Source: Deltaproteobacteria bacterium (GTDB taxonomy: Bacteria > Lernaellota > Lernaellaia > JACKCT01). Taken from it: a stretch of DNA of 64,000 nt. Of this stretch, positions 1-64,000 are shown piece by piece. Under the pieces are notes generated by a model. It worked only from the letters and a program-made list of their open reading frames with translations. It ran no database searches and was not told where the DNA came from. The position numbers and the translations under genes were made by a program. Numbering within the stretch: the stretch's first letter is position 1; each line of letters opens with the position of its first letter. Location: assembly GCA_020845895.1 (NCBI GenBank), contig JADLEX010000053.1, forward strand, positions 62,001 to 126,000. The letters are read 5' to 3'.

Positions 1-28
1 GCGATCAAGCCGCGGAAAGCTTAGGAAC

Positions 29-1465
29 ATGGCGCGCGTTCTGCTCATGAATCCCGGTTACGACGTCGACAGCGGATTCGGCGATTACAAGGCCCTCGCC
101 GAGGCCATGCCCGTCATCGGGCTCGCTTACATCGCCGCGACCTGCCGCGAAGCGGGGCACGAAGTCCGCTGCCTCGACAATTTCGTCGACGGCCTGAATG
201 AGACGCAGATCGTTGATCTCGTGAGCGAATGGCGCGCGGACGCGGTCGGCATCGGCGTCCTGACGCCATCGGTGCACACGGTCGAATCGCTCGGCCGAAG
301 ACTGCGGAAGGAACGTCCGCAAACGAAGGTCGTGCTCGGCAATCTGCACGCATCGCTGTTCGCCGAGGACCTCGTACGCGACGGCTACGCGGATTTCGTA
401 CTGCACAGCGAGGCCGAAACGACGATGCCGAAGCTGTGCGACGTGCTCGACCGGGGCGGCTCGTTCGACGATGTTCCCGGCCTGACGTACATGAACGGCG
501 GCATCCACACGACACCGATCGCGCCGCTCCTGCAGGGTTCGGAACTCGACGAGTTGCCGCTTCCGGCCTGGGACCTCTTTCCCGAGCACGTTTACGGATT
601 TCTCGCCTTCGTCAATGTCGCGAAGCCGGGACTGTCGATCATCGGTTCGCGCGGATGCCCGTTTCACTGCACGTACTGCGCGCTCGGATATCAGGGTCAC
701 AAGGTCCGAAGGCGCAGCCCCGAAAACATCGCGGCCGAGATCGAGTGGCTCGTCAAAGAAAACGGCATCCGTCACGTTGGTTTTGTCGATCCGATTTTTC
801 CTGTTCACAAGCAGCACGGCATCGACACGTGCCGCGCGATCCGCGAGCGCAACATTCCCGGGGAGTGGTGGTGGACGACCGAAACGCGGGTCGACGTCAT
901 CGACGAGGAGATGTGCCGCGAAATGGTCGCGGCGAGATGCAAGCGCATTCTGTTCGGCATCGAGTCGGGCGTCGATACGCTACTCAAAAACGTCAACAAG
1001 AAATGCACGGCACAGGACATCCGCGACGGCGTGCGCGTGGCGCGCTCGGCGGGACTCGAAATCTCTGCGTTTTTCATGCTCGGTTTGCCGGGGGAAACGG
1101 CGGAGCAGACCGTCGAGAACATCGAGTTCGCCCGTTCGCTCGACATCGACTTCGCGAAGTTCGGGATCACCATCCCTTACCCCGGCACCAAGATCTGGGA
1201 TGATCTGGTCGCCGAAGGGAAGATGAAGCCCGGCGACTGGGACAAATTCTCGACGTTCAATCACGACCCCAACACGCTGCCGTTCATCCCACGGGGACTG
1301 ACCGGCGACAAGCTCGTCCGCCTGCATCGCCGCGCGACGTTCCGCTTCTACGTGCGGCCCCGCATGATCTGGCGGCACCTGTTCGTAATCCGCTCCATCG
1401 GATTGCGGCAGATGTGGAACGGCGCGAAAATCATGATCAAACACCTGCTGGGGCGAAAGCTCTGA
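29..1465 (+). CDS. B12-binding-domain radical SAM protein (1st of three)
   Basis: A 478-residue radical SAM enzyme. Residues 1-140 look like a cobalamin-binding Rossmann domain (start MARVLLMNPG, then a segment ending VLGNLHAS). The family's DxHxxG histidine motif is not evident, so any cobalamin would be bound base-off without that ligand. The CX3CX2C cluster motif GCPFHCTYC lies at C210/C214/C217, followed by a TIM-barrel core with FGIESG and FMLGLPGE. The C-terminal tail is basic and hydrophobic. ATG 29 follows an AGGA Shine-Dalgarno at about 22-25. The stop overlaps the next ATG by one base (TGATG), so the two radical SAM genes are translationally coupled. Relatives act in methylation, hopanoid/lipid and natural-product pathways; the substrate cannot be read here. 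The operon may begin upstream of the window. Confidence 0.85.
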   Translation: MARVLLMNPGYDVDSGFGDYKALAEAMPVIGLAYIAATCREAGHEVRCLDNFVDGLNETQIVDLVSEWRADAVGIGVLTPSVHTVESLGRRLRKERPQTKVVLGNLHASLFAEDLVRDGYADFVLHSEAETTMPKLCDVLDRGGSFDDVPGLTYMNGGIHTTPIAPLLQGSELDELPLPAWDLFPEHVYGFLAFVNVAKPGLSIIGSRGCPFHCTYCALGYQGHKVRRRSPENIAAEIEWLVKENGIRHVGFVDPIFPVHKQHGIDTCRAIRERNIPGEWWWTTETRVDVIDEEMCREMVAARCKRILFGIESGVDTLLKNVNKKCTAQDIRDGVRVARSAGLEISAFFMLGLPGETAEQTVENIEFARSLDIDFAKFGITIPYPGTKIWDDLVAEGKMKPGDWDKFSTFNHDPNTLPFIPRGLTGDKLVRLHRRATFRFYVRPRMIWRHLFVIRSIGLRQMWNGAKIMIKHLLGRKL

Positions 1466-3012
1466 TGCGCGTCCTCTACGTCCGCCCGCCCAAGTACCTG
1501 TGGCCCTACATGAACGAGATGGACAACTTTCTGTTGTCCCAGGCCATGGTCTATCTGGGCGCCGAACTGCGTCGCCGCGGTCACGAGGTCACGCTGCTCG
1601 ACTGCGGCCCGGCGAAGGTCGGCTGGAAGAGCCTCGCCGAGATCATTCGAAAAACGAAACCCCAGGTCGTGCTCGCGGGAGACAGTGAAACGCTCTACGA
1701 ACATGAGTGCGGACGCGTGTTCCGGCTCGCGAAGGAAATCGATCCCTCCATCGCCACGATCGCCGGCGGCGTCCACTTCGCGCAAAATTCCGCGGACTGC
1801 CTGGCGCGCTACCCTATCGACGCCATCGTGCGCGGCGAGGGCGAGATCACGCTCGGCGAAACGGTCGATGCGATCGAGCACGGTCGGGATTTGAAAAACA
1901 TCCCTGGACTCGCGATCCCGGGTGAGCACGGAGAGTGCGTTTACACGGGGCATCGAGATCTGATCGCCGATCTCGATACACTGCCGTTTCCGGCGTACGA
2001 CCTCCTGCCGATGCACCTGTTCGGGGCGTCGAAGTACCTGTTCAGCCCGGGCGGCGTGACGATCCACCACAGCCGGGGCTGCACCGACTCGTGCAATTAC
2101 TGCGCATGCTGGCTCCAGATGTCGAAGCGCAAGGGCGATCCGGCCGACGAAAAGCTCATCCCTCGGTGGCGGACGCGCGGCGTGGACCACGTGATCGCCG
2201 AAATGGAAGTGCTCTATTACAAGTACCAGAAGAACTGCTTCGTCTTCGTGGACGACACGTGGAACGTAAAGCCGCAGTGGAGCGACGAGTTCGCCACGCG
2301 CCTCATCGCCTCGAAGATGAAAACCTACTGGTTCGGCTTCATGCGCTCCGACTATCTCGTGCGCGACGACGAGAGCGGGCTGTTCGAAAAGCTGATCGCG
2401 TCGGGGCTCTCGCACATCTGTATCGGGGTCGAACGCGCCGAGGACGACGACTTCGTGCGCCTGTCGAAACACAACCAGGACGTGCGGCGCACGGCGCATC
2501 TCGTGCCGTATCTGCGGCGCAAGTATCCCAAGCTGTTCCTGCAAACCACGTTCATCGTTGGAATTCGCGAGGACACGACGGAATCGATGGACAAGCTCGT
2601 TCGCTACGTGCGCAAACTCGCGCCCGATTACCCGGCGTTCCATCCGATGACGCCGGTGCCGGGTACGGAGCAGTTCAAGCGCGCGAAAGAGAACGGATGG
2701 CTCGATGTGACCGATTTCTCCCGCTACGACTGGATGACTCCGGTCATGGGCACGGAAACGATGACCCGGGAAGAAGTGGACTACAAGCTCTGGGAGATGA
2801 ACCGCAGGGTGCTCAGCCTGCCGCGCATTTTTTTGGGGCTGATGTCGATCCACAAATACCGGCGGCGCATGTACATGTGGTGGCTGCTCGTCAGCGTACG
2901 CATCGGATGGGACGCGGTGGTTGGCTTCCTAAACCCGAAAGCCTCGGTGCGCGAGCGCCTCGCCATTTCGGAGTACGTCGGCATGCTGCGCCCGGATTGG
3001 TACGAGGCGTGA
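1465..3012 (+). CDS. B12-binding-domain radical SAM protein (2nd of three)
   Basis: A 515-residue radical SAM protein. The start MRVLYVRPPKYLW at 1465 is chosen because it overlaps the previous stop by one base and opens the first strand of the B12-binding domain; an upstream in-frame ATG at 1414 would only add a shadow extension. The N-terminal domain (about 1-150) contains VLAGDSETL and IAGGVHFA. The cluster motif GCTDSCNYC places cysteines at 206, 210 and 213. A charged insert follows, then IGVERAEDDD and FIVGIRED in the barrel. It is a paralogue in architecture but not a close duplicate of its neighbour. Substrate unknown; shared context with a methyltransferase and glycosyltransferases points to envelope lipid or glycan modification (inference). 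Confidence 0.85.
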   Translation: MRVLYVRPPKYLWPYMNEMDNFLLSQAMVYLGAELRRRGHEVTLLDCGPAKVGWKSLAEIIRKTKPQVVLAGDSETLYEHECGRVFRLAKEIDPSIATIAGGVHFAQNSADCLARYPIDAIVRGEGEITLGETVDAIEHGRDLKNIPGLAIPGEHGECVYTGHRDLIADLDTLPFPAYDLLPMHLFGASKYLFSPGGVTIHHSRGCTDSCNYCACWLQMSKRKGDPADEKLIPRWRTRGVDHVIAEMEVLYYKYQKNCFVFVDDTWNVKPQWSDEFATRLIASKMKTYWFGFMRSDYLVRDDESGLFEKLIASGLSHICIGVERAEDDDFVRLSKHNQDVRRTAHLVPYLRRKYPKLFLQTTFIVGIREDTTESMDKLVRYVRKLAPDYPAFHPMTPVPGTEQFKRAKENGWLDVTDFSRYDWMTPVMGTETMTREEVDYKLWEMNRRVLSLPRIFLGLMSIHKYRRRMYMWWLLVSVRIGWDAVVGFLNPKASVRERLAISEYVGMLRPDWYEA

Positions 3013-3122
3013 CCCACGATTCGGGCGTTTCTACGATTCGGCTCGTGACGCACCGCACCGAAATCCCGCCCGCAAGCCGCTAGATTGAGTCCAACGATGG
3101 AATTGAACCGAGCGAGACGGCC

Positions 3123-4025
3123 ATGACGATCTGGACGTCGCCCATTCCCGCCCCGGGCGGATCGCGCATCGACGCGACACGCGACGACGACGCCGTGGCT
3201 CGCGAACGCGAACACTACGACGAGCACAAACGATACATCCTGCACTTTCTGGAACGCGACCGGGCGCCTTTCGAACGCTTCATTCTTCGTCGCACCCTGC
3301 GAACGTGGGACCGACACGTCGCGTTTCTCGATCGCTCCTGGTTCGCCGGACGGCGTGTCGTCGAGGTCGGCTGCGGAAATCCACGTCACCTGTCGATGTT
3401 TCTCGCCTGGGGCGCGTCGAGCGTCGTGGGCGTCGACCTGTCGGAGGCATTCGTGCGCCGCGGCCTCGCCCATCCCACGGCTTACGTGTACGATCAGTCA
3501 ATGCCGACGCGCGGCGAAGACATGGAGCTGCGCTTCGGCGATTTCTGCGGCGAGGCCGGCAAGGGACTCGCGGCCGACACCATCTGCTGCTTCCAGTCGC
3601 TACATCACATCGACCTGCCGCGATTCGCCGCGACGTGCGGACGCGTCGTCGGGCCGGGTGGCGTCGTCGCCATCTCCGATCCGGTGGGCGACCACCCGCT
3701 GCGCCGCCTCGGCAACGCGGTCGGCCGCTGGTCCGGGCTTCTGAGCGACGACGAGCGGGCGCTCCCCGCCGCCCGTGTCGCCGAGGAATTCGGACGGCAC
3801 GGATTCGAGCGAATTCTGTTTCGCTCCCTCAATCCGACCACCGAGATCTATTTTCATCTGACGGAACTCGTCACACCGCTCTCGCCGACGCTCGCGATCG
3901 CGCTCAAGACGCCGCTTGCGCCTTGGCGCATCGTCGAGGACTGGATCGAAACCCGCATTCTCCCGCGCCATCCCCGGTGGGGCTGGCGTTACCTGTCCGT
4001 CTTTCGAAAGGGAGGCACGCCATGA
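3123..4025 (+). CDS. Class I SAM-dependent methyltransferase
   Basis: A 300-residue protein with a Rossmann methyltransferase core. Motif I VVEVGCGNP sits near residues 79-87, the acidic loop VVGVDLSEAF follows about 25 residues later, and a post-motif segment reads TICCFQSLHHID. The C-terminal half has a second globular part that could define the substrate pocket. The start codon ATG 3123 is preceded by GAGACGG. A 110-bp gap separates it from the previous radical SAM gene. Its stop overlaps the next ATG (ATGA), so it is coupled to the third radical SAM gene. No signal peptide or membrane segment is seen. The methylated substrate is unknown; an activated sugar or lipid is plausible from context. 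Confidence 0.8.
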   Translation: MTIWTSPIPAPGGSRIDATRDDDAVAREREHYDEHKRYILHFLERDRAPFERFILRRTLRTWDRHVAFLDRSWFAGRRVVEVGCGNPRHLSMFLAWGASSVVGVDLSEAFVRRGLAHPTAYVYDQSMPTRGEDMELRFGDFCGEAGKGLAADTICCFQSLHHIDLPRFAATCGRVVGPGGVVAISDPVGDHPLRRLGNAVGRWSGLLSDDERALPAARVAEEFGRHGFERILFRSLNPTTEIYFHLTELVTPLSPTLAIALKTPLAPWRIVEDWIETRILPRHPRWGWRYLSVFRKGGTP

Positions 4026-5488
4026 GTCTCGCCGGCGCGCGCGTCGCGATCATCCAGGACAATGCCATCAACGAATCGATGGGCATCTGCGATCTCGCCG
4101 GGTATCTGGGCAGCAAGGGCGTCGATACGCGCCTGTTCCTGCGTCGCGAGGAGCCGGAACTCGGAAGTGAACTACGACGATTCGGTCCGGATATGGTGGT
4201 CGTGCCGTGCGACCTGATGGGGCACAACTCGGCTTTGCAGTCGGCCCGCGAGGCCAAGCAGGCCGTGGATGCGCCGGTCGTGCTCGGCGGCACGCACCCG
4301 ACGTTTTTCCACAACATCGTCCTGCAACCCAATGTCGATTACGCCTTCGCGGGCGAGTCAGAGGGCGTGATCTCGGACCTGCTCGAACGACGCCGCGACG
4401 GCGCAGACGCCACCGATGTTCAGAACCTGATCTGGAACGACGGCGGCACGCCGCGCCTCAATCCCATTCGTCCGTTCACGCTCGACCTGAATGCCATGCC
4501 CATGCCAGACCGGGAGGTCTACTTTCGCTACGACTTCATGGCGTCGTTTCCCGCGAAGAAATTCTCGACGGGACGCGGATGCCAGTATTCATGCGGCTAC
4601 TGTTTCAATCAGGCGTACAAGTCGATGCTGGAGTCGAAAAAGACCTTCTTTCGCCGAAAGAGCGGCGACCGCATCGCCGAGGAGATCAACGCCGTTCGCG
4701 CGAAGCACCCCCTCAAGATCGTACATTTTTCGGACGACCTCTTCGCGAGCGGCGAAGGCTGGCTGCACGAGTTCATCGAAACCTACAAACGGCGCGTCGG
4801 CCTGCCGTTTTCGTGCAATGTCTTCGCCACGTCGATCACGGACGAAACGATTCGTTTTCTCAAGGACGGCGGTTGCGTGAGCGTGGCGATGGGCCTCGAA
4901 CTCGCGGACGACACCCTGCGTCGCGACATCATGAACAAGCCCGTCACGACCGACGAAATCCGCCACGCGGCGGCTCTGGTGAAAAAGCTCGGCATTCGGC
5001 TCGTCACGTTCAACATCCTCGGCGTGCCGTGGTCCTCCGTGGACGGAGACCTCGACACCCTCGAACTCAATCAGCAGCTCGGCACCGATCACACCCGCGT
5101 GACGGTGCTCGTGCCCTACCCCGTCAGCGCCGTTTCGCGAAAACTCATGCAGGACGGTTACCTCGTTGAGGACTATGAGGACCGCATCTACGAAATTCCC
5201 GACATCCCCACGTGGCCGGCGATGTCGGTCTTCAAGCGGACCGATCCGGATCGCACGCTGCGCCTTTACTGGCTCTGGCCGCTGATGCTCAAGCTGAAGT
5301 TTTCGCGCAAGTGGATGAAACGCCTTGTGAACAGCAATCTGTCGTGGGCGCTCGCGCCGTTCAGTTTCGTGATCTCGCTCGTGAACGAGAAGAAGATCTT
5401 CGGTTTCACCTGGCTCGACGGCATCCGCTATTTCCTGCACGTCAAGAACCCGGCTTTCAAGACGGCGAACTACGTCACATTCATCTGA
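4022..5488 (+). CDS. B12-binding-domain radical SAM protein (3rd of three)
   Basis: A 488-residue protein. The start MSLAGARVAIIQDN at 4022 overlaps the methyltransferase stop by 4 nt (ATGA), which decides it over a longer upstream frame. Residues 1-140 form a cobalamin-binding-like domain with VVLGGTHPTFF. The CX3CX2C motif GCQYSCGYC puts cysteines at 187, 191 and 194. Later barrel strands include VSVAMGLELADDT and TFNILGVPWSS. The tail (about residues 400-488) is basic with two hydrophobic stretches, suggesting a membrane-associated substrate. Three such enzymes in 5.5 kb with one methyltransferase imply several radical steps on one product; the product is not identifiable from sequence. 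Confidence 0.85.
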   Translation: MSLAGARVAIIQDNAINESMGICDLAGYLGSKGVDTRLFLRREEPELGSELRRFGPDMVVVPCDLMGHNSALQSAREAKQAVDAPVVLGGTHPTFFHNIVLQPNVDYAFAGESEGVISDLLERRRDGADATDVQNLIWNDGGTPRLNPIRPFTLDLNAMPMPDREVYFRYDFMASFPAKKFSTGRGCQYSCGYCFNQAYKSMLESKKTFFRRKSGDRIAEEINAVRAKHPLKIVHFSDDLFASGEGWLHEFIETYKRRVGLPFSCNVFATSITDETIRFLKDGGCVSVAMGLELADDTLRRDIMNKPVTTDEIRHAAALVKKLGIRLVTFNILGVPWSSVDGDLDTLELNQQLGTDHTRVTVLVPYPVSAVSRKLMQDGYLVEDYEDRIYEIPDIPTWPAMSVFKRTDPDRTLRLYWLWPLMLKLKFSRKWMKRLVNSNLSWALAPFSFVISLVNEKKIFGFTWLDGIRYFLHVKNPAFKTANYVTFI

Positions 5489-5511
5489 ATCCGGCGACCT
5501 TTTTCTGATTC

Positions 5512-5541
5512 TGGACACGCGTCGGGGCGCGCCGCTAAGAT
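5512..5541 (+). promoter_or_regulatory. Promoter of the GT2 gene, possibly leaderless transcript
   Basis: TGGACA at 5512-5517, an 18-bp spacer and TAAGAT at 5536-5541. The expected start of transcription, about 7 bases on, falls at 5548-5549, directly before the ATG at 5550. No Shine-Dalgarno precedes that ATG. An inverted repeat, CGGGGCGC (5523-5530) and GCGCCCCG (5542-5549), spans the -10 element. Confidence 0.45.
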
Positions 5542-5549
5542 GCGCCCCG

Positions 5550-6284
5550 ATGTCGCCCGATCCGGTCGCCGCAGTTCCCACCGACAACGTCTTCGACGAC
5601 GTCCTGTTCATCGTTCCCGCGTTCAACGAAGCCGCGAACATCGCGTCGGTCATCGAGGATCTCATGACCATCGCGCCGCCGGGGAACATCGTGGTGGTGA
5701 ACGACGGATCGAAAGACAACACAGCCGAGATCGCGGGCCGTTATCCCATCCGCGTCGTCGACATGCCCTTCAACATGGGTGTTTCAATGGCGCTGCGCAC
5801 GGGATTCCAGAACGCCATGGTGCGCGGCGCGAAAATGGCCGTGCAATTCGACGGCGACGGACAGCACGTCGCACGAGAGATCGAACGAATCGTCTCCCCC
5901 GTCGCGCGAGGCGAATGCGATGTGGCGGTGGGGGTGCGTCTCGCGGATCAAAAATCGACGTCGACGTTGCCGCGCATGATCGGCTCGGCGGCCCTGCGCA
6001 TCCTGCTCCGGATACTCACTGGGTCGTCCTACGCCGACCCGACTTCGGGATTTCGCGCCTACTCCGAGGACGCCATCGTCCGGTTCGTCCACCACTTCCC
6101 CGACGACTACCCCGAGGTCGAGGGGCTCGTGCTGGCGCACAAGCTGCACCTGCGCGTGCGTGAGTATCCCGTGCAAATGCGCCGCCGGCTCGGCGGGCGC
6201 TCGTCGATCACCTTCCTGTCTTCCATCTACTACATGGTCAAGGTCGCGTTGGCGTCGATCGTCATCGTCCTGCGGCGTTACTGA
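5550..6284 (+). CDS. Family 2 glycosyltransferase (dolichol-P-mannose synthase-like)
   Basis: A 244-residue GT-A fold enzyme. It shows the nucleotide-binding opening VLFIVPAFNEAANI, the VVNDGSKDNT motif, and a metal-binding DxD in FDGDGQH near residue 99. The length and the end VKVALASIVIVLRRY match short GT2 enzymes of the polyprenyl-phosphate sugar synthase type, without the extra C-terminal membrane domain. The likely reaction is transfer of a sugar from a nucleotide donor to a lipid phosphate or lipid-linked acceptor at the inner face of the cytoplasmic membrane. It has its own candidate promoter, possibly giving a leaderless mRNA. It converges with the heparinase gene and their last 7 bases overlap. 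Confidence 0.88.
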   Translation: MSPDPVAAVPTDNVFDDVLFIVPAFNEAANIASVIEDLMTIAPPGNIVVVNDGSKDNTAEIAGRYPIRVVDMPFNMGVSMALRTGFQNAMVRGAKMAVQFDGDGQHVAREIERIVSPVARGECDVAVGVRLADQKSTSTLPRMIGSAALRILLRILTGSSYADPTSGFRAYSEDAIVRFVHHFPDDYPEVEGLVLAHKLHLRVREYPVQMRRRLGGRSSITFLSSIYYMVKVALASIVIVLRRY

Positions 6285-8323
6285 CGATCGCGGAATACGG
6301 CCAGCGCGAATCGAAGCGAGGCGCTTCCCTTTCGACGCGCGCGACGCACGCATTTGCGGCCGGGCGTGATGTGGCCGTAGTCGAAGCTCAACCACGCCTC
6401 CTCGATCGCCCACTCGTCGAATCCGTCCGGGTCGGTGAACACGTAAACGGTATACCCGTCCGCGCTCCAGCGAAAACGCGCGACGAGATCCGCCCGCGAG
6501 GGCGCGAGCGGTTCCCAGGCGAACTCCGGGGCGATCTCCACGTCCTCGATGCGCACGCCGTGCCCGACCATCAGGTTTTGGCCGAACGTGTGTTCGCCCG
6601 CCGCCTCGAACGAGTCGGTCACGACGACCGCGCCGCTCGATCGGTCGAACTCGATTGTTCTTCGCACTCCGACGGGGTCGGTGAACCGTCGATAGCCGTG
6701 GTGTTCGCCTTCAAAACTGACCCAGGTCCCGTCACCCGTCTTGAGCCTTCCCGTCGCGCGCGCAACGTCGCGCAGCGTGAAGAGCAGATGCGAATCGAAA
6801 GGGTTGGGCTCTTCGTCATCCACGAAAGGCGTGTTGTGCTGGCGCACCGATCGAAAGACGTTTCGCCACTTCGGATCGAGGGTGTAGCAATAGGTGCCCG
6901 GATCCACGCACCACTCACGCGTCCCCGCCCACCAGGTGAACGCGAGGGCGTCGTTGTGGTCGTGACCGCCGTTTCCGTTCTGGCCGAGCGGCCCCGCCGA
7001 AATGGCGATCGTCGCGTTCGCTCCGTGGATGAACCATCGGCCGCGCCGCTCGTATTCGCCGTCGTCACGACGCGCCGGCGCGGGCTCGCGTGAAGTTGCC
7101 GCGGCTCCCCAGAGGATCCGAGTCTCCACTTCCGGCGACCCGTCCGCGGACGCGCCGCCGAACAGTCTTTCGTCGAGATGCGCAAGGTATCTCCAGTCGT
7201 TGCCGGACCGCGAAACGAGCCGCCATACGCGCCCGCTGTCGTTGTCGCCGATCACCGGCGCGCGGCCGTCGGGATACATCGCGGACCGCGCAAACTCGAT
7301 GGCCTTTCGCAGCCGCGCCTCGAATCCCGCGCCGAACGGCCGACCGGCAAGCGCGGCGGTGCGATACGCGGCGACGAGGATTTCGAGCGAAAAGCGATGA
7401 TACGGCAGGCTCCCCTCGAAATTCGGGCCTTCGCGATCGAACTGCTTGAGAATCTCCTTTTCAAACTCCCCGTGCGCAAAGGCGAACCACTTGTCGGCGT
7501 CGCGCAGATGCGGCCACGCCGCGCCGATCGCGAGCAGACCGAGCAGGTCGGACAGGTAATGATTGCTGGTCAGATTCGGGTCGTATTCGAGAAAATCGTT
7601 GATGTAGCGACCGGAGGCGATTGCGAGACGATCGATGACGCGCCATCGCTCGCAGGGCCACTCGGGCTTGCCATCCAAAACCGAGAGGGCGAGGCCGATG
7701 GAGAAGATCCGCAGACCCACCTCCATCGCGCAGGTCCACTGCACGCCGTAGCGCGGGGGATTTTTCGCGCAAAATTCGTCGATCAGCTCGAAGACCTTTT
7801 CCGCGAATGCGTTGTCGGTCGTCAGACGGTAAGCGATGGCGAGAACCGGCAGCTCCTGCATGCGCCCGAACTCCCACGGCACCTTCACGTCGCTGTCGTC
7901 GCCGCGCACATACCGCAATCGCCGGTGGTGTTGGCGGCCGAAGGAGATTCCGGAACGCACGTCGCGATCCCAGGGGATCGGATGGCCGAGGTCGAATCGG
8001 CCGAATCCCAGAATCGTGAATCGATGGTGTAGGACGTGCTCGGCCTCGGCGAGAAACGCTTCATGGCCGGCGGGGGCATCCGAGGAGAGATTCGTCAGGC
8101 GCGCCTCGATCTCGTCGGGATCCACGAGCACGCGCATTCGGGAGCGTCGCTCCGGAGCGACGGACGGGACGTCCCGGTCGAGCGGCCATGTGCCGAGCAC
8201 GCGGTCGCGCACCACCTCGATCGGTCCCGCGAAGCGGTCCAGGCCCCAGGCGGCGGCTTTGGTCGCGAAGGCGACCGGGCCATCGCGACGCAGCACCAAC
8301 AGCGCCTGGGACACGAGGCTCAT
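6278..8323 (-). CDS. Heparinase II/III family polysaccharide lyase-like protein
   Basis: A 681-residue protein with the two-part layout of the family. The helical toroid covers about residues 60-380 (SNHYLSDLLGL, NFEGSLPYHRFS). The beta-sandwich domain has the signature GGHDHNDAL, then DPGTYCYT and RNVFRSVRQHNTPF. No clear signal peptide is seen, although related genes in exopolysaccharide clusters often lack one. Family members cleave uronic-acid polysaccharides by beta-elimination; in export clusters they may trim or edit the nascent glycan. The start overlaps the stop of the upstream oxidoreductase gene by 4 nt. It is the last gene of the asnB-led operon. Confidence 0.85.
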   Translation of the reverse strand: MSLVSQALLVLRRDGPVAFATKAAAWGLDRFAGPIEVVRDRVLGTWPLDRDVPSVAPERRSRMRVLVDPDEIEARLTNLSSDAPAGHEAFLAEAEHVLHHRFTILGFGRFDLGHPIPWDRDVRSGISFGRQHHRRLRYVRGDDSDVKVPWEFGRMQELPVLAIAYRLTTDNAFAEKVFELIDEFCAKNPPRYGVQWTCAMEVGLRIFSIGLALSVLDGKPEWPCERWRVIDRLAIASGRYINDFLEYDPNLTSNHYLSDLLGLLAIGAAWPHLRDADKWFAFAHGEFEKEILKQFDREGPNFEGSLPYHRFSLEILVAAYRTAALAGRPFGAGFEARLRKAIEFARSAMYPDGRAPVIGDNDSGRVWRLVSRSGNDWRYLAHLDERLFGGASADGSPEVETRILWGAAATSREPAPARRDDGEYERRGRWFIHGANATIAISAGPLGQNGNGGHDHNDALAFTWWAGTREWCVDPGTYCYTLDPKWRNVFRSVRQHNTPFVDDEEPNPFDSHLLFTLRDVARATGRLKTGDGTWVSFEGEHHGYRRFTDPVGVRRTIEFDRSSGAVVVTDSFEAAGEHTFGQNLMVGHGVRIEDVEIAPEFAWEPLAPSRADLVARFRWSADGYTVYVFTDPDGFDEWAIEEAWLSFDYGHITPGRKCVRRARRKGSASLRFALAVFRDRQ

Positions 8324-10518
8324 GGCGACGCGGCCTCCGGGGTCGGATGGTCGAGTTCATTCAGGTCGACGGGGATCGCCCGACCTTGCATCAGACTCTC
8401 GATCGCCGCAAGGGCAATCCACGTCCCCACCATCGAATCGCGCGTGGAAATCGGCGTTGCGGGCCGTCCGCACAGGTGCGCGATCCAGTCGTCCACCTGC
8501 GTCTTTTGTCCCTTGTCGATGACGGCGGTTTTCGACTTCGCGGGCTTCGCGCCGAAGACCTGCGCCGACTGGTAATCGTCGAGCACGCCGACCGATCCCC
8601 CGGCGTAGAGTTCCACGCGCTCCTTGGCGTACGAGCCATGGCCGAGCGCCGTGTAGGTCAAGTTGCCGACCGAGCCGTCCGCGAAACGCACGACGACGCT
8701 GACGTTCTGCCACAGCTTCGGCTCGGTACTTTCCGGCACGCCCATCGCCGCCACGCGTACCGGCGCGGCGCCGGCCAGGAAGTACATGAGGTCGAAGAAG
8801 TGGCATCCCTCGCCGACGATGCGTCCTCCGCCCTTGACCGGATCGTTTGCCCAGTGATTCGCCGGCAACGCCCCGGCGTTGACCGTGTAGACCATTTGCA
8901 CCGGCCCGGGCACTCCAGCGCGAAGTTCGGCGAGCAGCTTTGCGTGCTGGCTGAAACGTCGATTGTGCCCGACGGTGATCGCCGCGCCGCCCGTGGTCGC
9001 CGCCCGATAAACCGCACTCACGTCTTCGCGCGTCAGCGCGACGGGTTTCTCCACGAACACGTGCTTGCCCGCCGACAGCGCCGCGATCGCGATTTCGGCG
9101 TGCGTGTCGTGACGCGTGGAGATCACGAATCCGTCGACCCCCGCATCCGCCGCTGCCTCGCGATAGTCCGTCGCGGCGAGGGCCGCGCCGAGTTTTTGCG
9201 CCACTTGCTGCGCCACAACACCCTTGTTCGATACCACCGCTCCGATGCGCACGTCGGGATGGCCGCCGAAATTCGGAACGTGGAACGCGCTCGCGTATCC
9301 GCCGACGCCGATCATCGCCACGGAAATCTTCGCCGACTTCGCCTTGGCCGTCAGGCGCACCGCGCCCGAGGGCCGACCCGGTGCCTCGGCGCTCGCCGCC
9401 GCCGGATAGCGAAAAACCGCCGCCATCTCGTTCTGCCCACCGGAGGACAGTCGCCGATAGACCTCGACCGCCTGCGCGACCGGCTCCTCGATGGTGATGA
9501 GGTCGTCCACCTTCACGCGACCGTCGGCCACGAGATCGAGAAACGCTCCGATATTGCGGTTCTCCGTCCAGCGCACGTATGGCAGTGGATAATCGATGCC
9601 GTCGAACTCGTATTTGGGATCGTAACGGCCGGGGCCGTAGGACGTGGAGATGAGGATGTCGATCTCTTTCGCGTAGATCGACTCGCGCGCGATGTCGAGA
9701 CCGACGTCACCCACGATCACGACGCGGCCCTTGCGACGACACGCGTTCGCGGCCTGGTTGATGATTTCGCTCGATTTCGTCGCGGCGGTCAGCACCGCGG
9801 CGTCCGCGCCGGCTCCGCCGGTCAGTTCCATGACACGCGCCACGAATCCCGCATCTCCCGGCGAAAACGCTTCCCGCGCGCCGTGGTCCAGAGCCCGCTG
9901 AACGCGATCCGGACGCAGATCGACACCGATCACGCGCGCACCATTGGCAACCAGCAGACGCACCGCGAGTTGCCCCAGCAGCCCGAGCCCAACCACAAGC
10001 ACCGTTTCGCCGAGCGTCGGAGCGCAGCGACGCACGCCCTGCAACGCGATGGCCCCGAGGGTGCCGAAGCACGCCTCGCGCGACGACAACGCCGGCGGTG
10101 CCTTGACGACGAGGTTGACCGGTACGCTGACGAATTCGGCATGGCATGCGAGACCCGCGCCCGCCGCCGCGACCCGGTCGCCGACCTGAAGCCCGCTCAC
10201 CTCGCGGCCGACTTCGACCACGCGCCCGGCCACCGAATAGCCCAGCGGAAAATATGACGACTCGCCCTGCCCGGTCGCGAGTTGATACGTCGTTTTGATG
10301 CCGTGTTTGCGGGCGTAATCGAGCGCACGCACGACGATCATCGGATCGGAGAGGACCTTCTGAACAATCCCGCCACCGCCGCCCGAACTGGCCAGCTCCG
10401 TTCCCGTGCTCACGAGGGAGTGTTCGACCGCGATGAAGACCTGCTTGGGGCCGACCACCGGCGGTGGAACATCGAGAACCGCCACCTCACCGCCCGATGT
10501 GAAAAACACCTGTTTCAT
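8320..10518 (-). CDS. Bi-domain oxidoreductase: zinc-type alcohol dehydrogenase fused to Gfo/Idh/MocA
   Basis: A 732-residue two-enzyme fusion. Residues 1-360 are a medium-chain dehydrogenase (MKQVFFTSGGEVAV at the start; AD(P)-binding motif VVGLGLLGQLAVR; ISTSYGPGRYDPKYE). Residues 385-720 are a Gfo/Idh/MocA oxidoreductase (VAMIGVGGYASAFH, then FVEKPVALT with the family lysine, and VGEGCHFFD). The ATG at 10518 overlaps the upstream GT4 stop (ATGA), which excludes the longer reading to 10599. Such fusions recur beside heparinase II/III genes in polysaccharide clusters, where they probably oxidise or epimerise a nucleotide sugar; that substrate is inferred. Confidence 0.85.
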   Translation of the reverse strand: MKQVFFTSGGEVAVLDVPPPVVGPKQVFIAVEHSLVSTGTELASSGGGGGIVQKVLSDPMIVVRALDYARKHGIKTTYQLATGQGESSYFPLGYSVAGRVVEVGREVSGLQVGDRVAAAGAGLACHAEFVSVPVNLVVKAPPALSSREACFGTLGAIALQGVRRCAPTLGETVLVVGLGLLGQLAVRLLVANGARVIGVDLRPDRVQRALDHGAREAFSPGDAGFVARVMELTGGAGADAAVLTAATKSSEIINQAANACRRKGRVVIVGDVGLDIARESIYAKEIDILISTSYGPGRYDPKYEFDGIDYPLPYVRWTENRNIGAFLDLVADGRVKVDDLITIEEPVAQAVEVYRRLSSGGQNEMAAVFRYPAAASAEAPGRPSGAVRLTAKAKSAKISVAMIGVGGYASAFHVPNFGGHPDVRIGAVVSNKGVVAQQVAQKLGAALAATDYREAAADAGVDGFVISTRHDTHAEIAIAALSAGKHVFVEKPVALTREDVSAVYRAATTGGAAITVGHNRRFSQHAKLLAELRAGVPGPVQMVYTVNAGALPANHWANDPVKGGGRIVGEGCHFFDLMYFLAGAAPVRVAAMGVPESTEPKLWQNVSVVVRFADGSVGNLTYTALGHGSYAKERVELYAGGSVGVLDDYQSAQVFGAKPAKSKTAVIDKGQKTQVDDWIAHLCGRPATPISTRDSMVGTWIALAAIESLMQGRAIPVDLNELDHPTPEAASP

Positions 10519-12179
10519 GAGATCCCCGATCCTGAGTCTGACGTCGCACCGCCGCGCGCGGCGAGCGCGTTCAAAATCTTCTGGACGTGCGCGTCCCACG
10601 TGTGTTCGCGAAGCGCCGTGTCGCGCGCGCTCTTTCCGAGACGCTCCCGCAGATCACGGTCGTCCGCCAAGCGCAGGACCGCGTCCACGAGCGCGTCAAC
10701 ATCGCCAGGTCTAACCAGCAACGCCGTTTCATCCGGCGCCAGAATCTCGCCGATCTGCTCCAGATCGCTCGCCACGATCGCGCGACCCATCGCCATGTAC
10801 TCGAAGAGCTTTGTCGGCGAACCGAAGAAACGGCTTCCATCCGGGTTCGGCACGTGCGGCGACAGATAGGCGTCGCATGCCGCGAGGTGGCGAACGGCCT
10901 CCATCTGCGGCACGAGCCCCGTCAGCACGCATCGGTCGCCGACGCCCGCGGCCTTGATCTTTTCGCGGACGGGATAGTGCAGCGGACCGTCGCCAATCAG
11001 AAGGAAACGCAGGTCGTCGCGCCGCGCGACGAGTCGAGGGATGGCCTCGGCGAGCACCTCGACGCCGTGCCACATCGAAAACGTCCCGACGAATCCGAAC
11101 ACGAGATGGTCGGCCGTGAAGCCGAAACTTCCGCGTAGCTCCGCGATCTCCCGGCCATCGAAGCGGGCCGGGTCGTAGATTTCGGGATCGACCGCGTTGG
11201 GGTTCACGAGGATTTTATCGGCCGGGACACCGCGCGCGACGAGTTCGTCGCGCAGCACGGCCGACACCACGACGATGAGATCTGCGTGGCGAAAACACAC
11301 GTCCTCGGCCTGGAGCGACCACTTGGCGAGGCGCAGCTCCGTCTGCCCCCAGTGCTTCGAGACCCAAACCTCCGAGCCGTTGTATTCGAGCACGAAGGGC
11401 ACATTCCACGCGCGGGCGCACGCCGCCCCGGCGAAGTTGTTGAGCGACAGGCGCTGATAGACGAGCGCCGGGCGCGAACGCCGGGCGCGGTCGCGCATCG
11501 CGCCTTCGAACGTCGCTTCATACGCGACGGTCCGCAGCTCCGGAAAGTTGCGAAACGCCTTGCGCATCGGCACGACCTCGACAGGGATTCCGTGCGGACG
11601 CAGGAATTCGAGGGCGTCCGCCGCGAACGCCGTCACCTCGAACCCGAGTCGCGTGAAACCCTTGCAGACGCCGGTGATGTGCCCGACGCTGCCCCCGGCC
11701 TTGACGCCGAAAAACAGATCCGTGCGGTAGAACCACACGGTCCGGTCCGCCGTCGGCGCGATGGCGCGAACGGCGGGCGTGTCGGCGAGCAGTTCCGAAA
11801 GCCCTCGCTTAAAGCCCTGCATGGCGAACGGCGCGCGCGCCAGATCGACGACCATCTCGGGCAGATCGCTCGTGAGGAACTCGCCCCAACGCACCGGCAT
11901 CGTCCGCCCGTCGAGATCGACGATCTCGCGCGGCGATCCCCGCGTGAGAAGACATAGCAGCTTGATGAAAAAGAATCGCTGGTGCGTGCGAAGGTCACTG
12001 ACGACTGCCGCACAGCGTTCGCTACGCGGGGCGAAGAGAATGCGTCGGAGCAGCGCGAACGGGCTTTTACGAAGACGCATGAGGTCTTCGAGCGTGAGCG
12101 CGGTTTCGCCCGGCCGCGCCGTGCCCTGCGTGTTTGTGGGAGTGAGAATGTAAATCACGCCCCGCCCCAATCCATCCAC
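10515..12179 (-). CDS. Family 4 glycosyltransferase
   Basis: A GT-B fold glycosyltransferase of about 554 residues. The N-terminal acceptor domain (about 150-340) includes VPFVLEYNGSEVW. The C-terminal donor domain has VFGFVGTFSMWHGVEVLAE and the nucleotide-sugar signature SPTKLFEYMAMGRAIV followed by the E of SDLEQIGEIL. The first 100 residues are an extra region seen in some export-cluster enzymes. The start is uncertain: GTG 12179 keeps the gene 23 bp from the flippase, but an ATG at 12080 (MRLRKSPF) is also possible. It likely adds a hexose to the lipid-linked repeat before flipping. Coupled by ATGA to the next gene. Confidence 0.85.
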   Translation of the reverse strand: MDGLGRGVIYILTPTNTQGTARPGETALTLEDLMRLRKSPFALLRRILFAPRSERCAAVVSDLRTHQRFFFIKLLCLLTRGSPREIVDLDGRTMPVRWGEFLTSDLPEMVVDLARAPFAMQGFKRGLSELLADTPAVRAIAPTADRTVWFYRTDLFFGVKAGGSVGHITGVCKGFTRLGFEVTAFAADALEFLRPHGIPVEVVPMRKAFRNFPELRTVAYEATFEGAMRDRARRSRPALVYQRLSLNNFAGAACARAWNVPFVLEYNGSEVWVSKHWGQTELRLAKWSLQAEDVCFRHADLIVVVSAVLRDELVARGVPADKILVNPNAVDPEIYDPARFDGREIAELRGSFGFTADHLVFGFVGTFSMWHGVEVLAEAIPRLVARRDDLRFLLIGDGPLHYPVREKIKAAGVGDRCVLTGLVPQMEAVRHLAACDAYLSPHVPNPDGSRFFGSPTKLFEYMAMGRAIVASDLEQIGEILAPDETALLVRPGDVDALVDAVLRLADDRDLRERLGKSARDTALREHTWDAHVQKILNALAARGGATSDSGSGIS

Positions 12180-12202
12180 AAATTCGCGCGCGCCTTATTT
12201 GA

Positions 12203-13513
12203 TCAGCGACCGGGTTTCAAGGCCGCAAAAGTCCGGCGCGTTTCATCCCACAAAAAAGCGAAACTTGACCAACGCGGCACCAGCATATCGGAGAGGCTCA
12301 CCTGGGGCCACCGGTGCCGGTGCCAGCCGATCATGAGCACGAAGATGAGCGTGTACGCGATGGTCGAAGCCCACGCCGCCCCGGCGATCCCCCACTTCGG
12401 AACGAGCAGAAGCGTCAGGCCGAGGTTGACGACCGTCGTCACAGCCCAAAGCCAGGGCAGCGCGCGAACGTCGCCCCGCGCGGCGAGGCTGTTCACGACC
12501 AGAATCTGGATCGACAGAAAGAACGTACCCGGCAGCAGGATGTAGAACGCGCCGATCGCCGGGACGAAGGGCTCGCCGTACAGCAGGCGCACGAACGGCG
12601 CAAAGACGACGCCGCAAACGATCGCCACGGCAAGGAGCAGCGGCCAGAAGGTCTGCACAACGCGCACGAACGCCACGTTGCGGGCCTCGGGATCGAGGGC
12701 GGAGAGCCGCGGGAAGAGCACGGTCCCCACTGCCGCGGGGATGAGTTGCAGCACGTCGATGGCCAGCACCGACACCGAATAGATGCCGGTCTCCTCCGCG
12801 CCGCACACCGAGTTGACAACAAGCGTGTCTATCCGCAGGACGAGGAAGCTCATGAGCATCGTGAGCCACAGGTGGAAGCCGTAAGTCAACGAAGACCTGA
12901 GCAACCCGAAGTCCGGGTAAATGGAAAGGCCGTGACGTTTTCCGAGATAGTAGACGAGAACCGCGAGCGTCACCCAAGCGCCGATCGTCGCGAGCCAGAC
13001 GAGTTCGTACGCGCCCGCCGAGGCCAGCACGAGAAGCCCGACGTTGAGAAAAACCCCGACGACCGCGACGGCCACGTCGAGGATGTTGTAGAAAAAAAAC
13101 AGTTCCAGGCCGATCGCCGTATTGGAGAGCAGCAGCGCGGCCAGCGACGCGGGCACGGCGAGCAGCGCGACGGCGAGGATCGGCCCGTTGACGCCGTCGA
13201 GCAGATCGGGCGCGGCGAGCCACGCGGCGAACACGCCGAGCGCGATGAGGCCGCCGACCGAAAGCCCCCACCACAGCGAGTTGGCCAGCAGCGCCGGCGC
13301 GTCGGCGCGGTTTTTCGCCGCCATGTGCACGTTGGCCGACGGCAGCCCGAGATGGCTGAGTTGGATCGCCGTGCCCGTCAGCACGCCCAGCGTGGCGAGA
13401 ATGCCCTTGCCCTCGGGATGCAGATAACGCGCGACGAAGATTCCCGAGATGAGGCCGACGCCCATCGTCGTGACGCGGCAGATCAGCGTGACGGCGGAGT
13501 TGGCGAGGAACAT
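12203..13513 (-). CDS. Polysaccharide flippase (Wzx/MVF-type, oligosaccharyl-lipid exporter)
   Basis: A 436-residue integral membrane protein with about 12 hydrophobic segments, beginning MFLANSAVTLICRV and reading VARYLHPEGKG near residue 30, typical of the Wzx/RfbX branch of the MOP superfamily. Later segments include ETGIYSVSVLAIDVLQLIP and LPGTFFLSIQILVVNSLAARG. Its expected role is moving an undecaprenyl-linked glycan across the cytoplasmic membrane. It lies between the asparagine synthetase (39 bp upstream) and the GT4 gene (23 bp downstream), inside the polysaccharide operon. No Wzy polymerase or chain-length regulator is seen in the window. Confidence 0.85.
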   Translation of the reverse strand: MFLANSAVTLICRVTTMGVGLISGIFVARYLHPEGKGILATLGVLTGTAIQLSHLGLPSANVHMAAKNRADAPALLANSLWWGLSVGGLIALGVFAAWLAAPDLLDGVNGPILAVALLAVPASLAALLLSNTAIGLELFFFYNILDVAVAVVGVFLNVGLLVLASAGAYELVWLATIGAWVTLAVLVYYLGKRHGLSIYPDFGLLRSSLTYGFHLWLTMLMSFLVLRIDTLVVNSVCGAEETGIYSVSVLAIDVLQLIPAAVGTVLFPRLSALDPEARNVAFVRVVQTFWPLLLAVAIVCGVVFAPFVRLLYGEPFVPAIGAFYILLPGTFFLSIQILVVNSLAARGDVRALPWLWAVTTVVNLGLTLLLVPKWGIAGAAWASTIAYTLIFVLMIGWHRHRWPQVSLSDMLVPRWSSFAFLWDETRRTFAALKPGR

Positions 13514-13552
13514 CGGCCCGTGAATTCTCCCGACTCCGCGAAGGCGCGTGCG

Positions 13553-15475
13553 TCAGCGGGTGCGCGTCACCCAGTGGTCGTACCAGAGCGAAAAGTTGAC
13601 GAGCGTCCAGATGTAGATGGCGCTGACGTGCGCCTGGGAGCGCGAATGGCGGAAGAGCGCGTCGACGAAATCGTAGTCGAAGAGTTTTCGCTCGCGCAGC
13701 GACGAATTGAAGATCGCGTCGCGCGAGAACTCGTCCATGTAGCCTTCCATCCACTTCTGGCCGGGAACGCCGAAACCCTGCTTCTTGCGGTCGATGATCT
13801 CGTCGGGAATCAGTCCGCGAACCGCCTTTTTCAGCACCGACTTGAGCACGCCGTCACGCAGCTTCATGGCCTGGGGAATGCGGAACGCGTACTCCACGAG
13901 CAGGTGGTCGAGAAACGGCACGCGCGCCTCGACCGACACGCCCATGGTCATCTTGTCCACGCGCATCAGCAGCAGTTCCGGCAAGCGCAGCTTGAACTCC
14001 TGATACGCCATGCGGTTCAAGGGATCACCCGTCGGGCACATCGCGTCGAAGCGGTCATAATAGGACTTGATCGCGTCGAAGCTGTCGAGCCGCGACATCG
14101 ACCACGGCGCGGTGAGACGACGCTTGGTCTGCCCGCGAAAGAGTGCCGCACCGCTCCAGAACAGCTCGTGCGAGCGGCCCGCCTCACCCAGCACATTCAG
14201 CGGAAAAGGCGGAAACTCCCACGCCGACCCCAACGCCTCGGCGCTCGCGCCGACGCCCCGGCGCATCCAGCGCGGCAACTTGAGGTACTTGCGGTAGAAA
14301 TCGGCTTTGTTGCTCAGATACGGCAGGTAGCCCGGGTAGCCGCAGAACAGTTCGTCGGCCCCCTCGCCCACCTGCACCACGATCGTCCCGCTATCGCGCA
14401 GCAGCTTCGACACGTAGTAGAGCGGCACGCAGACCCAGTCGGCGATCGGCTCGTCCTGATGGAAGATCAGTTGCGGAACGAAGTCGCGAAAATCCTTCTC
14501 GTCGATCAGGATTTCGTGGTGCTCGGTCGAAAAGTCCTGCGCGACGCGACGCGCGTACTGGAGTTCGTTGAACTCGCCGTCGTCCTTGTAGCCCACCGTG
14601 AAGGTGCGCACCGGCAATGACGACGCCTGGCTCATGAGCGCGACATTGGTGCTCGAATCGATGCCGCCCGACAAAAACACGCCGAACGGCACGTCGGACA
14701 TCATGCGCTTCTCGACCGCCGAACGCAGGAGGGACTGGACGGTTTCGACCGCCTCGTGCTCATCGGTCACGGGTGTCCAGGTCGCGGGGTCCGGGATGAC
14801 ATCCCAATACTGGACGACCTTCGTGTTCCCCGCGCCGTCGATCTCCATGTAATGGCCGGCCGGGAGCTTGCGAATGCCCGCGAACATGGTCATCGGCGCG
14901 GGCGTGACCATGAACGAGAGGTAGTGGTAGGCGGCTTCCTCGTCCAGGTCGGGCGTGACGGCCGGATGCGCGAGGATCGCCTTGATCTCGGAGCCGAAGA
15001 GCAGCCGCCCGCCGTCCTGCCGGAAATACAGCGGCTTGATGCCGATGCGGTCTCGCACAAGCAGCATCTTGCCTCGCCGCTCATCCCACACCGCGAATGC
15101 GAACATCCCGTGCAATCGATGAATCGCCTCGACGCCCCACTCCTCGTAAGCGTGGACGATCGTCTCGGTATCGGTGCGACTGTGATAGACATGGCCGCGC
15201 GCGACAAGCTCGCGACGCACCTCGTCGTGGTTGTAGATCTCGCCGTTGAAGGTGATCCAGACCGTCCGGTCCTCATTGCACATCGGCTGGCGACCGGCCT
15301 CGGACAGGTCGATGATCGACAGCCGACGATGCCCGAACCCGACCCGGCGATCGGGGGACAGGTACGTCCCATCGGCGTCCGGCCCGCGATGCGCCATGGT
15401 CGACGTCATGCGAAGCACGATGTCCGGGTTCACGTCCCCGGCGGCGTAAGAAAATTCGCCACAAATGCCGCACAT
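13553..15475 (-). CDS. asnB: Asparagine synthetase (glutamine-hydrolysing)
   Basis: A 640-residue class B enzyme. The initiator is followed by the catalytic cysteine (MCGICGEF; Cys2 after Met removal becomes the N-terminal nucleophile). The glutaminase domain covers about 2-215, including GPDADGTY and HRRLSIIDLS. The synthetase domain has the PP-loop FLSGGIDSS at about residues 262-271 and VGEGADELFCGY. It forms an amide from glutamine and ATP. AsnB-type proteins in exopolysaccharide clusters may amidate a uronic acid or an amino-sugar precursor rather than make free asparagine. The start is fixed by MCGI and by the GGAGG at 15481-15485. First gene of the five-gene operon. Confidence 0.93.
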   Translation of the reverse strand: MCGICGEFSYAAGDVNPDIVLRMTSTMAHRGPDADGTYLSPDRRVGFGHRRLSIIDLSEAGRQPMCNEDRTVWITFNGEIYNHDEVRRELVARGHVYHSRTDTETIVHAYEEWGVEAIHRLHGMFAFAVWDERRGKMLLVRDRIGIKPLYFRQDGGRLLFGSEIKAILAHPAVTPDLDEEAAYHYLSFMVTPAPMTMFAGIRKLPAGHYMEIDGAGNTKVVQYWDVIPDPATWTPVTDEHEAVETVQSLLRSAVEKRMMSDVPFGVFLSGGIDSSTNVALMSQASSLPVRTFTVGYKDDGEFNELQYARRVAQDFSTEHHEILIDEKDFRDFVPQLIFHQDEPIADWVCVPLYYVSKLLRDSGTIVVQVGEGADELFCGYPGYLPYLSNKADFYRKYLKLPRWMRRGVGASAEALGSAWEFPPFPLNVLGEAGRSHELFWSGAALFRGQTKRRLTAPWSMSRLDSFDAIKSYYDRFDAMCPTGDPLNRMAYQEFKLRLPELLLMRVDKMTMGVSVEARVPFLDHLLVEYAFRIPQAMKLRDGVLKSVLKKAVRGLIPDEIIDRKKQGFGVPGQKWMEGYMDEFSRDAIFNSSLRERKLFDYDFVDALFRHSRSQAHVSAIYIWTLVNFSLWYDHWVTRTR

Positions 15476-15496
15476 TTCGGCCTCCGTCGCGGCGAC

Positions 15497-15525
15497 ACTC
15501 TAATCAGAAGCCGGCCATGACGCAA
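15497..15525 (-). promoter_or_regulatory. Candidate promoter of the asnB polysaccharide operon
   Basis: Read on the minus strand: TTGCGT (15520-15525), a 17-bp spacer and TAGAGT (15497-15502). Transcription would begin near 15490, giving a leader of about 15 nt that contains the GGAGG ribosome site before ATG 15475. It would drive asnB, flippase, GT4, oxidoreductase and heparinase. Confidence 0.35.
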
Positions 15526-15536
15526 ACGCGCCCGGG

Positions 15537-15558
15537 CCGGCATCCATGCCGGTTTTTT
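15537..15558 (+). repeat. Inverted repeat with T-run, terminator-like
   Basis: CCGGCA-TCCA-TGCCGG at 15537-15552 followed by six T on the plus strand. It lies just past the stop of the minus-strand lipoprotein gene. The T-run is on the wrong side for that transcript, and no plus-strand gene ends here, so its role is unclear. Confidence 0.3.
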
Positions 15559-15560
15559 CG

Positions 15561-17741
15561 TCAGAAGATGAACCAGAACGGATCGATGACGTTCATGAGG
15601 AAGGGGCTGAATTCGCGGTCGATCGCCTGCTTTTCGGCCCGACGATACCAGTACGCCGTCGATGCCTGCCACAGGTAGCGGAAGTCATACGAGGTCAGGC
15701 TGCGTTCCCAGGAACTCGAAAGCGAGATTGGGTAACGATAGTGCGCTTCGCGCCGCCGCATCAGATCGAGAAACTCGTCCGTCGTGGCAAGGGCGGTGTC
15801 GAAGTGCCGCAGCGCCACCGTCTCGCCGCCCGAATCGAGTCCGATCTCCGCCCTCCGCCGCGCGATTGCCCCGGCGTACAGCGCATACGAATGCCCCGCG
15901 CGAAGCGCGTTGACGCGGAATGCGTCGCGCATCTCGTCGAACCATGCGCGTGAATCGTCCGGCACACCCGTGCCGAGGGACTCCACGTCATCCGCGACCG
16001 CGTCGAAACGCACCGCCATCGCTCCGAGGTCGGCCAGGGTTTCGGTTTCGAATTCCGCGAGCGCGCCCGCGTCCATCGCGTCGATCTCCGAAAACATTAC
16101 CGGTTGGGGCTGCGTGGCGGATCCCAGCAGGTAACCGATTTCGTCAAAGGTGTCCTGCCCGGTCAGGTAGGACACCATCTCCTGATTGATGAGCGCATGT
16201 TCTTCGAGGGAGATGAGATCGAGCAGGGCGGTCGTCATCGCCCCGGCGTCGTTTCCGAAGATCCCCGTGAACTCGCTCAGCACGTCGGACAGATCCGCAC
16301 TCGCGTCAAACGTCATCCGCGCGACGGCCCAGTCGCTCAGCCAGTAGCCCCACTCATGCCCCGACGTGAACGTCACGTGTCCGTCGATGTTTTCGTCCGC
16401 GAGCAGCCGGATGTCGCGCCAGCGGTTGAGGATGTACACGGGCAGGAAGAGCGGTACGTCGATGTCGAACGACACCCAGTAGGCCGTCTCGGGGTAGTAG
16501 TAGACCTTGCGCTCGCCCACACGGTCCAGCATCCATTCGTACATGAAGCGAAAGCTGTCGTTCTCGTAGGTCGGCGCGGGACCGAGCAGGTCGTAGAACT
16601 GCACCGTGTGCGGATACACGCCCATGCGCGGGTCGGCGAACTGCGGCAGGAAATTAAAGTTCACCCCGTACGTGTCCGAGTGCTGCCCCGACGAGACGTG
16701 CACTTTCACCGAGGCATCCGTGCCGGGGTAGCGCTCCGCGAGGTACGCGACGGTGTTGTCCATCCACGCGACCTGCAACTCGTCGTTCGTCGGTGTGAAC
16801 TCCGAGGTGCCCATCTCCAGGTTGATGTGGTCCCACGGTACGCGCATGAGGCGGTCGATATTCGCCTCCATCTCCTCGCGGCATTCGCAACCGAACCACG
16901 GCACGATCTTCCAGGCCTTCTGCTGCTGAAACACCCACGTCACGACGATACCGATCTTCATGCCGCGCGCATGCGCGTAATCGACGATCGCGCGGAAGTG
17001 ATCCTCGGTCGCTTCGAAATCGACCGTGCGCAGCAGCTCCCACTGCATGTAGTTCTGGCGATTGCGCACGTGCCAGTCGATCAGACGCTTCGCGTATTCG
17101 AGATAGTCCGGCCGGTCGCGCTGCAGGAACTCCGTTGCCTCGATGGGGTGCATCGTGTGGATGTGAAAACCCCGTCGTGCATACGAGGGCGATTCGACGA
17201 GGTCGAGCGCCTCCGGGATCTTCCCCTCGAATTCGGGCACGTGGTCCTGTTCCGGGTGAAAGAATCGCATCCCGAGAATCTCGAGCAGCCGATACAGACC
17301 AAACTGGACGCCGCCCGCATCGCCGCCCGCAATGACCACGGTCGGCCCAAGCTCGGTGTCCGACCGACGAATTCGGTAGGCTTCCGAGCCCAGTTCGCGG
17401 AGTTCGACGCTCGTGAAGGCGGAGTCGGGCGCGTTCGGGTCTTCCAGAATGACGATGAGCGACGCCGCCGTCGCCGGAAGTTCGTTCGCGATGACAACGG
17501 CCTCATCGCCCAAGCGCCAGGCCGAGCGGGCTAGCAGCGCCCGGGCGTCGCGCGCCGCCATGTCGATGACCGATCCCGCATTTTCCGGCACGACCAGCAC
17601 GATCGCCCCGGCCGTGTCGCCGAAATCGTCGTCCGAGGACTCTCCGGAATCGTCGTCATCACCGGCATCGCAAGCCCACGCACCAAATACGACGGCGACG
17701 AACAAAGCGAAAAGGAGCGACAGGCATCGACGGGAGCGCAC
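15561..17741 (-). CDS. Asp-linker lipoprotein with glycosidase-like domains (GH67N/GH20-type)
   Basis: A 726-residue exported protein. The signal peptide ends at a lipobox-like FGAWAC (Cys24), followed by an acidic linker of D/S/E/G at about 25-43. Residues 45-170 resemble the alpha-glucuronidase N-terminal domain (IAGGDAGGVQFGLYRLLE, then GMRFFHPEQDH). A TIM-barrel-like region starts at YARRGFHIHTMHP and includes NYMQWELL, GMKIGIVVTWVF and VHVSSGQHSD. The C-terminal 200 residues are helical. I cannot assign a glycosidase family or catalytic acids with confidence. It probably sits in the outer membrane and acts on, or binds, a glycan. It lies 85 bp upstream of asnB on the same strand. Confidence 0.7.
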   Translation of the reverse strand: MRSRRCLSLLFALFVAVVFGAWACDAGDDDDSGESSDDDFGDTAGAIVLVVPENAGSVIDMAARDARALLARSAWRLGDEAVVIANELPATAASLIVILEDPNAPDSAFTSVELRELGSEAYRIRRSDTELGPTVVIAGGDAGGVQFGLYRLLEILGMRFFHPEQDHVPEFEGKIPEALDLVESPSYARRGFHIHTMHPIEATEFLQRDRPDYLEYAKRLIDWHVRNRQNYMQWELLRTVDFEATEDHFRAIVDYAHARGMKIGIVVTWVFQQQKAWKIVPWFGCECREEMEANIDRLMRVPWDHINLEMGTSEFTPTNDELQVAWMDNTVAYLAERYPGTDASVKVHVSSGQHSDTYGVNFNFLPQFADPRMGVYPHTVQFYDLLGPAPTYENDSFRFMYEWMLDRVGERKVYYYPETAYWVSFDIDVPLFLPVYILNRWRDIRLLADENIDGHVTFTSGHEWGYWLSDWAVARMTFDASADLSDVLSEFTGIFGNDAGAMTTALLDLISLEEHALINQEMVSYLTGQDTFDEIGYLLGSATQPQPVMFSEIDAMDAGALAEFETETLADLGAMAVRFDAVADDVESLGTGVPDDSRAWFDEMRDAFRVNALRAGHSYALYAGAIARRRAEIGLDSGGETVALRHFDTALATTDEFLDLMRRREAHYRYPISLSSSWERSLTSYDFRYLWQASTAYWYRRAEKQAIDREFSPFLMNVIDPFWFIF

Positions 17742-17801
17742 GATCGGCCATCCGGAAGGGTTCGAGGTTGCGAATCGACACGAAGAACGCGTTGCGTTTT
17801 T

Positions 17802-17829
17802 ATTGTGCGTCCCGGCGACGGCTTGTCAA
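17802..17829 (-). promoter_or_regulatory. Promoter of the glycosidase-like lipoprotein gene
   Basis: Minus-strand TTGACA (17824-17829, perfect), 16-bp spacer, CACAAT (17802-17807). The predicted start is near 17795, leaving a leader of about 54 nt before ATG 17741. Confidence 0.5.
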
Positions 17830-17878
17830 CGCGGATTTGTGACGACGCGACGGGCGGGACAGCGAACGGGGAGCCGGC

Positions 17879-18679
17879 TCAGACTGTGGGAATCGCCAAG
17901 TCCGGAACTTCGGGGACTTCACCCGTCGGCGGTAGCGGTTCCTCGCCGAGCAGTTTCGACACGAGGATCGTCGCTCCGGCGACCGAGGCCGGCATCATGA
18001 TGAAATTGAAAACCGGGATCAGCATGTAGACGAAGCAGACCGCGCCGAAACCGAGCGCGGTCGCCTTGTAGCGGAGGATCAGATCCTTCTTTCGGGCGAA
18101 GTCCATCCGGCGCACGTCCATGGGGAAGTCCCAGAACTCCCACGCGAGAAAAAAGAACGCGACCACGGTCTGCATCACGGTGGCGAAAATGTTGCCGATG
18201 ACCGGGAGGAAGTGGAACAGCAGGCAGCCGCCCTGAATGAGCAGGAAGAGAACGATCTTCTTCACCTGTGTCCCGAGCGAACGCACCACATCCGCGACGA
18301 GTGACGTGCCCTGAGGCGCGGTTTTTCGACCGAGTCGGATCTCGTCGACCTTCTCGGAGACGACTTCCATGAAGGGACCCGCGAGGATCATCCCCACTGC
18401 GGTGAACGTGAAGATGAGAACGAGCGAGAAGACCGCCGCGATGACGAAACCGAGCGCGTAGAACGCGAGCTTCATGTACCAGGTTTCGGGATCCTGGAAG
18501 ATCCAGTGCAGAAGCGCCGAGAGGTTCGAATAGAAGAACCATGCGCCGAGGCTGTACACGAGCGTGTTGATCGCGACGGGAACCGCGAAGTACTTCATGA
18601 GCTTCGGATTGGCACGCATGAAGCGGACACCGTCGAGCGGCGCGGCGAGTCCCATGCGAAACGGCGTCAGCGCCTCCAC
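17879..18679 (-). CDS. EI24-domain (CysZ-like) integral membrane protein
   Basis: A 266-residue membrane protein with four main hydrophobic stretches (YFAVPVAINTLVYSLGAWFF, LAFYALGFVIAAVFSLVLI, a hairpin near VEFFFLAWEF-like residues, VCFVYMLIPVFNFIMMP). The layout and the DFPMDVRRMDFARKKDLI segment match the EI24/CysZ family; CysZ members take up sulfate, but many bacterial homologues have no known cargo. No cysteine-biosynthesis gene is nearby, so sulfate transport is not supported by context. The start ATG 18679 overlaps nothing; the stop of the upstream lipoprotein gene is 1 bp away, so the two are probably one transcript. Confidence 0.72.
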   Translation of the reverse strand: MEALTPFRMGLAAPLDGVRFMRANPKLMKYFAVPVAINTLVYSLGAWFFYSNLSALLHWIFQDPETWYMKLAFYALGFVIAAVFSLVLIFTFTAVGMILAGPFMEVVSEKVDEIRLGRKTAPQGTSLVADVVRSLGTQVKKIVLFLLIQGGCLLFHFLPVIGNIFATVMQTVVAFFFLAWEFWDFPMDVRRMDFARKKDLILRYKATALGFGAVCFVYMLIPVFNFIMMPASVAGATILVSKLLGEEPLPPTGEVPEVPDLAIPTV

Positions 18680-18680
18680 C

Positions 18681-19934
18681 TCACGCCTCCAGGCCGAACA
18701 ATCCGGACAGATCGTTCCACAGCGCGATGAGGTCTTCGAGCACCTGACGGATTCCCTGCGGATCGGGGTCGGCGAAGAAGGAACCGATGTCGATCGCCAG
18801 AAAGTCCGGAATCTCCTCGATGGCGAGCGTGAAGGGCTCGTCGATCAGCACGATCGGCAGCACGCCGAGGTACTGGAGCAAGTCGTTCGCCGACGAAAGA
18901 TGAAACGGATTGGGCTCGAAGTGATCGACGTCGGCCGCGGAACCGTCCTTGAACGCGGCGCCGAGATCGCGCGCGAGGACGCGGATCGCCCACACGAGTT
19001 CGGGATCGAGCGTGATCGCGTCGCCGATCATCACGGGATCGATGCCGTCGTTGTAGACGCCGTCGAAGTCGGTGTCGAAATAACGGAGCTGGTCGTCGAT
19101 CTGCTGGTCGCGCTCGTACGCGAGCTGCACAAACGCCCGGTCGATCCGCTCGAATGCGTTGCCGAAGTCGATGCCGACCTGCTGCATGAATGCCGCGCCG
19201 TCGGGGCCTTCGAGCGTCAGCAGATCCGGCGTCTCGGGATTCGCGAGCAGGTCCTCGAGAAAGGCGAGATACATGTCGATGGTCGTGATCGTGTCCGCGC
19301 CGTCGGGGACCGTCGGCAGCGCGAGCGACGCGATGTCGATGTCGATGTTGTGCGCCAGCAGGAAATTCAGCAGGCCGTTCATGATCGCGCTGACCGCGCC
19401 GATCATGTGCAGGTCGGCCTTGTCGAACTCGCCGCCGAGATTCACCAGCTCGATCTCCATGACCGAGATGCGATATCGCTCGAGATCGAATCGAAAATCG
19501 GGTTCCTCGGCGAGCTCGGCGTACAGTCTCTCGGACTGGCTGATCTTGCCGACCAGCACGTCGTCGAGAAATTCGTGGAGCAGATCGCTGAATCCGGGTT
19601 TGGTTTCGGCGGCGGCCTTGGCATAGGTCTGCGCGGACGTCGAGCCGAACCCGAACGAGGAGAGCGTGGTGACGAGCTCGTCGATCAGGTTGGTGAACGA
19701 CATGACGTCGGCGAGAATCGCGCCGAATCGCGCGTCGGTGCTCGTCTCGTCGATTTTCAGGGCCGCATTGAACGCGTCCGACGCGGCGGCACCGTTGCCC
19801 TCGACGAGATAACCTTTGCCGATCGAGACGATCTCCTCGAGGCTCGGGTCTTCCTCGGTGTCGAATTTGTATCCGCAGGCCGACAGGCAGACCAGCAACG
19901 CGGCCAGTCCGGCGATCATCCACGCACGACGCAC
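18681..19934 (-). CDS. Lipoprotein with TPR-like N-terminus (paralogue A)
   Basis: A 417-residue lipoprotein. GTG 19934 (VRRAWMIAGL) is chosen over an upstream ATG because it gives a normal n-region, lies after an AGAGG site, and precedes the lipobox LSAC with Cys20. The next 90 residues look like a TPR hairpin (GKGYLVEGNGAAASDAFNAA) and continue FGAILADVMSFTN. A Ca-binding-like loop DTDFDGVYNDGID lies near residues 285-297. The C-terminus reads IDIGSFFADPDPQGI. The same order of elements occurs in the neighbouring gene 20013-21269, so they are tandem paralogues. No known family is recognised. Probably an outer-membrane lipoprotein. Confidence 0.7.
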   Translation of the reverse strand: MRRAWMIAGLAALLVCLSACGYKFDTEEDPSLEEIVSIGKGYLVEGNGAAASDAFNAALKIDETSTDARFGAILADVMSFTNLIDELVTTLSSFGFGSTSAQTYAKAAAETKPGFSDLLHEFLDDVLVGKISQSERLYAELAEEPDFRFDLERYRISVMEIELVNLGGEFDKADLHMIGAVSAIMNGLLNFLLAHNIDIDIASLALPTVPDGADTITTIDMYLAFLEDLLANPETPDLLTLEGPDGAAFMQQVGIDFGNAFERIDRAFVQLAYERDQQIDDQLRYFDTDFDGVYNDGIDPVMIGDAITLDPELVWAIRVLARDLGAAFKDGSAADVDHFEPNPFHLSSANDLLQYLGVLPIVLIDEPFTLAIEEIPDFLAIDIGSFFADPDPQGIRQVLEDLIALWNDLSGLFGLEA

Positions 19935-20012
19935 GGGCGACCTCTTTTCATGGAAGGAGCGATGCGCCCGACCGGCGCGGCTCATGACGCGAAATGTTTT
20001 CCCGTTTTTGCG

Positions 20013-21269
20013 TCAGTGCGTCAAGCACGCCAGCGTGTCGAAGATCGTGCCCGGGTAATCGAGGCAGACGACGATATCGGTCAGGGCGTCCTTGAAGGCG
20101 TTTGCGTCGGGATTCCGGAAAAACGCCCCCAGGTCGATGCTCGTCGTGGGCAGGATCGGAGGCAGGACAAAATCGTCCGGCCATACGTCGTTGAGTGCGG
20201 ACAGGTCGAAGGCGTTGGACGCCTCCGGATCGATATCGAGTTCCGTTTCGTCCCAAAAACTCGCGCCGGCCAGATTCAGCATCTCGACGACGAGCGGCAT
20301 CCACATCATCAGACCGTCGGACATCGGGTCCAGATTCCCAAGGATGTATGCTTCGCCCGTGTCTCGCGCGCCGTTGCCGTTGGCGTCGTCGTAACCGAGC
20401 GGCCCGTCCGGATCGGAGACCGTCGCCAGCGCCTCGGCCAAATGGAGCGCACCCTGCCCGAATGCGAGCCCGGCACGGGGCATCCGCCACTCGGCCTGCG
20501 GATTGGCGAGCAGGAAGTTCGGGAACTCGGGATCGGTCAGGAATCCCTCGATCATGTGCAGCAGGCGTTCGTTGTATTCGTCGGCGTCCATCGAGTCCGC
20601 GTCCAGGTTCATGAAGTCCATGAGCGCCGCGAAGTCGAAGTTCAGGTCCACCGCGAGGGCCATGTCGATTCCGCCGCGCAGGAACCGCGTGACGGCATCG
20701 ATGAACAGAATGTCCGCCCGATCCCACGTCCCCGAAAAGACCAGAAACTCCTCTCCCTGAAGTCGAAGCGGAATCGACCCGACTTCAAAGGTCAAGGAAT
20801 CGTCGGCAATCGCCGTATCGATGTGCCCGATCATGAGATCGAGGTGGTCGTCGAAGATCTGGTCGATGAACATCTGAATCACGCGACCGGGACCCGGCGC
20901 CACTTCGTCGGCGACGCTTCCGTGATCCCCGGAATCCGACCCCGATTTGACGGCGGACTTGGCCGCCGCGCCCGACTCATCCGGCGACAGTGCACCGGCG
21001 AAGTTCACACCCTGGTCCGCGAAATTCACGATCTGCAGGACATCGGCAAGCACGAGCCCGAAGTTCGCCTGCGCGTCGCCGGGGCGAACGCGGTCCGCTT
21101 CTTCGAAATAGACGTACGCGTCGTCGCCCTGCCCGTCTTCCAGCGCCTGCTTGCCGGCCGACATGAGCACATCGTAATCGGGGTCCGGAGGCGTGCCCTC
21201 GATGGACTCCCCGCATCCCGCGGCCAGCAGCAGAATCAGGCAGAATCCGTGAATCCACGCACGCGCCAT
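20013..21269 (-). CDS. Lipoprotein with TPR-like N-terminus (paralogue B)
   Basis: A 418-residue lipoprotein. MARAWIHGFC at 21269 gives a compact signal peptide with lipobox LAAGC (Cys19); the in-frame ATG at 21287 would add six residues. After Cys19 comes a TPR-like pair (GKQALEDGQGDDAYVYFEEA) and FGLVLADVLQIVN, matching paralogue A. A Ca-binding-like loop DDANGNGARDTGE is near residues 285-297, and the end has LGAFFRNPDANAF. Two cysteines at the C-terminus (VVCLDYPG, TLACLTH) could form a disulfide, a feature paralogue A lacks. It has its own candidate promoter. Function unknown. Confidence 0.7.
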   Translation of the reverse strand: MARAWIHGFCLILLLAAGCGESIEGTPPDPDYDVLMSAGKQALEDGQGDDAYVYFEEADRVRPGDAQANFGLVLADVLQIVNFADQGVNFAGALSPDESGAAAKSAVKSGSDSGDHGSVADEVAPGPGRVIQMFIDQIFDDHLDLMIGHIDTAIADDSLTFEVGSIPLRLQGEEFLVFSGTWDRADILFIDAVTRFLRGGIDMALAVDLNFDFAALMDFMNLDADSMDADEYNERLLHMIEGFLTDPEFPNFLLANPQAEWRMPRAGLAFGQGALHLAEALATVSDPDGPLGYDDANGNGARDTGEAYILGNLDPMSDGLMMWMPLVVEMLNLAGASFWDETELDIDPEASNAFDLSALNDVWPDDFVLPPILPTTSIDLGAFFRNPDANAFKDALTDIVVCLDYPGTIFDTLACLTH

Positions 21270-21310
21270 GCGAAGAACCCCCCACACCGATCCGAATGAA
21301 TTGATGGGTT

Positions 21311-21337
21311 ATTTCACATTGCCGCAAGTCGTGTCAA
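21311..21337 (-). promoter_or_regulatory. Candidate promoter of the paralogous lipoprotein pair
   Basis: Minus-strand TTGACA (21332-21337), a short 15-bp spacer and TGAAAT (21311-21316). The start would be near 21304, with a G-rich ribosome site before ATG 21269. The spacer is shorter than ideal. Confidence 0.35.
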
Positions 21338-21353
21338 ACAGGCGCGCGTCGCG

Positions 21354-22238
21354 CTATTTCGTTTGAATCCACGCTTGATAGGCCGAACGCCACGACTGGT
21401 AATCCGCGAGCGCCTGCCCGCCGCCGTGGTGCCGGTTCAGGTGCGTTTCCCAACTCTTCCCGTGAAACACCACGTTGTCCATCAGCGTCGGCAACGCGGT
21501 CGACGTCGCCTTGTTCACGACAAACAGAATTTCTCCGAGATCGCCGCCGGGGTGGCTGTCCACGTAGTAGACCACGTCCGTACGCATCCGGTCCGCCTCG
21601 GTCTTGCGAAACTCGGGCGGCAGCGGCGCGATGCGCCACGCGCCCTGGTTTTTCTTCAGCTCGACGGCCTTGTGCTTGTATTCGATCATGTTCACGTTCT
21701 GGCCGGTCTTGCAGCACTCGCCCATGCCGGCGAGCTTCCACGCCGCCTCCCACGGAAACGCCGATTGGTCCTCGTCATGGCGAACGCACATGCGACGCGG
21801 CGCGACGAACGGCATCACCAGAAGCTGGTACATGATCGGTTCGCCGTTTTCGACGCACGTCGCCGCGTCGAAGACATACGGCAACAACGTCTTGCGCTTG
21901 TCGGCGAGACTCCCCGACGCCGGATACGCGTCGTCCACGAGGTCGAGGTGCTCCATGTCGGTGATGACCATCCAGGTCGTGACGGGATCGAAGGGCGCGA
22001 AAAAGCGCATCCACCCGGCTTTCAGTCCGCCGTCGGAGTCCAGCAGTTTCGCCACCGGCTTGCCGGCGTAAAGCTTCGTCGTTTCCTCGACGGAAAGCCC
22101 CACATCCGGAATTTCGACGCGAAACCCGGCGTTGCGTTCCGCGAATGTCGGCACCGTCCACACCGTCGACTTCGCCGCGAATGCGAGCCCCGCCACGAGA
22201 GCGACGAGACCGACCGCGAAAACAAACCGTTTCGACAT
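21354..22238 (-). CDS. Exported protein, possibly START/SRPBCC-like
   Basis: A 294-residue protein beginning MSKRFVFAVGLVALVAGLAFA, a clear signal peptide with likely cleavage after AFA. The ATG at 22238 lies 2 bp after the amidohydrolase stop, so it is the last gene of that operon. The mature part has FAPFDPVTTWMVITDMEHLD, two cysteines in GECCKTG, and an end of DYQSWRSAYQAW. The run of an early hydrolase-like strand, a middle PFVAPRRMCVRH strand and a late helix after FHGKSWETHL resembles START/SRPBCC lipid-binding proteins, but this is a weak fold guess. Periplasmic location is expected. No enzyme motif is seen. Confidence 0.6.
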   Translation of the reverse strand: MSKRFVFAVGLVALVAGLAFAAKSTVWTVPTFAERNAGFRVEIPDVGLSVEETTKLYAGKPVAKLLDSDGGLKAGWMRFFAPFDPVTTWMVITDMEHLDLVDDAYPASGSLADKRKTLLPYVFDAATCVENGEPIMYQLLVMPFVAPRRMCVRHDEDQSAFPWEAAWKLAGMGECCKTGQNVNMIEYKHKAVELKKNQGAWRIAPLPPEFRKTEADRMRTDVVYYVDSHPGGDLGEILFVVNKATSTALPTLMDNVVFHGKSWETHLNRHHGGGQALADYQSWRSAYQAWIQTK

Positions 22239-22240
22239 GG

Positions 22241-23089
22241 CTAACTCCAAAGCCGCGCGGGCGCGGCGGGATCGAGAAAGCGAAGAGCGTTCTCGCGGTA
22301 GATGAGCGGCAGATGCTCCCCGGCGAAGGGGTAGCGCCCGACACTGTCGATGGCTTCCTGATAAGCATACGGCACGTTCGGCCAGTCCGATCCGAAGCAC
22401 ACGCGATCCGCGTTGCGGGCCAGGCGCTCCTCGTCGCCGCGCCAGGTGTTTTCGAACAGCGTCGTGCGCGTGTTCACCATGGTCGTGTCGAGAAACATGT
22501 TCGGGCAGTCGTCCAGCATTGCGAGAAAGTCGCCGAACTCCGGTGCGCCCATGTGCGGAACGCAGATCCGCAGGTCGGGAAATCGGCGCATCAGCTTCGC
22601 GAAATGCGGCACGCCGACAAATTCGTTCGCGACCGGCCCCGAGCCGATGTGCATGGTGATCGGGATTCGGCCCTCGCGGCAGGGCTCATAGAGTGCGTCG
22701 AGACGTGGATCGTTGACATCGAAGCGCTGCACGAGCGGCTGGAACTTGAAGCCGTGGATGTGCGGCGACGCGAGCGCTTCTTCGATCGTTTCGCGCAGGT
22801 CTTCGTCGTCCGGGTGAACGCTCGCGAAGGGTCGGAAGAGCGGCGCGCGCGCGCCCACCTCCATCATGAAGCGATTGAGCGACCGCGCTACGCCGGGCTT
22901 GTGCGGATACGACAGCCCTACCGCCGCGACGACGCCGTGAGCCGCGAGGGTCGCGGCGATGTCCTCGACGTACTCGCGATGCACGGGCCAGTCGCGTGTC
23001 TCGAAGTACTCCCACACGGCCTCGAACATGCGTCGTGGAAATACGTGCGTGTGCAGATCGACGATTCCGCCCGGGAATGCGGTCGTCAT
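22241..23089 (-). CDS. Amidohydrolase family 2 metal-dependent hydrolase
   Basis: A 282-residue TIM-barrel hydrolase. Start MTTAFPGGIVDLHTHVF at 23089 overlaps the recN stop by 4 nt (ATGA). The metal-binding DLHTH motif is at residues 11-15. Other barrel ligands appear in PITMHIGSG, CVPHMGAPEFG and the final CFGSDWPN with its aspartate. The pattern fits the ACMSD/2-pyrone-4,6-dicarboxylate-hydrolase-like group that decarboxylates or hydrolyses ring acids, with one Zn ion. The substrate cannot be read. Cytosolic. Its partner in the operon, after recN, is an exported protein, so a link to DNA repair is not implied. Confidence 0.82.
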   Translation of the reverse strand: MTTAFPGGIVDLHTHVFPRRMFEAVWEYFETRDWPVHREYVEDIAATLAAHGVVAAVGLSYPHKPGVARSLNRFMMEVGARAPLFRPFASVHPDDEDLRETIEEALASPHIHGFKFQPLVQRFDVNDPRLDALYEPCREGRIPITMHIGSGPVANEFVGVPHFAKLMRRFPDLRICVPHMGAPEFGDFLAMLDDCPNMFLDTTMVNTRTTLFENTWRGDEERLARNADRVCFGSDWPNVPYAYQEAIDSVGRYPFAGEHLPLIYRENALRFLDPAAPARLWS

Positions 23090-24798
23090 CGAGATTCCCC
23101 GGCGCCGCGTGCCGCCGGTTTGATCATTTCGCGCGCCGCGGCCAGCGCCGCGTCCGTCACATCGAGTCCCGCGAGCATTCGCGCGATCTCCTGTTCCCGT
23201 TCTCGACCTTCCACCTCGCGCGTCGTCGTCACCGTCCGTCCCCTGCTCGTCTCTTTTTTCACCACGACGTGCCGATCGGCGAAACCGGCGATCTGCGGCA
23301 GATGCGTGATGCAAAGGACCTGATGATCGCGCGCGATGGCGGCGAGCTTGAGCCCCACGATTTCGGCCTGCGCGCCGCCGAGCCCCGAATCGACCTCGTC
23401 GAAGACCTGGCAGGGTACGCCGTCCGCGGCCGCGAGGCTGTTCTTGATCGCGAGCAGAATGCGCGAGAGCTCGCCGCCGGAGGCCACGCGGGCCAGCGCG
23501 CGCGGCGTTTCGCCCGCGTTGGCCGACAGAAACATTTCGGCGCGTTCCGCACCGTTCTCGTCGATGCGCTGTCCGTCGATTTCGATTCCCGCCCCGGCGG
23601 GCAGCGGCTCGAAACGCACCTCGAACTTCGCACCCTTCATTCCGAGATCCGCGAGCTCGGCCTGAACGCGGCGAGCGAGTTTTGTCGCGGCGGCGCGCCG
23701 GACCTCGCTCAGCCGATTCGCGGCGGCCGTCAGCTTTTCTTCGGCCGCGCGCGACTCCTTCTCCGCGCCGACGATGGCCGCGTCGAGCGACGAAATTTCG
23801 GCCAATTCGCGACTCGCCCCTTCGAACGTGTCCAGCACCGCGCCCAGCGAACCGCCGTATTTTTTCGACAGCATCCGCATGGCGTCGAGACGTTCGTCGA
23901 TGCGCTCAAGTTCGCCCGGTTCGAGTTCCAACGATTCGAGATATCCCTGCGCGGCGCGTCCGGCATCTTCAGCGGCGGCCGCAAGCGTGGCCAGCGCCTG
24001 CGCCATCGGTTCGAAACTCGGATCGATCGCGAGTGCGTCCTCGACCTGCCGCTGCAACCGCCCCGAGCGTTCGGAAATCGACCGCTCCTGCTCCCAGCAC
24101 TCGGCCAGCACCGATTTCGCCGCCGCTCCCAGCTTCTCGGCGGAGACCAGGACGCGACGTCGATCGCGCAGTCGCTCGTCCTCGCCCCGCTCGAAACCCG
24201 ACCCCTCGATTTCGCGAATGACAAAGCGAAGGTAATCCGCCCGCGCGGTCGCCTGGCGTTCGCGATCACGCAGGGACGCCAGTCGGTCCCGCGCCGCCAC
24301 CACGGTCCTATAGCCCTCCACGACCGGCTCGCGAACGTGGGGAGCGGACCCGAATTCATCGAGGATGTTCAGATGCGTTTCGGACGAGAGCAGTCCCTTC
24401 GAGTCGTGCTGACCCGAAATGGCGACGAGCGCGTCGCCGATCGCCGCGAGCTGCGCCAGCGTGGCGGTTCGTCCGCCCATGAAAACGCGATTCGGCCCGT
24501 TCGCAGTGATGACGCGGCGGATGATGAGCCGCCCGCCCTCCACGAGACCCTGCGCTTCCAGATCGGCGAGCAGCACGGGCACGGTCGTGAGATCGAAAAT
24601 CGCCTCGACCTCGGCGCTCTTCTCGCCGTGGCGAATCGCGTCGGCGCTCGCGCGACCGCCGACGGCGAGGTTCAGCGCGCCGACCAGGATCGACTTGCCC
24701 GCGCCGGTCTCGCCGGTCAGTACATTGAGCCCGGGGCCGAGCGGGAGTGTGAGATCGTCGATGATCGCGAGATGCCGGACGGTGAATTCGACGAGCAA
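23086..24798 (-). CDS. recN: DNA repair protein RecN
   Basis: A 570-residue SMC-like ATPase. It begins MLVEFTVRHLAIIDDL with the Walker A GETGAGKS at about residues 29-36. A coiled-coil middle (about 150-370) has alternating A/E/R heptads. The C-terminal head has the ABC signature region LARVASGGELSRILLAI, Walker B-like VFDEVDSGLGG and CITHLPQIAGFADRH. RecN joins broken ends during double-strand break repair with RecA. The length fits the family (550-570). Start ATG 24798 is 12 bp after the nadK stop, and nadK-recN adjacency is common in bacteria. Confidence 0.95.
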   Translation of the reverse strand: MLVEFTVRHLAIIDDLTLPLGPGLNVLTGETGAGKSILVGALNLAVGGRASADAIRHGEKSAEVEAIFDLTTVPVLLADLEAQGLVEGGRLIIRRVITANGPNRVFMGGRTATLAQLAAIGDALVAISGQHDSKGLLSSETHLNILDEFGSAPHVREPVVEGYRTVVAARDRLASLRDRERQATARADYLRFVIREIEGSGFERGEDERLRDRRRVLVSAEKLGAAAKSVLAECWEQERSISERSGRLQRQVEDALAIDPSFEPMAQALATLAAAAEDAGRAAQGYLESLELEPGELERIDERLDAMRMLSKKYGGSLGAVLDTFEGASRELAEISSLDAAIVGAEKESRAAEEKLTAAANRLSEVRRAAATKLARRVQAELADLGMKGAKFEVRFEPLPAGAGIEIDGQRIDENGAERAEMFLSANAGETPRALARVASGGELSRILLAIKNSLAAADGVPCQVFDEVDSGLGGAQAEIVGLKLAAIARDHQVLCITHLPQIAGFADRHVVVKKETSRGRTVTTTREVEGREREQEIARMLAGLDVTDAALAAAREMIKPAARGAGESR

Positions 24799-24810
24799 CG
24801 CCGCCTCCGG

Positions 24811-25662
24811 CTACGCCTCACCCCAACGCAGTTTGTCTCGAAGCACTTCGAAATAGCTCCGGTTGGGGCTGACGAGCTTGGTGAGGCGGGATTCGGAACG
24901 GCGCACGGTGAGGCGACCGCCCACGTCGAAGTGCGTAAATCGATGACCGTCCGCGGTGACGAGGACTTCGCGGTTTCGCGACGTGACCTCGATGTGCACC
25001 TCGCGATCGGCCGGGATGAGCATCGGACGAAACGTGAGACTATGCGGGCAGATCGGCGTGAGCAGGATTGTCTGCATGGCCGGGTGAAGTATCGGCCCGC
25101 CCGCCGATAGGCTGTACGCCGTCGAACCGGTCGGTGTCGAAATGATGAGGCCGTCTCCCCGCACGAGCGTCACGAGGACGTCGTCAACCATCACCCGCAG
25201 CTCGATAACGCGCGCCTCATCGGATTTGTTGACGACGAACTCGTTGAGCACGGATCGGTGAAGAGGCGGGCCGCCGTCGACCCGATACTCTCCGTCGAGC
25301 ATCATGTGCTCGCGCGTCCGCAATTCCCCGGCGAGGGCGAGGCGAAGCGTGTCGTAGAGTTCGCCGATACCGACCTCGGTGAGAAACCCGAGTCGCCCGA
25401 AGTTGACGCCGAGCACGGGGACGTCGCGTTCCTTGGCCAATTGCGACGCGGCCAGGAAGGTGCCGTCGCCGCCGAGCACGACGAAGACATCCGCGCGATT
25501 CGCGAGTTCTTCGGAATCGACGCCGTGGTCGATCCCGTACCGGGACAGTTCCGTCAGATAGAGCGGTTCGACGCCGTTTTCACGGCACCATGAGATGAGC
25601 GTCCGCGCCGCTTCGCCGGCATGAGGGTTGGCACGAATCACCAGGATTCCGACGCACTTCAC
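24811..25662 (-). CDS. nadK: NAD kinase
   Basis: A 283-residue ATP-NAD kinase that makes NADP. The GTG at 25662 (VKCVGILVIRANPHAG) follows GGAGCGG and starts the first beta-strand; the upstream ATG at 25698 lacks a ribosome site. The family motifs are present: VVLGGDGTFLAA at about residues 57-68, GVNFGRLGFL, and GDGLIISTPTGSTAYSLSAG at about 145-165, the NAD-binding site. LHRSVLNEFVV supplies the usual NE pair. Cytosolic. It lies 92 bp downstream of the HD-domain gene and 12 bp upstream of recN. The preceding gap has no strong promoter, so read-through from the HD gene is likely. Confidence 0.93.
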   Translation of the reverse strand: MKCVGILVIRANPHAGEAARTLISWCRENGVEPLYLTELSRYGIDHGVDSEELANRADVFVVLGGDGTFLAASQLAKERDVPVLGVNFGRLGFLTEVGIGELYDTLRLALAGELRTREHMMLDGEYRVDGGPPLHRSVLNEFVVNKSDEARVIELRVMVDDVLVTLVRGDGLIISTPTGSTAYSLSAGGPILHPAMQTILLTPICPHSLTFRPMLIPADREVHIEVTSRNREVLVTADGHRFTHFDVGGRLTVRRSESRLTKLVSPNRSYFEVLRDKLRWGEA

Positions 25663-25754
25663 AGGGCCGCTCCGGTCGAATTCGCGACACCCTAGCAAAG
25701 TCGGTCCACGCGGGAAAGGGCCGCCCGCCTCGTTTCGCCGGCTCGCAACCCGGG

Positions 25755-27128
25755 TTACATGGGCGGCACGGAACGAACGATCGACGCGTGATATCCGCCG
25801 GTGTCGGGATCGCGCTCGGTCAGATCGAGTTGGCGGTCTTCCAGCACGTCGTTGCCGTCGCGGTCGCGCAGCACCTTGACCGTCGGCCGAAAGACGTCGC
25901 CGCGCGACGCATCGACCACGAGCGCGGTTTCTTCCGTCGTGAGCTGAACGTACGTGCCGGGGGGATACATCCCGAGTGCGACCAGAAAGTGCGCCAGCAT
26001 GCGCGGCTCGAATTCCGCGCCCGCCATCTTGATCATGCGCAGCGGAATCTGCTCCGGATGCGTGTAGACGGAACCATGCATGAGATTGTCGTAGATGCTG
26101 GCCATCGAGATGATCGCCGCCGCGGTGCTCATCGCGCGCTTGTCGGCCAGGTGCGGGAATCCCTCGCCGTTGAACTGGCGATGGTGCTCGAACACCGCGA
26201 TCTCGGCGAGCAGCGGCACGCCGGGAATCGAACGCAGGATGCCGAGCCCGCGGATCGGGTGCTCCACGTAGATCCGATTGTCGTCGGAGATGAGCACCAC
26301 GCCGTCCCTCGTCTTCGGCGGGATATCCATGAGACCGATGTCGTGCAGCAACCCGGCGGTCACGACATCCGGCAGCAACGTCGGGGACACGCCCATGGCC
26401 CGCGACGCAAGGTACGCGATGATCGCGGTGTTGATGCTGTGCGCGAACAGGTCGTCGGTGGCGTGCCGCGTGTGCAGTCGCGACGCCACGGCGAAGGAGT
26501 CGACCTGCATCGCCGCGACGAGCCGGTCGCGCAGCTGATTGAGCAGGTCGAGCGTCGGCGTTCGCCGGGGGTCCACCAACGAAAGGCCGAATGCCTTGAG
26601 CGCCTGCTTGAGCGACGCGTAGATGTCGCGGGCTTCATCGGTATCGGTCGAGACGATCGCTCCGCCCTTGGCGATGTCCACGCGTTGGATGATGAGGTTC
26701 TTGATGCCGACGCCGGCCAGCGCGGTCATCGGGTCGCCGCCCTTGTCCCAGATCTCGTGCGGCGCGAGCACGAGACCGAAGAATGCCACGATCTCCGCCG
26801 GCGTCACGCCTTTGCGCACGGTGAGCGAGTCGATCTGCCGACCCGCGAGCGTCTTGTAGAGCGGCTGCACGTGCGGCATCAGGCGCGAGAGCGGCACGCG
26901 GTCGTACACGAACTCGCCGCCGAGCAGGACGATCGTCCACGATTCGTCGTGTTCAAGGTGGTCGCGCATCTGCGCAATCACCTTCTGGCTGCTCGTCGTG
27001 AGAAGCGGGTGCCCCTCGGGGTAGAGGGTCCTGCTGCGCATCGTGAGCGTCAGAGACTTCAGGATCTCCTCGGTGTGACGAAGTCGCGTCCGCTGGTCCT
27101 GCCCGGTCCCCGTGAGTACCCCGCTCAT
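25755..27128 (-). CDS. HD-GYP-like protein with novel N-terminal module
   Basis: A 457-residue protein. ATG 27128 overlaps the upstream HEAT gene stop (ATGA). Residues 1-150 contain the shared module (LYPEGHPLL near 36-44, VLLGGEFVYDRVPL near 67-80, TPAEIVAFFGLVL near 110-122, VGIKNLII). Residues 190-400 form an HD phosphohydrolase domain. HD is at H262-D263 in LLHDIGLMDIP, then VEHPIRGLGIL and FEHHRQFNGEGFP. The last motif has GFP where canonical HD-GYP proteins have GYP, so cyclic-di-GMP hydrolysis is possible but not certain. The tail (about 400-457) reads VQLTTEETALVVDASRG, the usual small barrel after HD-GYP. Probably a signalling enzyme. Confidence 0.82.
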   Translation of the reverse strand: MSGVLTGTGQDQRTRLRHTEEILKSLTLTMRSRTLYPEGHPLLTTSSQKVIAQMRDHLEHDESWTIVLLGGEFVYDRVPLSRLMPHVQPLYKTLAGRQIDSLTVRKGVTPAEIVAFFGLVLAPHEIWDKGGDPMTALAGVGIKNLIIQRVDIAKGGAIVSTDTDEARDIYASLKQALKAFGLSLVDPRRTPTLDLLNQLRDRLVAAMQVDSFAVASRLHTRHATDDLFAHSINTAIIAYLASRAMGVSPTLLPDVVTAGLLHDIGLMDIPPKTRDGVVLISDDNRIYVEHPIRGLGILRSIPGVPLLAEIAVFEHHRQFNGEGFPHLADKRAMSTAAAIISMASIYDNLMHGSVYTHPEQIPLRMIKMAGAEFEPRMLAHFLVALGMYPPGTYVQLTTEETALVVDASRGDVFRPTVKVLRDRDGNDVLEDRQLDLTERDPDTGGYHASIVRSVPPM

Positions 27129-29377
27129 GGCGTATCCTCTACCGCGTCGTGCCGACGACCGAGACAATCGAGGCAGATCTGCCGGATCGACTTGTTCCAG
27201 CTCTTCGAACCGCGCACGAGCGCCTGCACGGCCTCCGCGCCATCGAACCTCGTCAGGGCGTCGGCGGCGGCGCGCACGACCGTCTCGCTGTGTCGCGACA
27301 GAAGTCCGCCATTGACATAAGACCCGAGCGTGGGAATCGCCACTTTGACGCGGATTCCGCCGAGGGCTTTGATCGCGAGCAACTCGGCCTGCTCGTCGCC
27401 GAAAAACGGCGGCTTCTCCGAGAGCTGTTTCACCAGGAATTCAGCACCCCGGTGCGAGTCTGTGAAGTGCGCCATGGAGAGAATCGCCTGATGGCGGACC
27501 GATGAATCACCATCCCGGACCAGGCGGATGAGGGTTTCAATCGCGGTGCCGTCTTTGGATACCCCGAGCGCGCGGGCGACTTCCTTGCGCACGCGGACTT
27601 CCTGGTGACGAGAGGGTTTGTCGAGGAGTTCCACCATGTCTTCGGGTTTGAGACGCGCGATCACCGCGACCATATTGCGTACGACGTACCAGAGCGGATG
27701 ACCGAGGTATCCCGTCGCCTTTTCCACGCACTTGTCGCCGGCCTCGCCGAGGACGTCGATCAGGATCGCACGCGTCGCCCGGTGGTCCTCGCGGGTGAGC
27801 GCGTCGAAGACGGCGTCCCACGCGGCCGGCCCCATCGCCGTCAGGATCCGCGAAATCGCCGGACTCTCCTCCTTGCCCCACTCGTTGAGAGCACGAACCA
27901 GATCGCCAGTCAGTTCGGGCTTCCGGATGCGCACCAAAACGCCACGCGCCACCCGTTGCGAGAGTTCGTGGTCGTTTTTCTTCGACGCGTGTTTTCTCAG
28001 AAGCCGAATCGCGCGGTCGGCGAGCGCATAGCGACCCGTTTCGATGAGAGTCAGGATCCGCTCGTCCATGCCCAGCGCGTAGAACTCGTAGGCGTCGTTG
28101 CCCCGGGCGAGTTCGAGCAAATCGACAAGGTTGTCGGTCGCCCTCTCCTCCATCACCGGTTCGGCCATCTGGCGCAGGATCTCGGGCATCTCGACGTACA
28201 TGTTTTCGATGTACTCGTAGATCGGCATCTCGCGGGACACCTGATCGCCCTGCGTGCCGGAGATCGTCTCGGCGAGCCGTTTCATCCCCGCGCGATCCTG
28301 GGGGAGCTGCTGGGCGCGGTTCATCTTCTCGGCGAAGCGCGTGTCGTGGCGCAGGTCGAAGTCGGCCACGATGCGCCCGATCTCACCCAGAATCTCGGTC
28401 TCGTTTCGGGCGTTGACGTAATATTGATAGGTCTTCAGGAACTCGGCGTCCGACGAATAGTCGGGGTGCAGCCCCTCGAAGAGCGACTGCGCGATCTGGC
28501 GCGACCGGTAGGCGGCGAGATGCTCGGCGACCGACTGCCCGAAGATCGTGCGGTCCAAGTTCGCGTGATCTTTGTCGAGACGCACCGCGTGTTGCATGAC
28601 GATATAGCGGGTGACCGGGTTGAGGTGGTCGAGCGCGCGCTTCAAATCGTTTTGAAACACCGCCGCAGCCTCCGCGCCCTCGGCCTGCGAACCGGCGGCG
28701 AGCGAACCCATCATCTGAATGAACAGGTCGGCGGTTTTCGACGCCTCCTCGCGGTCCGCGTCGCGGGCGATCGCGCCGTCGAGGATCGAGGCGAGGCGAG
28801 GCGCGTTCTGAATCAGACCGCGCATGAAGTCGAGATCGGCCGCCGAGATCTTCTCGTGCGTCGCGGCGAATCCCTTCGAAAGCCGCCTCCAGACCTCGGC
28901 ATCCGAGAGCGCATCGAGCTTCACCTCGAGGTCGCCATCCGAGATCTTGTAGTCGATTTCGGTGATTTCGACGGAGGTGATCCCCTTGAGCGCGAGGAGC
29001 TTGCGGTATCCACCCGTCTGCCGGGCTTCGAAGGGATCGACATCAAGCGTGTTCAGAAACGACGCGAGCTCCTGCCGCCCCACGCCCTGGTGGAAAATGA
29101 TCTGGCTGACGCTATGCTGGTGCAGCGCGCGCGAAAGCGTCGTCACCGCTTCCTCGCCGACGCGTTCCTCGCCGTCCACATAAAGGCGGTCGTGGCCGAC
29201 GTTGATGACCATGGCCGGTCGCTGGTGGAAGTACTGTTCAAAATAAAGAAGAAGCAGGTCGAGCGCGCGGTCTACCGTGGGATGGCCGCTGGGGTACATG
29301 TTGTGCTTCTTGATGAGGCGGGCGAAGCCGGAAAGGACCAGACTCGTCGGCGAATTGCTGTGGAAACTCTGGACCAT
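27125..29377 (-). CDS. HEAT-repeat protein with the same N-terminal module
   Basis: A 750-residue soluble protein. ATG 29377 lies 5 bases after a GGGGG ribosome site; the in-frame GTG just before it would be too close. Residues 1-145 hold the module seen in the HD protein next door (MYPSGHPTVDRAL, INVGHDRLYVDGE, GVGRQELASFLNTL, LKGITSVEI). The middle (150-480) is mostly helical. From about residue 500, HEAT-like repeats run to the end: LTAMGPAAWDAVFDALTR, VRNMVAVIARLKPEDMVELL, EVRVRKEVARALGVS, SVRHQAILSMAH. Such repeats form a protein-binding solenoid. It is translationally coupled to the HD protein, suggesting a joint complex. No enzymatic motif is seen. Confidence 0.78.
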   Translation of the reverse strand: MVQSFHSNSPTSLVLSGFARLIKKHNMYPSGHPTVDRALDLLLLYFEQYFHQRPAMVINVGHDRLYVDGEERVGEEAVTTLSRALHQHSVSQIIFHQGVGRQELASFLNTLDVDPFEARQTGGYRKLLALKGITSVEITEIDYKISDGDLEVKLDALSDAEVWRRLSKGFAATHEKISAADLDFMRGLIQNAPRLASILDGAIARDADREEASKTADLFIQMMGSLAAGSQAEGAEAAAVFQNDLKRALDHLNPVTRYIVMQHAVRLDKDHANLDRTIFGQSVAEHLAAYRSRQIAQSLFEGLHPDYSSDAEFLKTYQYYVNARNETEILGEIGRIVADFDLRHDTRFAEKMNRAQQLPQDRAGMKRLAETISGTQGDQVSREMPIYEYIENMYVEMPEILRQMAEPVMEERATDNLVDLLELARGNDAYEFYALGMDERILTLIETGRYALADRAIRLLRKHASKKNDHELSQRVARGVLVRIRKPELTGDLVRALNEWGKEESPAISRILTAMGPAAWDAVFDALTREDHRATRAILIDVLGEAGDKCVEKATGYLGHPLWYVVRNMVAVIARLKPEDMVELLDKPSRHQEVRVRKEVARALGVSKDGTAIETLIRLVRDGDSSVRHQAILSMAHFTDSHRGAEFLVKQLSEKPPFFGDEQAELLAIKALGGIRVKVAIPTLGSYVNGGLLSRHSETVVRAAADALTRFDGAEAVQALVRGSKSWNKSIRQICLDCLGRRHDAVEDTP

Positions 29378-29695
29378 CACGTCCCCCGACTTCGCATCAC
29401 GTCCCCGGAATTCTCCGGTTCACCGGCACGACACGCATCACCAGTCCCAAGCCTTGATCGCGATCTCCATTGCTATCGGCGGAAATCGGACAAAGCTGAA
29501 CACGCCATCGGGCGACACTGACCGGCGGTCACCGGTTGCTGGAATGCTCCGATGGTCTTCGATGCGGATTCGCGTCGCCGTGCGTTCGACCGGCATGACC
29601 ACGATTCTCGATCGGGTAACGACCCGTTCTGATGGAGGTTTCCCGAGAAAAATACACCGAAGGCGGGACGGCTGGCAATTCCAGCCGAGTGGAAA
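29378..29695. other. 318-bp intergenic region between the ClC and HEAT genes
   Basis: No gene is supported here; short frames on both strands lack ribosome sites and family features. The region carries a hairpin near the ClC stop (29669-29687) and a small palindrome CCGGA-ATTC-TCCGG at 29405-29418. It must hold the promoter of the HEAT/HD/nadK operon, but I cannot read a good -35/-10 pair. Confidence 0.5.
29669..29687 (-). terminator. Weak hairpin after the ClC gene
   Basis: CGGCTGG (29669-29675), 5-nt loop, CCAGCCG (29681-29687). On the minus strand it follows the ClC stop; a T-rich stretch (TATTTTTC) comes only about 14 nt later, so termination strength is doubtful. Confidence 0.35.
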
Positions 29696-31816
29696 TTACG
29701 ATTTTTCCAATTCGCGCGAAAATTCGTCGAACTGAACCGAGGAACCCGCGCAAACGAGGATGTCGCCCACGGAAAGAGGCTCGTCCGCATCGGGGACCCC
29801 GCCTTCAGACAACCCCGTTTGGTGTGCGCTGCGGCGGGCAAGGCAGTGAATGCCCCACCGGGCCCGCAGGCCGATCTGCGCCAGGGTCCGGCCCGCGAGC
29901 CTCGCAGTCACAACGATCTCGCGGGTTTCGTATCCCTCCCCAAATTCCAAGGCGCTGAACAGATCCCCGTTTGCGGTGTGCTGAATGACGCGAAGCCCCC
30001 CGCTCGACTGGCGCAATAGCTCCCGATTGTAGGTATCCAGGATGACGGTCCGCGGCAAAACACCGACCAGTCTCGGATCGTCGGCGCCAGCCACGACGGG
30101 CAATTGTTCCTGACTGCGCAGGGACGACATTCTCACGCATTCGGCCAGCGTCATTTCCGGCGTCGCGTTGGCCGAAGCCGGGAGCATGACGTCCTGGGCC
30201 AGGACGAGCTGATCGAGACCCGTTTCCGCCATCACGGACTTGATGAGGTGGATATTGATCCGCCCGGCCAGACAACCGTCGGCATCGGTGACGTAGATCT
30301 CGGCGTGCCGCGAGGCGAGAACCGCGTCGATGACGCCCTGGAAGGAGAGGTTGCGGGGAATCGTCACGAAATCCGTCTGCATCACGTCGTTGACGCGGAC
30401 TCGGGCCAGCACCGCTTCTTCCCGGCTCGACGCGATGACGATCCCCGATCGAGCGAGCTTGAGCGTGTAAATCGACTCCCGCGAAATGACCCTCGCGAAG
30501 ACCGTCGCCAGCGCGCACGCGATCATGAGCGGGAGGATGATGGCGTACCCGTTCGTCATTTCGAAGACGATGAGCATGGCGGTCAGGGGCGCATGCGTTG
30601 CCGCCGCCACCACGGCGGCCATGCCGACGACCGCGTAAGTTCCGGACGGCGCGAATTGGACGAACGGCAACCATCGCGCGGCGAACAGACCGATCGCGCC
30701 GCCGAGTGCCGAGCCCATGACCAGACTCGGGGCGAAAACGCCCCCCGAACTGCCCGACCCCAGCGACAGGCACGTTGCCGCCATCTTGGCGACGACGATC
30801 ACGAGGAGAATTCCGGGGGCGAACTCGGCGCGAAAGATCCGGTCGATCACGTCGTACCCGACGCCGAAGACCTGGGGCACGCCGATGCCGATCGCTCCGA
30901 CGACCGCCGCCCCGATGGCGGGCCGAGCCCAGTCGGGGACCTTCTTCATCGCCCCGAAAACGTCTTCGGTGGCGTAAAGAAGTTTCTTGTAAGTCACCGC
31001 GACGAAGCCCGCGACAACCCCGAGAACGGCATATACGCCCATTTCCCACGGCGAATTGAGAACGAAGTCGGGCGGCGCGACGAACGCCGAGGTCGCGCCC
31101 AGCACCGACCGCGCAACCACGGTGGCGACGACGCTGGCGATTGCGAGTCCCGACAGGGCCGTCAGCGCGAAATCCGCGAGGATGATCTCCATCGCGAAAA
31201 ACATCCCCGCGATGGGGGCATTGAAACTGGCCGCGATACCCGCCGCCACGCCGCAGGCGACCAGGTACCGCATCCGCTCCTCGTCAATTCCCAACACCTG
31301 CCCGCTGACCGAACCGAAGGTCGCGCCGATCTGCGCAATCGGCCCTTCGGGACCGAGGCTCGATCCGGTTCCGATGGAGAGCGCACTCGTCAGGATCTTG
31401 ACGAAGGCCACGCGACCGCGAATAACGCCGCCGCGCCGCGCCACCGCGTCCATGACCTCCGGAACGCCGTGACCGCGCGCGTCGGGCGCCCAGTAACGCA
31501 GGATCGGCCCGACCAACGCGGCTCCCGCGACCGGGACCGCGATCTTGAGCCAGGGCGGGAACGCGGCGAAGCCCTCGGCGGCGGCGCTTGGATCGAGATG
31601 ACCCCACCAAACCGCAATGCGCATCGCGCCGTTCCCGATCAATTCGATGACGTAATGGAAGGCGATTGCGCCGAGCCCGCCGATGAGCCCGATGAACGCG
31701 GCCATCACGAGCAGCGTCCACTCAGCGCCCGCCTGCCAGTGCTCCAGCCGCGGTCTCAGGAAGATAAGGGCGCCACCGGCGATCGCCCGAAGTCGCGACA
31801 TGAGGGTTCGTCTCAT
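29696..31816 (-). CDS. ClC-type chloride channel/antiporter with CBS and RCK_C domains
   Basis: A 706-residue membrane protein. The transport core (about 20-430) has many hydrophobic helices, the filter motif GTGSSLGPEGP at about 147-157 (its Glu matches the gating glutamate), and GSGSSGGVFAPS. Residues 450-575 form a CBS pair (VNDVMQTDFVTIPRN, AQDVMLPAS). The last 95 residues look like a TrkA-C/RCK_C domain (EIVVTARLAGRTLAQIGL, then VGDILVCAGSS), an uncommon addition that may bind a small ligand. The start is not certain: ATG 31816 (MRRTLMSRL) fits the promoter at 31864-31891; ATG 31801 and TTG 31852 are alternatives. It moves chloride, possibly with protons, across the inner membrane. Confidence 0.88.
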   Translation of the reverse strand: MRRTLMSRLRAIAGGALIFLRPRLEHWQAGAEWTLLVMAAFIGLIGGLGAIAFHYVIELIGNGAMRIAVWWGHLDPSAAAEGFAAFPPWLKIAVPVAGAALVGPILRYWAPDARGHGVPEVMDAVARRGGVIRGRVAFVKILTSALSIGTGSSLGPEGPIAQIGATFGSVSGQVLGIDEERMRYLVACGVAAGIAASFNAPIAGMFFAMEIILADFALTALSGLAIASVVATVVARSVLGATSAFVAPPDFVLNSPWEMGVYAVLGVVAGFVAVTYKKLLYATEDVFGAMKKVPDWARPAIGAAVVGAIGIGVPQVFGVGYDVIDRIFRAEFAPGILLVIVVAKMAATCLSLGSGSSGGVFAPSLVMGSALGGAIGLFAARWLPFVQFAPSGTYAVVGMAAVVAAATHAPLTAMLIVFEMTNGYAIILPLMIACALATVFARVISRESIYTLKLARSGIVIASSREEAVLARVRVNDVMQTDFVTIPRNLSFQGVIDAVLASRHAEIYVTDADGCLAGRINIHLIKSVMAETGLDQLVLAQDVMLPASANATPEMTLAECVRMSSLRSQEQLPVVAGADDPRLVGVLPRTVILDTYNRELLRQSSGGLRVIQHTANGDLFSALEFGEGYETREIVVTARLAGRTLAQIGLRARWGIHCLARRSAHQTGLSEGGVPDADEPLSVGDILVCAGSSVQFDEFSRELEKS

Positions 31817-31863
31817 GTCGGCACGATTCGGAACGGTGGTTTGGATGGGCAAAACATGCGCCT

Positions 31864-31891
31864 TGTCTAGACGAATGAGCCCTCATGTCAA
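31864..31891 (-). promoter_or_regulatory. Promoter of the ClC gene
   Basis: Minus-strand TTGACA (31886-31891, perfect), 16-bp spacer, TAGACA (31864-31869). The expected start is near 31857, leaving about 40 nt before ATG 31816, which argues against the TTG start at 31852. Confidence 0.5.
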
Positions 31892-31960
31892 GCGAAAATG
31901 ACGCGACGCGTAGCCTCGACGCGAATCGATGCGACCCCTTCGCCATGAGGGGTTCAGACC

Positions 31961-31989
31961 TTGACTTCACTACCCCCCTCTCCTAAGAC
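31961..31989 (+). promoter_or_regulatory. Promoter of the outer-membrane barrel gene
   Basis: TTGACT (31961-31966), 17-bp spacer, TAAGAC (31984-31989). Transcription would start near 31996, giving a leader of about 113 nt to ATG 32109. The first bases of that leader form a palindrome, GGTTCG-AC-CGAACC (31995-32008). Confidence 0.45.
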
Positions 31990-32108
31990 ACAAGGGTTCG
32001 ACCGAACCAACGTCATCGTGAAATTTTCGCGCGCGGAACTCGCGCCGGTCGGTCGTTCGAGCGGCGTAGCAACATCGAACGCGAAGAGACATCGAGCGGC
32101 GGAGCGCC

Positions 32109-32816
32109 ATGCGAATTTCGAAACTCGTCGTTGGGATTTGTGTTCTCGTCCTGTGCGGCGTCACTGCGGTTGTCGCGTCCGCCGCGCCGCTGGGCGGACT
32201 TTCGTACAACATCGGCAGCAATGGCTTCGCGTTCTCAGCGGGACCGGGGGTCGGGTTCGTCCAGCGCGACGTGCATGTGCTGGAAAACGAGCGCGCGGTG
32301 GACGAAGCGTCGAGTTCACGCCTGCTGCTCAAAGCCGACGTCGCGCCGGTTTATTTCCTCGACGTGTACGGCATCATCGGCATGGCCGACTATCAGCTCG
32401 ACGACGCCGACTTTCGCGGATCGCTCGCTCCGGCGTACGGCGGCGGCGGCCGGTTGATGCTGTTGCCCTACGGCTTGAAGACCGATTTGAATCTGTCGCT
32501 CGACGCGCAGTACCTCGGCTACCGCACCGAGGACCACCACGTGAAGGCACGGATCGACGAGACGCAGATCGCTCTCGTGCTCGCCTACAAGCTCCACGGC
32601 CTCGTTCCCTACGGCGGCGTCAAATACAATCCCGTCAAAACCCAGTTCGCCGGCGACGACAACGACCTGCTCAACGATCAGGAGTACGGAATCTTTCTCG
32701 GCATCGACTACTTCGTCACGCCGAACGTGTTCTTCTCGGGCGAGCTGTCGATCTTTTCCGAGACCAGTTTCTTCGCCATGGTGGGATACAACTTCCCGTC
32801 GATCCACAGTCGCTGA
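32109..32816 (+). CDS. Small outer-membrane beta-barrel protein
   Basis: A 235-residue exported protein. Residues 1-26 are a signal peptide (MRISKLVVGICVLVLCG, cleavage likely after ASA). The mature part alternates polar and hydrophobic residues in about eight strands (FAFSAGPGVGFVQRD, APVYFLDVYGIIGMADYQL, RLMLLPYGLKTDLNLSLDA, YGIFLGIDYFVTPNVFF). It ends FFAMVGYNFPSIHSR, so the usual C-terminal Phe lies a few residues in from the end. Size and strand number fit an OmpA/OmpW-size barrel; pore or adhesion roles cannot be told apart. GGAG at 32101 precedes the ATG. It is divergent from the ClC gene and 42 bp upstream of the transaldolase. Confidence 0.72.
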   Translation: MRISKLVVGICVLVLCGVTAVVASAAPLGGLSYNIGSNGFAFSAGPGVGFVQRDVHVLENERAVDEASSSRLLLKADVAPVYFLDVYGIIGMADYQLDDADFRGSLAPAYGGGGRLMLLPYGLKTDLNLSLDAQYLGYRTEDHHVKARIDETQIALVLAYKLHGLVPYGGVKYNPVKTQFAGDDNDLLNDQEYGIFLGIDYFVTPNVFFSGELSIFSETSFFAMVGYNFPSIHSR

Positions 32817-32858
32817 TCGCGCGCCCCCGCCGGGGGTTCACATTTCAAGGAGCCGCTC

Positions 32859-33584
32859 ATGGATTTCTATCTCGATACCGCCGACCTCAAGGAAATCGCT
32901 CAGGGCGTGGCGTGGGGCCTCGTCGACGGCGTGACCACCAATCCGTCCCTGATCGCCAAGACCGGAGAGACGTTCGAGTCTCTCGCTCCGAAGATCACGA
33001 AGATGGTCAAGGGCCCCATCAGCCTCGAAGTCATCAGCGACGACCACGAGGGCATGCTGCGCGAGGCGCACCAGCTCGTGAAGATCGCCAAAAACGTCGT
33101 CGTGAAGATTCCGATGACCGAAGAGGGCATGATCGCCACGCGAAAGCTCGCCTCCGAGGGCATCCCCGTCAACGTCACGCTCATCTTCTCGCCCACGCAG
33201 GCCCTCATCGCGGCCAAGGCGGGCGCGAGCTACGTGAGCCCATTCCTCGGGCGCGTGGACGACATCTCCTACGACGGTCTGGAACTCGTCGAGAAGATCG
33301 TGGACATTTTCCAGAACTACGACGTGGCGACGCGCGTTCTCGCGGCGTCGATCCGCCATCCCGTGCACGTGGTGGAATGCGCGCTCATGGGCGCGGACAT
33401 CTGCACCATGCCGTTCAAGGTCCTGCAGCAGCTCTTCCGACATCCGCTCACGGACAAGGGGATCGAGCTGTTCAAGGCCGACTACGCAAAGATCCCCAAG
33501 GCACCCGCTCCGTCCGCCAAGAGCGGCAGCAAGAGCGGCAGCAAGGGCGGCATCAAGAGCGGCAAGAAATCGAAGAAGGCCTAG
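32859..33584 (+). CDS. Transaldolase / fructose-6-phosphate aldolase-type, with Lys/Ser/Gly-rich tail
   Basis: A 241-residue class I aldolase. It starts MDFYLDTADLKEI and has TTNPSLIAK near residues 26-34, the Schiff-base lysine K83 in VVVKIPMTEEG, and the NVTLIFSPTQAL strand. The core matches the short (about 215-residue) transaldolase/FSA subfamily and should act in the pentose phosphate pathway. The last 27 residues are an added tail of Lys, Ser, Gly and Ala (AKSGSKSGSKGG and more), absent from typical members; it may bind nucleic acid or polyanions. AAGGAG precedes the ATG. The gene converges with priA, 4 bp apart. Confidence 0.9.
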   Translation: MDFYLDTADLKEIAQGVAWGLVDGVTTNPSLIAKTGETFESLAPKITKMVKGPISLEVISDDHEGMLREAHQLVKIAKNVVVKIPMTEEGMIATRKLASEGIPVNVTLIFSPTQALIAAKAGASYVSPFLGRVDDISYDGLELVEKIVDIFQNYDVATRVLAASIRHPVHVVECALMGADICTMPFKVLQQLFRHPLTDKGIELFKADYAKIPKAPAPSAKSGSKSGSKGGIKSGKKSKKA

Positions 33585-33588
33585 CGCC

Positions 33589-36102
33589 TCACACGACGCT
33601 TTGCGGATCCATGTCGACACGCCACGCCAGCGTGGACGGCGCGACGCGGTCGTGTGCCTTTTTCGCCGCCGCGATCAGGCGGTGAAGATCTGCGGGGGTT
33701 TGAGCGCGCAAAAAGACCTGAAAACGAAAACGGTTCTTGACGCGGGCGATCATCGACCGCGCGGGCCCCAGCACGGCGTCGGCTTCGAGGGAAAGTTCCT
33801 TGGCCGCCTTACGCGCGCCCTTCGCCGCGGCCAGCGCCGCGCTGCGCGCGGCGTCGCGGTCGGGCCCGCTCACCCGAACGAGCGCTGTCCGGGCAAACGG
33901 CGGAAACCACGACACCTTGCGTCGGTTGATTTCAAGTTCATAAAAGCGTTCGAAGTCGTGCCCGGAGGCGCACGTCACCGCGTAATGATCGGGATTGTAG
34001 GTCTGCATCACGATGCGTCCCGGTGCTTCGGCGCGGCCTGCGCGGCCCGAGACCTGCGTGACGAGCTGAAACGTCCGCTCCGCGGCGCGAAAATCCGGCA
34101 TCGAGAGAGAACTGTCGGCTTGTAATACTCCGACGAGCGTGACGTTCGGAAAGTCGTGTCCTTTGGCGACCATCTGCGTGCCGAGCAGGATGTCGGCCTC
34201 GCCCCGTCGAAACGGCGTGAGCACCCGTTGGTGTCCCTCGCGTCCGGCCACCGTGTCGCGGTCCATGCGCACCACGCGCGCCGAGGGAAAGAGCCGCGCG
34301 ATTTCGTGCTCGACCTGCTCGGTCCCGAGCCCCGCGTAAAACAAACGCTCGCCACCGCAAACGCGGCACGTGCGCGGCGGGGCGTACTCTCGATCGCAGT
34401 AGTGGCAGACCGCCTTTTGGCGCGACGCGTGAAACGTCAGGGACACGTCGCAATCGAGGCACTGCGCCGACGCACCGCACGCGAGACAGAAGACGTGGGT
34501 GGAGTATCCGCGACGGTTGAGCAGCAGAATCGTCTGCTCGCCGGCTTCGAGATTCTCCCGTAACGCTGTGGCGAGGGACGGAGAGAAGATCATGCGGGCA
34601 TGAGGAAGGTCGTCACCCGGTCGATCCGAGCGTGGTTTTCGGGCGAGTTCCTTTTCCAACGGACGCAGATCCACCACCGACACCGGCGGCATGCCACGCC
34701 CGTGGACGCGTTCGCGCAATTCGAGAAGCTCGTATCGGCCCGACTTCGCGCCATGAAAGGTCTCCATGCTCGGCGTCGCCGAACCGAGCACGACGGGGCA
34801 TTTTGTTTCACGTCCCAGCCAGATCGCCAGATCGCGCGCGTTGTAGGGCAGCGCGTCGTCCTGTTTGTACGAACCGTCGTGCTCCTCATCGACAACGACC
34901 ACGCCGAGATCATCGAACGGCGCGAAGATCGCACTTCGCGCGCCGATCACGACGCGTTTTTCGCGCCGACGCACGCGCCGCCACAGGTCGTAGCGCTCGC
35001 CGGGCGCGAGCCCCGAATGACTCGCGCCGACCGCATCGCCAAAGCGGCCGACGAACCGCCCCACGAGTTGCGGCGTCAGCGCGATCTCCGGCACGAGAAC
35101 GAGCGCGGGCCGTCCCGCCGCGAGCGCGCGCTCCACGAGACGCAGGTACACCTCGGTCTTGCCCGACCCCGTCACGCCGTGAAGCACGAACGTGCGGTGC
35201 TCGCGCGCGTCCATGGTCGCGCAGACCCGGCGCACGGCCGCGCCCTGCGCCGCGTTCAGCACCGGCGGAGCTTGATGGTCGGCGTCGATCGACGCCTGAC
35301 GATAGACCTCGCGCGAATCGATGCGGAACCATCCCGCCGCGGCCAGCGCACGCAGGTGCGCCCGAGGATCTGCGTCGATCAGATCGGCGATTTCGCCGCC
35401 GGTCACGGCGCGCCCCGCCGTGACGACGGCCTCCAGCACGGCGAGCCGCTTCGGCGAACGCACCAGCGCCGCGCGGGCCTCTTCAAGATTCGCCCCCGTC
35501 GCGGGCGCGTACATGGCGATCGTCTTCGCGCAGATCGCCGGCATGCGCATCTGCACGTGCGTGAGGACGAGCCCGTCGCGCACGAGCGTTCGAAGCTGCG
35601 TCTCGCGGAACGTCGGAACCCGTTTCGGCAGCGACGCGACGGCGATACCCGGCGGCTCCTCGGCCAGCGCTTCGAGCAACACCATCAGCGCCTCGCGCAC
35701 GGAGCCCTCTTCGCGCAGCGCCGCGCGCCCGGCGTCGGTGATCTCGGCGATGCGCTGCGTCGATTGCAGGATGCCGGCGGGCAGCGCTGTTCGCACAACC
35801 TCGCCGATCGGGGCGAGGTAGTAGCGCGCCATGAACTCGAACATGCGGACCTGCAAGGGACCGAAGAACGGTTCCGTGGCGAGCGGCTCGATCGCCGGGA
35901 GCACCTCGACGTCCACGGGCGCTTCGACCTCCGTGTGCAGAACGAAGGCGGACACGTGGCGTCGCCCGAAGGGTACGACGAGGCCCGTCCCCACGGAGAC
36001 CTTGCCGGGCCAGTCCTCGGGAATTCGATAGTGGTAAGTGCCGGGGGCGGTCAGGGCGACCGCGGTTTCGACGCACATCTCCCGACGATCGACAGCGCTC
36101 AT
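33589..36102 (-). CDS. priA: Primosomal replication-restart helicase PriA
   Basis: An 837-residue 3'-to-5' helicase. Start MSAVDRREMCVETAVAL at 36102 is preceded by a GAGACG site and opens the 3'-DNA-binding domain (FGRRHVSAFVL). Walker A GVTGSGKTEVYL is at about 308-319, the DEEH box in VVVVDEEHDGSYKQ near 400, and SGRAGRAEAPGRIVMQTYNPD belongs to motif VI. The zinc-binding cysteines occur in CLACGASAQCLDC and CHYCDREYAPPRTCRVC at about 545-590. It reloads the replicative helicase at stalled forks. The length is slightly above the E. coli protein (732). galU lies 7 bp upstream on the same strand. Confidence 0.95.
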   Translation of the reverse strand: MSAVDRREMCVETAVALTAPGTYHYRIPEDWPGKVSVGTGLVVPFGRRHVSAFVLHTEVEAPVDVEVLPAIEPLATEPFFGPLQVRMFEFMARYYLAPIGEVVRTALPAGILQSTQRIAEITDAGRAALREEGSVREALMVLLEALAEEPPGIAVASLPKRVPTFRETQLRTLVRDGLVLTHVQMRMPAICAKTIAMYAPATGANLEEARAALVRSPKRLAVLEAVVTAGRAVTGGEIADLIDADPRAHLRALAAAGWFRIDSREVYRQASIDADHQAPPVLNAAQGAAVRRVCATMDAREHRTFVLHGVTGSGKTEVYLRLVERALAAGRPALVLVPEIALTPQLVGRFVGRFGDAVGASHSGLAPGERYDLWRRVRRREKRVVIGARSAIFAPFDDLGVVVVDEEHDGSYKQDDALPYNARDLAIWLGRETKCPVVLGSATPSMETFHGAKSGRYELLELRERVHGRGMPPVSVVDLRPLEKELARKPRSDRPGDDLPHARMIFSPSLATALRENLEAGEQTILLLNRRGYSTHVFCLACGASAQCLDCDVSLTFHASRQKAVCHYCDREYAPPRTCRVCGGERLFYAGLGTEQVEHEIARLFPSARVVRMDRDTVAGREGHQRVLTPFRRGEADILLGTQMVAKGHDFPNVTLVGVLQADSSLSMPDFRAAERTFQLVTQVSGRAGRAEAPGRIVMQTYNPDHYAVTCASGHDFERFYELEINRRKVSWFPPFARTALVRVSGPDRDAARSAALAAAKGARKAAKELSLEADAVLGPARSMIARVKNRFRFQVFLRAQTPADLHRLIAAAKKAHDRVAPSTLAWRVDMDPQSVV

Positions 36103-36109
36103 CGGCGTC

Positions 36110-37015
36110 TCACGACGCGGCAAATCGGGCCAGCAGCTCCCGCAGTCGGTCGGCCAATTCCGGCCGTTTCAGGGCGTACGCGATGTTGGCTTCGATGAAG
36201 CCGAAGATGTCGCCGGCGTCGTGGCGCGCGCCGCGAAGCACTTGGGCAAACACCCCACCGCCTTCGCGGGCGTTCAGAATGTTGAGTGCGTCCGTAATCT
36301 GGATCTCGCCGCTCGCGCCCCTGGGCGTCGCGTCGATGCAGTCGAAAATCTCCGGCGGCAGAATGTATCGCCCGATAATGGCGAGATTCGAAGGCGGATT
36401 CGACCTCGGTTTTTCCACCATGGCGCGCAGGGGATAGGGCTCGGCATCGCTCGACGCGCAATCCACGATGCCGTAGCGGTGCGTCGTCTCCACCGGGACC
36501 TCATAGACGCCGACCACGGCGCGGCCGCATCGCTCGTAGGCGTCGATGAGCTGGCGCGTCGCGGGGGGATCGCCGTCGAACATGTCGTCGCCCAGCAGCA
36601 CCGCGAAGGGCTCGTTGCCGACGACGCCCCGAGCGCATCCGATAGCGTGTCCGAGACCCAGCGCCGTCTTTTGGCGCACCGACTGAACCTCGACCATTTG
36701 CGAAATCTCGCGCACGAGTTCGAGGCGCGCGGTATCGCCCTTTTCCTCCAGCCACTTTTCGAGTCCGAAGGAGCGGTCGAAATAGTCCTCGATCGCGCTC
36801 TTGCCCGCCGCACTCACGAAGATGATCTGCTCGATGCCGGACTGGTACGCCTCCTCGACGATGTAGTGGATCGTCGGTCGATCCACGATCGGCAGCAGTT
36901 CCTTGGCCACGACCTTGGTGGCGGGCAGAAAGCGCGTCCCGAGGCCCGCCACGGGGATCACGGCCTTGCGGACGGTTTGGTGCGGGGAGCTTCCGGATTT
37001 CGATTCGCTCGACAT
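36110..37015 (-). CDS. galU: UTP-glucose-1-phosphate uridylyltransferase
   Basis: A 301-residue nucleotidyltransferase making UDP-glucose from UTP and glucose-1-phosphate. The nucleotide-binding motif VAGLGTRFLPATK is at about 23-35, the metal site in VLLGDDMF near 136-143, and VEKPRSNPPSNL with the catalytic-region lysine follows. The last 100 residues carry GRYILPPEIFDCI. ATG 37015 follows AGAGGG. The product feeds envelope polysaccharides, including the cluster in the first 16 kb, and the Leloir pathway with galT in this window. The stop is 7 bp from the priA start, so both share a transcript. Confidence 0.93.
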   Translation of the reverse strand: MSSESKSGSSPHQTVRKAVIPVAGLGTRFLPATKVVAKELLPIVDRPTIHYIVEEAYQSGIEQIIFVSAAGKSAIEDYFDRSFGLEKWLEEKGDTARLELVREISQMVEVQSVRQKTALGLGHAIGCARGVVGNEPFAVLLGDDMFDGDPPATRQLIDAYERCGRAVVGVYEVPVETTHRYGIVDCASSDAEPYPLRAMVEKPRSNPPSNLAIIGRYILPPEIFDCIDATPRGASGEIQITDALNILNAREGGGVFAQVLRGARHDAGDIFGFIEANIAYALKRPELADRLRELLARFAAS

Positions 37016-37186
37016 GTCCCTCTCGTCATCGGCACGAAGACGCGGTTGGCTTCGAATGGCCTAACCTACCGCGCGGGGGCGACGCGATCAACACGGGGAG
37101 ACATGGGCGCGCGAAAGGCGATCTTCGGGAATCGGTGGGAGAATATGATCTGGATACACGTAGACGAGAATATATGAATTCCTTAG

Positions 37187-37207
37187 TGTGTCGCCCTTGT
37201 GTCGCCC
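37187..37207 (+). repeat. Two 10-bp direct repeats, 11 bp apart
   Basis: TGTGTCGCCC at 37187-37196 and again at 37198-37207, one helical turn apart, 33 bp before the phosphoesterase start. The spacing is that expected for two binding sites on one DNA face. It is in an AT-richer part of the galU/phosphoesterase gap (37016-37239), which otherwise shows no gene. Confidence 0.4.
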
Positions 37208-37239
37208 AGGTGAATTTTGGGTGGCATTTTGGAGGCGCC

Positions 37240-39240
37240 ATGAGACGGTTCGCGGCCTGGAATTTCTCGATTTCCATTCAACTCTTTCTCGCACTCTCCC
37301 TGCTGGTGGCGACATTCGGCTGCGCCGGCGGCGATGACGATGACGATTCCGGGGCGACGGATGACGACGTTGCCGGCGATGACGACGCGACCTCGGATGA
37401 CGACCTTGCCGACGACGACGCGGACGACGACTGGATTCCGCCCACGACGCTCGACCTGACCCTCGTGCCGGAGCCCGACGACGCCGCGCCGCTAGGATAT
37501 TCGCTCGTCGAGGGGCCGGGCGAGCCGCGCGAAATCCGAAACGACCTCGGCGTGGAACCCACCCGCGACGAGAATGGGGCCGAGCCGCTGTCGATGGCCT
37601 ACTACCTGAGTATGGCCGACTTTCAGCTCACCGACGAGGAGTCGCCGACGCGTCTGACCTTCTTCGATTCCAACCAGATCGTCGGCGGAGGTTTCAGCGC
37701 CGCCTACCGCCCGCACGAGGACGTCTCGCCCCACCTTGTGAACTCACTCATCCGTACCGCGAACGCGATTCAGTCCGGGTACGGACGCGATTTCGACTTC
37801 GCGGTCGTCCTCGGCGACCTGACCGACAACGCGCAGCACAACGAAATGGCGCTGGTCATCGACGTGTTCGACGCGAACGGCATCACCACCGGCGTGCCCG
37901 GCTGGGCGCGGCCCGACAGCGGCGATCTCGATATCGATCCGGACACCGGGCGAAACCGCGGCGAGCGCAATTTCGGCATTCAGGAGGAAGACGGCGACGG
38001 CAACTCGATCAACGCCTTCGACCGCCCCGGCCTGCCGAATTCCAACGCGGATTTCCCCACGGTCGGGCTGCGTCGCGCGGACGGATCGCAAGTCCCGTGG
38101 CTCGCCGTGCTCGGCAATCACGACGTGCTCAACACGGGGAACTTCGATCCCGATTCCGGACTGACCTTCTATTCGCGCGAAGACTACGTGTCCGCTCTGT
38201 CCCACTACGGCTATATCTCGGGCGTGGCGGCGGTGATCCAGTACATGCAGGACAACCCCGGCCAGCCGGTTTATATCGATGGCGGGATTTTCGGTCTCGA
38301 CCTCGACTGGCAGACGGTGCTCGATCTGCTGAACCTGCTCGGCCTCGTGCCGGACGACCTCTCCGCCGACCTCGACGGGCGCTTCGACATGGACGTGCTG
38401 CTGAACGGCACCTACGACGACCCGAGCGACGACGGCGTGCCCATCACTCCCGATCCCGGCCGCGAGTTCCTCGGTCGCGACGGCTCCATCGCCATACTCC
38501 ATGAAGAGGGCCATGGCTTCATCGACCGCAACGATGACGGCGTCACCGACGGCGCGGACGGCGGCTGGTACGCGCTCGACTGGGTGGACATCACCGGACA
38601 GGAAATGCCGCTGCGTTTTCTGGTGCTCGACACGACGGATGCGGGCTTGCTCGCCGCGGGCGGCATCAGCAATCGTCAGTTCGAGTGGATCGAGGACGAA
38701 CTCGACCGCGCCGAGCAGGACGACGTGCTCGTCATCGTCAACTCCCATCATGCCGAGGCCAGCACGCCCAACGGCGGCGACCGGCTGACGCAGCTTCTCG
38801 GCACGTGCCCCAACGTGATCCTGCATCAGATCGGCCACGGTCACGAAAACGCGATCATCGCGCACCACTCCCCCACCGAGGATCCCGCGCTCGGTTACTG
38901 GGAGGTGCAGACGCCCTCGACGATCGACTTCCCGCAACAGGGTCGCGTGGTCGAACTCGTCGATTATCGCGATGGAACGGGATCGATTCTCCTCACGCTC
39001 TTCGACCACTGGGGCATCGTCGGCGACGATTCCGACACGCTCGGCGAAACCGGCCGTGAACTCGCGTTCGAGGACGCGATCCGCAAGGGCTACGAAGGCG
39101 GCGCGTCGCTGGGCGGCATGGGCGGACCGGCGGACCGCAATCGTGAGCTGGTCTTCGCGATCCCACCGTCCGTCGCGGATCGTCTGGCGTCGTTCGACAA
39201 CGGAATGGAGATCACGTCCGCGGAACGCCTCGGAAATTAG
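37240..39240 (+). CDS. Asp-linker lipoprotein metallophosphoesterase
   Basis: A 666-residue exported phosphoesterase. GGAGG at 37231 fixes ATG 37240 (MRRFAAWNFSISIQLF); an upstream in-frame ATG at 37135 has no ribosome site. The lipobox-like end is ATFGC (Cys28), followed by a D/T/S-rich linker from about 31 to 66. Metallophosphoesterase motifs follow: MADFQLTDEESP at about 124, VVLGDLTDN near 190, LGNHDVLN near 290, VNSHHAE near 502, and GHGHEN near 533. The opening resembles the PPA1498-type family. A GGAG-type insert (about 240-470) separates GNHD from the final His motifs. Substrate unknown; a surface phosphate-ester hydrolase is likely. Confidence 0.78.
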   Translation: MRRFAAWNFSISIQLFLALSLLVATFGCAGGDDDDDSGATDDDVAGDDDATSDDDLADDDADDDWIPPTTLDLTLVPEPDDAAPLGYSLVEGPGEPREIRNDLGVEPTRDENGAEPLSMAYYLSMADFQLTDEESPTRLTFFDSNQIVGGGFSAAYRPHEDVSPHLVNSLIRTANAIQSGYGRDFDFAVVLGDLTDNAQHNEMALVIDVFDANGITTGVPGWARPDSGDLDIDPDTGRNRGERNFGIQEEDGDGNSINAFDRPGLPNSNADFPTVGLRRADGSQVPWLAVLGNHDVLNTGNFDPDSGLTFYSREDYVSALSHYGYISGVAAVIQYMQDNPGQPVYIDGGIFGLDLDWQTVLDLLNLLGLVPDDLSADLDGRFDMDVLLNGTYDDPSDDGVPITPDPGREFLGRDGSIAILHEEGHGFIDRNDDGVTDGADGGWYALDWVDITGQEMPLRFLVLDTTDAGLLAAGGISNRQFEWIEDELDRAEQDDVLVIVNSHHAEASTPNGGDRLTQLLGTCPNVILHQIGHGHENAIIAHHSPTEDPALGYWEVQTPSTIDFPQQGRVVELVDYRDGTGSILLTLFDHWGIVGDDSDTLGETGRELAFEDAIRKGYEGGASLGGMGGPADRNRELVFAIPPSVADRLASFDNGMEITSAERLGN

Positions 39241-39298
39241 CGCTTCTCGATCCGAAGTCCACGGGTGCACATACGCGTCCCGGCGAGTCGGAACGAAA

Positions 39299-39316
39299 AG
39301 AGACGGAGGCCGTCTC
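39299..39316 (+). repeat. Inverted repeat after the phosphoesterase gene
   Basis: GAGACGG (39300-39306), 3-nt loop, CCGTCTC (39310-39316), between the phosphoesterase stop and the next promoter. No T-run follows, so it is not a typical intrinsic terminator. Confidence 0.3.
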
Positions 39317-39323
39317 CACCACG

Positions 39324-39352
39324 TTGCGGCGCGGCGCGCGGTCTTGTTAGAT
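39324..39352 (+). promoter_or_regulatory. Promoter of the peptidase/propeller/barrel operon
   Basis: TTGCGG (39324-39329), 17-bp spacer, TTAGAT (39347-39352). The start is expected near 39359, just before the GGAGAG ribosome site (39362-39367) and GTG 39372. Confidence 0.4.
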
Positions 39353-39371
39353 AGCGGCCCTGGAGAGACGA

Positions 39372-42266
39372 GTGATTCGCATCGCCGTTTGGGCCGCACT
39401 GCTCGCGCTGATCGCGCTGTTTCCCGCTTCCGCGTTTGCGGCGAGCGTTTACGACTCGTCGTATCGTTGGCGTGCGTTCGAAACCGACCATTTCGAGATC
39501 GTTTACCACGACGGCGCCGAGTTCATCGCGCGCAAGGCGGCGGTCGTCGCCGAATCCCAGTACGGCGCGCTCACCAAGCTCTTCCATTGGGAGCCTCGCC
39601 GGAAAATCCGCCTCGTCATCTCGGACGACGTGGATGACACCAACGGCTCGTCGTCGATGACCCCGTGGAACACGATGCGGATCTACGCCGCCCTGCCCCA
39701 TGCGGAGGACCGTCTGGATCACTACGACGACTGGATTCGCGCCATCATCACGCACGAACTGACACACGCGATTCACCTCGACTCGGCGCGCGGCGTCCCG
39801 CTCGGATTGCGTTACACGTTCGGGCGCTGGCTGTTCCTGCATCACATGCAGCCCATTTTTCAGGTCGAGGGCCTCGCCGTCTGGACCGAAACCGAACTGA
39901 CAACCATGGGCCGCAACCGGTCGAGCGTGTCCGACATGATGCTGCGCGCGGCGGCGATGGAAGACCGTTTTCCGAGCGTTGACCTCGCGTCGAGCTGGAC
40001 GCGCCGCTGGCCCTCGGGCGGCACGCCGTACATCTTCGGCGGGATGTTTCACGACTACATCGCGCGCCACAACGATCCGAACACCATCGGCGACTACTCG
40101 TATAAACATGCCGGTCAGATCTGGCCCTTCATGTTCAACATCAACGCCAAGGGCATCTGGGGAAAAAAGGTCAAACACCTATGGCGCGACTTCGAGAGCG
40201 AAGCGCGTGAGAAAGCCCAGCGGCAATACGGCGAGATCGCGGCCCGGGGCATCACGCCTCTGCGCGAGCTTTCGTCGGGCGGCCGCCAGCAGCGCCGGCC
40301 GCTGTGGATCGACGATCGGCGGATCGTCGTCGAGGAACACTCCCCGACACGCCACGCGCGGTTGGCGGAGTACGACCTCGATACCGGCGAGGACGAGACG
40401 CTCGTCGAGACCGAACTGACGGGCGGCGCGGCGCACCCGCCGGGCGGCGGCATCGTCTTCGCCCAGCATTCGAAGCGTGAACCCTTCACGCAGTATTATG
40501 ACCTGTTCGAACTGGCAAACGGCGACCTTCGCCGAATCACGCGCGAGTCGCGGCTGCGCGATCCCGCGGCGACGCCCGACGGAAAGTCGGTGTACGCCGT
40601 CGATCAGGAGATGGGCCGCACCCGAGTCGTGCGCGTCGATGTGGCGACCGGCGCGATCACCGTCCTGTTCGGCTACGACCGATTCCCCTTCTTCACGCAG
40701 TTCGGCCCTCCCGCCGTGTCGCCCGATGGAGAAACGCTAGTCCTGTCCCTCTGGCACGACGACGGCAATCGAGACCTCTTCGCGTATGACATCGCATCGG
40801 ATCGCTTCAAACGGCTCACGGCGCACCCCGGGCGCGACATCGATCCCGCGTTCTCCGCCGATGGCCGTTATCTGTTCTTCGTCTCCGACCGCACCGGCGT
40901 GCACAACGTCCACGCCCTCGACTTCGCCCGCGAAAAACTCTTCCAGGTCACGAACGTCGTCACGGGCGTCTTCGAACCCGCACCCTCACCCGACGGTCGC
41001 CATCTGGCGATGATCTCGTACTCATCGTACGGTTTTGACCTCGCGGTCACGGATCTCGACCCCGCCGCGTGGCGCGAGGTTGCTCCCGACCCAATTCCCG
41101 AAGACGCCGTGCTGTGCGGGACGATCAGCGCCTCCGTGGACCGCGCCGCCAACGACCTCGCGCCGCCCGAACGCGAGTATAGCCCGTGGTCGACGCTGAT
41201 TCCGTCTTACTGGAAGCCCCTTTACTCGTCCGAGTGGGTGGACGGCGAGATGATCTCGAATCTCGGATTCACGACCTCCGGCATCGATTCGATCTTTCGG
41301 CATTCGTGGCTCACGAGCTTCGTGTACGACCTTGACCACAACTTTCCCAACATCTACGCCACTTACGCCTACGACGGATTTCGTCCGACCCTTCAAGCCA
41401 CATTCTCGCGCTCGGGTCTCGATTGGGGACATGTCGCGGAGGACCCGACCGGCGACACCTTCACCGTGTTTCAGGACCGCATCGCCGGGGCGATCGGCGC
41501 GTCGTATCGGTTCACGGACGAGCTCGCCACGTTCGCGCATTTCACCGCCGCCCACTCGGAGAATCACGTCGGCACCGTCAACGTGCGCAACGAGATTCCG
41601 AACGGTGGTTGGCTGGCGGGACCTCGCTTCGGATTCTCCGCCTCGACCGGGAAGTCCTACGCGATGTCGATCTCGCCCGAGGACGGCGGCTTTTACGTGA
41701 TTTCCGGCGCCGTCGACCACGAGGCGTTCGGCTCCGATTACAACGTGCTGTCCGGCGTCGTCGCCGCGACGCAGTACGTCTCGCTTCCGTTTCGCAACAA
41801 CGTCCTGCGTTTCGACCTCAAGGCCGGTGCGGTGCAGGGCGACGACCGCTACCGGGGCGGATTTCGCGTCGGCGGCACGGTCGAATCCGACCTCACCGCG
41901 CAGACCGCCGACAATCAATTCGCCCTGCGCGGATTCCGACGCGCGGCACTGGTGGGCGAGCGCGCGGTGGTGGGATCGATCGACTGGCGCATGCCGCTCT
42001 GGTACCAGCAACGCGGCCTCGGCGTGTGGCCGATCTTCTTCGACACGCTCTCGGCGTCGGTCTTCGCCACCGCCGGAAAAACCTGGTACGACGAGCTCGA
42101 CCTCAAGGACCCGTGGCCGATCTACGATTCCTACGGCGTGGAACTGTACCAGTCGCTGGGAATCGCCTACTACTCGAATTGGATCCTGAGCGCAGCTTAC
42201 GCCTACTCGCCCGAAAAGCGGCATCCGAATACGTACTACATCAACACGGGCACGGGGTTCTTTTGA
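39372..42266 (+). CDS. Metallopeptidase-like / TolB-propeller / Omp85-like barrel protein
   Basis: A 964-residue exported protein with three parts. Residues 1-24 are a signal peptide (ALIALFPASAFAA). Residues 25-290 resemble MA-clan metallopeptidases: HELTHAIHLD gives zinc ligands H127 and H131, with a third-ligand candidate in VEGLAVW near E165. Residues 300-570 are TolB-like beta-propeller blades (RDPAATPDGKSVYAV, DIDPAFSADGRYLFFVSD, EPAPSPDGRHLAMIS). Residues 620-964 form a beta-barrel; NQFALRGF resembles the Omp85 loop-6 motif, and the last residue is Phe. GTG 39372 follows GGAGAG. It likely inserts in the outer membrane. The next gene starts 4 nt inside its end. Confidence 0.72.
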   Translation: MIRIAVWAALLALIALFPASAFAASVYDSSYRWRAFETDHFEIVYHDGAEFIARKAAVVAESQYGALTKLFHWEPRRKIRLVISDDVDDTNGSSSMTPWNTMRIYAALPHAEDRLDHYDDWIRAIITHELTHAIHLDSARGVPLGLRYTFGRWLFLHHMQPIFQVEGLAVWTETELTTMGRNRSSVSDMMLRAAAMEDRFPSVDLASSWTRRWPSGGTPYIFGGMFHDYIARHNDPNTIGDYSYKHAGQIWPFMFNINAKGIWGKKVKHLWRDFESEAREKAQRQYGEIAARGITPLRELSSGGRQQRRPLWIDDRRIVVEEHSPTRHARLAEYDLDTGEDETLVETELTGGAAHPPGGGIVFAQHSKREPFTQYYDLFELANGDLRRITRESRLRDPAATPDGKSVYAVDQEMGRTRVVRVDVATGAITVLFGYDRFPFFTQFGPPAVSPDGETLVLSLWHDDGNRDLFAYDIASDRFKRLTAHPGRDIDPAFSADGRYLFFVSDRTGVHNVHALDFAREKLFQVTNVVTGVFEPAPSPDGRHLAMISYSSYGFDLAVTDLDPAAWREVAPDPIPEDAVLCGTISASVDRAANDLAPPEREYSPWSTLIPSYWKPLYSSEWVDGEMISNLGFTTSGIDSIFRHSWLTSFVYDLDHNFPNIYATYAYDGFRPTLQATFSRSGLDWGHVAEDPTGDTFTVFQDRIAGAIGASYRFTDELATFAHFTAAHSENHVGTVNVRNEIPNGGWLAGPRFGFSASTGKSYAMSISPEDGGFYVISGAVDHEAFGSDYNVLSGVVAATQYVSLPFRNNVLRFDLKAGAVQGDDRYRGGFRVGGTVESDLTAQTADNQFALRGFRRAALVGERAVVGSIDWRMPLWYQQRGLGVWPIFFDTLSASVFATAGKTWYDELDLKDPWPIYDSYGVELYQSLGIAYYSNWILSAAYAYSPEKRHPNTYYINTGTGFF

Positions 42267-44056
42267 AACGCGGTCGCATCATCCGGCGCGCGCTCGAAAT
42301 CGCGCTGGTCGCCCTCATCGTCGTGCTCGGCGCGAGTCTCGTGCTGCGTTCGCACACGCCCGCGAGCCGATTCGCCGCGTTTGCGCCGGACGACGAGAAA
42401 CGCATCACCGAAGCGGCCTGGACCGGCGTCGCCGGCGGCGGCGGATCGTTATCCGAAGCGGCGACGGGCGAAGAAGTCGTCGCGATCGTCGTCGCGTTCC
42501 ACTCGCTGGTCGTCAATCCGAAGTCGCCGCCGATGGCCGCCGCCGTTCCCGGCGACGACGCGGCCAAAACCGCGGCCGAACTCGCGAAGAGTCTGCGCGC
42601 TTCGGTGCCGCCGCAGCAGGTCGTGAGCACGGTGTCGATCCACGCGATCACGGACCCAAGGCGAATCCGCATCGCCGAATTCGCGAAGCGCGGCTGGACC
42701 TTTGAGCGCGGCCTCGACGCTCTGATGCTCTGCGAGGATGGCGAATGCCGCGCGATCCCCGCCGTCGTGCAGCACGCCCGGAGCATGTCGTTCGAATCGG
42801 CGCGCCAGTCGCTGCACAAAGGGCGCGGCGTCGAGGTCCTCGGTTTGAAGCTGGACGACGGACTCTATCGCACTCGCGAGTCCGCGTGGCTCTCCAACGG
42901 GCCGGGACAGGACGTCGTTCCGCTTTTTCGCGCATCGTCCACCGTCCCGCGTGTGACATCGGACGACATCCTGCGCGCCTGCCGGATCGGCGGCGACTTC
43001 CTCATCAAGATCCAGCAGCCGAACGGCAAATGGTACTACGGCTACGACGCGGGCAAGGACGATCTGGACAAGGTCGATTACAACCTGCTGCGTCACGCGG
43101 GAACGACCTATTCGATGTACCAGCTTTACGATGTCACCCGTGAGCCGCGCTATCTGGACGCGGCGAACGCGGGCCTGCGCTGGCAGCGCACCGTGATCGA
43201 GGCCGACCCGGCGGACCCCGAGCGCTTGTTCGTACGCGAACCGCACAACATCAAACTCGGCGGCGCGGGACTCGCGCTGATGGCGTATGTCGAGAAACGC
43301 AAGGTCGCCGGATGGGATGGAGAGGACGAGCGCGTCGCGGCCGGCCTCGCGCGTCACTGCCTGCTCTCGCAAAAGGACGACGGCAGCTTCCGCGACTACC
43401 ACGGCATCCCGGGTGTGAACGCCAAGACACGTCGGTCGATCTACTACCCCGGCGAGGCGATGCTCGGCCTGATCCGCTACCACCAGATTGTTCCCGAGCG
43501 CTCCGACATCCTCGACGCCGTGCGCCGCGCGGCAGATCACCTCATCGACAACCGCTGGACGATCATGGGAATGCGTTTCAACGTGCCGCCCGATGCCTGG
43601 CTGATGCTCGCGCTCGAGGAACTGCACGAGGCCGATCCGAATCCGAAATATGCGGACCACTGTTTCCGCATGGCGCGGGGCATGGAGTTCGAGCAGCTCG
43701 GCCCGAGGTGGGGACTCGATCACGCGGGTGGATACTACCCCGCTCCGCCGCAGGTCACTCCGGCGGGATCGCGCAGCGAGGGACTCACCGCCGCGTGGCT
43801 GCTGGCGAAGCGTCTGGGCGACGAGCACACCGCGGACGAAATCCGCGAAACGGTGTTGCGTTCCGCCCGCTTTCAGGTGGAGCGCGTCATCCGCCCCGAT
43901 TTCGTGACGCTCTACCCGTCGCCGCCCCGCGCGCTCGGCGTCTTTCGTCACTCGCCGGTCTCGAACGCGATGCGAATCGACTACAACCAGCACAACATCT
44001 CGGGCTTGCTGATCGCCGCGCGAATGACGGCGGAGGACAACGTTCCGCAGCCCTGA
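42263..44056 (+). CDS. Membrane-anchored alpha/alpha-toroid protein, function unknown
   Basis: A 597-residue protein. TTG 42263 (LKRGRIIRRALEI) overlaps the previous stop (TTGA) and gives a single N-terminal membrane helix (ALEIALVALIVVLGASLVL, residues 9-27). Residues 35-220 belong to no family that I recognise. Residues 235-590 repeat helical hairpins of six-hairpin type: DDILRACRIGGDFLIKIQQ, HAGTTYSMYQLYDVT, YPGEAMLGLIRYHQI, AWLMLALEELHEADPNP, and GLTAAWLLAKRL. Such toroids occur in glycosidases, epimerases and terpene cyclases; no catalytic set can be named. It is coupled to the barrel protein, so it probably serves the same cell-surface task. Confidence 0.65.
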   Translation: MKRGRIIRRALEIALVALIVVLGASLVLRSHTPASRFAAFAPDDEKRITEAAWTGVAGGGGSLSEAATGEEVVAIVVAFHSLVVNPKSPPMAAAVPGDDAAKTAAELAKSLRASVPPQQVVSTVSIHAITDPRRIRIAEFAKRGWTFERGLDALMLCEDGECRAIPAVVQHARSMSFESARQSLHKGRGVEVLGLKLDDGLYRTRESAWLSNGPGQDVVPLFRASSTVPRVTSDDILRACRIGGDFLIKIQQPNGKWYYGYDAGKDDLDKVDYNLLRHAGTTYSMYQLYDVTREPRYLDAANAGLRWQRTVIEADPADPERLFVREPHNIKLGGAGLALMAYVEKRKVAGWDGEDERVAAGLARHCLLSQKDDGSFRDYHGIPGVNAKTRRSIYYPGEAMLGLIRYHQIVPERSDILDAVRRAADHLIDNRWTIMGMRFNVPPDAWLMLALEELHEADPNPKYADHCFRMARGMEFEQLGPRWGLDHAGGYYPAPPQVTPAGSRSEGLTAAWLLAKRLGDEHTADEIRETVLRSARFQVERVIRPDFVTLYPSPPRALGVFRHSPVSNAMRIDYNQHNISGLLIAARMTAEDNVPQP

Positions 44057-44096
44057 TTTTCGGGCGTTTTCGAAGCGGTGGACCGGGCCGAGCCTC

Positions 44097-44124
44097 TTGA
44101 CAGCCGAGCGCCGATCGCTATGTT
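44097..44124 (+). promoter_or_regulatory. Promoter of the tRNA-Gln/tRNA-Glu operon
   Basis: TTGACA (44097-44102, perfect), 16-bp spacer, TATGTT (44119-44124). The start is expected near 44131, 6 bases before the tRNA-Gln acceptor stem. Confidence 0.6.
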
Positions 44125-44136
44125 TGGGCGTCCTGT

Positions 44137-44207
44137 TCAGGGCTCGTCCAACGGTAGGACACTGGACTCTGACTCCAGGTATCGGGGTTCGAATCCCTGG
44201 CCCTGAT
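44137..44207 (+). tRNA. tRNA-Gln (anticodon CTG)
   Basis: Acceptor stem TCAGGGC/GCCCTGA (44137-44143 with 44200-44206), D-stem GTCC/GGAC, anticodon stem CTGGA/TCCAG with loop CTCTGAC (anticodon CTG, 44069-relative bases 44169-44171), T-loop TTCGAAT. The CCA end is not encoded. All four arms pair with one G-T wobble in the T stem. Confidence 0.93.
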
Positions 44208-44248
44208 CTGAATGATCCGGCGTCACAAGTCGACGCCGGTTCCGCTGC

Positions 44249-44321
44249 GCTCCCATCGTCTAGCGGCCTAGGACGTCGGCCTCTCACGCCGAAAACACGG
44301 GTTCGATTCCCGTTGGGAGTG
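44249..44321 (+). tRNA. tRNA-Glu (anticodon CTC)
   Basis: Acceptor stem GCTCCCA/TGGGAGT (44249-44255 with 44314-44320), anticodon stem TCGGC/GCCGA with loop CTCTCAC (anticodon CTC), T-loop TTCGATT between ACGGG and CCCGT, discriminator G44321. It lies 41 bp after tRNA-Gln and shares its promoter. The CCA end is not encoded. Confidence 0.93.
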
Positions 44322-44330
44322 CTTCTCTCA

Positions 44331-44357
44331 CCCGCGGCGCGCCGCGGGTTTTTCTTT
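44331..44357 (+). terminator. Intrinsic terminator of the tRNA operon
   Basis: CCCGCGG (44331-44337), loop CGCG, CCGCGGG (44342-44348), followed by TTTTTCTTT. It ends 9 bp after tRNA-Glu and reaches the 3' end of the convergent metallophosphoesterase gene. Confidence 0.85.
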
Positions 44358-45429
44358 AGCCGATGAGATCCTCTTCCACCTGCTGCGTGCCGTGCCAAAC
44401 CTTCAGGCGCACCACGGGGTTCTCCTCGTCGGTCGCGTCGATGTGCACGTACGTGCGCGTAACGCGCCGCCCGAGGTTTGAGGCATCGAGCGAGATCAAG
44501 TCGGTCCACGTTCCCGCGTTCAGGTACTCGCCATACGCGCCGAAGCGCCGATGCCCGTATTTGTGCGTATGGCCGAAGATGACGTATCGGTACTTCGTCT
44601 TCTTCAGGATCTCATCCGCGCCCTCCTCCATCGAGGCATGTCCGTACGCGTTGGCCATGCGTCGCCACGACAGGCGGAACTCGCGCCGCGTAACGGGGTC
44701 GCGCGAGAGGCGGTTGCGCACCCAGAACCGGACGATGCCCGTGAGCTGATGCCAGAAAAAGACGTGGTCGTTGATGAACGCGTACTTCAGGTAGATGCGA
44801 AAGGGGCGGATCTTGTTGATGTAGGGCCGTGTTTTCTTGAGCGGACTGATGTACTGCATGACGAAGCGGCTGACCGGCGGCATTCGCAGGATGCGCTCGC
44901 CGTGCGCGTCGCGATAAAAAAAGTTCCGCGTACTGAAGGCGTTGAGAAACTCGTGCTGATGTCCGTGCGCGACGTGGACGACGCCGAAGCTGTAATCGTT
45001 GTCGAAAAATCGGATGTCGCCGCCGATGCGCCGGGCGACTTCGTCGCGCACCGCGGGCCACAGCAGAGCGGCGTCGTGGTTGCCCACGAGAAACACCACG
45101 CGCTTTCCGGGACGCGAGGCGAAATCGGCAACCGCATCGAAAACCTTGGCGTGACCGGCGATGATCCGTTGAAGCTTCCACAACGCGGTCTGCTCGGTCT
45201 CGCGGTCGGTGACCAGATCTCCGTCATAGACGTCGAGGAACTCGAAGAAGTCGCCGTTGAAGATCAGCTCGACGTCGTCGTGGTAGTGGCGGCGCCCCCC
45301 GTAGTACTCGAGAAATTCGACGAACTTGTCGCCCTGATGGAAGTCCTCGCGCTCATTGAGACCGCCTTCGGCGTCGACGCGCCCGCGTCCGAGATGAAAA
45401 TCGCTGACGACGAGCTTGATCCGCCTCAT
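44356..45429 (-). CDS. Calcineurin-like metallophosphoesterase
   Basis: A 357-residue phosphoesterase. Start MRRIKLVVSDFHLGRG at 45429 opens the metal-binding strand; the upstream ATG at 45453 would add an out-of-fold tail. The family motifs are in order: SDFHLG, FNGDFFEFLD, LVGNHDAALL, AHGHQHEFLN and FGHTHKYG. A middle insert (about 185-260, RPYINKIRPFRIYLKYAF) is amphipathic and basic, and may contact membranes, as in LpxH-type UDP-diacylglucosamine hydrolases. LpxH function is therefore possible but not shown. No signal peptide. Divergent from hpt across 95 bp. Confidence 0.85.
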   Translation of the reverse strand: MRRIKLVVSDFHLGRGRVDAEGGLNEREDFHQGDKFVEFLEYYGGRRHYHDDVELIFNGDFFEFLDVYDGDLVTDRETEQTALWKLQRIIAGHAKVFDAVADFASRPGKRVVFLVGNHDAALLWPAVRDEVARRIGGDIRFFDNDYSFGVVHVAHGHQHEFLNAFSTRNFFYRDAHGERILRMPPVSRFVMQYISPLKKTRPYINKIRPFRIYLKYAFINDHVFFWHQLTGIVRFWVRNRLSRDPVTRREFRLSWRRMANAYGHASMEEGADEILKKTKYRYVIFGHTHKYGHRRFGAYGEYLNAGTWTDLISLDASNLGRRVTRTYVHIDATDEENPVVRLKVWHGTQQVEEDLIG

Positions 45430-45469
45430 TTCAGACGCGCTCCCGCTTCGCATCGCCGGTCGATTTTTC

Positions 45470-45497
45470 TTGCAATTCGACCGAAAAGATCCAAGAT
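45470..45497 (+). promoter_or_regulatory. Weak candidate promoter of hpt
   Basis: TTGCAA (45470-45475), 16-bp spacer, CAAGAT (45492-45497). The start would be near 45504, 21 nt before ATG 45525. TTGCAA is its own reverse complement, so the divergent gene could share it, but no minus -10 is clear. Confidence 0.28.
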
Positions 45498-45524
45498 GGG
45501 AACCGGAACGACGCGCGGAAGCTC

Positions 45525-46052
45525 ATGCCTCTCCCCGATGGATTTTTTCTATATCTGGGCCGCCAACGCATCGCGGGACGCGTTCGGGAACTGGCCCGCC
45601 TGATCGCGCGGGATTCCGATCCCGAACGGCTGATCGTCGTCGGCATCCTGCAGGGTGCCGCGCCGTTTTGCGCCGATCTCGCGCGCGAGTTGGACGGGCG
45701 GGTTCGATACGATTTCCTCCGTCTCGCCAGTTACGGCGACGAAACCACGTCCAGCGGGCGGGTGCGACTGGTGCATGATCGACAGACGGATGTCGAAAAT
45801 CAAGACGTGATCCTGGTCGACGACATCTTCGACACGGGATTGACGCTGCGATTCGCGACCGACCATCTGGGTTCTCACGGCGCGCGGAGCGTACGCGCGG
45901 TGACGCTGCTCGCCAAGGGGCATGGGAGTCCGGACCACTTCCGCGCCCACTGGATCGGGTTCGATGTGCCGCAGGGGTACTACATGGGATACGGCCTCGA
46001 TTTCGCAGGACGATACCGGGGATTGCCGGACATCTACCGAAGGGAGCCGTGA
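45525..46052 (+). CDS. hpt: Hypoxanthine phosphoribosyltransferase
   Basis: A 175-residue purine-salvage enzyme. The PRPP-binding loop VILVDDIFDTGLT is at about 95-107. GILQGAAPFCADL near residues 40-52 and the base-contacting end GYGLDFAGRYRGLPDIY match the HGPRT family. It converts hypoxanthine (and probably guanine) to IMP/GMP with PRPP in the cytosol. GGAAG precedes ATG 45525. Its stop overlaps the next start by one base (TGATG), so a purine-salvage gene leads the sugar operon; the functional link is unclear. Confidence 0.92.
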   Translation: MPLPDGFFLYLGRQRIAGRVRELARLIARDSDPERLIVVGILQGAAPFCADLARELDGRVRYDFLRLASYGDETTSSGRVRLVHDRQTDVENQDVILVDDIFDTGLTLRFATDHLGSHGARSVRAVTLLAKGHGSPDHFRAHWIGFDVPQGYYMGYGLDFAGRYRGLPDIYRREP

Positions 46053-47014
46053 TGACACGCCCGCTCTCCGTCACCGTGGCGGCAGTCGACCTGGGCGGTA
46101 CCGCCATCAAGGCCGGGCTCTTCGACGGTCACGGCCATGCGCTCGCCGAAAAGCGCGTGCCCACCGGCGACGACCTGCGCGCGGAAGCGATCGCCGACGC
46201 CATCGTGAGCGTCGTCCGCGACGTTTGCGGCACGCACGCGACCGCCGGCCTCGGGATCGGAGTGCCGGGAGGCGTCTACGCCGACGGCCGCACGGTCAGC
46301 CAGGCGCCGCAGTTTCCGTTGTGGAAAGACGTCGATCTCGCGTCGATGTTGGAGGAACGCCTCGCCTGCCCCGTCGCCCTCGACAACGACGCCAATCTCG
46401 CCGCGCTCGGCGAATCGTGGCTCGGCGCGGGGCGCGGCGTGCAGAATCTGGCCATGTACACGCTCGGAACGGGAATCGGCGGCGGGTTGATCCTTGCCGG
46501 GCGCGTATGGCGCGGTGCGTGGGGAATGGCGGGTGAGCTCGGCCACGTGACGATCGATCGCGACGGACCGCTTTGCGGATGCGGAAACCGCGGGTGCCTG
46601 GAATCGCAGGCCAACCTCAAGGCGGTCGTCGCACGCGGCGAAGACGCGTTGAATCACGGTCGATCCCCGATTTTGCGAGAAATCTCACGCGATCGACTTG
46701 ACCCTGTCACACCCGAGGCGATATACGACGCCGCGACGAGGGGATGTGCGACCTGCCGGGAGATTTTCGAGGATGTCGGAAGCTTTCTGGGCATCGCCGC
46801 GGCCGGGCTCCTCAACGTGCTCAACGTGGAGACGATCCTCGTGGGCGGCGGCATGAGCGGGGCCTGGGAGTTCATCGAGGATTCCCTGCGTCGCGAGATC
46901 CGCTCGCGGGCCTTTCGCGTCCCGGCCGAGATGGTCGTCGTCCGGCGGGCGGAGCTCGGCAATCGGGCCGGGCTGGTCGGCGCGGCGCGCATGGCGCTTC
47001 TCGACACCGCCTGA
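46052..47014 (+). CDS. ROK-family glucokinase
   Basis: A 320-residue sugar kinase. ATG 46052 is 5 nt after AGGGAG; the in-frame GTG at 46049 lies too close to that site. The ATP-binding VDLGGTAIKAGLF is near residues 10-22, DNDANLAALGES holds the catalytic Asp near 112, and GELGHVTID with the zinc site CGCGNRGC at about 174-181 gives the ROK signature. It phosphorylates glucose, or a related hexose or N-acetyl sugar, with ATP. The context of glgC and GH57 supports glucose. Coupled to hpt (1-nt overlap). Confidence 0.9.
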   Translation: MTRPLSVTVAAVDLGGTAIKAGLFDGHGHALAEKRVPTGDDLRAEAIADAIVSVVRDVCGTHATAGLGIGVPGGVYADGRTVSQAPQFPLWKDVDLASMLEERLACPVALDNDANLAALGESWLGAGRGVQNLAMYTLGTGIGGGLILAGRVWRGAWGMAGELGHVTIDRDGPLCGCGNRGCLESQANLKAVVARGEDALNHGRSPILREISRDRLDPVTPEAIYDAATRGCATCREIFEDVGSFLGIAAAGLLNVLNVETILVGGGMSGAWEFIEDSLRREIRSRAFRVPAEMVVVRRAELGNRAGLVGAARMALLDTA

Positions 47015-47038
47015 TTTTCAAAAACAAGGAGGCTTTCC

Positions 47039-48289
47039 GTGAACTCGCCCGTTCTGAACACCGCGGATATCCTGACGATGATCCTCGCCGGCGGAGAAGG
47101 CAGGCGGCTCTATCCCCTGACGGCGGAGCGCGCCAAGCCCGCCGTGCCTTTTGGCGGTCGCTACCGCATCATCGATTTTGTGCTGTCGAATTTCGTCAAC
47201 TCGGGCTTCTACCGCATCAAGGTGCTCACGCAGTACAAGTCCGACTCGCTCAACAAGCACCTCTCGCGCGGATGGAACCTCTCGACCATGGTCGGTCACT
47301 ACGTCGAGGCGGTGCCCCCGCAGCAGCGCATGGGTCCCGACTGGTTCAAGGGCTCGGCCGACGCGATCTACCAGAACATGAACCTCATCACGGATGAACG
47401 CCCGAAAATCGTGTGCGTGTTCGGCGCGGACCACATCTTCAAAATGGACGTTCGCCAGATGGTGCTGGTCCACCTCGCGATGCAGTCGGCGTGCACGATC
47501 GCGGCGATCCCCGTGCCGGTCGAGGAAGCGCGGTCCTTCGGCGTCATCGAGGTCGACGAAGACTGGAAGGTCGTGGGGTTTCAGGAAAAGCCGACGAAGC
47601 CCCGCGAGATCCCCGATCGCCCCGGCTGGGCGCTGGCCAGCATGGGCAACTACATTTTCGACATCGACCCGCTCGTGGACGTGCTCAAGCGCGACGCGAA
47701 GCGCGCCGACTCCAAGCACGACTTCGGCCAGGACATCCTGCCGACGCTTATGACCGAAGGGCGAATGTACGCCTACGACTTTTCGAAGAATCGCGTCCCC
47801 GGCATGCACGACCGCGAGGTCGGCTACTGGCGCGACGTGGGGGACCTCGACGCCTACTTCGCCGCGAACATGGACCTGGTTTCGGTCACGCCCGTGATCG
47901 ACATCCACAATCAGGCGTGGCCGATCCACACCTTCGCGCATCCCGCCGCGCCCGCCAAATTCGTTTTCGCCGACGACGAGCACAAGCGCATGGGCGTGGC
48001 GACCGACTCGCTCGTGAGCGAGGGGTGTATCGTCTCCGGCGGACGGCTCAATCGATGCGTGCTGTCGCGCTTTGTGCGCGTGAATTCCTATTCCAAGGTC
48101 GAGCACTCCATCTTGCTCGACGAGGTGGTGATCGGCCGCCATGCGCAAGTGCGAAACGCGATCATCGACAAACACGCGCACATCAAACCGGGGGCGAAAA
48201 TCGGATTCGACGACGCGGCCGACCGGGCCCGCTTCCACGTGACAAAAAAGGGCATCATCGTGGTTCCCAAAGGCGCCGTGGTCGACTAA
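47039..48289 (+). CDS. glgC: Glucose-1-phosphate adenylyltransferase
   Basis: A 416-residue ADP-glucose pyrophosphorylase, the first committed step of glycogen synthesis. GTG 47039 has the excellent site AAGGAGG (47027-47032). The opening LAGGEGRRLYPLTAERAKPA, then RIIDFVLSNFVNSG, is the catalytic signature. AKVFGAD-type metal region appears as VCVFGADHIFKMD, and FQEKPTKPREIP carries the substrate lysine. The C-terminal 120 residues are a left-handed beta-helix domain (VSEGCIVSGG, VNSYSKVEHSIL). It lies 24 bp after the glucokinase. No glgA or glgB is in the window. Confidence 0.93.
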   Translation: MNSPVLNTADILTMILAGGEGRRLYPLTAERAKPAVPFGGRYRIIDFVLSNFVNSGFYRIKVLTQYKSDSLNKHLSRGWNLSTMVGHYVEAVPPQQRMGPDWFKGSADAIYQNMNLITDERPKIVCVFGADHIFKMDVRQMVLVHLAMQSACTIAAIPVPVEEARSFGVIEVDEDWKVVGFQEKPTKPREIPDRPGWALASMGNYIFDIDPLVDVLKRDAKRADSKHDFGQDILPTLMTEGRMYAYDFSKNRVPGMHDREVGYWRDVGDLDAYFAANMDLVSVTPVIDIHNQAWPIHTFAHPAAPAKFVFADDEHKRMGVATDSLVSEGCIVSGGRLNRCVLSRFVRVNSYSKVEHSILLDEVVIGRHAQVRNAIIDKHAHIKPGAKIGFDDAADRARFHVTKKGIIVVPKGAVVD

Positions 48290-48313
48290 AGATCGTCGAA
48301 CTGACCGAATACG

Positions 48314-48343
48314 TGGCCGCGTCATTGACAACTGGCGCGGCCA
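48314..48343 (+). repeat. 8-bp palindrome arms flanking a -35 element
   Basis: TGGCCGCG (48314-48321) and CGCGGCCA (48336-48343), with the TTGACA -35 box of the GH57 promoter in the 14-nt centre. It has no T-run, so a repressor operator is more likely than a terminator. Confidence 0.45.
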
Positions 48344-48353
48344 TGCCCTAAAT
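48325..48353 (+). promoter_or_regulatory. Promoter of the GH57/galT operon
   Basis: TTGACA (48325-48330, perfect), 17-bp spacer, CTAAAT (48348-48353). The start is expected near 48360, 28 nt before GTG 48388. The -35 box lies between palindrome arms at 48314-48343. Confidence 0.5.
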
Positions 48354-48387
48354 CCGCGCCGATTTCCCGAGCCAGGAGCCGTCAGGC

Positions 48388-50517
48388 GTGAAAAACCCCG
48401 TCACCTTCTGCATCGCGCTGCACAATCACCAACCCGTGGGGAACTTTGGTCACGTCTTCGACGACGCGTTCCGAAAGAGCTATGCGCCGTTTCTCGACGT
48501 CTTGCACAACCATCCGACCGTCCGCGTCTCGCTGCACACCTCCGGACCCCTGCTCGATTGGATGGAAGAGCATCAGCCCGGCTACCTCAAGCGACTCAAG
48601 TCTTTCGTCGATGCCGGGCGCGTCGAAATTCTCGGCGGCGGATACTACGAGCCGATCCTCACGATCATTCCCCGGCGCGACGCGGCGATGCAGATCGAGA
48701 CCATGGCCGCGTTCGTGAAACGCCGCTTCGGTCGCCGCCCTCGCGGAATCTGGCTCACCGAGCGCATCTGGGAACCGGGGCTGCCCGAACTGCTCGCGGA
48801 AAACGGCGTGGAATACACCCTGCTCGACGAGAGTCACTTCCGCGCATCCGGTGTCGAGCCCGACGCGATGATCGGCCACTACGTCGCCGAAAAACTCGGC
48901 CGCGCGGTGCACATCTTTCCGATCCGCAAGGACCTGCGTTACGCGATTCCCTTCGCCGAACCGGAAAAGACGGTCGAGATCCTGAAAAAGCTGGGCGAGG
49001 CGTCACCCGGAACGTGCGTAACCTACGGCGACGACGGCGAGAAATTCGGACTGTGGCCGAACACCTACGACTGGGTTTACGAACGCAGGTGGCTCGAAAA
49101 ATTCTTCGACGAACTCGCGAAAAACTCCGATTGGCTGACGACGGCCACGCTGTCCGAGGCGTTCGACCGCGTGCCCGCCACGGGACGCTCTTACCTGCCC
49201 GCGACCAGCTATCACGAAATGACCCAGTGGGCGCTGCCGACCGAGGCCGGCGTCGCGCTGGAGAAGCTCGGTGAGGATCTGAAAAAACGCGGTGAGTGGG
49301 AGCAGTCGGAGCGCTTTATCCGCGGCGGATTCTGGGACAACTTCCTGGTGAAATACGACGAGGCGAACAGGCTTCACAAGCGCATGTTGCGCGTGTCCGA
49401 AAAAATCGCTCGTTGCCCGGAGGTCAGCGCTCACACGACGCTTGCGATGACGGCCCTGATGAAGGGCCAGTGCAACTGCGCCTACTGGCACGGCCTCTTC
49501 GGCGGACTGTATCTCAATTATCTGCGCGACGCCGTCACGCGCCATCTGGCGCAGGCCGAAAGCTACGCCGACCTCATGCTCCACGGCGGCGCTTCGAGCG
49601 CGCGGGTCGAGGTCGCCGACTTCGATCTCGACGGTCGCCACGACGTGATTCTCGAATCGCCGTGGTATCGCGCCGTCGTCAATCCGGCGGACGGCGGCAC
49701 GCTCGCCGATCTCGTGCTCGTCCGACAGAATTTCGACATCACGAACGTCATGACGCGTCGCCGCGAGATTTATCACGAGCGCGTGCGGCAGGCTTCGACC
49801 GCGACGAGCGACGGCGTCGTCAGTGCGCACGACATGATTGTCGCGAAGGAAACCGGCCTCGAAGAATATCTGCGTTACGACCGGCACACCCGCGTGGCGT
49901 TTCGCGACCGTGCGTTCGCCGAGATTCCGACTCTGGACCAGACGCTTTCGGACATCCCGGAATCCGTCGGTCGCCTCGCCGATCTGCGCTATGACTTTTC
50001 CGTCGGCCCGGACTCGGATTCGCCCCGCGCGCGCCTCGTCGCCTCGACCGAAATCTCGGCGGACGGCGTCGCCGCGCCGATCCGCATCGAAAAGGAATTT
50101 CGCGTCGCGGCCGACACGCCCGAGTTCGTTGTGAGCTATCGCTGGACGAATACCGGCGCGACGGCGGTGCGTTTCGTGTGGGCCGCGGAGATGAATTTTA
50201 CGCTGCTCGCCGCGGACGCTTCCGACCGATGGGTCACCGTCAACGGGCTGCGTCACTCGCCGCGCGAATCGTTTGACGCAACGACGTCGCTGGTCGCGCT
50301 TCACGACGGCTGGCAGGACTTCACCATGTCCGTGGATCTCGACTCGAAGGCCACGCTTCGACAGTACCCGATCGAGACCGTCTCCCAGTCGGAGGCCGGA
50401 TTCGAGCGGACGTATCAGGGCACCTGCCTCGTCGTTTATCTAACCGTGGCGATCGAACCGGGTCGCGCCGCGACCGCGTCCTTCACGTTCACGGTTCTCA
50501 CCGGCGCGAAGGACTGA
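48388..50517 (+). CDS. GH57 4-alpha-glucanotransferase / alpha-amylase
   Basis: A 709-residue glycoside hydrolase family 57 protein. It starts FCIALHNHQPVGNFG with the conserved His-His pair. The nucleophile is E125 in IWLTERIWEP and the acid/base D215 in YGDDGEKFG. Residues 300-410 form the helical DUF1925-like domain (WALPTEAGVA, NCAYWHGLFGG). The last 280 residues are a beta-rich DUF1926-like domain (WAAEMNFTLLAAD). Members transfer or hydrolyse alpha-1,4-glucan segments. No signal peptide is seen, so it acts on intracellular glycogen. GTG 48388 follows AGGAG. Galactose-1-phosphate uridylyltransferase starts 4 bp later. Confidence 0.9.
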   Translation: MKNPVTFCIALHNHQPVGNFGHVFDDAFRKSYAPFLDVLHNHPTVRVSLHTSGPLLDWMEEHQPGYLKRLKSFVDAGRVEILGGGYYEPILTIIPRRDAAMQIETMAAFVKRRFGRRPRGIWLTERIWEPGLPELLAENGVEYTLLDESHFRASGVEPDAMIGHYVAEKLGRAVHIFPIRKDLRYAIPFAEPEKTVEILKKLGEASPGTCVTYGDDGEKFGLWPNTYDWVYERRWLEKFFDELAKNSDWLTTATLSEAFDRVPATGRSYLPATSYHEMTQWALPTEAGVALEKLGEDLKKRGEWEQSERFIRGGFWDNFLVKYDEANRLHKRMLRVSEKIARCPEVSAHTTLAMTALMKGQCNCAYWHGLFGGLYLNYLRDAVTRHLAQAESYADLMLHGGASSARVEVADFDLDGRHDVILESPWYRAVVNPADGGTLADLVLVRQNFDITNVMTRRREIYHERVRQASTATSDGVVSAHDMIVAKETGLEEYLRYDRHTRVAFRDRAFAEIPTLDQTLSDIPESVGRLADLRYDFSVGPDSDSPRARLVASTEISADGVAAPIRIEKEFRVAADTPEFVVSYRWTNTGATAVRFVWAAEMNFTLLAADASDRWVTVNGLRHSPRESFDATTSLVALHDGWQDFTMSVDLDSKATLRQYPIETVSQSEAGFERTYQGTCLVVYLTVAIEPGRAATASFTFTVLTGAKD

Positions 50518-50521
50518 GAAC

Positions 50522-51535
50522 GTGAGCGAGGCGCACCCGGCACGCGCCCAGATCCGCGTCGATCCTTTCGGCGGACATCGCGTCATCCTCGCTCCCGACC
50601 GGGCCAATCGACCATACGCCTACGCAAAGCCCGAGCCGCCGGTCGAGCGCGGCGAATGTCCGTTCTGCCCCGGCAAGGAACACGAAACGCCGCCGGAAAT
50701 CTTCGCACTTCGCGACAACGCGCCGAATACACCCGGGTGGCGTTCGCGGGTCGTTCCGAACAAGTTCCCCGCCCTCAATCACGCGGCCGACATCACGGAA
50801 GTGGGCGCGCCGTGGGAACACATCGAGCCGGGCCTCGGCGCGCACGAGGTGCTGATCGAGCACTCCGACCATCATTGGACTTGGGCGGATGCGAGCGTTG
50901 AGGAAGCCCTGCGGGTGCTGACGATCCTGAGAGACCGCGCCGCCGCCCACGCGCACGAGGTGCGATGGGCGTACACGCAGATCTTTCGCAACGAGGGCCG
51001 TGAAGCGGGCGCGTCGCTCGCCCACCCGCACACGCAGATTCTGTCGCTGCCCTTTGTCCCGCTTCCGCTCGTGCGGGAAACCGAAAGTTTCGGTGCACAC
51101 CACGCGACAACGGGGCGCTGCCTGATGTGCGACGTGATCGAACGTGAGCGCGAATCGGGCGTGCGTTGGATCACCGGCGTTGGGTGCGCAGCGGCGTTTG
51201 CGCCCTTCGCGCCGCGTTTCGCCTACGAAACGTGGATTGCGCCGACGGTTCACGAAGCGCGGTTCGAAGAGTCGGCGGATGAGGTGCTCGCGGATGCCGC
51301 CCAAATCCTGATCGACCTGGCGCGGCGGATGCGCCGCGTGCTCTGGCGATTTGATCACAACTGGGTCTTGCACACGCAACCCCAAAATCCTTTACTGCCG
51401 GGCGTGTTTCACTGGCACATCGAATGGACGACGCGCCTCGGGCGCGCCGCGGGATTCGAGCGGGCGACCGACACGTACATCAACTCCGTGCCGCCCGAGG
51501 TCGCCGCCGCATCGCTACGCGCGGCGGGAGCGTGA
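50522..51535 (+). CDS. galT: Galactose-1-phosphate uridylyltransferase
   Basis: A 337-residue HIT-superfamily enzyme of the Leloir pathway, exchanging UMP between UDP-glucose and galactose-1-phosphate. GTG 50522 opens MSEAHPARAQIRVDPFGG. Zinc ligands are in GECPFCPGKEHE. The active-site HxH lies in SLAHPHTQILSLP near residues 167-170. FHWHIEW near the C-terminus is the second zinc/uridine site. galE and galK are not in the window, so it may link UDP-sugars to the glycan genes rather than serve galactose catabolism. Only 4 bp from GH57 and 9 bp from fabH. Confidence 0.9.
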   Translation: MSEAHPARAQIRVDPFGGHRVILAPDRANRPYAYAKPEPPVERGECPFCPGKEHETPPEIFALRDNAPNTPGWRSRVVPNKFPALNHAADITEVGAPWEHIEPGLGAHEVLIEHSDHHWTWADASVEEALRVLTILRDRAAAHAHEVRWAYTQIFRNEGREAGASLAHPHTQILSLPFVPLPLVRETESFGAHHATTGRCLMCDVIERERESGVRWITGVGCAAAFAPFAPRFAYETWIAPTVHEARFEESADEVLADAAQILIDLARRMRRVLWRFDHNWVLHTQPQNPLLPGVFHWHIEWTTRLGRAAGFERATDTYINSVPPEVAAASLRAAGA

Positions 51536-51544
51536 GGTGAAGAT

Positions 51545-52546
51545 ATGAGTGTTTGCTCGAAGGTCACCGGCGTCGGGTTTTTTGTGCCCGACCGAGTAGT
51601 CACGAACGACGACTTGTCGGCGTTGATCGACACCAGCGACGAGTGGATCCATCAGCGCACGGGCATCAGAGCGCGCCGCCATGCGCCGGACGGCATGACG
51701 AACGTCGACATGGCCGAGATCGCCGCGAAGCACGCGATGGACGAGGCGGGTATCGGCCCGGGCGACATCGACCTGCTGATCGCGGCGACGCTTTCGCCCG
51801 ACTACTCGTTTCCCAGCAACGCACCGTTCATCCAGCGGCGGCTCGGCCTCGGGCCGGTGGCGGCCATCGACGTGCGCAACCAGTGCACCGGATTCCTCTA
51901 CAGCATCGCGGTCGCCGATGCGTACATCCGAACCGGACGGGCACGCCGAGTGCTCGTGATCGGCTCGGAGGTCCAGAGCGGCGGCCTCGACTTCGACTCG
52001 CGATCGCGCGACATCGCGGTCATCTTCGGCGACGGCGCGGGCGCGTTCGTGATGGAGGCGGGCGATTCGTCCGATGGCAAGGGCGTACTGGCGGTGGCGC
52101 TGCACGGCGACGGCACGCACGCCGAAGACCTTTGGACGGATGCCGAACGCAGCTACGAGCATCCGCGCCTCACGATGGAGATGTACGAGTCGGGCGCGGT
52201 GTGGCCGAAGATGCGCGGACGCGCCGTGTTCATCCAGGCGGTCAAGGAACTGCCCGAGATCATCAACGAGGTGCTCGCGAAGACCGGCCACGCGCTCGAC
52301 GACGTGGACTGCTTTGCGTTTCATCAGGCGAATCTGCGCATCAACCAGTGGGTCGGCTCGTCGATGAACATTCCCGACGAGAAGATCTTCAACAACATCG
52401 AGCGTTACGGAAACACCACGGCCGCGACGATTCCCGGCGTGATTTTCGAGGCCCGCGCTTCCGGCCTGATCCACGACGGGTCGCTGGTCGTCGCGGCGGC
52501 GTTCGGCGCGGGGTTCACCTCCGCGGCCATTACGATTCGATTCTGA
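51545..52546 (+). CDS. fabH: Beta-ketoacyl-ACP synthase III
   Basis: A 333-residue thiolase-fold enzyme that condenses acetyl-CoA with malonyl-ACP to start fatty-acid synthesis. The complete Cys-His-Asn triad is present: C114 in RNQCTGFLY, H260 in AFHQANLRIN and N290 in ERYGNTTAATIP. GDGAGAFVM and the closing AAFGAGFTSAAITIRF fit FabH. It lies 9 bp after galT and 12 bp before a degenerate paralogue. Because it sits at the end of a sugar operon instead of the usual plsX-fabH-fabD cluster, it may be a secondary copy for a special acyl chain (inference). Confidence 0.9.
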   Translation: MSVCSKVTGVGFFVPDRVVTNDDLSALIDTSDEWIHQRTGIRARRHAPDGMTNVDMAEIAAKHAMDEAGIGPGDIDLLIAATLSPDYSFPSNAPFIQRRLGLGPVAAIDVRNQCTGFLYSIAVADAYIRTGRARRVLVIGSEVQSGGLDFDSRSRDIAVIFGDGAGAFVMEAGDSSDGKGVLAVALHGDGTHAEDLWTDAERSYEHPRLTMEMYESGAVWPKMRGRAVFIQAVKELPEIINEVLAKTGHALDDVDCFAFHQANLRINQWVGSSMNIPDEKIFNNIERYGNTTAATIPGVIFEARASGLIHDGSLVVAAAFGAGFTSAAITIRF

Positions 52547-52558
52547 TCGGGGCACAAA

Positions 52559-53548
52559 ATGGGCGTGAAGATTCTTTCCGTGGCGAGCGCGTTGCCGCGG
52601 CGTCGCGTGGACAATTCCGAACTCGCGACAACCCTTGGGATCGGCGAGGCGGCCCTCGCATCGCGCGTCGGCACCACGGAGCGGCGCTACGTCGGCGGAG
52701 AAGAGACCGGCGCGAAGCTCCTGGCGTCCGCGTCCGATGACGCGCTCGCTCAGGCGGGACGCACGCGTGAGCAGGTCCGCGCGATCGTGGCCTCGACCGT
52801 CACGCCAGACCACCAGTTTCCGGGCAACGCCGCGTTCCTGCAGAAGGAGTGGGCGCTGCCCGGCGCGGCGATCCTCGATGCGCGCGCGTGCGATGGCGGC
52901 TTCCTGCACTCGCTCGATGTCGCGCGGACCTTCATCGACGCGGGCACCTTCGATCTCGTCCTGCTCGCGGCGTGCGACCTGTTCTCGACCTACCTGCGGC
53001 ACGAGCCCGAGGGTGCGTCCGTCACGCCGTGGTTCGGCGACGGCGCGGCCGCGTGCGTGCTGGCGCCTTGCGACGACGACTCCGGAATCCTCGCGCTGGA
53101 GGTCGGGAACGATCCCGCGCACGTCGAGGCGTTTTGGGCGAAGGATCCCGGGACATACGTGCGCCCGCGCATGACGCGCGAAACCATCGAAAAGGGTCTG
53201 TGGCATTTCACCATCGACATGGATGCGATGGCGCGCGAGACCGCCCGCCTGATGCCCGCTATTTGCCGCCGCGCCTTGGAAAAAGCCGGGGTGGGAGCGA
53301 GCGACGTGTCGATCTTTATCGGGTCCGCGATCCTGCCCGAGTGGGGCGCGGCGGTCGCCGACGAACTCGGCATCCCGCGCGAGCGCGTCCCCGCCACGCA
53401 CGACAGCATCGGCTATTGCGGAACGGCGCTCCTGCCGATCAACATCGAGCGCGCGCTCCGGTCCGGACGGGTGAAGAGCGGCGACGTGATCCTCGCCGCG
53501 TCGGTCGGCGCGGGGATCGCGTTCGGGGCGATGGTCTATCGCGTGTGA
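52559..53548 (+). CDS. KAS III-like protein with incomplete catalytic triad
   Basis: A 329-residue thiolase-fold paralogue of the preceding fabH. The nucleophilic cysteine is kept (C111 in DARACDGGFLHS). By alignment with the neighbour, the His is replaced by Ser (S256 in IFIGSAILPEW) and the Asn by Tyr (Y286 in DSIGYCGTALLP). GDGAAACVLAP and the end AASVGAGIAFGAMVYRV keep the fold. Without the His/Asn pair, decarboxylative condensation is unlikely; acyl transfer through Cys111, or a partner role to the active FabH, is possible. Start ATG 52559 has only a weak G-rich site, consistent with coupling to fabH. Confidence 0.85.
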   Translation: MGVKILSVASALPRRRVDNSELATTLGIGEAALASRVGTTERRYVGGEETGAKLLASASDDALAQAGRTREQVRAIVASTVTPDHQFPGNAAFLQKEWALPGAAILDARACDGGFLHSLDVARTFIDAGTFDLVLLAACDLFSTYLRHEPEGASVTPWFGDGAAACVLAPCDDDSGILALEVGNDPAHVEAFWAKDPGTYVRPRMTRETIEKGLWHFTIDMDAMARETARLMPAICRRALEKAGVGASDVSIFIGSAILPEWGAAVADELGIPRERVPATHDSIGYCGTALLPINIERALRSGRVKSGDVILAASVGAGIAFGAMVYRV

Positions 53549-53570
53549 GGTCGGCGCGAACGGACGCGGA

Positions 53571-56269
<2,699 letters not shown>

Positions 56270-57037
56270 CTATTCCTTTCGGCCGCCGACCCGGTCGCGC
56301 ATGCGCTCCAGATCGGCGGGCGTATCGACACCCCAACTGTCCGACTCGACCGTCGGCACCTTGATTCGAATGCCCGCCTCGATCGCGCGAAGCTGCTCGA
56401 GCTTTTCGATCTGCTCCAGACGCGACGGCGGCATGGCCGTAAAGCGCCGAAGAAACTCCTTGCGATACACATAGAGTCCGATGTGCTTGAAGAACATACC
56501 GTCGAACTCCGGCCGCCATTCGCGGACGGGCTCGCCGTCCATCGCGTCGCGCACAAAAGGGATCGGCGATCGCGAAAAATAGATCGCGAAGTCGTTCGCG
56601 TCGGCGACCACCTTCGCGCAGTTCGGATTCCACAGATCCGCGGCGTCCCGAAGCGGAGTCTTGAGCGATCCCATCTGCAAGGCCGCGTCCGATGCAAACG
56701 GCGCCACCGCCGCGTCGATGTGTTCCGGATCGAGCAGCGGTTCGTCGCCCTGCACGTTGACCACCAAATCGACGTCGAGCGGCAATGCGGCCTCGGCAAC
56801 GCGGTCGGTTCCGCTGGGATGATCGGCGCGCGTCATGACGGCGTCGAACCCGGCCCGCGTGGCGACGTCCCGAACGGCGTCGTGGTCCGTCGCCACAATG
56901 ATCCGATCGACCGAGCGGGCGAGCGCGGCTCGCCGCGCAACGTGCACCACCATTTCGACCCCGTCGATCAGGACAAGGGGTTTTCCGGGGAATCGCGTGG
57001 ACGCGAACCGGGCCGGAATGACGGCGACGACCTTCAT
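56270..57037 (-). CDS. kdsB: 3-deoxy-manno-octulosonate cytidylyltransferase
   Basis: A 255-residue CMP-Kdo synthetase that activates Kdo with CTP. ATG 57037 (MKVVAVIPARFAST) follows GGAGG at a normal distance; the in-frame start at 57112 is not needed. The nucleotide-binding PARFASTRFPGKPL is at 8-21, NVQGDEPLLDPEHI near 95-108 binds the metal, and GLYVYRKEFL fits the family. First gene of kdsB-pyrG-kdsD. It is read from a clear promoter with a leader of about 175 nt. Confidence 0.93.
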   Translation of the reverse strand: MKVVAVIPARFASTRFPGKPLVLIDGVEMVVHVARRAALARSVDRIIVATDHDAVRDVATRAGFDAVMTRADHPSGTDRVAEAALPLDVDLVVNVQGDEPLLDPEHIDAAVAPFASDAALQMGSLKTPLRDAADLWNPNCAKVVADANDFAIYFSRSPIPFVRDAMDGEPVREWRPEFDGMFFKHIGLYVYRKEFLRRFTAMPPSRLEQIEKLEQLRAIEAGIRIKVPTVESDSWGVDTPADLERMRDRVGGRKE

Positions 57038-57187
57038 CGCGGCCTCCGGAAGCTCGGCGTCTTGGCCGGGAACGACGGGTTCGGATCGCGGAGGCGGCGG
57101 CGCGCAGACCATGCAAAAACGTGCGCACGTCGCCCAAACACCACTCCACCTCCGAGACGGACGATCGTCACCTATGGGGCCGGGAGC

Positions 57188-57214
57188 GGCTCTCGATCCG
57201 ATTTTTGGAGAGCC
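57188..57214 (-). repeat. Hairpin at the 5' end of the kdsB leader
   Basis: On the minus strand, GGCTCTC, a 13-nt loop with AAAAA, then GAGAGCC. It begins right at the predicted transcript start (about 57213), so the kdsB mRNA would open with a stem-loop, which could stabilise it. Confidence 0.4.
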
Positions 57215-57219
57215 GGTTC

Positions 57220-57248
57220 ATCATCCTCGAAGGGCCGATCCGTGTCAA
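57220..57248 (-). promoter_or_regulatory. Promoter of kdsB-pyrG-kdsD
   Basis: Minus-strand TTGACA (57243-57248, perfect), 17-bp spacer, GATGAT (57220-57225). The start is near 57213, giving a leader of about 175 nt before ATG 57037. Confidence 0.55.
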
Positions 57249-57376
57249 GGCCGATCGCGAAGGGGGCAGCCAGATCTTGTGGTATTTCCGTGGGATTTCG
57301 CCTCTTTACCACTACGGATAGTGGTGATATTCTGGTGATTACCCTCTGAGGCCGTCCCGGGCCGCCCGCGTGCCCC

Positions 57377-57391
57377 GGGGTCGTTGACCCC
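57377..57391 (+). promoter_or_regulatory. Palindrome overlapping the -35 box (operator candidate)
   Basis: GGGGTC-GTT-GACCCC. Its right arm contains most of the TTGACC -35 element, so a bound protein would block RNA polymerase. Confidence 0.35.
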
Positions 57392-57411
57392 GTTTGCGGC
57401 CCGTCTACAAT
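57384..57411 (+). promoter_or_regulatory. Promoter of the module protein/amiC pair
   Basis: TTGACC (57384-57389), 16-bp spacer, TACAAT (57406-57411). The start is near 57418, about 31 nt before ATG 57449, with GGCGGGG as ribosome site. Confidence 0.55.
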
Positions 57412-57448
57412 TTCACCCGATCTCATCTCGATCGGCGGGGAAACCGAC

Positions 57449-58348
57449 ATGACCGGCGCGCACGTCGACACGCGTTCGCTTCAGGAAAACGTCCTGTTCG
57501 GTCCCGTTACCGAATACGAGGTCGTGCGGTTCCTGGAGTCCCTGCTCGATCTGTGCGGCAAGATCGAGCGGTACCCCATTTCGAGCAAGATTGTTCAGGA
57601 AGGCGGCGCGCAGGCCGCCGCGTCGCTCGCGCGTCTTTGGGAAAAACCCGGCGACGACGCGACAATTTCCGAACTCTACAATCAGTTGCAGGTCAACGAC
57701 ATTCCACTGTCGAACGCCGCGCAAACGCATCCCACGGTCAGCGCGTTTCTGTATTTCATGCTCGAAAACAACGTTCGCGCCGTCACCTTTCACGCAAACG
57801 CGAAGGACGAAGACCTCGTTCGGTTCTTCTCGGCTCTGGTCAATGCCACGGCGGGCAGGGACCTCGACGACGAACTGCGGGGCCTGGGACTCGCATCGAT
57901 CGACTACTTGCCGCAGGTCACCATCCCAGCTCCGCCGGAGAACGCGCCGCGTGTATCGTTCGCCCGCACGGACGGGTTCTTCACGGATACGGGCGAGGAT
58001 TCCGAGGACGACGTGGCCTGGGAGGACGTTCCCGTGGAGCGCAACGCCCCCGAGGAGCCGGCCGAACCGGCAACCGAGGCGGCGAGTGACGCACCGGGAA
58101 AGCGAATCCACGTCCGCGTCGTCGTCGGCACACATCCGCTCTTCGGGGCGACGGTCACCGTCGTCGATCATCTCCACCCCACGGTCGTTTTCGACGCCGA
58201 GCCGGGCGCCACACTCCAACTCATTCCGGGCGACTACGCGCTCGAAGTGCGCTACGAGGCGTACCGCGTCATGCATCCGCTGAAGGTCGGTTACGACGAC
58301 GACGTCCGCAACATCGACGTCGATCTCCAGCGCGTTTTCGATTACTGA
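57449..58348 (+). CDS. Shared-module protein with acidic linker and PEGA-like domain
   Basis: A 299-residue protein without a known function. Residues 18-160 match the module found in the HEAT and HD proteins: IERYPISSKIVQEG, LQVNDIPLS, VRAVTFHANAKDEDLVRFFS and LGLASIDYLP. Residues 170-215 form a Pro/Glu/Asp-rich linker. Residues 220-299 look like a PEGA/carboxypeptidase-regulatory-like beta-sandwich (HPLFGATVTVVDH, IPGDYALEVRYEAYR). There is no signal peptide, so the protein is probably cytosolic or recruited by partners. It overlaps the amidase start by one base (TGATG), so both are made together, hinting at a role in division or wall remodelling. Confidence 0.72.
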   Translation: MTGAHVDTRSLQENVLFGPVTEYEVVRFLESLLDLCGKIERYPISSKIVQEGGAQAAASLARLWEKPGDDATISELYNQLQVNDIPLSNAAQTHPTVSAFLYFMLENNVRAVTFHANAKDEDLVRFFSALVNATAGRDLDDELRGLGLASIDYLPQVTIPAPPENAPRVSFARTDGFFTDTGEDSEDDVAWEDVPVERNAPEEPAEPATEAASDAPGKRIHVRVVVGTHPLFGATVTVVDHLHPTVVFDAEPGATLQLIPGDYALEVRYEAYRVMHPLKVGYDDDVRNIDVDLQRVFDY

Positions 58349-59523
58349 TGCCCTCGCCCGTCCGAAGCCGTTCGATCGCCCGCGTCGCTTGCGTTTGTGT
58401 TGTTCTCTTCGCGGCGACCGCCGCATACGCCGACGCGACGCTCGTCGTGATCGGCGGCGAATCCACAACGCTGCGCCGCGTTTACGAGCAGGACGGCGAG
58501 ATCTGGATCGGTGCGCGCGAGCTGCTGGAGGCGCTGGGGTTTCAGGTCACGTGGAACGCGTCGAGCGAGAAGTTGATCGGCCACGGGAACGATCGAAGCG
58601 TGCTCCTGACGCCCGGAATCGAACACGTCGTCGCCGGGGCGAAGACGCGCCGCCTCGCGCACGCGCCGCGCTTCGTGGGCGGGGAACTGTGTGTCCCGGT
58701 CGAATTCGTCGAGCGCGCCCTGCCCCAGATCCTGGGCACGCAGGCTCACCTCGAAGCCGTACACCCGTCGCCGATCGCCGTGGCCCCGACCTTCGCCGCG
58801 ACGGTGTCCGTTCTGAAAAAGATCGTCGTGGACGCCGGGCACGGCGGGCACGACGCCGGCGCGACATCGCCCGAGGGCATCAAGGAAAAGGACATCAACC
58901 TCGGTGTCGCGCTCAAGCGGCGCGAGCTGCTCGAACGCAACACGCAGATCGACGTGGTCCTGACGCGCGACGGCGACTACTTCATTCCGCTGGCCGGGCG
59001 CACGCAGATCGGCAATCGGTCCGAGGCCGACCTGTTCCTGTCGATTCATTCGAACGGATCGGTCAATCGCGCGGCGACCGGCCTGGAAACGTATTTTCTC
59101 GCCTATGAGGCGACCGACCGGCAGGCGGCGCGGCTGGCCGCCGAGGAAAACCGCGTCGTTTCGCTGGAGGAGAATTCGCCGTTTGCCGCGTTCACCGAGG
59201 GCGACGATCTGGCAGCCATGCTGCGCGACATGGTGAACGCCGACAACATGCGCGCATCGGAGCACTTGGCGGCCGCGGTGCAGCGGCGCATCGTGGAGTA
59301 CATGCACCTACCCAACCGGGGAGTGAAACAGGCGCCGTTTTTCGTGCTGGTGGGATCGAAGAATCCGGCGATTCTCGTCGAGGTCGGTTTCGCCAGCAAT
59401 CCGGTCGAGGCGCGGCGACTGGCCGAGGAACAGACGCAGTGGGTGCTCGCCGAGGCGCTGTTTCAAGCGATCATGTATTATGACGAAACGCTCGCCGAAT
59501 CACGCGCGGGCGAGCGGCCCTGA
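58348..59523 (+). CDS. N-acetylmuramoyl-L-alanine amidase
   Basis: A 391-residue zinc amidase of the AmiA/B/C type. Residues 1-30 are a signal peptide ending near TAAYA. Residues 31-145 resemble a copper-amine-oxidase N-terminal domain (IWIGARELLEALGFQVTW), a common wall-binding part. Residues 155-375 are Amidase_3: VVDAGHGGHDAG gives the first zinc His near 162, KEKDINL the Glu, LFLSIHSNG the second His, and VEVGFASNP the catalytic Glu. It cleaves the stem peptide from muramic acid in the periplasm during cell separation. The 3' end overlaps the convergent brkB gene by 24 bp. Confidence 0.92.
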   Translation: MPSPVRSRSIARVACVCVVLFAATAAYADATLVVIGGESTTLRRVYEQDGEIWIGARELLEALGFQVTWNASSEKLIGHGNDRSVLLTPGIEHVVAGAKTRRLAHAPRFVGGELCVPVEFVERALPQILGTQAHLEAVHPSPIAVAPTFAATVSVLKKIVVDAGHGGHDAGATSPEGIKEKDINLGVALKRRELLERNTQIDVVLTRDGDYFIPLAGRTQIGNRSEADLFLSIHSNGSVNRAATGLETYFLAYEATDRQAARLAAEENRVVSLEENSPFAAFTEGDDLAAMLRDMVNADNMRASEHLAAAVQRRIVEYMHLPNRGVKQAPFFVLVGSKNPAILVEVGFASNPVEARRLAEEQTQWVLAEALFQAIMYYDETLAESRAGERP

Positions 59524-60810
59524 ATCCGCCAACAACGACTCCACATCCGCCGCGCCGATTGCCTCGTATCCCGCATTTTCGAACTGATCCACGATGGCCG
59601 CGGCCAGTCGATCCGTCGATTCGCTGGCGGGCAGTGCGAACTTCGCATCCCGCGTCCGAAACACGCTGAATACCAGCTCGCGAATCGGCAGCGCCGCCGG
59701 TGAACGCGCCGGGATGAAGCCGGGCGACGGCTCCTCGACCACGGCTAGCAACTTCGATTCGACGAAGCCGTCGAGGACCTCCTCGGCGAGTTCGATCGGC
59801 ACGGCGAAACGATCGGCGATATCGTCGACCTCGGAAGGAGGCTCCCCGTCGCGAAATCGATTCGCGATAAAGAGATAGATCTGCACGGACAGCAGCAGGC
59901 GCTTCTGCGCGTCGAGTTCGCCGAAAACGCGGTTCTTGAGCAGCGCGTGGAAATTCTGATGGACGAAAGTCACCTCCGTCGCGAACAGCACGATCAGCCA
60001 CGTGACGTAAAGCCAAATGAGAAACAGCGGCACCAGGGCGAGTGAGCCGTAGATGACGGAATAGCTCACCGCGCCGGCCGCCCAGCGCGCGAAAAGGCGC
60101 TTGCCGACTTCGAACAGGATGGCCCCGGTCACGCCACCGATGAGGGCGCTGCGAAAACGGACCTTCGTCGCGGGAACGACGGTCATGACGAACGCAAAGG
60201 CGAGCGACGAGAAGACCACCGGAAACAGCGACCAGAGGAGGCGCGACAGAAATCCGATCTGCATGATCTCCTGATAGATCATCATTTTCTGGACCTTGCC
60301 GGTGATGTAGAAGCTCGCGCCGAGAAACGCCGTCCCCCACACCAGCACCGCCGTAAAGATCATGACCTTCTGAACGAAGCGCCGTTTGCCCTTGTTCTTC
60401 CAGATCGCGTTGATGTTTTTTTCGATGTTTTGAAACAGCATGACCGACGTGACGAGCATGGCGACCGCGCCGATCGCGCCGAGCTGTTTCGTGTTGGCGG
60501 CGAAGGTGTTCATGTAGGTCATGATCTCGCCGCTTTTGGCCGGAATCAGGTTCGTGAAGAGGAACTCCTGCAACCGTTCCTTCATGTCGCCGAACGCCGC
60601 GAAAACCGAGAACATCGAGAGCAGCACCGCCGTCAGCGGCACCAGCGCGAGCAGCGACGCGTAGGCCAGCGCGTTCGCCCTCACCACGCACGCGTCCTTG
60701 CCGAATTCGCCCAAAAGTTGCGCCACGAACTGCGCGAAACGCACCGCGCGCCGCTGAATCGGTGGATCGCCCGAGGGGTCGTAACGGAAGAGCCTTTCGA
60801 GAATGCTCAA
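59500..60810 (-). CDS. YihY/BrkB-family membrane protein
   Basis: A 436-residue membrane protein. TTG 60810 (LSILERLFRYDP) lies 4 bp after the tyrA stop with an AAGG site; the upstream ATG at 60930 would overlap tyrA. Six hydrophobic helices include LAYASLLALVPLTAVLLSMF, AIGAVAMLVTSVMLFQNIEK, and LYVTWLIVLFATEVTFVHQN. Residues about 290-436 form a soluble tail with a winged-helix-like region (DRFAVPIELAEEVLDGFVES). The family (formerly called ribonuclease BN) has no agreed function. Third gene after DAHP synthase and tyrA. Confidence 0.82.
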   Translation of the reverse strand: MSILERLFRYDPSGDPPIQRRAVRFAQFVAQLLGEFGKDACVVRANALAYASLLALVPLTAVLLSMFSVFAAFGDMKERLQEFLFTNLIPAKSGEIMTYMNTFAANTKQLGAIGAVAMLVTSVMLFQNIEKNINAIWKNKGKRRFVQKVMIFTAVLVWGTAFLGASFYITGKVQKMMIYQEIMQIGFLSRLLWSLFPVVFSSLAFAFVMTVVPATKVRFRSALIGGVTGAILFEVGKRLFARWAAGAVSYSVIYGSLALVPLFLIWLYVTWLIVLFATEVTFVHQNFHALLKNRVFGELDAQKRLLLSVQIYLFIANRFRDGEPPSEVDDIADRFAVPIELAEEVLDGFVESKLLAVVEEPSPGFIPARSPAALPIRELVFSVFRTRDAKFALPASESTDRLAAAIVDQFENAGYEAIGAADVESLLADSGPLARA

Positions 60811-60814
60811 GACT

Positions 60815-61717
60815 TCAGCCTTTTGCGTCCACGAGGGGGCGCGTTCTCGGCACCGCTTCGAGCGTGCGATCGAGAACGCGACGGCGCATCGTCGCGGCCT
60901 CGTTCCACAATCCCTCAATCTCGCCGTCACGCAATCGACGTCTCAAGTCGCGCCACGTCGCCTCGAATTCATCGAGCGCCCGCTCGATATCCGCCCGATT
61001 GCCGGAAAGCACGCCGCTCCACGGTCGGAAATCCGAAGCCGCCAGCCGAGTCATGTCGCGAAATCCGTTGCCGGCGATCTTGAACGCGAGGTCGCGGTCC
61101 TCGACCGCGCCCCCGACCGTACGCATGAGCGCGGTGGCAAGGAGTTGCGGCAGGTGGCTGATCATCGCGACGAGCCGGTCGTGTTCGGCGGGATCGAGCG
61201 TGATCGGTCGCGCGCCGAGCGACTCGACGAATCTGATGAGATCGAGCATTCGATCGGGATTTACGCCCGGCAGCGGACACAGAATCCAAGGCCGCTGGTG
61301 AAACAGCAGTGCGTCCGCGGCATAAGCGCCGGAGCGCTCCGATCCGCTCATCGGATGGCCGCCGATGAAGGCGCCGCCGCCCAGCGTTTTTGCCGCGTGC
61401 GCGCAGATCGCGGATTTGGCGCCCGCCACGTCGGTCACAAGCGTCCCTGGTCCGATCGCGCCCGCGACGTCGTCGATGAGCATGGGGATGTGCTGCGCCG
61501 GCGCGGCGAGCACGACGAGATCGGCGTTGACGGCGAGTCGCGGCAAGGCATCGACCGATTCGACGCGATCCGCGGCACTGAGCCCGCGCAATCGCGCGAG
61601 CTGTTCCGGTACATCGACGGCCTCGATGACCGTGGCCGGCGCGACGCGGCGCACCGCAAGCGCGAACGACGCCCCGATCAGACCGAAGCCGGCGATGACG
61701 ACGCGCCTAAATGCCAT
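60815..61717 (-). CDS. tyrA: Prephenate dehydrogenase
   Basis: A 300-residue NAD(P)-dependent enzyme making 4-hydroxyphenylpyruvate (or arogenate to tyrosine). It opens with the dinucleotide motif IAGFGLIGASFALA. VVLAAPAQHIPML, FIGGHPMSGSERSG with the catalytic His near 122 and SHLPQLLATAL near residues 190-200 match the family. No chorismate mutase domain or ACT domain is seen, so it is a stand-alone, possibly feedback-insensitive form. The start overlaps the DAHP synthase stop by 11 nt. tyrA after aroF is a common arrangement. Confidence 0.92.
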   Translation of the reverse strand: MAFRRVVIAGFGLIGASFALAVRRVAPATVIEAVDVPEQLARLRGLSAADRVESVDALPRLAVNADLVVLAAPAQHIPMLIDDVAGAIGPGTLVTDVAGAKSAICAHAAKTLGGGAFIGGHPMSGSERSGAYAADALLFHQRPWILCPLPGVNPDRMLDLIRFVESLGARPITLDPAEHDRLVAMISHLPQLLATALMRTVGGAVEDRDLAFKIAGNGFRDMTRLAASDFRPWSGVLSGNRADIERALDEFEATWRDLRRRLRDGEIEGLWNEAATMRRRVLDRTLEAVPRTRPLVDAKG

Positions 61718-62744
61718 CGTCCCGCTCGGGGGCGATATTGCGTCCGAGTGTGGTCGCGATGATCCGGCAACGCCGCATGAGCGTGGCGAACTGGTCGAGA
61801 TAGAGCGATTGCGGGCCGTCGGACAGCGCCTTCTCGGGATTCGGGTGAATCTCGACCATGAGTCCGTCAGCCCCCGCCGCCACCGCCGCCCGCGCGACGG
61901 GCGCGACGTAGTCGCGGATGCCGGTCGCGTGGCTGGGATCGGCCACGATCGGCAGGTGCGACAGATGCTTCACCACGGGAATCGACGAAATGTCCATGAT
62001 GTTGCGCGTCTGTTGATCGTAGGAACGGATGCCGCGCTCGCACAGCACAACCTGCATGTTGCCGCCCGCCATCAGGTATTCCGCGGACAGCAACCATTCT
62101 TCGATGGTGGCCGACAGGCCGCGCTTGAGCAGCACCGGCTTTCGCTGCTTGCCGAGTTCCGTCAGCATCGTGAAGTTCTGCATGTTGCGCGCGCCGACCT
62201 GAAACAGGTCGACGTAGGGCAGCATCGTCTCGATCTGCTCGGTGGACATCACCTCGGATACGACCTTCAGGCCGTATCGGTCCGCCGCGTCGCGCAGAAG
62301 CTTGAGTCCATCGAGGCCGAGGCCCTGAAAACTGGAGGGGGAAGATCGCGGCTTGTACGCGCCGCCGCGCAGAATCCGACCGCCGGACGCGGCCACCGCC
62401 GCCGCCGACACGTTGATCTGCTCCTCGCTCTCGACGGAACACGGCCCGGCCATCACGACGACCTCCGGCCCGCCGATCAGCACGCCTTCCACGTCCACGA
62501 TCGTGTCGTCCTTCTGAAACGTGCGGCTGGGCAGCTTGTACGACGACGAGATCTTCACGACGTCCGTGACGCCGGGCATGACCAGAAATTCCTCGCGCGC
62601 GAGCTTGCCGCCGTGGCCCACCACGCCCAGCACCGTCTGCTCGACGCCGTCGCTGCGATGCACGTCGAGCCCGAAACCGTGGACCTTCTCGATTACGGCG
62701 TCGATCTGCTCGGGCGTGCTGTAGCGATCCATCACGATCACCAT
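61707..62744 (-). CDS. aroF: 3-deoxy-7-phosphoheptulonate (DAHP) synthase
   Basis: A 345-residue enzyme that joins phosphoenolpyruvate and erythrose-4-phosphate to start the shikimate pathway. ATG 62744 (MVIVMDRYSTPEQID) follows GGGAG. Residues 1-70 form a ferredoxin-like regulatory domain (VVGHGGKLAREEF), and the barrel begins at VVMAGPCSVESEEQ. Key barrel motifs are RGGAYKPRSSPSSFQG, QVGARNMQNF, VLLKRGLSATIEEW and PIVADPSHATG. This is the KDO8P-synthase-like (type I-beta) class. It heads the aroF-tyrA-brkB operon from a promoter that overlaps that of the divergent permease. Confidence 0.93.
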   Translation of the reverse strand: MVIVMDRYSTPEQIDAVIEKVHGFGLDVHRSDGVEQTVLGVVGHGGKLAREEFLVMPGVTDVVKISSSYKLPSRTFQKDDTIVDVEGVLIGGPEVVVMAGPCSVESEEQINVSAAAVAASGGRILRGGAYKPRSSPSSFQGLGLDGLKLLRDAADRYGLKVVSEVMSTEQIETMLPYVDLFQVGARNMQNFTMLTELGKQRKPVLLKRGLSATIEEWLLSAEYLMAGGNMQVVLCERGIRSYDQQTRNIMDISSIPVVKHLSHLPIVADPSHATGIRDYVAPVARAAVAAGADGLMVEIHPNPEKALSDGPQSLYLDQFATLMRRCRIIATTLGRNIAPERDDGI

Positions 62745-62791
62745 GTTCCAACTCCCAACCGGCGGCGAAAGGCCGCGTGAAAAAGCGAAGT

Positions 62792-62820
62792 AGTATTTCA
62801 CCCGCCCGAGGGGATGACAA
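62792..62820 (-). promoter_or_regulatory. Promoter of aroF-tyrA-brkB
   Basis: Minus-strand TTGTCA (62815-62820), 17-bp spacer, AATACT (62792-62797). The start is near 62785, about 41 nt before ATG 62744. Its -35 box shares bases with the divergent permease promoter. Confidence 0.45.
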
Positions 62821-62843
62821 GTCGGGGACGCCCTCCCTATGAT
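62814..62843 (+). promoter_or_regulatory. Promoter of the ABC-2 permease gene
   Basis: ATGACA (62814-62819), 18-bp spacer, TATGAT (62838-62843). The start is near 62850, 35 nt before TTG 62885. It overlaps the -35 box of the DAHP synthase promoter, so the two directions may compete. Confidence 0.5.
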
Positions 62844-62884
62844 GTCCCCGATCCCGATCCTCGCTCGATTTTGCGGGAGACCCG

Positions 62885-63685
62885 TTGTCCGACCGACTCG
62901 TCGACATCTACCGCCACCGCTATCTGCTTCGCGGCTTTGTCCGAACCGATCTGCGCAACCGGTACGGCGCGAGCTTTCTGGGCTTTTTCTGGTCGGTCAT
63001 TCATCCGCTTCTGCTCGTGCTGCTCTACACCTTCGTCTTCGGCTACATCCTCGACATCAACGTGGGCGGCAACGCGGGGCCGAAAAACTACGGCCTTTTC
63101 CTCTTCGCGGGCATGCTGCCCTGGCTGGCGATCTCCGATGCGATCCATCGATCGTCGCAGGTCTTTCTCGAAAACCGCGACCTCGTGAAGCAGGTGAATT
63201 TTCCGAAATTCCTGATGCCGATGCGGTGCGTGATCGGAGCTTTTTTGCACGAGCTCATCGCCATGGCCGTGTACGTGCCGGTGCTCGTCATCGTCGGCCA
63301 CATCGTGCCGAGCGGGATCGGCGTCGGCTTGCTCATCGCGATCCTGCCCCTGCAACTGATGTTCACGCTTGGGATCACGCTGTTCGTGAGCGCCGTTTCG
63401 GTCTTTTACAAGGACGCCCGGGAGATGATCGGCGCGGTGCTGACGCTCTGGTTCTTCGGGACGCCGATCGTGTTCCCCATGTCGCTGGTGCCGGAGAAGG
63501 TCGTGTACCTGTTTTATCTGAATCCGGCTTCGTGGCTGATCAACGCATATCGCGCGGCGCTGCTCGGCGACGAGATGCCCGAGCCCCTGGGTTTCCTCTA
63601 CTTTTCGTTGGCACCGCTGCTCATGCTCGTCGTCGGGTGGGCGTGGTTTCGGCGGCTTTCGCGCGACTTCGCCGACCTGATATGA
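62885..63685 (+). CDS. ABC-2 polysaccharide/LPS export permease (Wzm-like)
   Basis: A 266-residue membrane protein with six hydrophobic helices (SFLGFFWSVIHPLLLVLLYT, LAISDAIHRSSQVF, AMAVYVPVLVIVGHIV, MFTLGITLFVSAVSVFY, IGAVLTLWFFGTPIVFP, PLLMLVVGWAWFRRL). RNRYGASFLGFFW near the N-terminus and FFGTPIVFPMSLVP near the end are typical of Wzm/TagG permeases. It should move a completed lipid-linked glycan across the inner membrane together with a Wzt ATPase. No ATPase gene is in the window, and an intrinsic terminator follows directly. TTG 62885 has GGGAG at 62875-62879. Confidence 0.85.
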   Translation: MSDRLVDIYRHRYLLRGFVRTDLRNRYGASFLGFFWSVIHPLLLVLLYTFVFGYILDINVGGNAGPKNYGLFLFAGMLPWLAISDAIHRSSQVFLENRDLVKQVNFPKFLMPMRCVIGAFLHELIAMAVYVPVLVIVGHIVPSGIGVGLLIAILPLQLMFTLGITLFVSAVSVFYKDAREMIGAVLTLWFFGTPIVFPMSLVPEKVVYLFYLNPASWLINAYRAALLGDEMPEPLGFLYFSLAPLLMLVVGWAWFRRLSRDFADLI

Positions 63686-63686
63686 A

Positions 63687-63714
63687 AAAACCCCGAGCGC
63701 GACCCCGGGGTTTT
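63687..63714. terminator. Bidirectional intrinsic terminator
   Basis: AAAACCCCG (63687-63695), loop, CGGGGTTTT (63706-63714). It ends the permease transcript on the plus strand and the DksA-like transcript on the minus strand, since it has a T-run in both directions. Confidence 0.85.
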
Positions 63715-63737
63715 CGAAACTTCAGGAAGTGCCTGAG

Positions 63738-64000
63738 CTAGAACAGCGTGTCGATCTTCGTGCCGCTGCCGGCCCGACGCTGCCGCTTCTCGCGTTCCAG
63801 TTCGGACTTGTGTTCGACCGAATAACGCGTCCACGGGCGAATCGCGAGCCGTCGCTTGTCGATCGGCTTGCCCGTGCCCTCGCAGTATCCGAATTCGCCT
63901 TCCTCGAACTTGGCAAGGGCGTGCTCGATCTCCCGCAGGAGCTTTCGGTCCTTGTCCAGCAACCGCCAGGCCAAGGCGGCCTCCGTTGCGTGGCTCGCCT
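63738..64000 (-). CDS. DksA/TraR-family protein, partial (5' end beyond the window)
   Basis: The C-terminal 87 residues of a DksA-like transcription factor; the reading frame continues past base 64000 with no start. The coiled-coil end reads LAWRLLDKDRKLLREIEHAL, followed by the zinc-finger-region fold FGYCEGTGKPIDKRRLAIRP. Only one of the four zinc-finger cysteines remains (GYCEGTG); the second pair is replaced by WTRYSVEHKSE. Cysteine-poor DksA variants keep the fold without zinc. DksA binds RNA polymerase through its secondary channel with ppGpp. The gene ends 24 bp after the bidirectional terminator. Confidence 0.82.
   Translation of the reverse strand, partial: ASHATEAALAWRLLDKDRKLLREIEHALAKFEEGEFGYCEGTGKPIDKRRLAIRPWTRYSVEHKSELEREKRQRRAGSGTKIDTLF

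Follow-up and report, generated by a model that had tools for sequence, protein, structure and literature searches.

What does a KAS III paralogue do when it has lost its catalytic residues and is encoded immediately behind an intact copy of FabH? The question is raised by a gene, here called par, in the 64,000-nucleotide stretch of DNA that we analysed (the window), which lies on contig C53 of a 4.98 Mb genome (G000) that is 99.5% complete. Our answer is that par probably serves the FabH encoded next to it as a non-catalytic subunit with a structural or regulatory role, a reading to which we would give a probability of roughly 60%. The dead twin is real and lineage-specific, and the evidence favours a silent partner of FabH and disfavours an acyl-transferring enzyme. 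Seven genomes of the phylum were sampled for comparison: the host and two further members of its family (f1: G000, G001 and G002), one member of family f2 (G003) and three of the sister family f3 (G004, G005 and G006).

A KAS III paralogue in tandem with fabH

The par frame is open, full-length and directly 3' of an intact fabH (Table 1). Both proteins match PF08545 and PF08541 of Pfam over cut-off, they are 29% identical to each other, and at an E-value of 0.001 the ACP_syn_III domains are the only Pfam matches of par. Its best matches among curated models are KAS III models too, though below their cut-offs: 163.8 bits against 292.1 for TIGR00747 and 167.9 against 249 for NF006829.

Table 1. 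Coordinates of par, fabH and associated features in the window
Feature	Coordinates	Strand	Basis or remark
par, catalytically dead KAS III paralogue, 329 aa	52559..53548	+	ORF call; PF08545 and PF08541 over cut-off; predicted fold
fabH, intact, 333 aa, C114/H260/N290	51545..52546	+	TIGR00747, 304.9 bits against a cut-off of 292.1
Spacer of 12 bases, from the TGA stop of fabH to the ATG of par	52547..52558	+	Frames in register
galT-like gene	50522..51535	+	94.3 and 66.2 bits, both below NCBIfam cut-offs; kept 5' of fabH in f1 and f3
par residues 76-97, with Phe87 and helix 90-97	52784..52849	+	22 residues identical between window and G001
par Cys111-Asp112	52889..52894	+	Asp112 at the FabH nucleophile position, Cys111 the preceding residue
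par Ser256	53324..53326	+	Aligned with the catalytic His; G001 and G002 have Gly here
par Tyr286	53414..53416	+	Aligned with the catalytic Asn; all three orthologues have Tyr here

An AlphaFold2 model of par, built on a 15-row alignment (pLDDT 88.0, pTM 0.89), matches B. subtilis FabHA (8vd9; Z 45.0, 1.5 A over 309 residues) and Aquifex FabH (2ebd; Z 44.6, 1.5 A over 309 residues). The best 50 of 1000 chains in this structure comparison also include PqsBC entries, at Z 38.9 (6et3_C) and 38.8 (6et0_A, PqsC). With both Pfam domains over cut-off and this predicted fold, par belongs among proteins of the KAS III fold, and the model, which matches FabH structures from end to end, agrees with the earlier note in predicting that the fold is sound. 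A model of the read-through fabH-par chain gave a pLDDT of 58.1 and a pTM of 0.51, on an alignment of four rows only, values too low to speak for or against pairing.

Loss of the catalytic residues and of the CoA clamp

The earlier note had described par as a paralogue that kept the catalytic Cys and lost His and Asn beside an intact FabH, and had proposed a pairwise alignment of the two proteins as a check. The alignment confirms C114, H260 and N290 in the neighbouring FabH and places Ser256 and Tyr286 of par at the His and Asn positions, as claimed, but it moves Cys111 off the nucleophile position. In this region, FabH reads D-V-R-N-Q-C-T-G-F-L and par reads D-A-R-A-C-D-G-G-F-L, with no indel, and it is Asp112, not Cys111, that aligns with FabH Cys114, Cys111 being aligned with Gln113. 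Because the alignment is gapless and its near-invariant anchors, an Asp (FabH 109, par 107) and a Gly (FabH 116, par 114), are equally spaced on both sides, each of them being present in at least 29 of 31 KAS III rows, Cys111 falls one residue before the nucleophile position.

All three catalytic residues are lost in par (C to D, H to S and N to Y): where FabH/KAS III enzymes have Cys-His-Asn, par has D112, S256 and Y286. The C-H-N set is kept in every one of the 31 other KAS III rows of a 33-row alignment, which comprise the three f1 FabHs and 28 proteins from fetched loci, a part of the KAS III places listed. The triad positions are D-S-Y in the window par, D-G-Y in that of G001 and D/G/Y in the readable pieces of that of G002, and since they are replaced in all three, this state has been inherited and is not a single mutation.

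The divergence of par also reaches residues expected to hold CoA. Both complete par proteins depart from the other KAS III proteins at 21 of the columns that at least 29 of the 31 rows share; the HQAN motif is among these, as are Trp34, which is Ala32 in par, and Arg155, which is Ala153. In FabH of E. coli and Y. pestis, the CoA adenine stacks between Trp32 and Arg151 (PMC4606726). By our reading of the alignment, Trp34 and Arg155 of FabH would be the equivalents of these two residues. The clamp Trp position is Ala in both complete par orthologues, while the equivalent of Arg151 depends on the alignment, being Ala153 in par, or Glu151 with a two-residue offset of the kind seen for Arg153; neither candidate position is Arg in the par of the window or of G001.

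These losses bear directly on the proposal, also made in the earlier note, that Cys111 accepts an acyl group and hands it over with no decarboxylation step. KAS III-like acyltransferases keep the Cys and lose the residues needed for decarboxylation, and par lacks a Cys at the nucleophile position. The conservation of Cys111 in all three par orthologues would fit such a role, but the nucleophile position is Asp in all three, with Cys111 one residue off, and a protein that has lost both the Trp and the Arg that clamp the CoA adenine is unlikely to carry out CoA-dependent acyl transfer. Transfer through Cys111 is thus not supported, and we consider it very improbable.

Conservation of the cross-dimer face

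The catalytic and CoA side of par has diverged, and its cross-dimer loop is selectively conserved. Between the window and G001, par is 51% identical and FabH 75%, and the longest identical run in par spans 22 residues (76-97), a length reached in 0 of 20000 shuffles; for the FabH pair the longest such run is 16. By homology with FabH dimers, this part of par, with Phe87 and the predicted helix at 90-97, faces the partner subunit. Chain-length preference in E. coli FabH is set by residue 87 (Phe87), and the channel of PqsD has Asp87 of the second monomer in its lining (PMC3734052); the Y. pestis FabH dimer is built from beta5/alpha5 (105-130), plus alpha4 against residues 180-200 of the partner (PMC4606726).

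With alpha4 plus its loop taken as 84-97 and the 180-200 segment as 178-198, limits that we mapped by eye, the interface segments are identical between the window and G001 at 41 of 61 positions in par and 45 of 61 in FabH. The catalytic and CoA-side regions, which we picked after seeing the conservation profile, are identical at only 20 of 79 positions in par versus 61 of 79 in FabH. When the interface segments were slid along par, 19 of 328 slides reached the observed value, a borderline result, and in the sliding control for the difference from FabH 18 of 328 did so. Given the late choice of regions, the limits set by eye and the 19 slides that equal the interface value, the 22-residue run is the sole conservation signal that is strong on its own.

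If par does not pair with FabH, it may instead form a homodimer with a new function (binding of acyl groups or CoA esters, hydrolysis, or regulation) based on the conserved Cys111-Asp112 pair and Tyr286 in a remodelled pocket. The two complete par orthologues share 35 residues that are absent from the corresponding columns of all 31 other rows, among them C111, D112, H117, D140, H216 and Y286, a larger number than one would expect from loss alone, and the predicted fold is intact. A par homodimer would also conserve the dimer face equally, a point against pairing with FabH, and the conserved Cys111-Asp112 pair could give par chemistry of its own, a point against a silent subunit. The poor conservation of the catalytic and CoA regions that we chose is nevertheless the opposite of the pattern expected if a new active site lay there, and a free-standing homodimer is not what the tandem linkage to fabH in all three family genomes suggests. 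We regard a homodimer of this kind as unlikely.

Is par a living gene?

Between the window and G001, par has diverged by 0.40, 0.33 and 0.54 at the three codon positions, and its dN/dS is approximately 0.49, versus 0.26 for FabH (NG86, one pair each). Judged from these comparisons, constraint on par is relaxed but not neutral. A pseudogene or an assembly error in the window copy was considered and rejected, as the frame is open and the gene is conserved in G001; the earlier note had likewise held that this copy is not a pseudogene.

The relaxed constraint could still reflect a functionless duplicate in decay. The higher dN/dS of par would be in keeping with this, as would its longer substitution path than that of FabH (a stem of 2.69 changes per column) and the three frame changes that interrupt par in G002 (L046:6001-6988 and L039). 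In that genome, which is 77% complete, neighbours of par are broken as well, with one frame change in GH57, one in galT and none in fabH; errors in a noisy assembly are likely there, though the par of G002 may be decaying. Against decay of par as a whole stand its open frame in two genera at 51% identity, the invariant 22-residue run, the divergence by codon position and the high-confidence predicted fold, and we find this explanation decidedly improbable.

Genomic setting, distribution and origin

The tandem galT-fabH-par is present in 3 of 3 genomes of family f1. In 3 of 3 genomes of the sister family f3, galT-fabH occurs without par, and in G003 of f2 fabH has a different setting and no adjacent par. 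The arrival of par can accordingly be placed by synteny. The wider gene order, with names assigned via similarity and by eye, is hpt-ROK kinase-glgC-GH57-galT-fabH (45525-52546 in the window), so that a gene for the initiation of fatty-acid synthesis sits 3' of sugar and glycogen genes. The order from hpt to fabH recurs in G000 and G001 of f1 and in G004 and G005 of f3, though in f3 other coding sequence separates glgC from GH57. The stretch read in G002 runs from ROK to fabH, the distance from glgC to GH57 being about 4.5 kb, and in G006 galT-fabH lies on a short contig.

The same linkage could be read as that of a negative regulator, in which dead par poisons FabH dimers or, when co-translated, tunes the amount of active FabH, and the conserved dimer face and lost catalytic residues would suit this role. 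Yet with a spacer of 12 bases to the only FabH-type KAS III found, par would be made whenever FabH is, and we infer that a permanent, co-made inhibitor is less likely than a subunit. Negative regulation is, in our estimate, improbable.

Among the genomes searched, par occurs only in family f1. A profile of two par sequences, run against 386 genomes, scored the three f1 par genes at 669, 665 and 306 bits and everything else at 222 bits or below. The five best matches outside f1 were in G177, G030, G136, G315 and G156: that of G030 has C-H-N, and the other four carry Cys and HQAN, each with a single FGDGA motif within the 3.6 to 4.0 kb fetched. GNTTAA was found in three of these four, the pattern in G136 having fallen on a different stretch. 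A scan of genome contigs with the window par gave no relatives, and one with a two-row par profile gave only G002's own record, both by short-peptide seeding, with which distant relatives can be missed. Viral contigs gave no matches to the par profile and none to A9. In all the data searched, only two intact par sequences were found, a point that weighs against the silent-partner reading.

In the tree, par sits on its long stem among RNQC-type FabHs and not beside the FabH of f1. Constraining par to be sister to f1 FabH was 18.9 log units worse and was not rejected (p-AU 0.063), and constraining it with all seven FabHs of the phylum was 7.6 units worse (p-AU 0.059). Par may have arisen by duplication within the family or by capture from a related FabH.

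The FabH of the pair

In the host genome, PF08541 matches fabH, par and a third gene, which encodes a DpgA-type synthase; in G001 its two matches are fabH and par. A separate second FabH, which would make the pair accessory, was considered and rejected on this basis: the domain gives no other FabH-type KAS III in either genome. As the sole FabH-type KAS III found in these two genomes, the FabH encoded next to par is probably the housekeeping initiator of fatty-acid synthesis. For fabF-like genes, there was one strong match of 426.6 bits, below the cut-off of 493.75, plus a 43-residue match of 23 bits.

The third PF08541 place of the host genome encodes a DpgA-type 3,5-dihydroxyphenylacetyl-CoA synthase (contig C23, L063:534-1610; 455.9 bits, cut-off 425), and a protein of G006 (L068) is similar to it by eye. 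KAS III-like proteins of other types (L034 on contig C9 of G004, and L064-L066) are present in G002, G004, G005 and G006, the best match of L064 being PRK09258, below its cut-off. Several IMG/VR contigs (L047, L054-L057 and L059-L062) encode proteins that resemble FabH along most of their length.

A proposed silent subunit of FabH

We favour the silent-partner reading because it brings together the catalytic loss, the tandem linkage, the conservation of the cross-dimer loop and the precedent of PqsBC. In the mechanism that we propose, par would retain its thiolase fold along with the dimer face and pair with FabH. Its loop with Phe87, together with the helix that follows, would stand in for the loop that a second FabH would extend towards its catalytic partner's active site. 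Each dimer would then contain one working Cys-His-Asn site, in FabH, and one dead site, in par, and the likely effect would be to control which primer is chosen or how active FabH is. A silent partner had been put forward in the earlier note, and the circumstantial case for it is now made up of linkage in 3 of 3 genomes, a FabH with no other of its type found in G000 and G001, the conserved loop and PqsBC; the complex itself, along with the loop donation and the effect on activity or specificity, is what we infer from these.

Several known systems resemble this arrangement in part. The earlier note had likened par to the chain-length factor (KS-beta) of type II PKS, which is a dead ketosynthase paralogue encoded in tandem with a live one and paired with it. 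Chain-length factors belong to the KAS I/II (ketoacyl-synt) family, however, and par, with ACP_syn_III domains only, does not. AsuC3 and AsuC4 are encoded by tandem KAS III genes. With FabH itself, par shares fold, length and much of the sequence of the cross-dimer loop, but it differs in having lost the catalytic Cys, His and Asn as well as HQAN, and in its scores below curated cut-offs.

The closest precedent, itself within the KAS III fold, is PqsBC of Pseudomonas aeruginosa, a solved heterodimer of a live KAS III-like subunit and one without catalytic residues. PqsB has no catalytic residues and forms with PqsC a pseudo-twofold dimer like the FabH homodimer; a scaffolding role has been proposed for it. 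PqsC, whose third catalytic position is not Asn, makes the quinolone signal from octanoyl-CoA and 2-ABA (PMC4807248). Like PqsB, par has the KAS III fold without the catalytic residues, and a live KAS III gene is its neighbour. The two systems differ in that PqsC is without the Asn, whereas the neighbour of par is a FabH with C-H-N and the only FabH-type KAS III found. When a par profile was run against the PDB, PqsC chains scored about 70 bits, and no chain named PqsB was among the best 60 of 87 matches. Dead paralogues that activate a living partner in a heteromer are also reported from trypanosomatids, where they include the AdoMetDC prozyme and a dead paralogue of deoxyhypusine synthase (PMC5201418, PMC3663545); these differ from par in being other enzymes. 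The matches listed from the open-licence literature showed no dead partner of a housekeeping FabH.

A stronger form of the silent-partner reading is that an obligate FabH-par heterodimer serves as the primary initiation enzyme of one bacterial family, the dead twin shaping its only active site via the cross-dimer loop, as a pseudo-subunit of housekeeping FabH in the manner of a prozyme or of PqsB. We put this forward tentatively, with odds a little short of even. A conserved dead subunit on the lineage's probably sole FabH would add to PqsBC a second KAS III heterodimer, this one in primary metabolism, and offer a clean system for asking what an enzyme gains from a dead half.

The FabHs of f1 have 10 positions fixed differently from those of f2 and f3. 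In a FabH-par heterodimer, the cross-dimer loop of FabH itself would face the dead site and might be free to change, a thought that is suggestive only. The f1 FabHs differ from those of f2 and f3 at Tyr87 and Ser91, both in this loop, and at Gln144 and Ser154. At position 326, another of the 10, the three f1 FabHs have Ser, versus Trp in the 13 other RNQC-type FabHs compared (GFTS for GFTW).

Follow-up and report, generated by a model that had tools for sequence, protein, structure and literature searches.

Genes at the Locus

The original prediction singled out three genes in the 64,000-nucleotide stretch of DNA analyzed here (the window), and all three open reading frames (ORFs) are present. 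The smallest, on the plus strand at 57449..58348, codes for a 299-amino-acid protein (the 57449 protein) with an N-terminal module, a linker predicted with low confidence, and a small beta domain at the C-terminus whose last residues are IDVDLQRVFDY. The module spans residues about 16–159 (57494..57925, plus strand; E 2.9e-28 with the hidden Markov model [HMM] built from the full set, and AlphaFold2), and the beta domain, which is common to this protein and its module-HEAT-tail paralogues, spans residues about 219–299 (58103..58345, plus strand). The next gene downstream (58348..59523, plus strand) overlaps it by one base (TGATG) and resembles N-acetylmuramoyl-L-alanine amidases; its product has a signal-like N-terminus and is without the module.

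The other two genes form a pair on the minus strand. Gene 1 (27125..29377) codes for a HEAT-repeat protein of 750 amino acids, with the module at residues about 3–145 (28943..29371, minus strand; BLASTP and HMM) and a HEAT-repeat region recognized by Pfam and NCBIfam at residues about 477–721 (27215..27949, minus strand). The Pfam family HEAT_2 matches this protein in three stretches (E 2.4e-20, 73 bits against a cut-off of 27.7). Gene 2 (25755..27128) codes for an HD-GYP-like protein of 457 amino acids. Its module lies at residues about 10–154 (26667..27101, minus strand; BLASTP and HMM, AlphaFold2 pLDDT 87.2, pTM 0.81), and its HD domain (26016..26447, minus strand) matches the Pfam families HD_5 (E 9.3e-15, 55.2 bits, cut-off 27.2) and HD (37.6 bits, cut-off 22). 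The stop codon of the HEAT gene and the start codon of the HD gene overlap in an ATGA at 27125..27128 (minus strand). No Pfam or NCBIfam family covers the N-terminus of any of the three proteins. Elsewhere in the window, two FabH-like (ketoacyl-ACP synthase III) genes lie in tandem on the plus strand at 51545–53548.

One Domain in Three Architectures

The three N-termini had been aligned by eye and proposed to be the same domain, and profiles confirm this, with HMM boundaries that match the residues first proposed. The motifs named at the time align with one another: YPSGHP, YPEGHP and YPISS; YVDG, VYDRVPL and VNDIPL; ELASFL, EIVAFF and DLVRFF; and GITS, GIKN and GLAS. Only a tyrosine and two prolines are near-invariant across the module. 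By direct BLASTP, the HEAT and HD proteins share 21% identity over 168 amino acids (E = 9e-4). The 57449 protein has no pairwise BLASTP match to either, and a profile of four sequences (the window HEAT and HD proteins and one ortholog of each) does not find it; the relationship of the HEAT/HD modules to the 57449 module therefore needs intermediates. Single-sequence HMMs from the three seeds do reach common intermediates, among them L008, L011, L012 and L016, which the HEAT seed and the 57449 seed each match. Relatives were gathered from other genomes with each protein, and iteration of the HMM converged on 46 sequences; one profile matches all three N-termini rather than just one.

Because iterative convergence can feed on itself, a group-out test was made, in which an HMM of 18 HEAT/HD-type modules, with zero 57449-like sequences, was searched among 1470 ORFs. 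This HMM recovers the 57449 protein at E = 3.5e-7 (29.4 bits, where the best of 2000 shuffles scored 9.0), along with four of its relatives at E 2.8e-9 to 5.4e-6. With intermediate module-HEAT paralogues added to the HMM, the 57449 protein rises to E 8e-16 (57.7 bits, shuffles 8.8). An hhalign comparison of the HEAT/HD-type group with the 57449 group gives a probability of 97.6 and E 4e-12. One could argue from the failed pairwise and four-sequence searches that the 57449 similarity arose by chance or convergence and that the module belongs to the HEAT/HD pair only, but the group-out and hhalign scores, together with single-ORF intermediates in which HEAT repeats are flanked by counterparts of the two ends of the 57449 protein, make this highly improbable. 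On the evidence of sequence comparison, the N-module is best described as one homologous domain of about 145 residues found in three architectures.

Predicted Structure and the Search for a Named Family

AlphaFold2 was run on the HD copy and the 57449 protein, with alignments made of the window proteins and 70 rows from the loci. In the HD copy, the predicted helices (H) and strands (E) are H9-35, H41-60, E63-69, E72-75, H85-96, E99-105, H110-121, H124-129, H133-139 and E145-151; in the 57449 protein, they are H22-41, H47-61, E71-76, E79-82, H95-106, E109-114, H120-131, H139-146 and E151-155. The structural comparison covered the HD and 57449 copies, in which the predicted helices and strands follow one order. 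The agreement is one of element order and is not independent of the alignment, as the two runs share homologous rows. For the 57449 protein, block means of pLDDT are mostly above 85 in residues 21–160 and fall under 60 across most of the linker and tail. The module is predicted to pack a small alpha/beta part against a long helical hairpin whose turn holds Y-P-x-x-H-P.

The original prediction knew of no named family for the module, and searches of Pfam, NCBIfam, and the sequences and folds of the Protein Data Bank (PDB) agree. Among 41 module members, only scattered single matches were seen in Pfam (E at least 0.024) and NCBIfam (E at least 0.01), with no recurring family. The best hit of the PDB profile search (E 0.0032) was a designed cytochrome c555 trimer, no stretch of which passes alone, so that no credible relative emerged. 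The PDB fold search gave nothing significant (for the HD copy, E 0.87 or worse), nor did a viral fold search. Entries containing GAF domains (PDE6, PelD, PDE2A, NLH2 and phytochromes) do recur among the top PDB fold matches of the HD copy; for the 57449 model, the top matches include PelD and a sigma-54 regulator domain. These GAF matches reach E 0.27 or worse, a probability of at most about 0.14 and TM-scores of about 0.1–0.2. The module is like a GAF domain in these weak matches and in its N-terminal place, which GAF domains also occupy in enzymes like PmGH, but unlike one in having no Pfam match and no significant sequence or fold match. The GAF resemblance was kept as a hint only and does not count as evidence of membership.

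Spread and the HEAT/HD Gene Pair

In a profile search, 83 of 290 sampled bacterial genomes, about a quarter, carry the module, 7 of the 83 being in the window's own class; the window's genome has five copies. In this wide sample, many modules belong to HEAT proteins for which no HD partner was found close by. Among the matches listed, 43 pairs of same-strand module neighbors are separated by less than 4 kb, spread over 38 of 75 genomes, and one of the 43 is two modules in one ORF.

A query of four HD proteins found 80 named loci, a sample biased to similar HD proteins and mostly from Geobacteraceae. They come from Geobacteraceae and other Desulfuromonadales, Candidatus Dadabacteria, Elusimicrobia, Planctomycetota and unclassified metagenome-assembled genomes. 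Two module-bearing ORFs are adjacent on the same strand in 72 of these loci, and in 69 of the 72 the first stop lies between −22 and about +80 bases from the start of the second module. With this HD-type query, the upstream ORFs tested carry HEAT_2 repeats, and the downstream one carries HD_5/HD. In loci of the Geobacteraceae type, a RadA-like gene lies upstream of the pair and another HEAT gene lies downstream in convergent orientation; considered as further conserved neighbors, both were set aside as the gene order of the lineage.

In a tree of 75 modules, one branch (SH-aLRT 91, not starred) has all 30 HEAT rows on the same side, and a tree constrained to unite the 30 HD copies has a higher likelihood than the unconstrained quick tree (p-AU 0.739), though the tree rests on 145 columns and many of its forks are open. 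The HEAT and HD copies appear to be two old clades. This split, together with the pairing, fits a single old duplication after which the two products remained neighbors and partners. The window HEAT protein resembles known HEAT-repeat scaffolds (HEAT_2 and PBS-lyase HEAT-like) in having HEAT_2 repeats above the Pfam cut-off. It differs from them in that it has no lyase partner, has its own N-terminal module, and is partnered by an HD gene.

The HD Domain and Its Active Site

The enzyme PmGH has a regulatory GAF domain N-terminal to an HD-GYP domain (PMC4159591). Its metal binders are H189, H221, D222, H250, H276 and H277, with E185 also a metal ligand, and alanine substitutions at D183 or K225 abolish its activity (PMC4159591). 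The HD proteins with the module resemble PmGH in having an HD_5/HD-type catalytic domain with the H, HD, H, HH and GYP/GFP elements behind an N-terminal domain. They differ in that the N-terminal domain matches no Pfam family, that the adjacent HEAT gene carries the same domain, and that most have a tyrosine at the E185 position (86 of 89 HD rows; the window copy has an aspartate). With tyrosine there, a full trinuclear center is doubtful.

The metal-binding histidines and the aspartate of the HD motif are kept in the window copy (H230, H262-D263, H290 and H315-H316) and in at least 87 of the 89 rows. The window copy has four further changes, with T224, L266, F324 and S344 in place of the equivalents of D183, K225, Y285 and D305. 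Its ortholog in genome G003 shares the leucine, phenylalanine and serine at K225, Y285 and D305. Across the wider HD family, 87 of 89 rows retain D183 and K225 and 85 of 89 retain D305, and Y285 is mostly retained as well. The signature HHExxDGxGYP is absent from the window copy, which reads HHRQFNGEGFP, lacking the E of HHE; GYP is found in 87 of 89 rows, with GFP in the window. The label "HD-GYP-like" therefore holds for the HD match and the histidines but not for the active-site residues of the window copy. Since the D183 and K225 equivalents, where alanine kills PmGH, are both changed, the window HD protein may be inactive as an enzyme and may be a binding or scaffold version. In another pair, specific to the class (G001:C150 and G002:C8), the HD motif has become YD, and a glutamate stands at the D305 position.

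Other Architectures and the Origin of the 57449 Protein

Three fusions of the module had been claimed: to HEAT repeats, to an HD domain and to a "PEGA-like" domain. The HEAT and HD partners stand, whereas the identity of the third is uncertain. Like CarboxypepD_reg, PEGA and transthyretin-like domains, the 57449 tail appears to be small and all-beta, in a region of low AlphaFold2 confidence, and it matches them weakly. It stays below the curated cut-offs (CarboxypepD_reg at 16.8 bits, cut-off 32.3; PEGA matches just one of seven relatives, at E 0.003) and has a conserved end of its own, D-L-Q-x-[IV]-F.

Proteins of three further kinds occur in the window's class: module-HEAT, about 240 residues followed by module-HEAT, and module-HEAT-tail, none with HD fused. 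The tail of the last kind is homologous to the 57449 C-terminus, an alignment of seven tails shows an invariant DLQ..F end, and in the tree the 57449 module nests with the module-HEAT-tail type (97*). An 844-amino-acid protein of this type (G001:C131) matches residues 24–151 and 209–299 of the 57449 protein on either side of its HEAT repeats. Because both ends are matched in this way, the 57449 protein is read as a shortened module-HEAT-tail protein, or else the ancestral unextended form. In genome G002 (C23; L200:4215-5073), a 57449-type gene is split over two frames, with an ORF of 237 amino acids and the tail elsewhere, which is either an assembly error or a broken gene.

In two genomes of other families, single ORFs join GGDEF, AAA, module and HEAT (L211:1147-5877 in G179:C156 and L212:1325-4951 in G009:C22), and these tie the module-HEAT unit to diguanylate cyclase signaling in cis. 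Proteins of about 360 amino acids in L218, L226 and L227 (G119, G256 and G258) consist of the N-module and a C-terminal part; those of L218 and L227 have no Pfam match. A HEAT protein with two N-modules in tandem (residues 12–157 and 155–301; L224:1937-4048 in G219:C3) is followed by a module-bearing gene of 470 amino acids.

The Amidase Neighbor

The module had also been proposed to link the HD enzyme and the HEAT scaffold to a wall amidase. This part of the proposal is not supported, as the amidase merely adjoins the 57449 gene. A 57449-type gene also precedes the amidase in four further genomes of the class (G002, G004, G005 and G006), and in G004 and G005 a gene that by eye resembles asparaginases or isoaspartyl peptidases stands between the two (L207:2656-3537 and L210:3295-4218). 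By eye, the amidase has a signal peptide at its start, whereas none is seen in the 57449 protein, so the two should be in different compartments. A physical joining of the amidase to the module system was rejected on the same grounds, as the amidase looks exported and the module proteins look cytosolic. The link between the 57449 gene and the amidase is one of gene order.

What the Module May Do

The main setting of the module is an old two-gene unit that pairs a HEAT scaffold with an HD-GYP-like metal phosphohydrolase, both of which begin with a diverged copy. Since the module recurs on both partners of a conserved HEAT/HD gene pair, a role in dimerization or as a sensor is plausible. In the reading set out here, the HEAT and HD copies would bind each other through the N-termini, tethering the HD enzyme to a cytosolic HEAT scaffold, and the HEAT part would bring in a target or a further regulator. 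The pair would then act in signaling by a nucleotide second messenger, cyclic dinucleotide or other. The GGDEF-AAA-module-HEAT ORFs and the HD-GYP features of most HD copies point to cyclic dinucleotides, and the one HEAT protein with two modules in a row was counted in favor of assembly. In the window's lineage, the unit would have been duplicated into scaffold-only proteins (module-HEAT, middle-module-HEAT and module-HEAT-tail); the 57449 protein would be such a scaffold minus its HEAT part, perhaps a small adaptor joining the same interactions. For hetero-assembly of the two modules in cytosolic second-messenger signaling, we consider the chances evenly balanced.

Adjacency and parallel descent also fit two proteins that sense one ligand without contact. 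The module could be a ligand sensor, a small input domain like GAF or PAS, which controls the HD domain in cis and the HEAT protein separately, the pairing reflecting a common signal. Its position N-terminal to HD, like that of GAF in PmGH (PMC4159591), and the recurrence of GAF entries and PelD among the fold matches suggest as much; yet those matches are far from significant, and the module has no invariant polar pocket, with YPxxHP placed in the turn of a helical hairpin. A sensor with a shared ligand is a serious rival, if a rather unlikely one. The module could instead be a structural cap or adaptor that starts HEAT solenoids, the copy in the HD protein docking on its partner's solenoid rather than on the module. 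Most fusion partners are indeed HEAT repeats, and the first two elements form a long helical hairpin. This explanation seems improbable, however, as the Pfam-recognized repeats of the window HEAT protein start hundreds of residues past the module, and the module also occurs without HEAT, in the 57449 protein, the HD proteins and the 360-amino-acid proteins without a Pfam match.

Significance

Taken with hetero-assembly, the wider picture would be an undescribed signaling system spanning several phyla, in which a HEAT scaffold and an HD-GYP-like enzyme are assembled via a new paralogous domain, sometimes with a diguanylate cyclase and an AAA ATPase, and with scaffold-only or adaptor offshoots such as the 57449 protein. 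This picture is offered tentatively, as something possible but a little short of probable. Neither the domain nor the pair has a name in the family libraries and literature searched; the attached HD-GYP-like and HEAT proteins are of known kinds. The libraries searched see the pair merely as HEAT-repeat and HD-domain proteins, and the literature searched on HEAT repeats with HD-GYP, on Geobacter and on related subjects had nothing on a HEAT/HD module pair. The lack of a name, the wide spread and the usual place at the start of neighboring HEAT and HD genes suggest an old, unstudied signaling pair. Naming the module would set these HD proteins apart from the usual HD-GYP enzymes, which are often taken to be active. 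It would also flag a two-gene unit that recurs and is open to experiment in cultured Geobacteraceae and their relatives, where the carriers include Geomobilimonas luticola, Geotalea toluenoxydans, Oryzomonas japonica and Malonomonas rubra.
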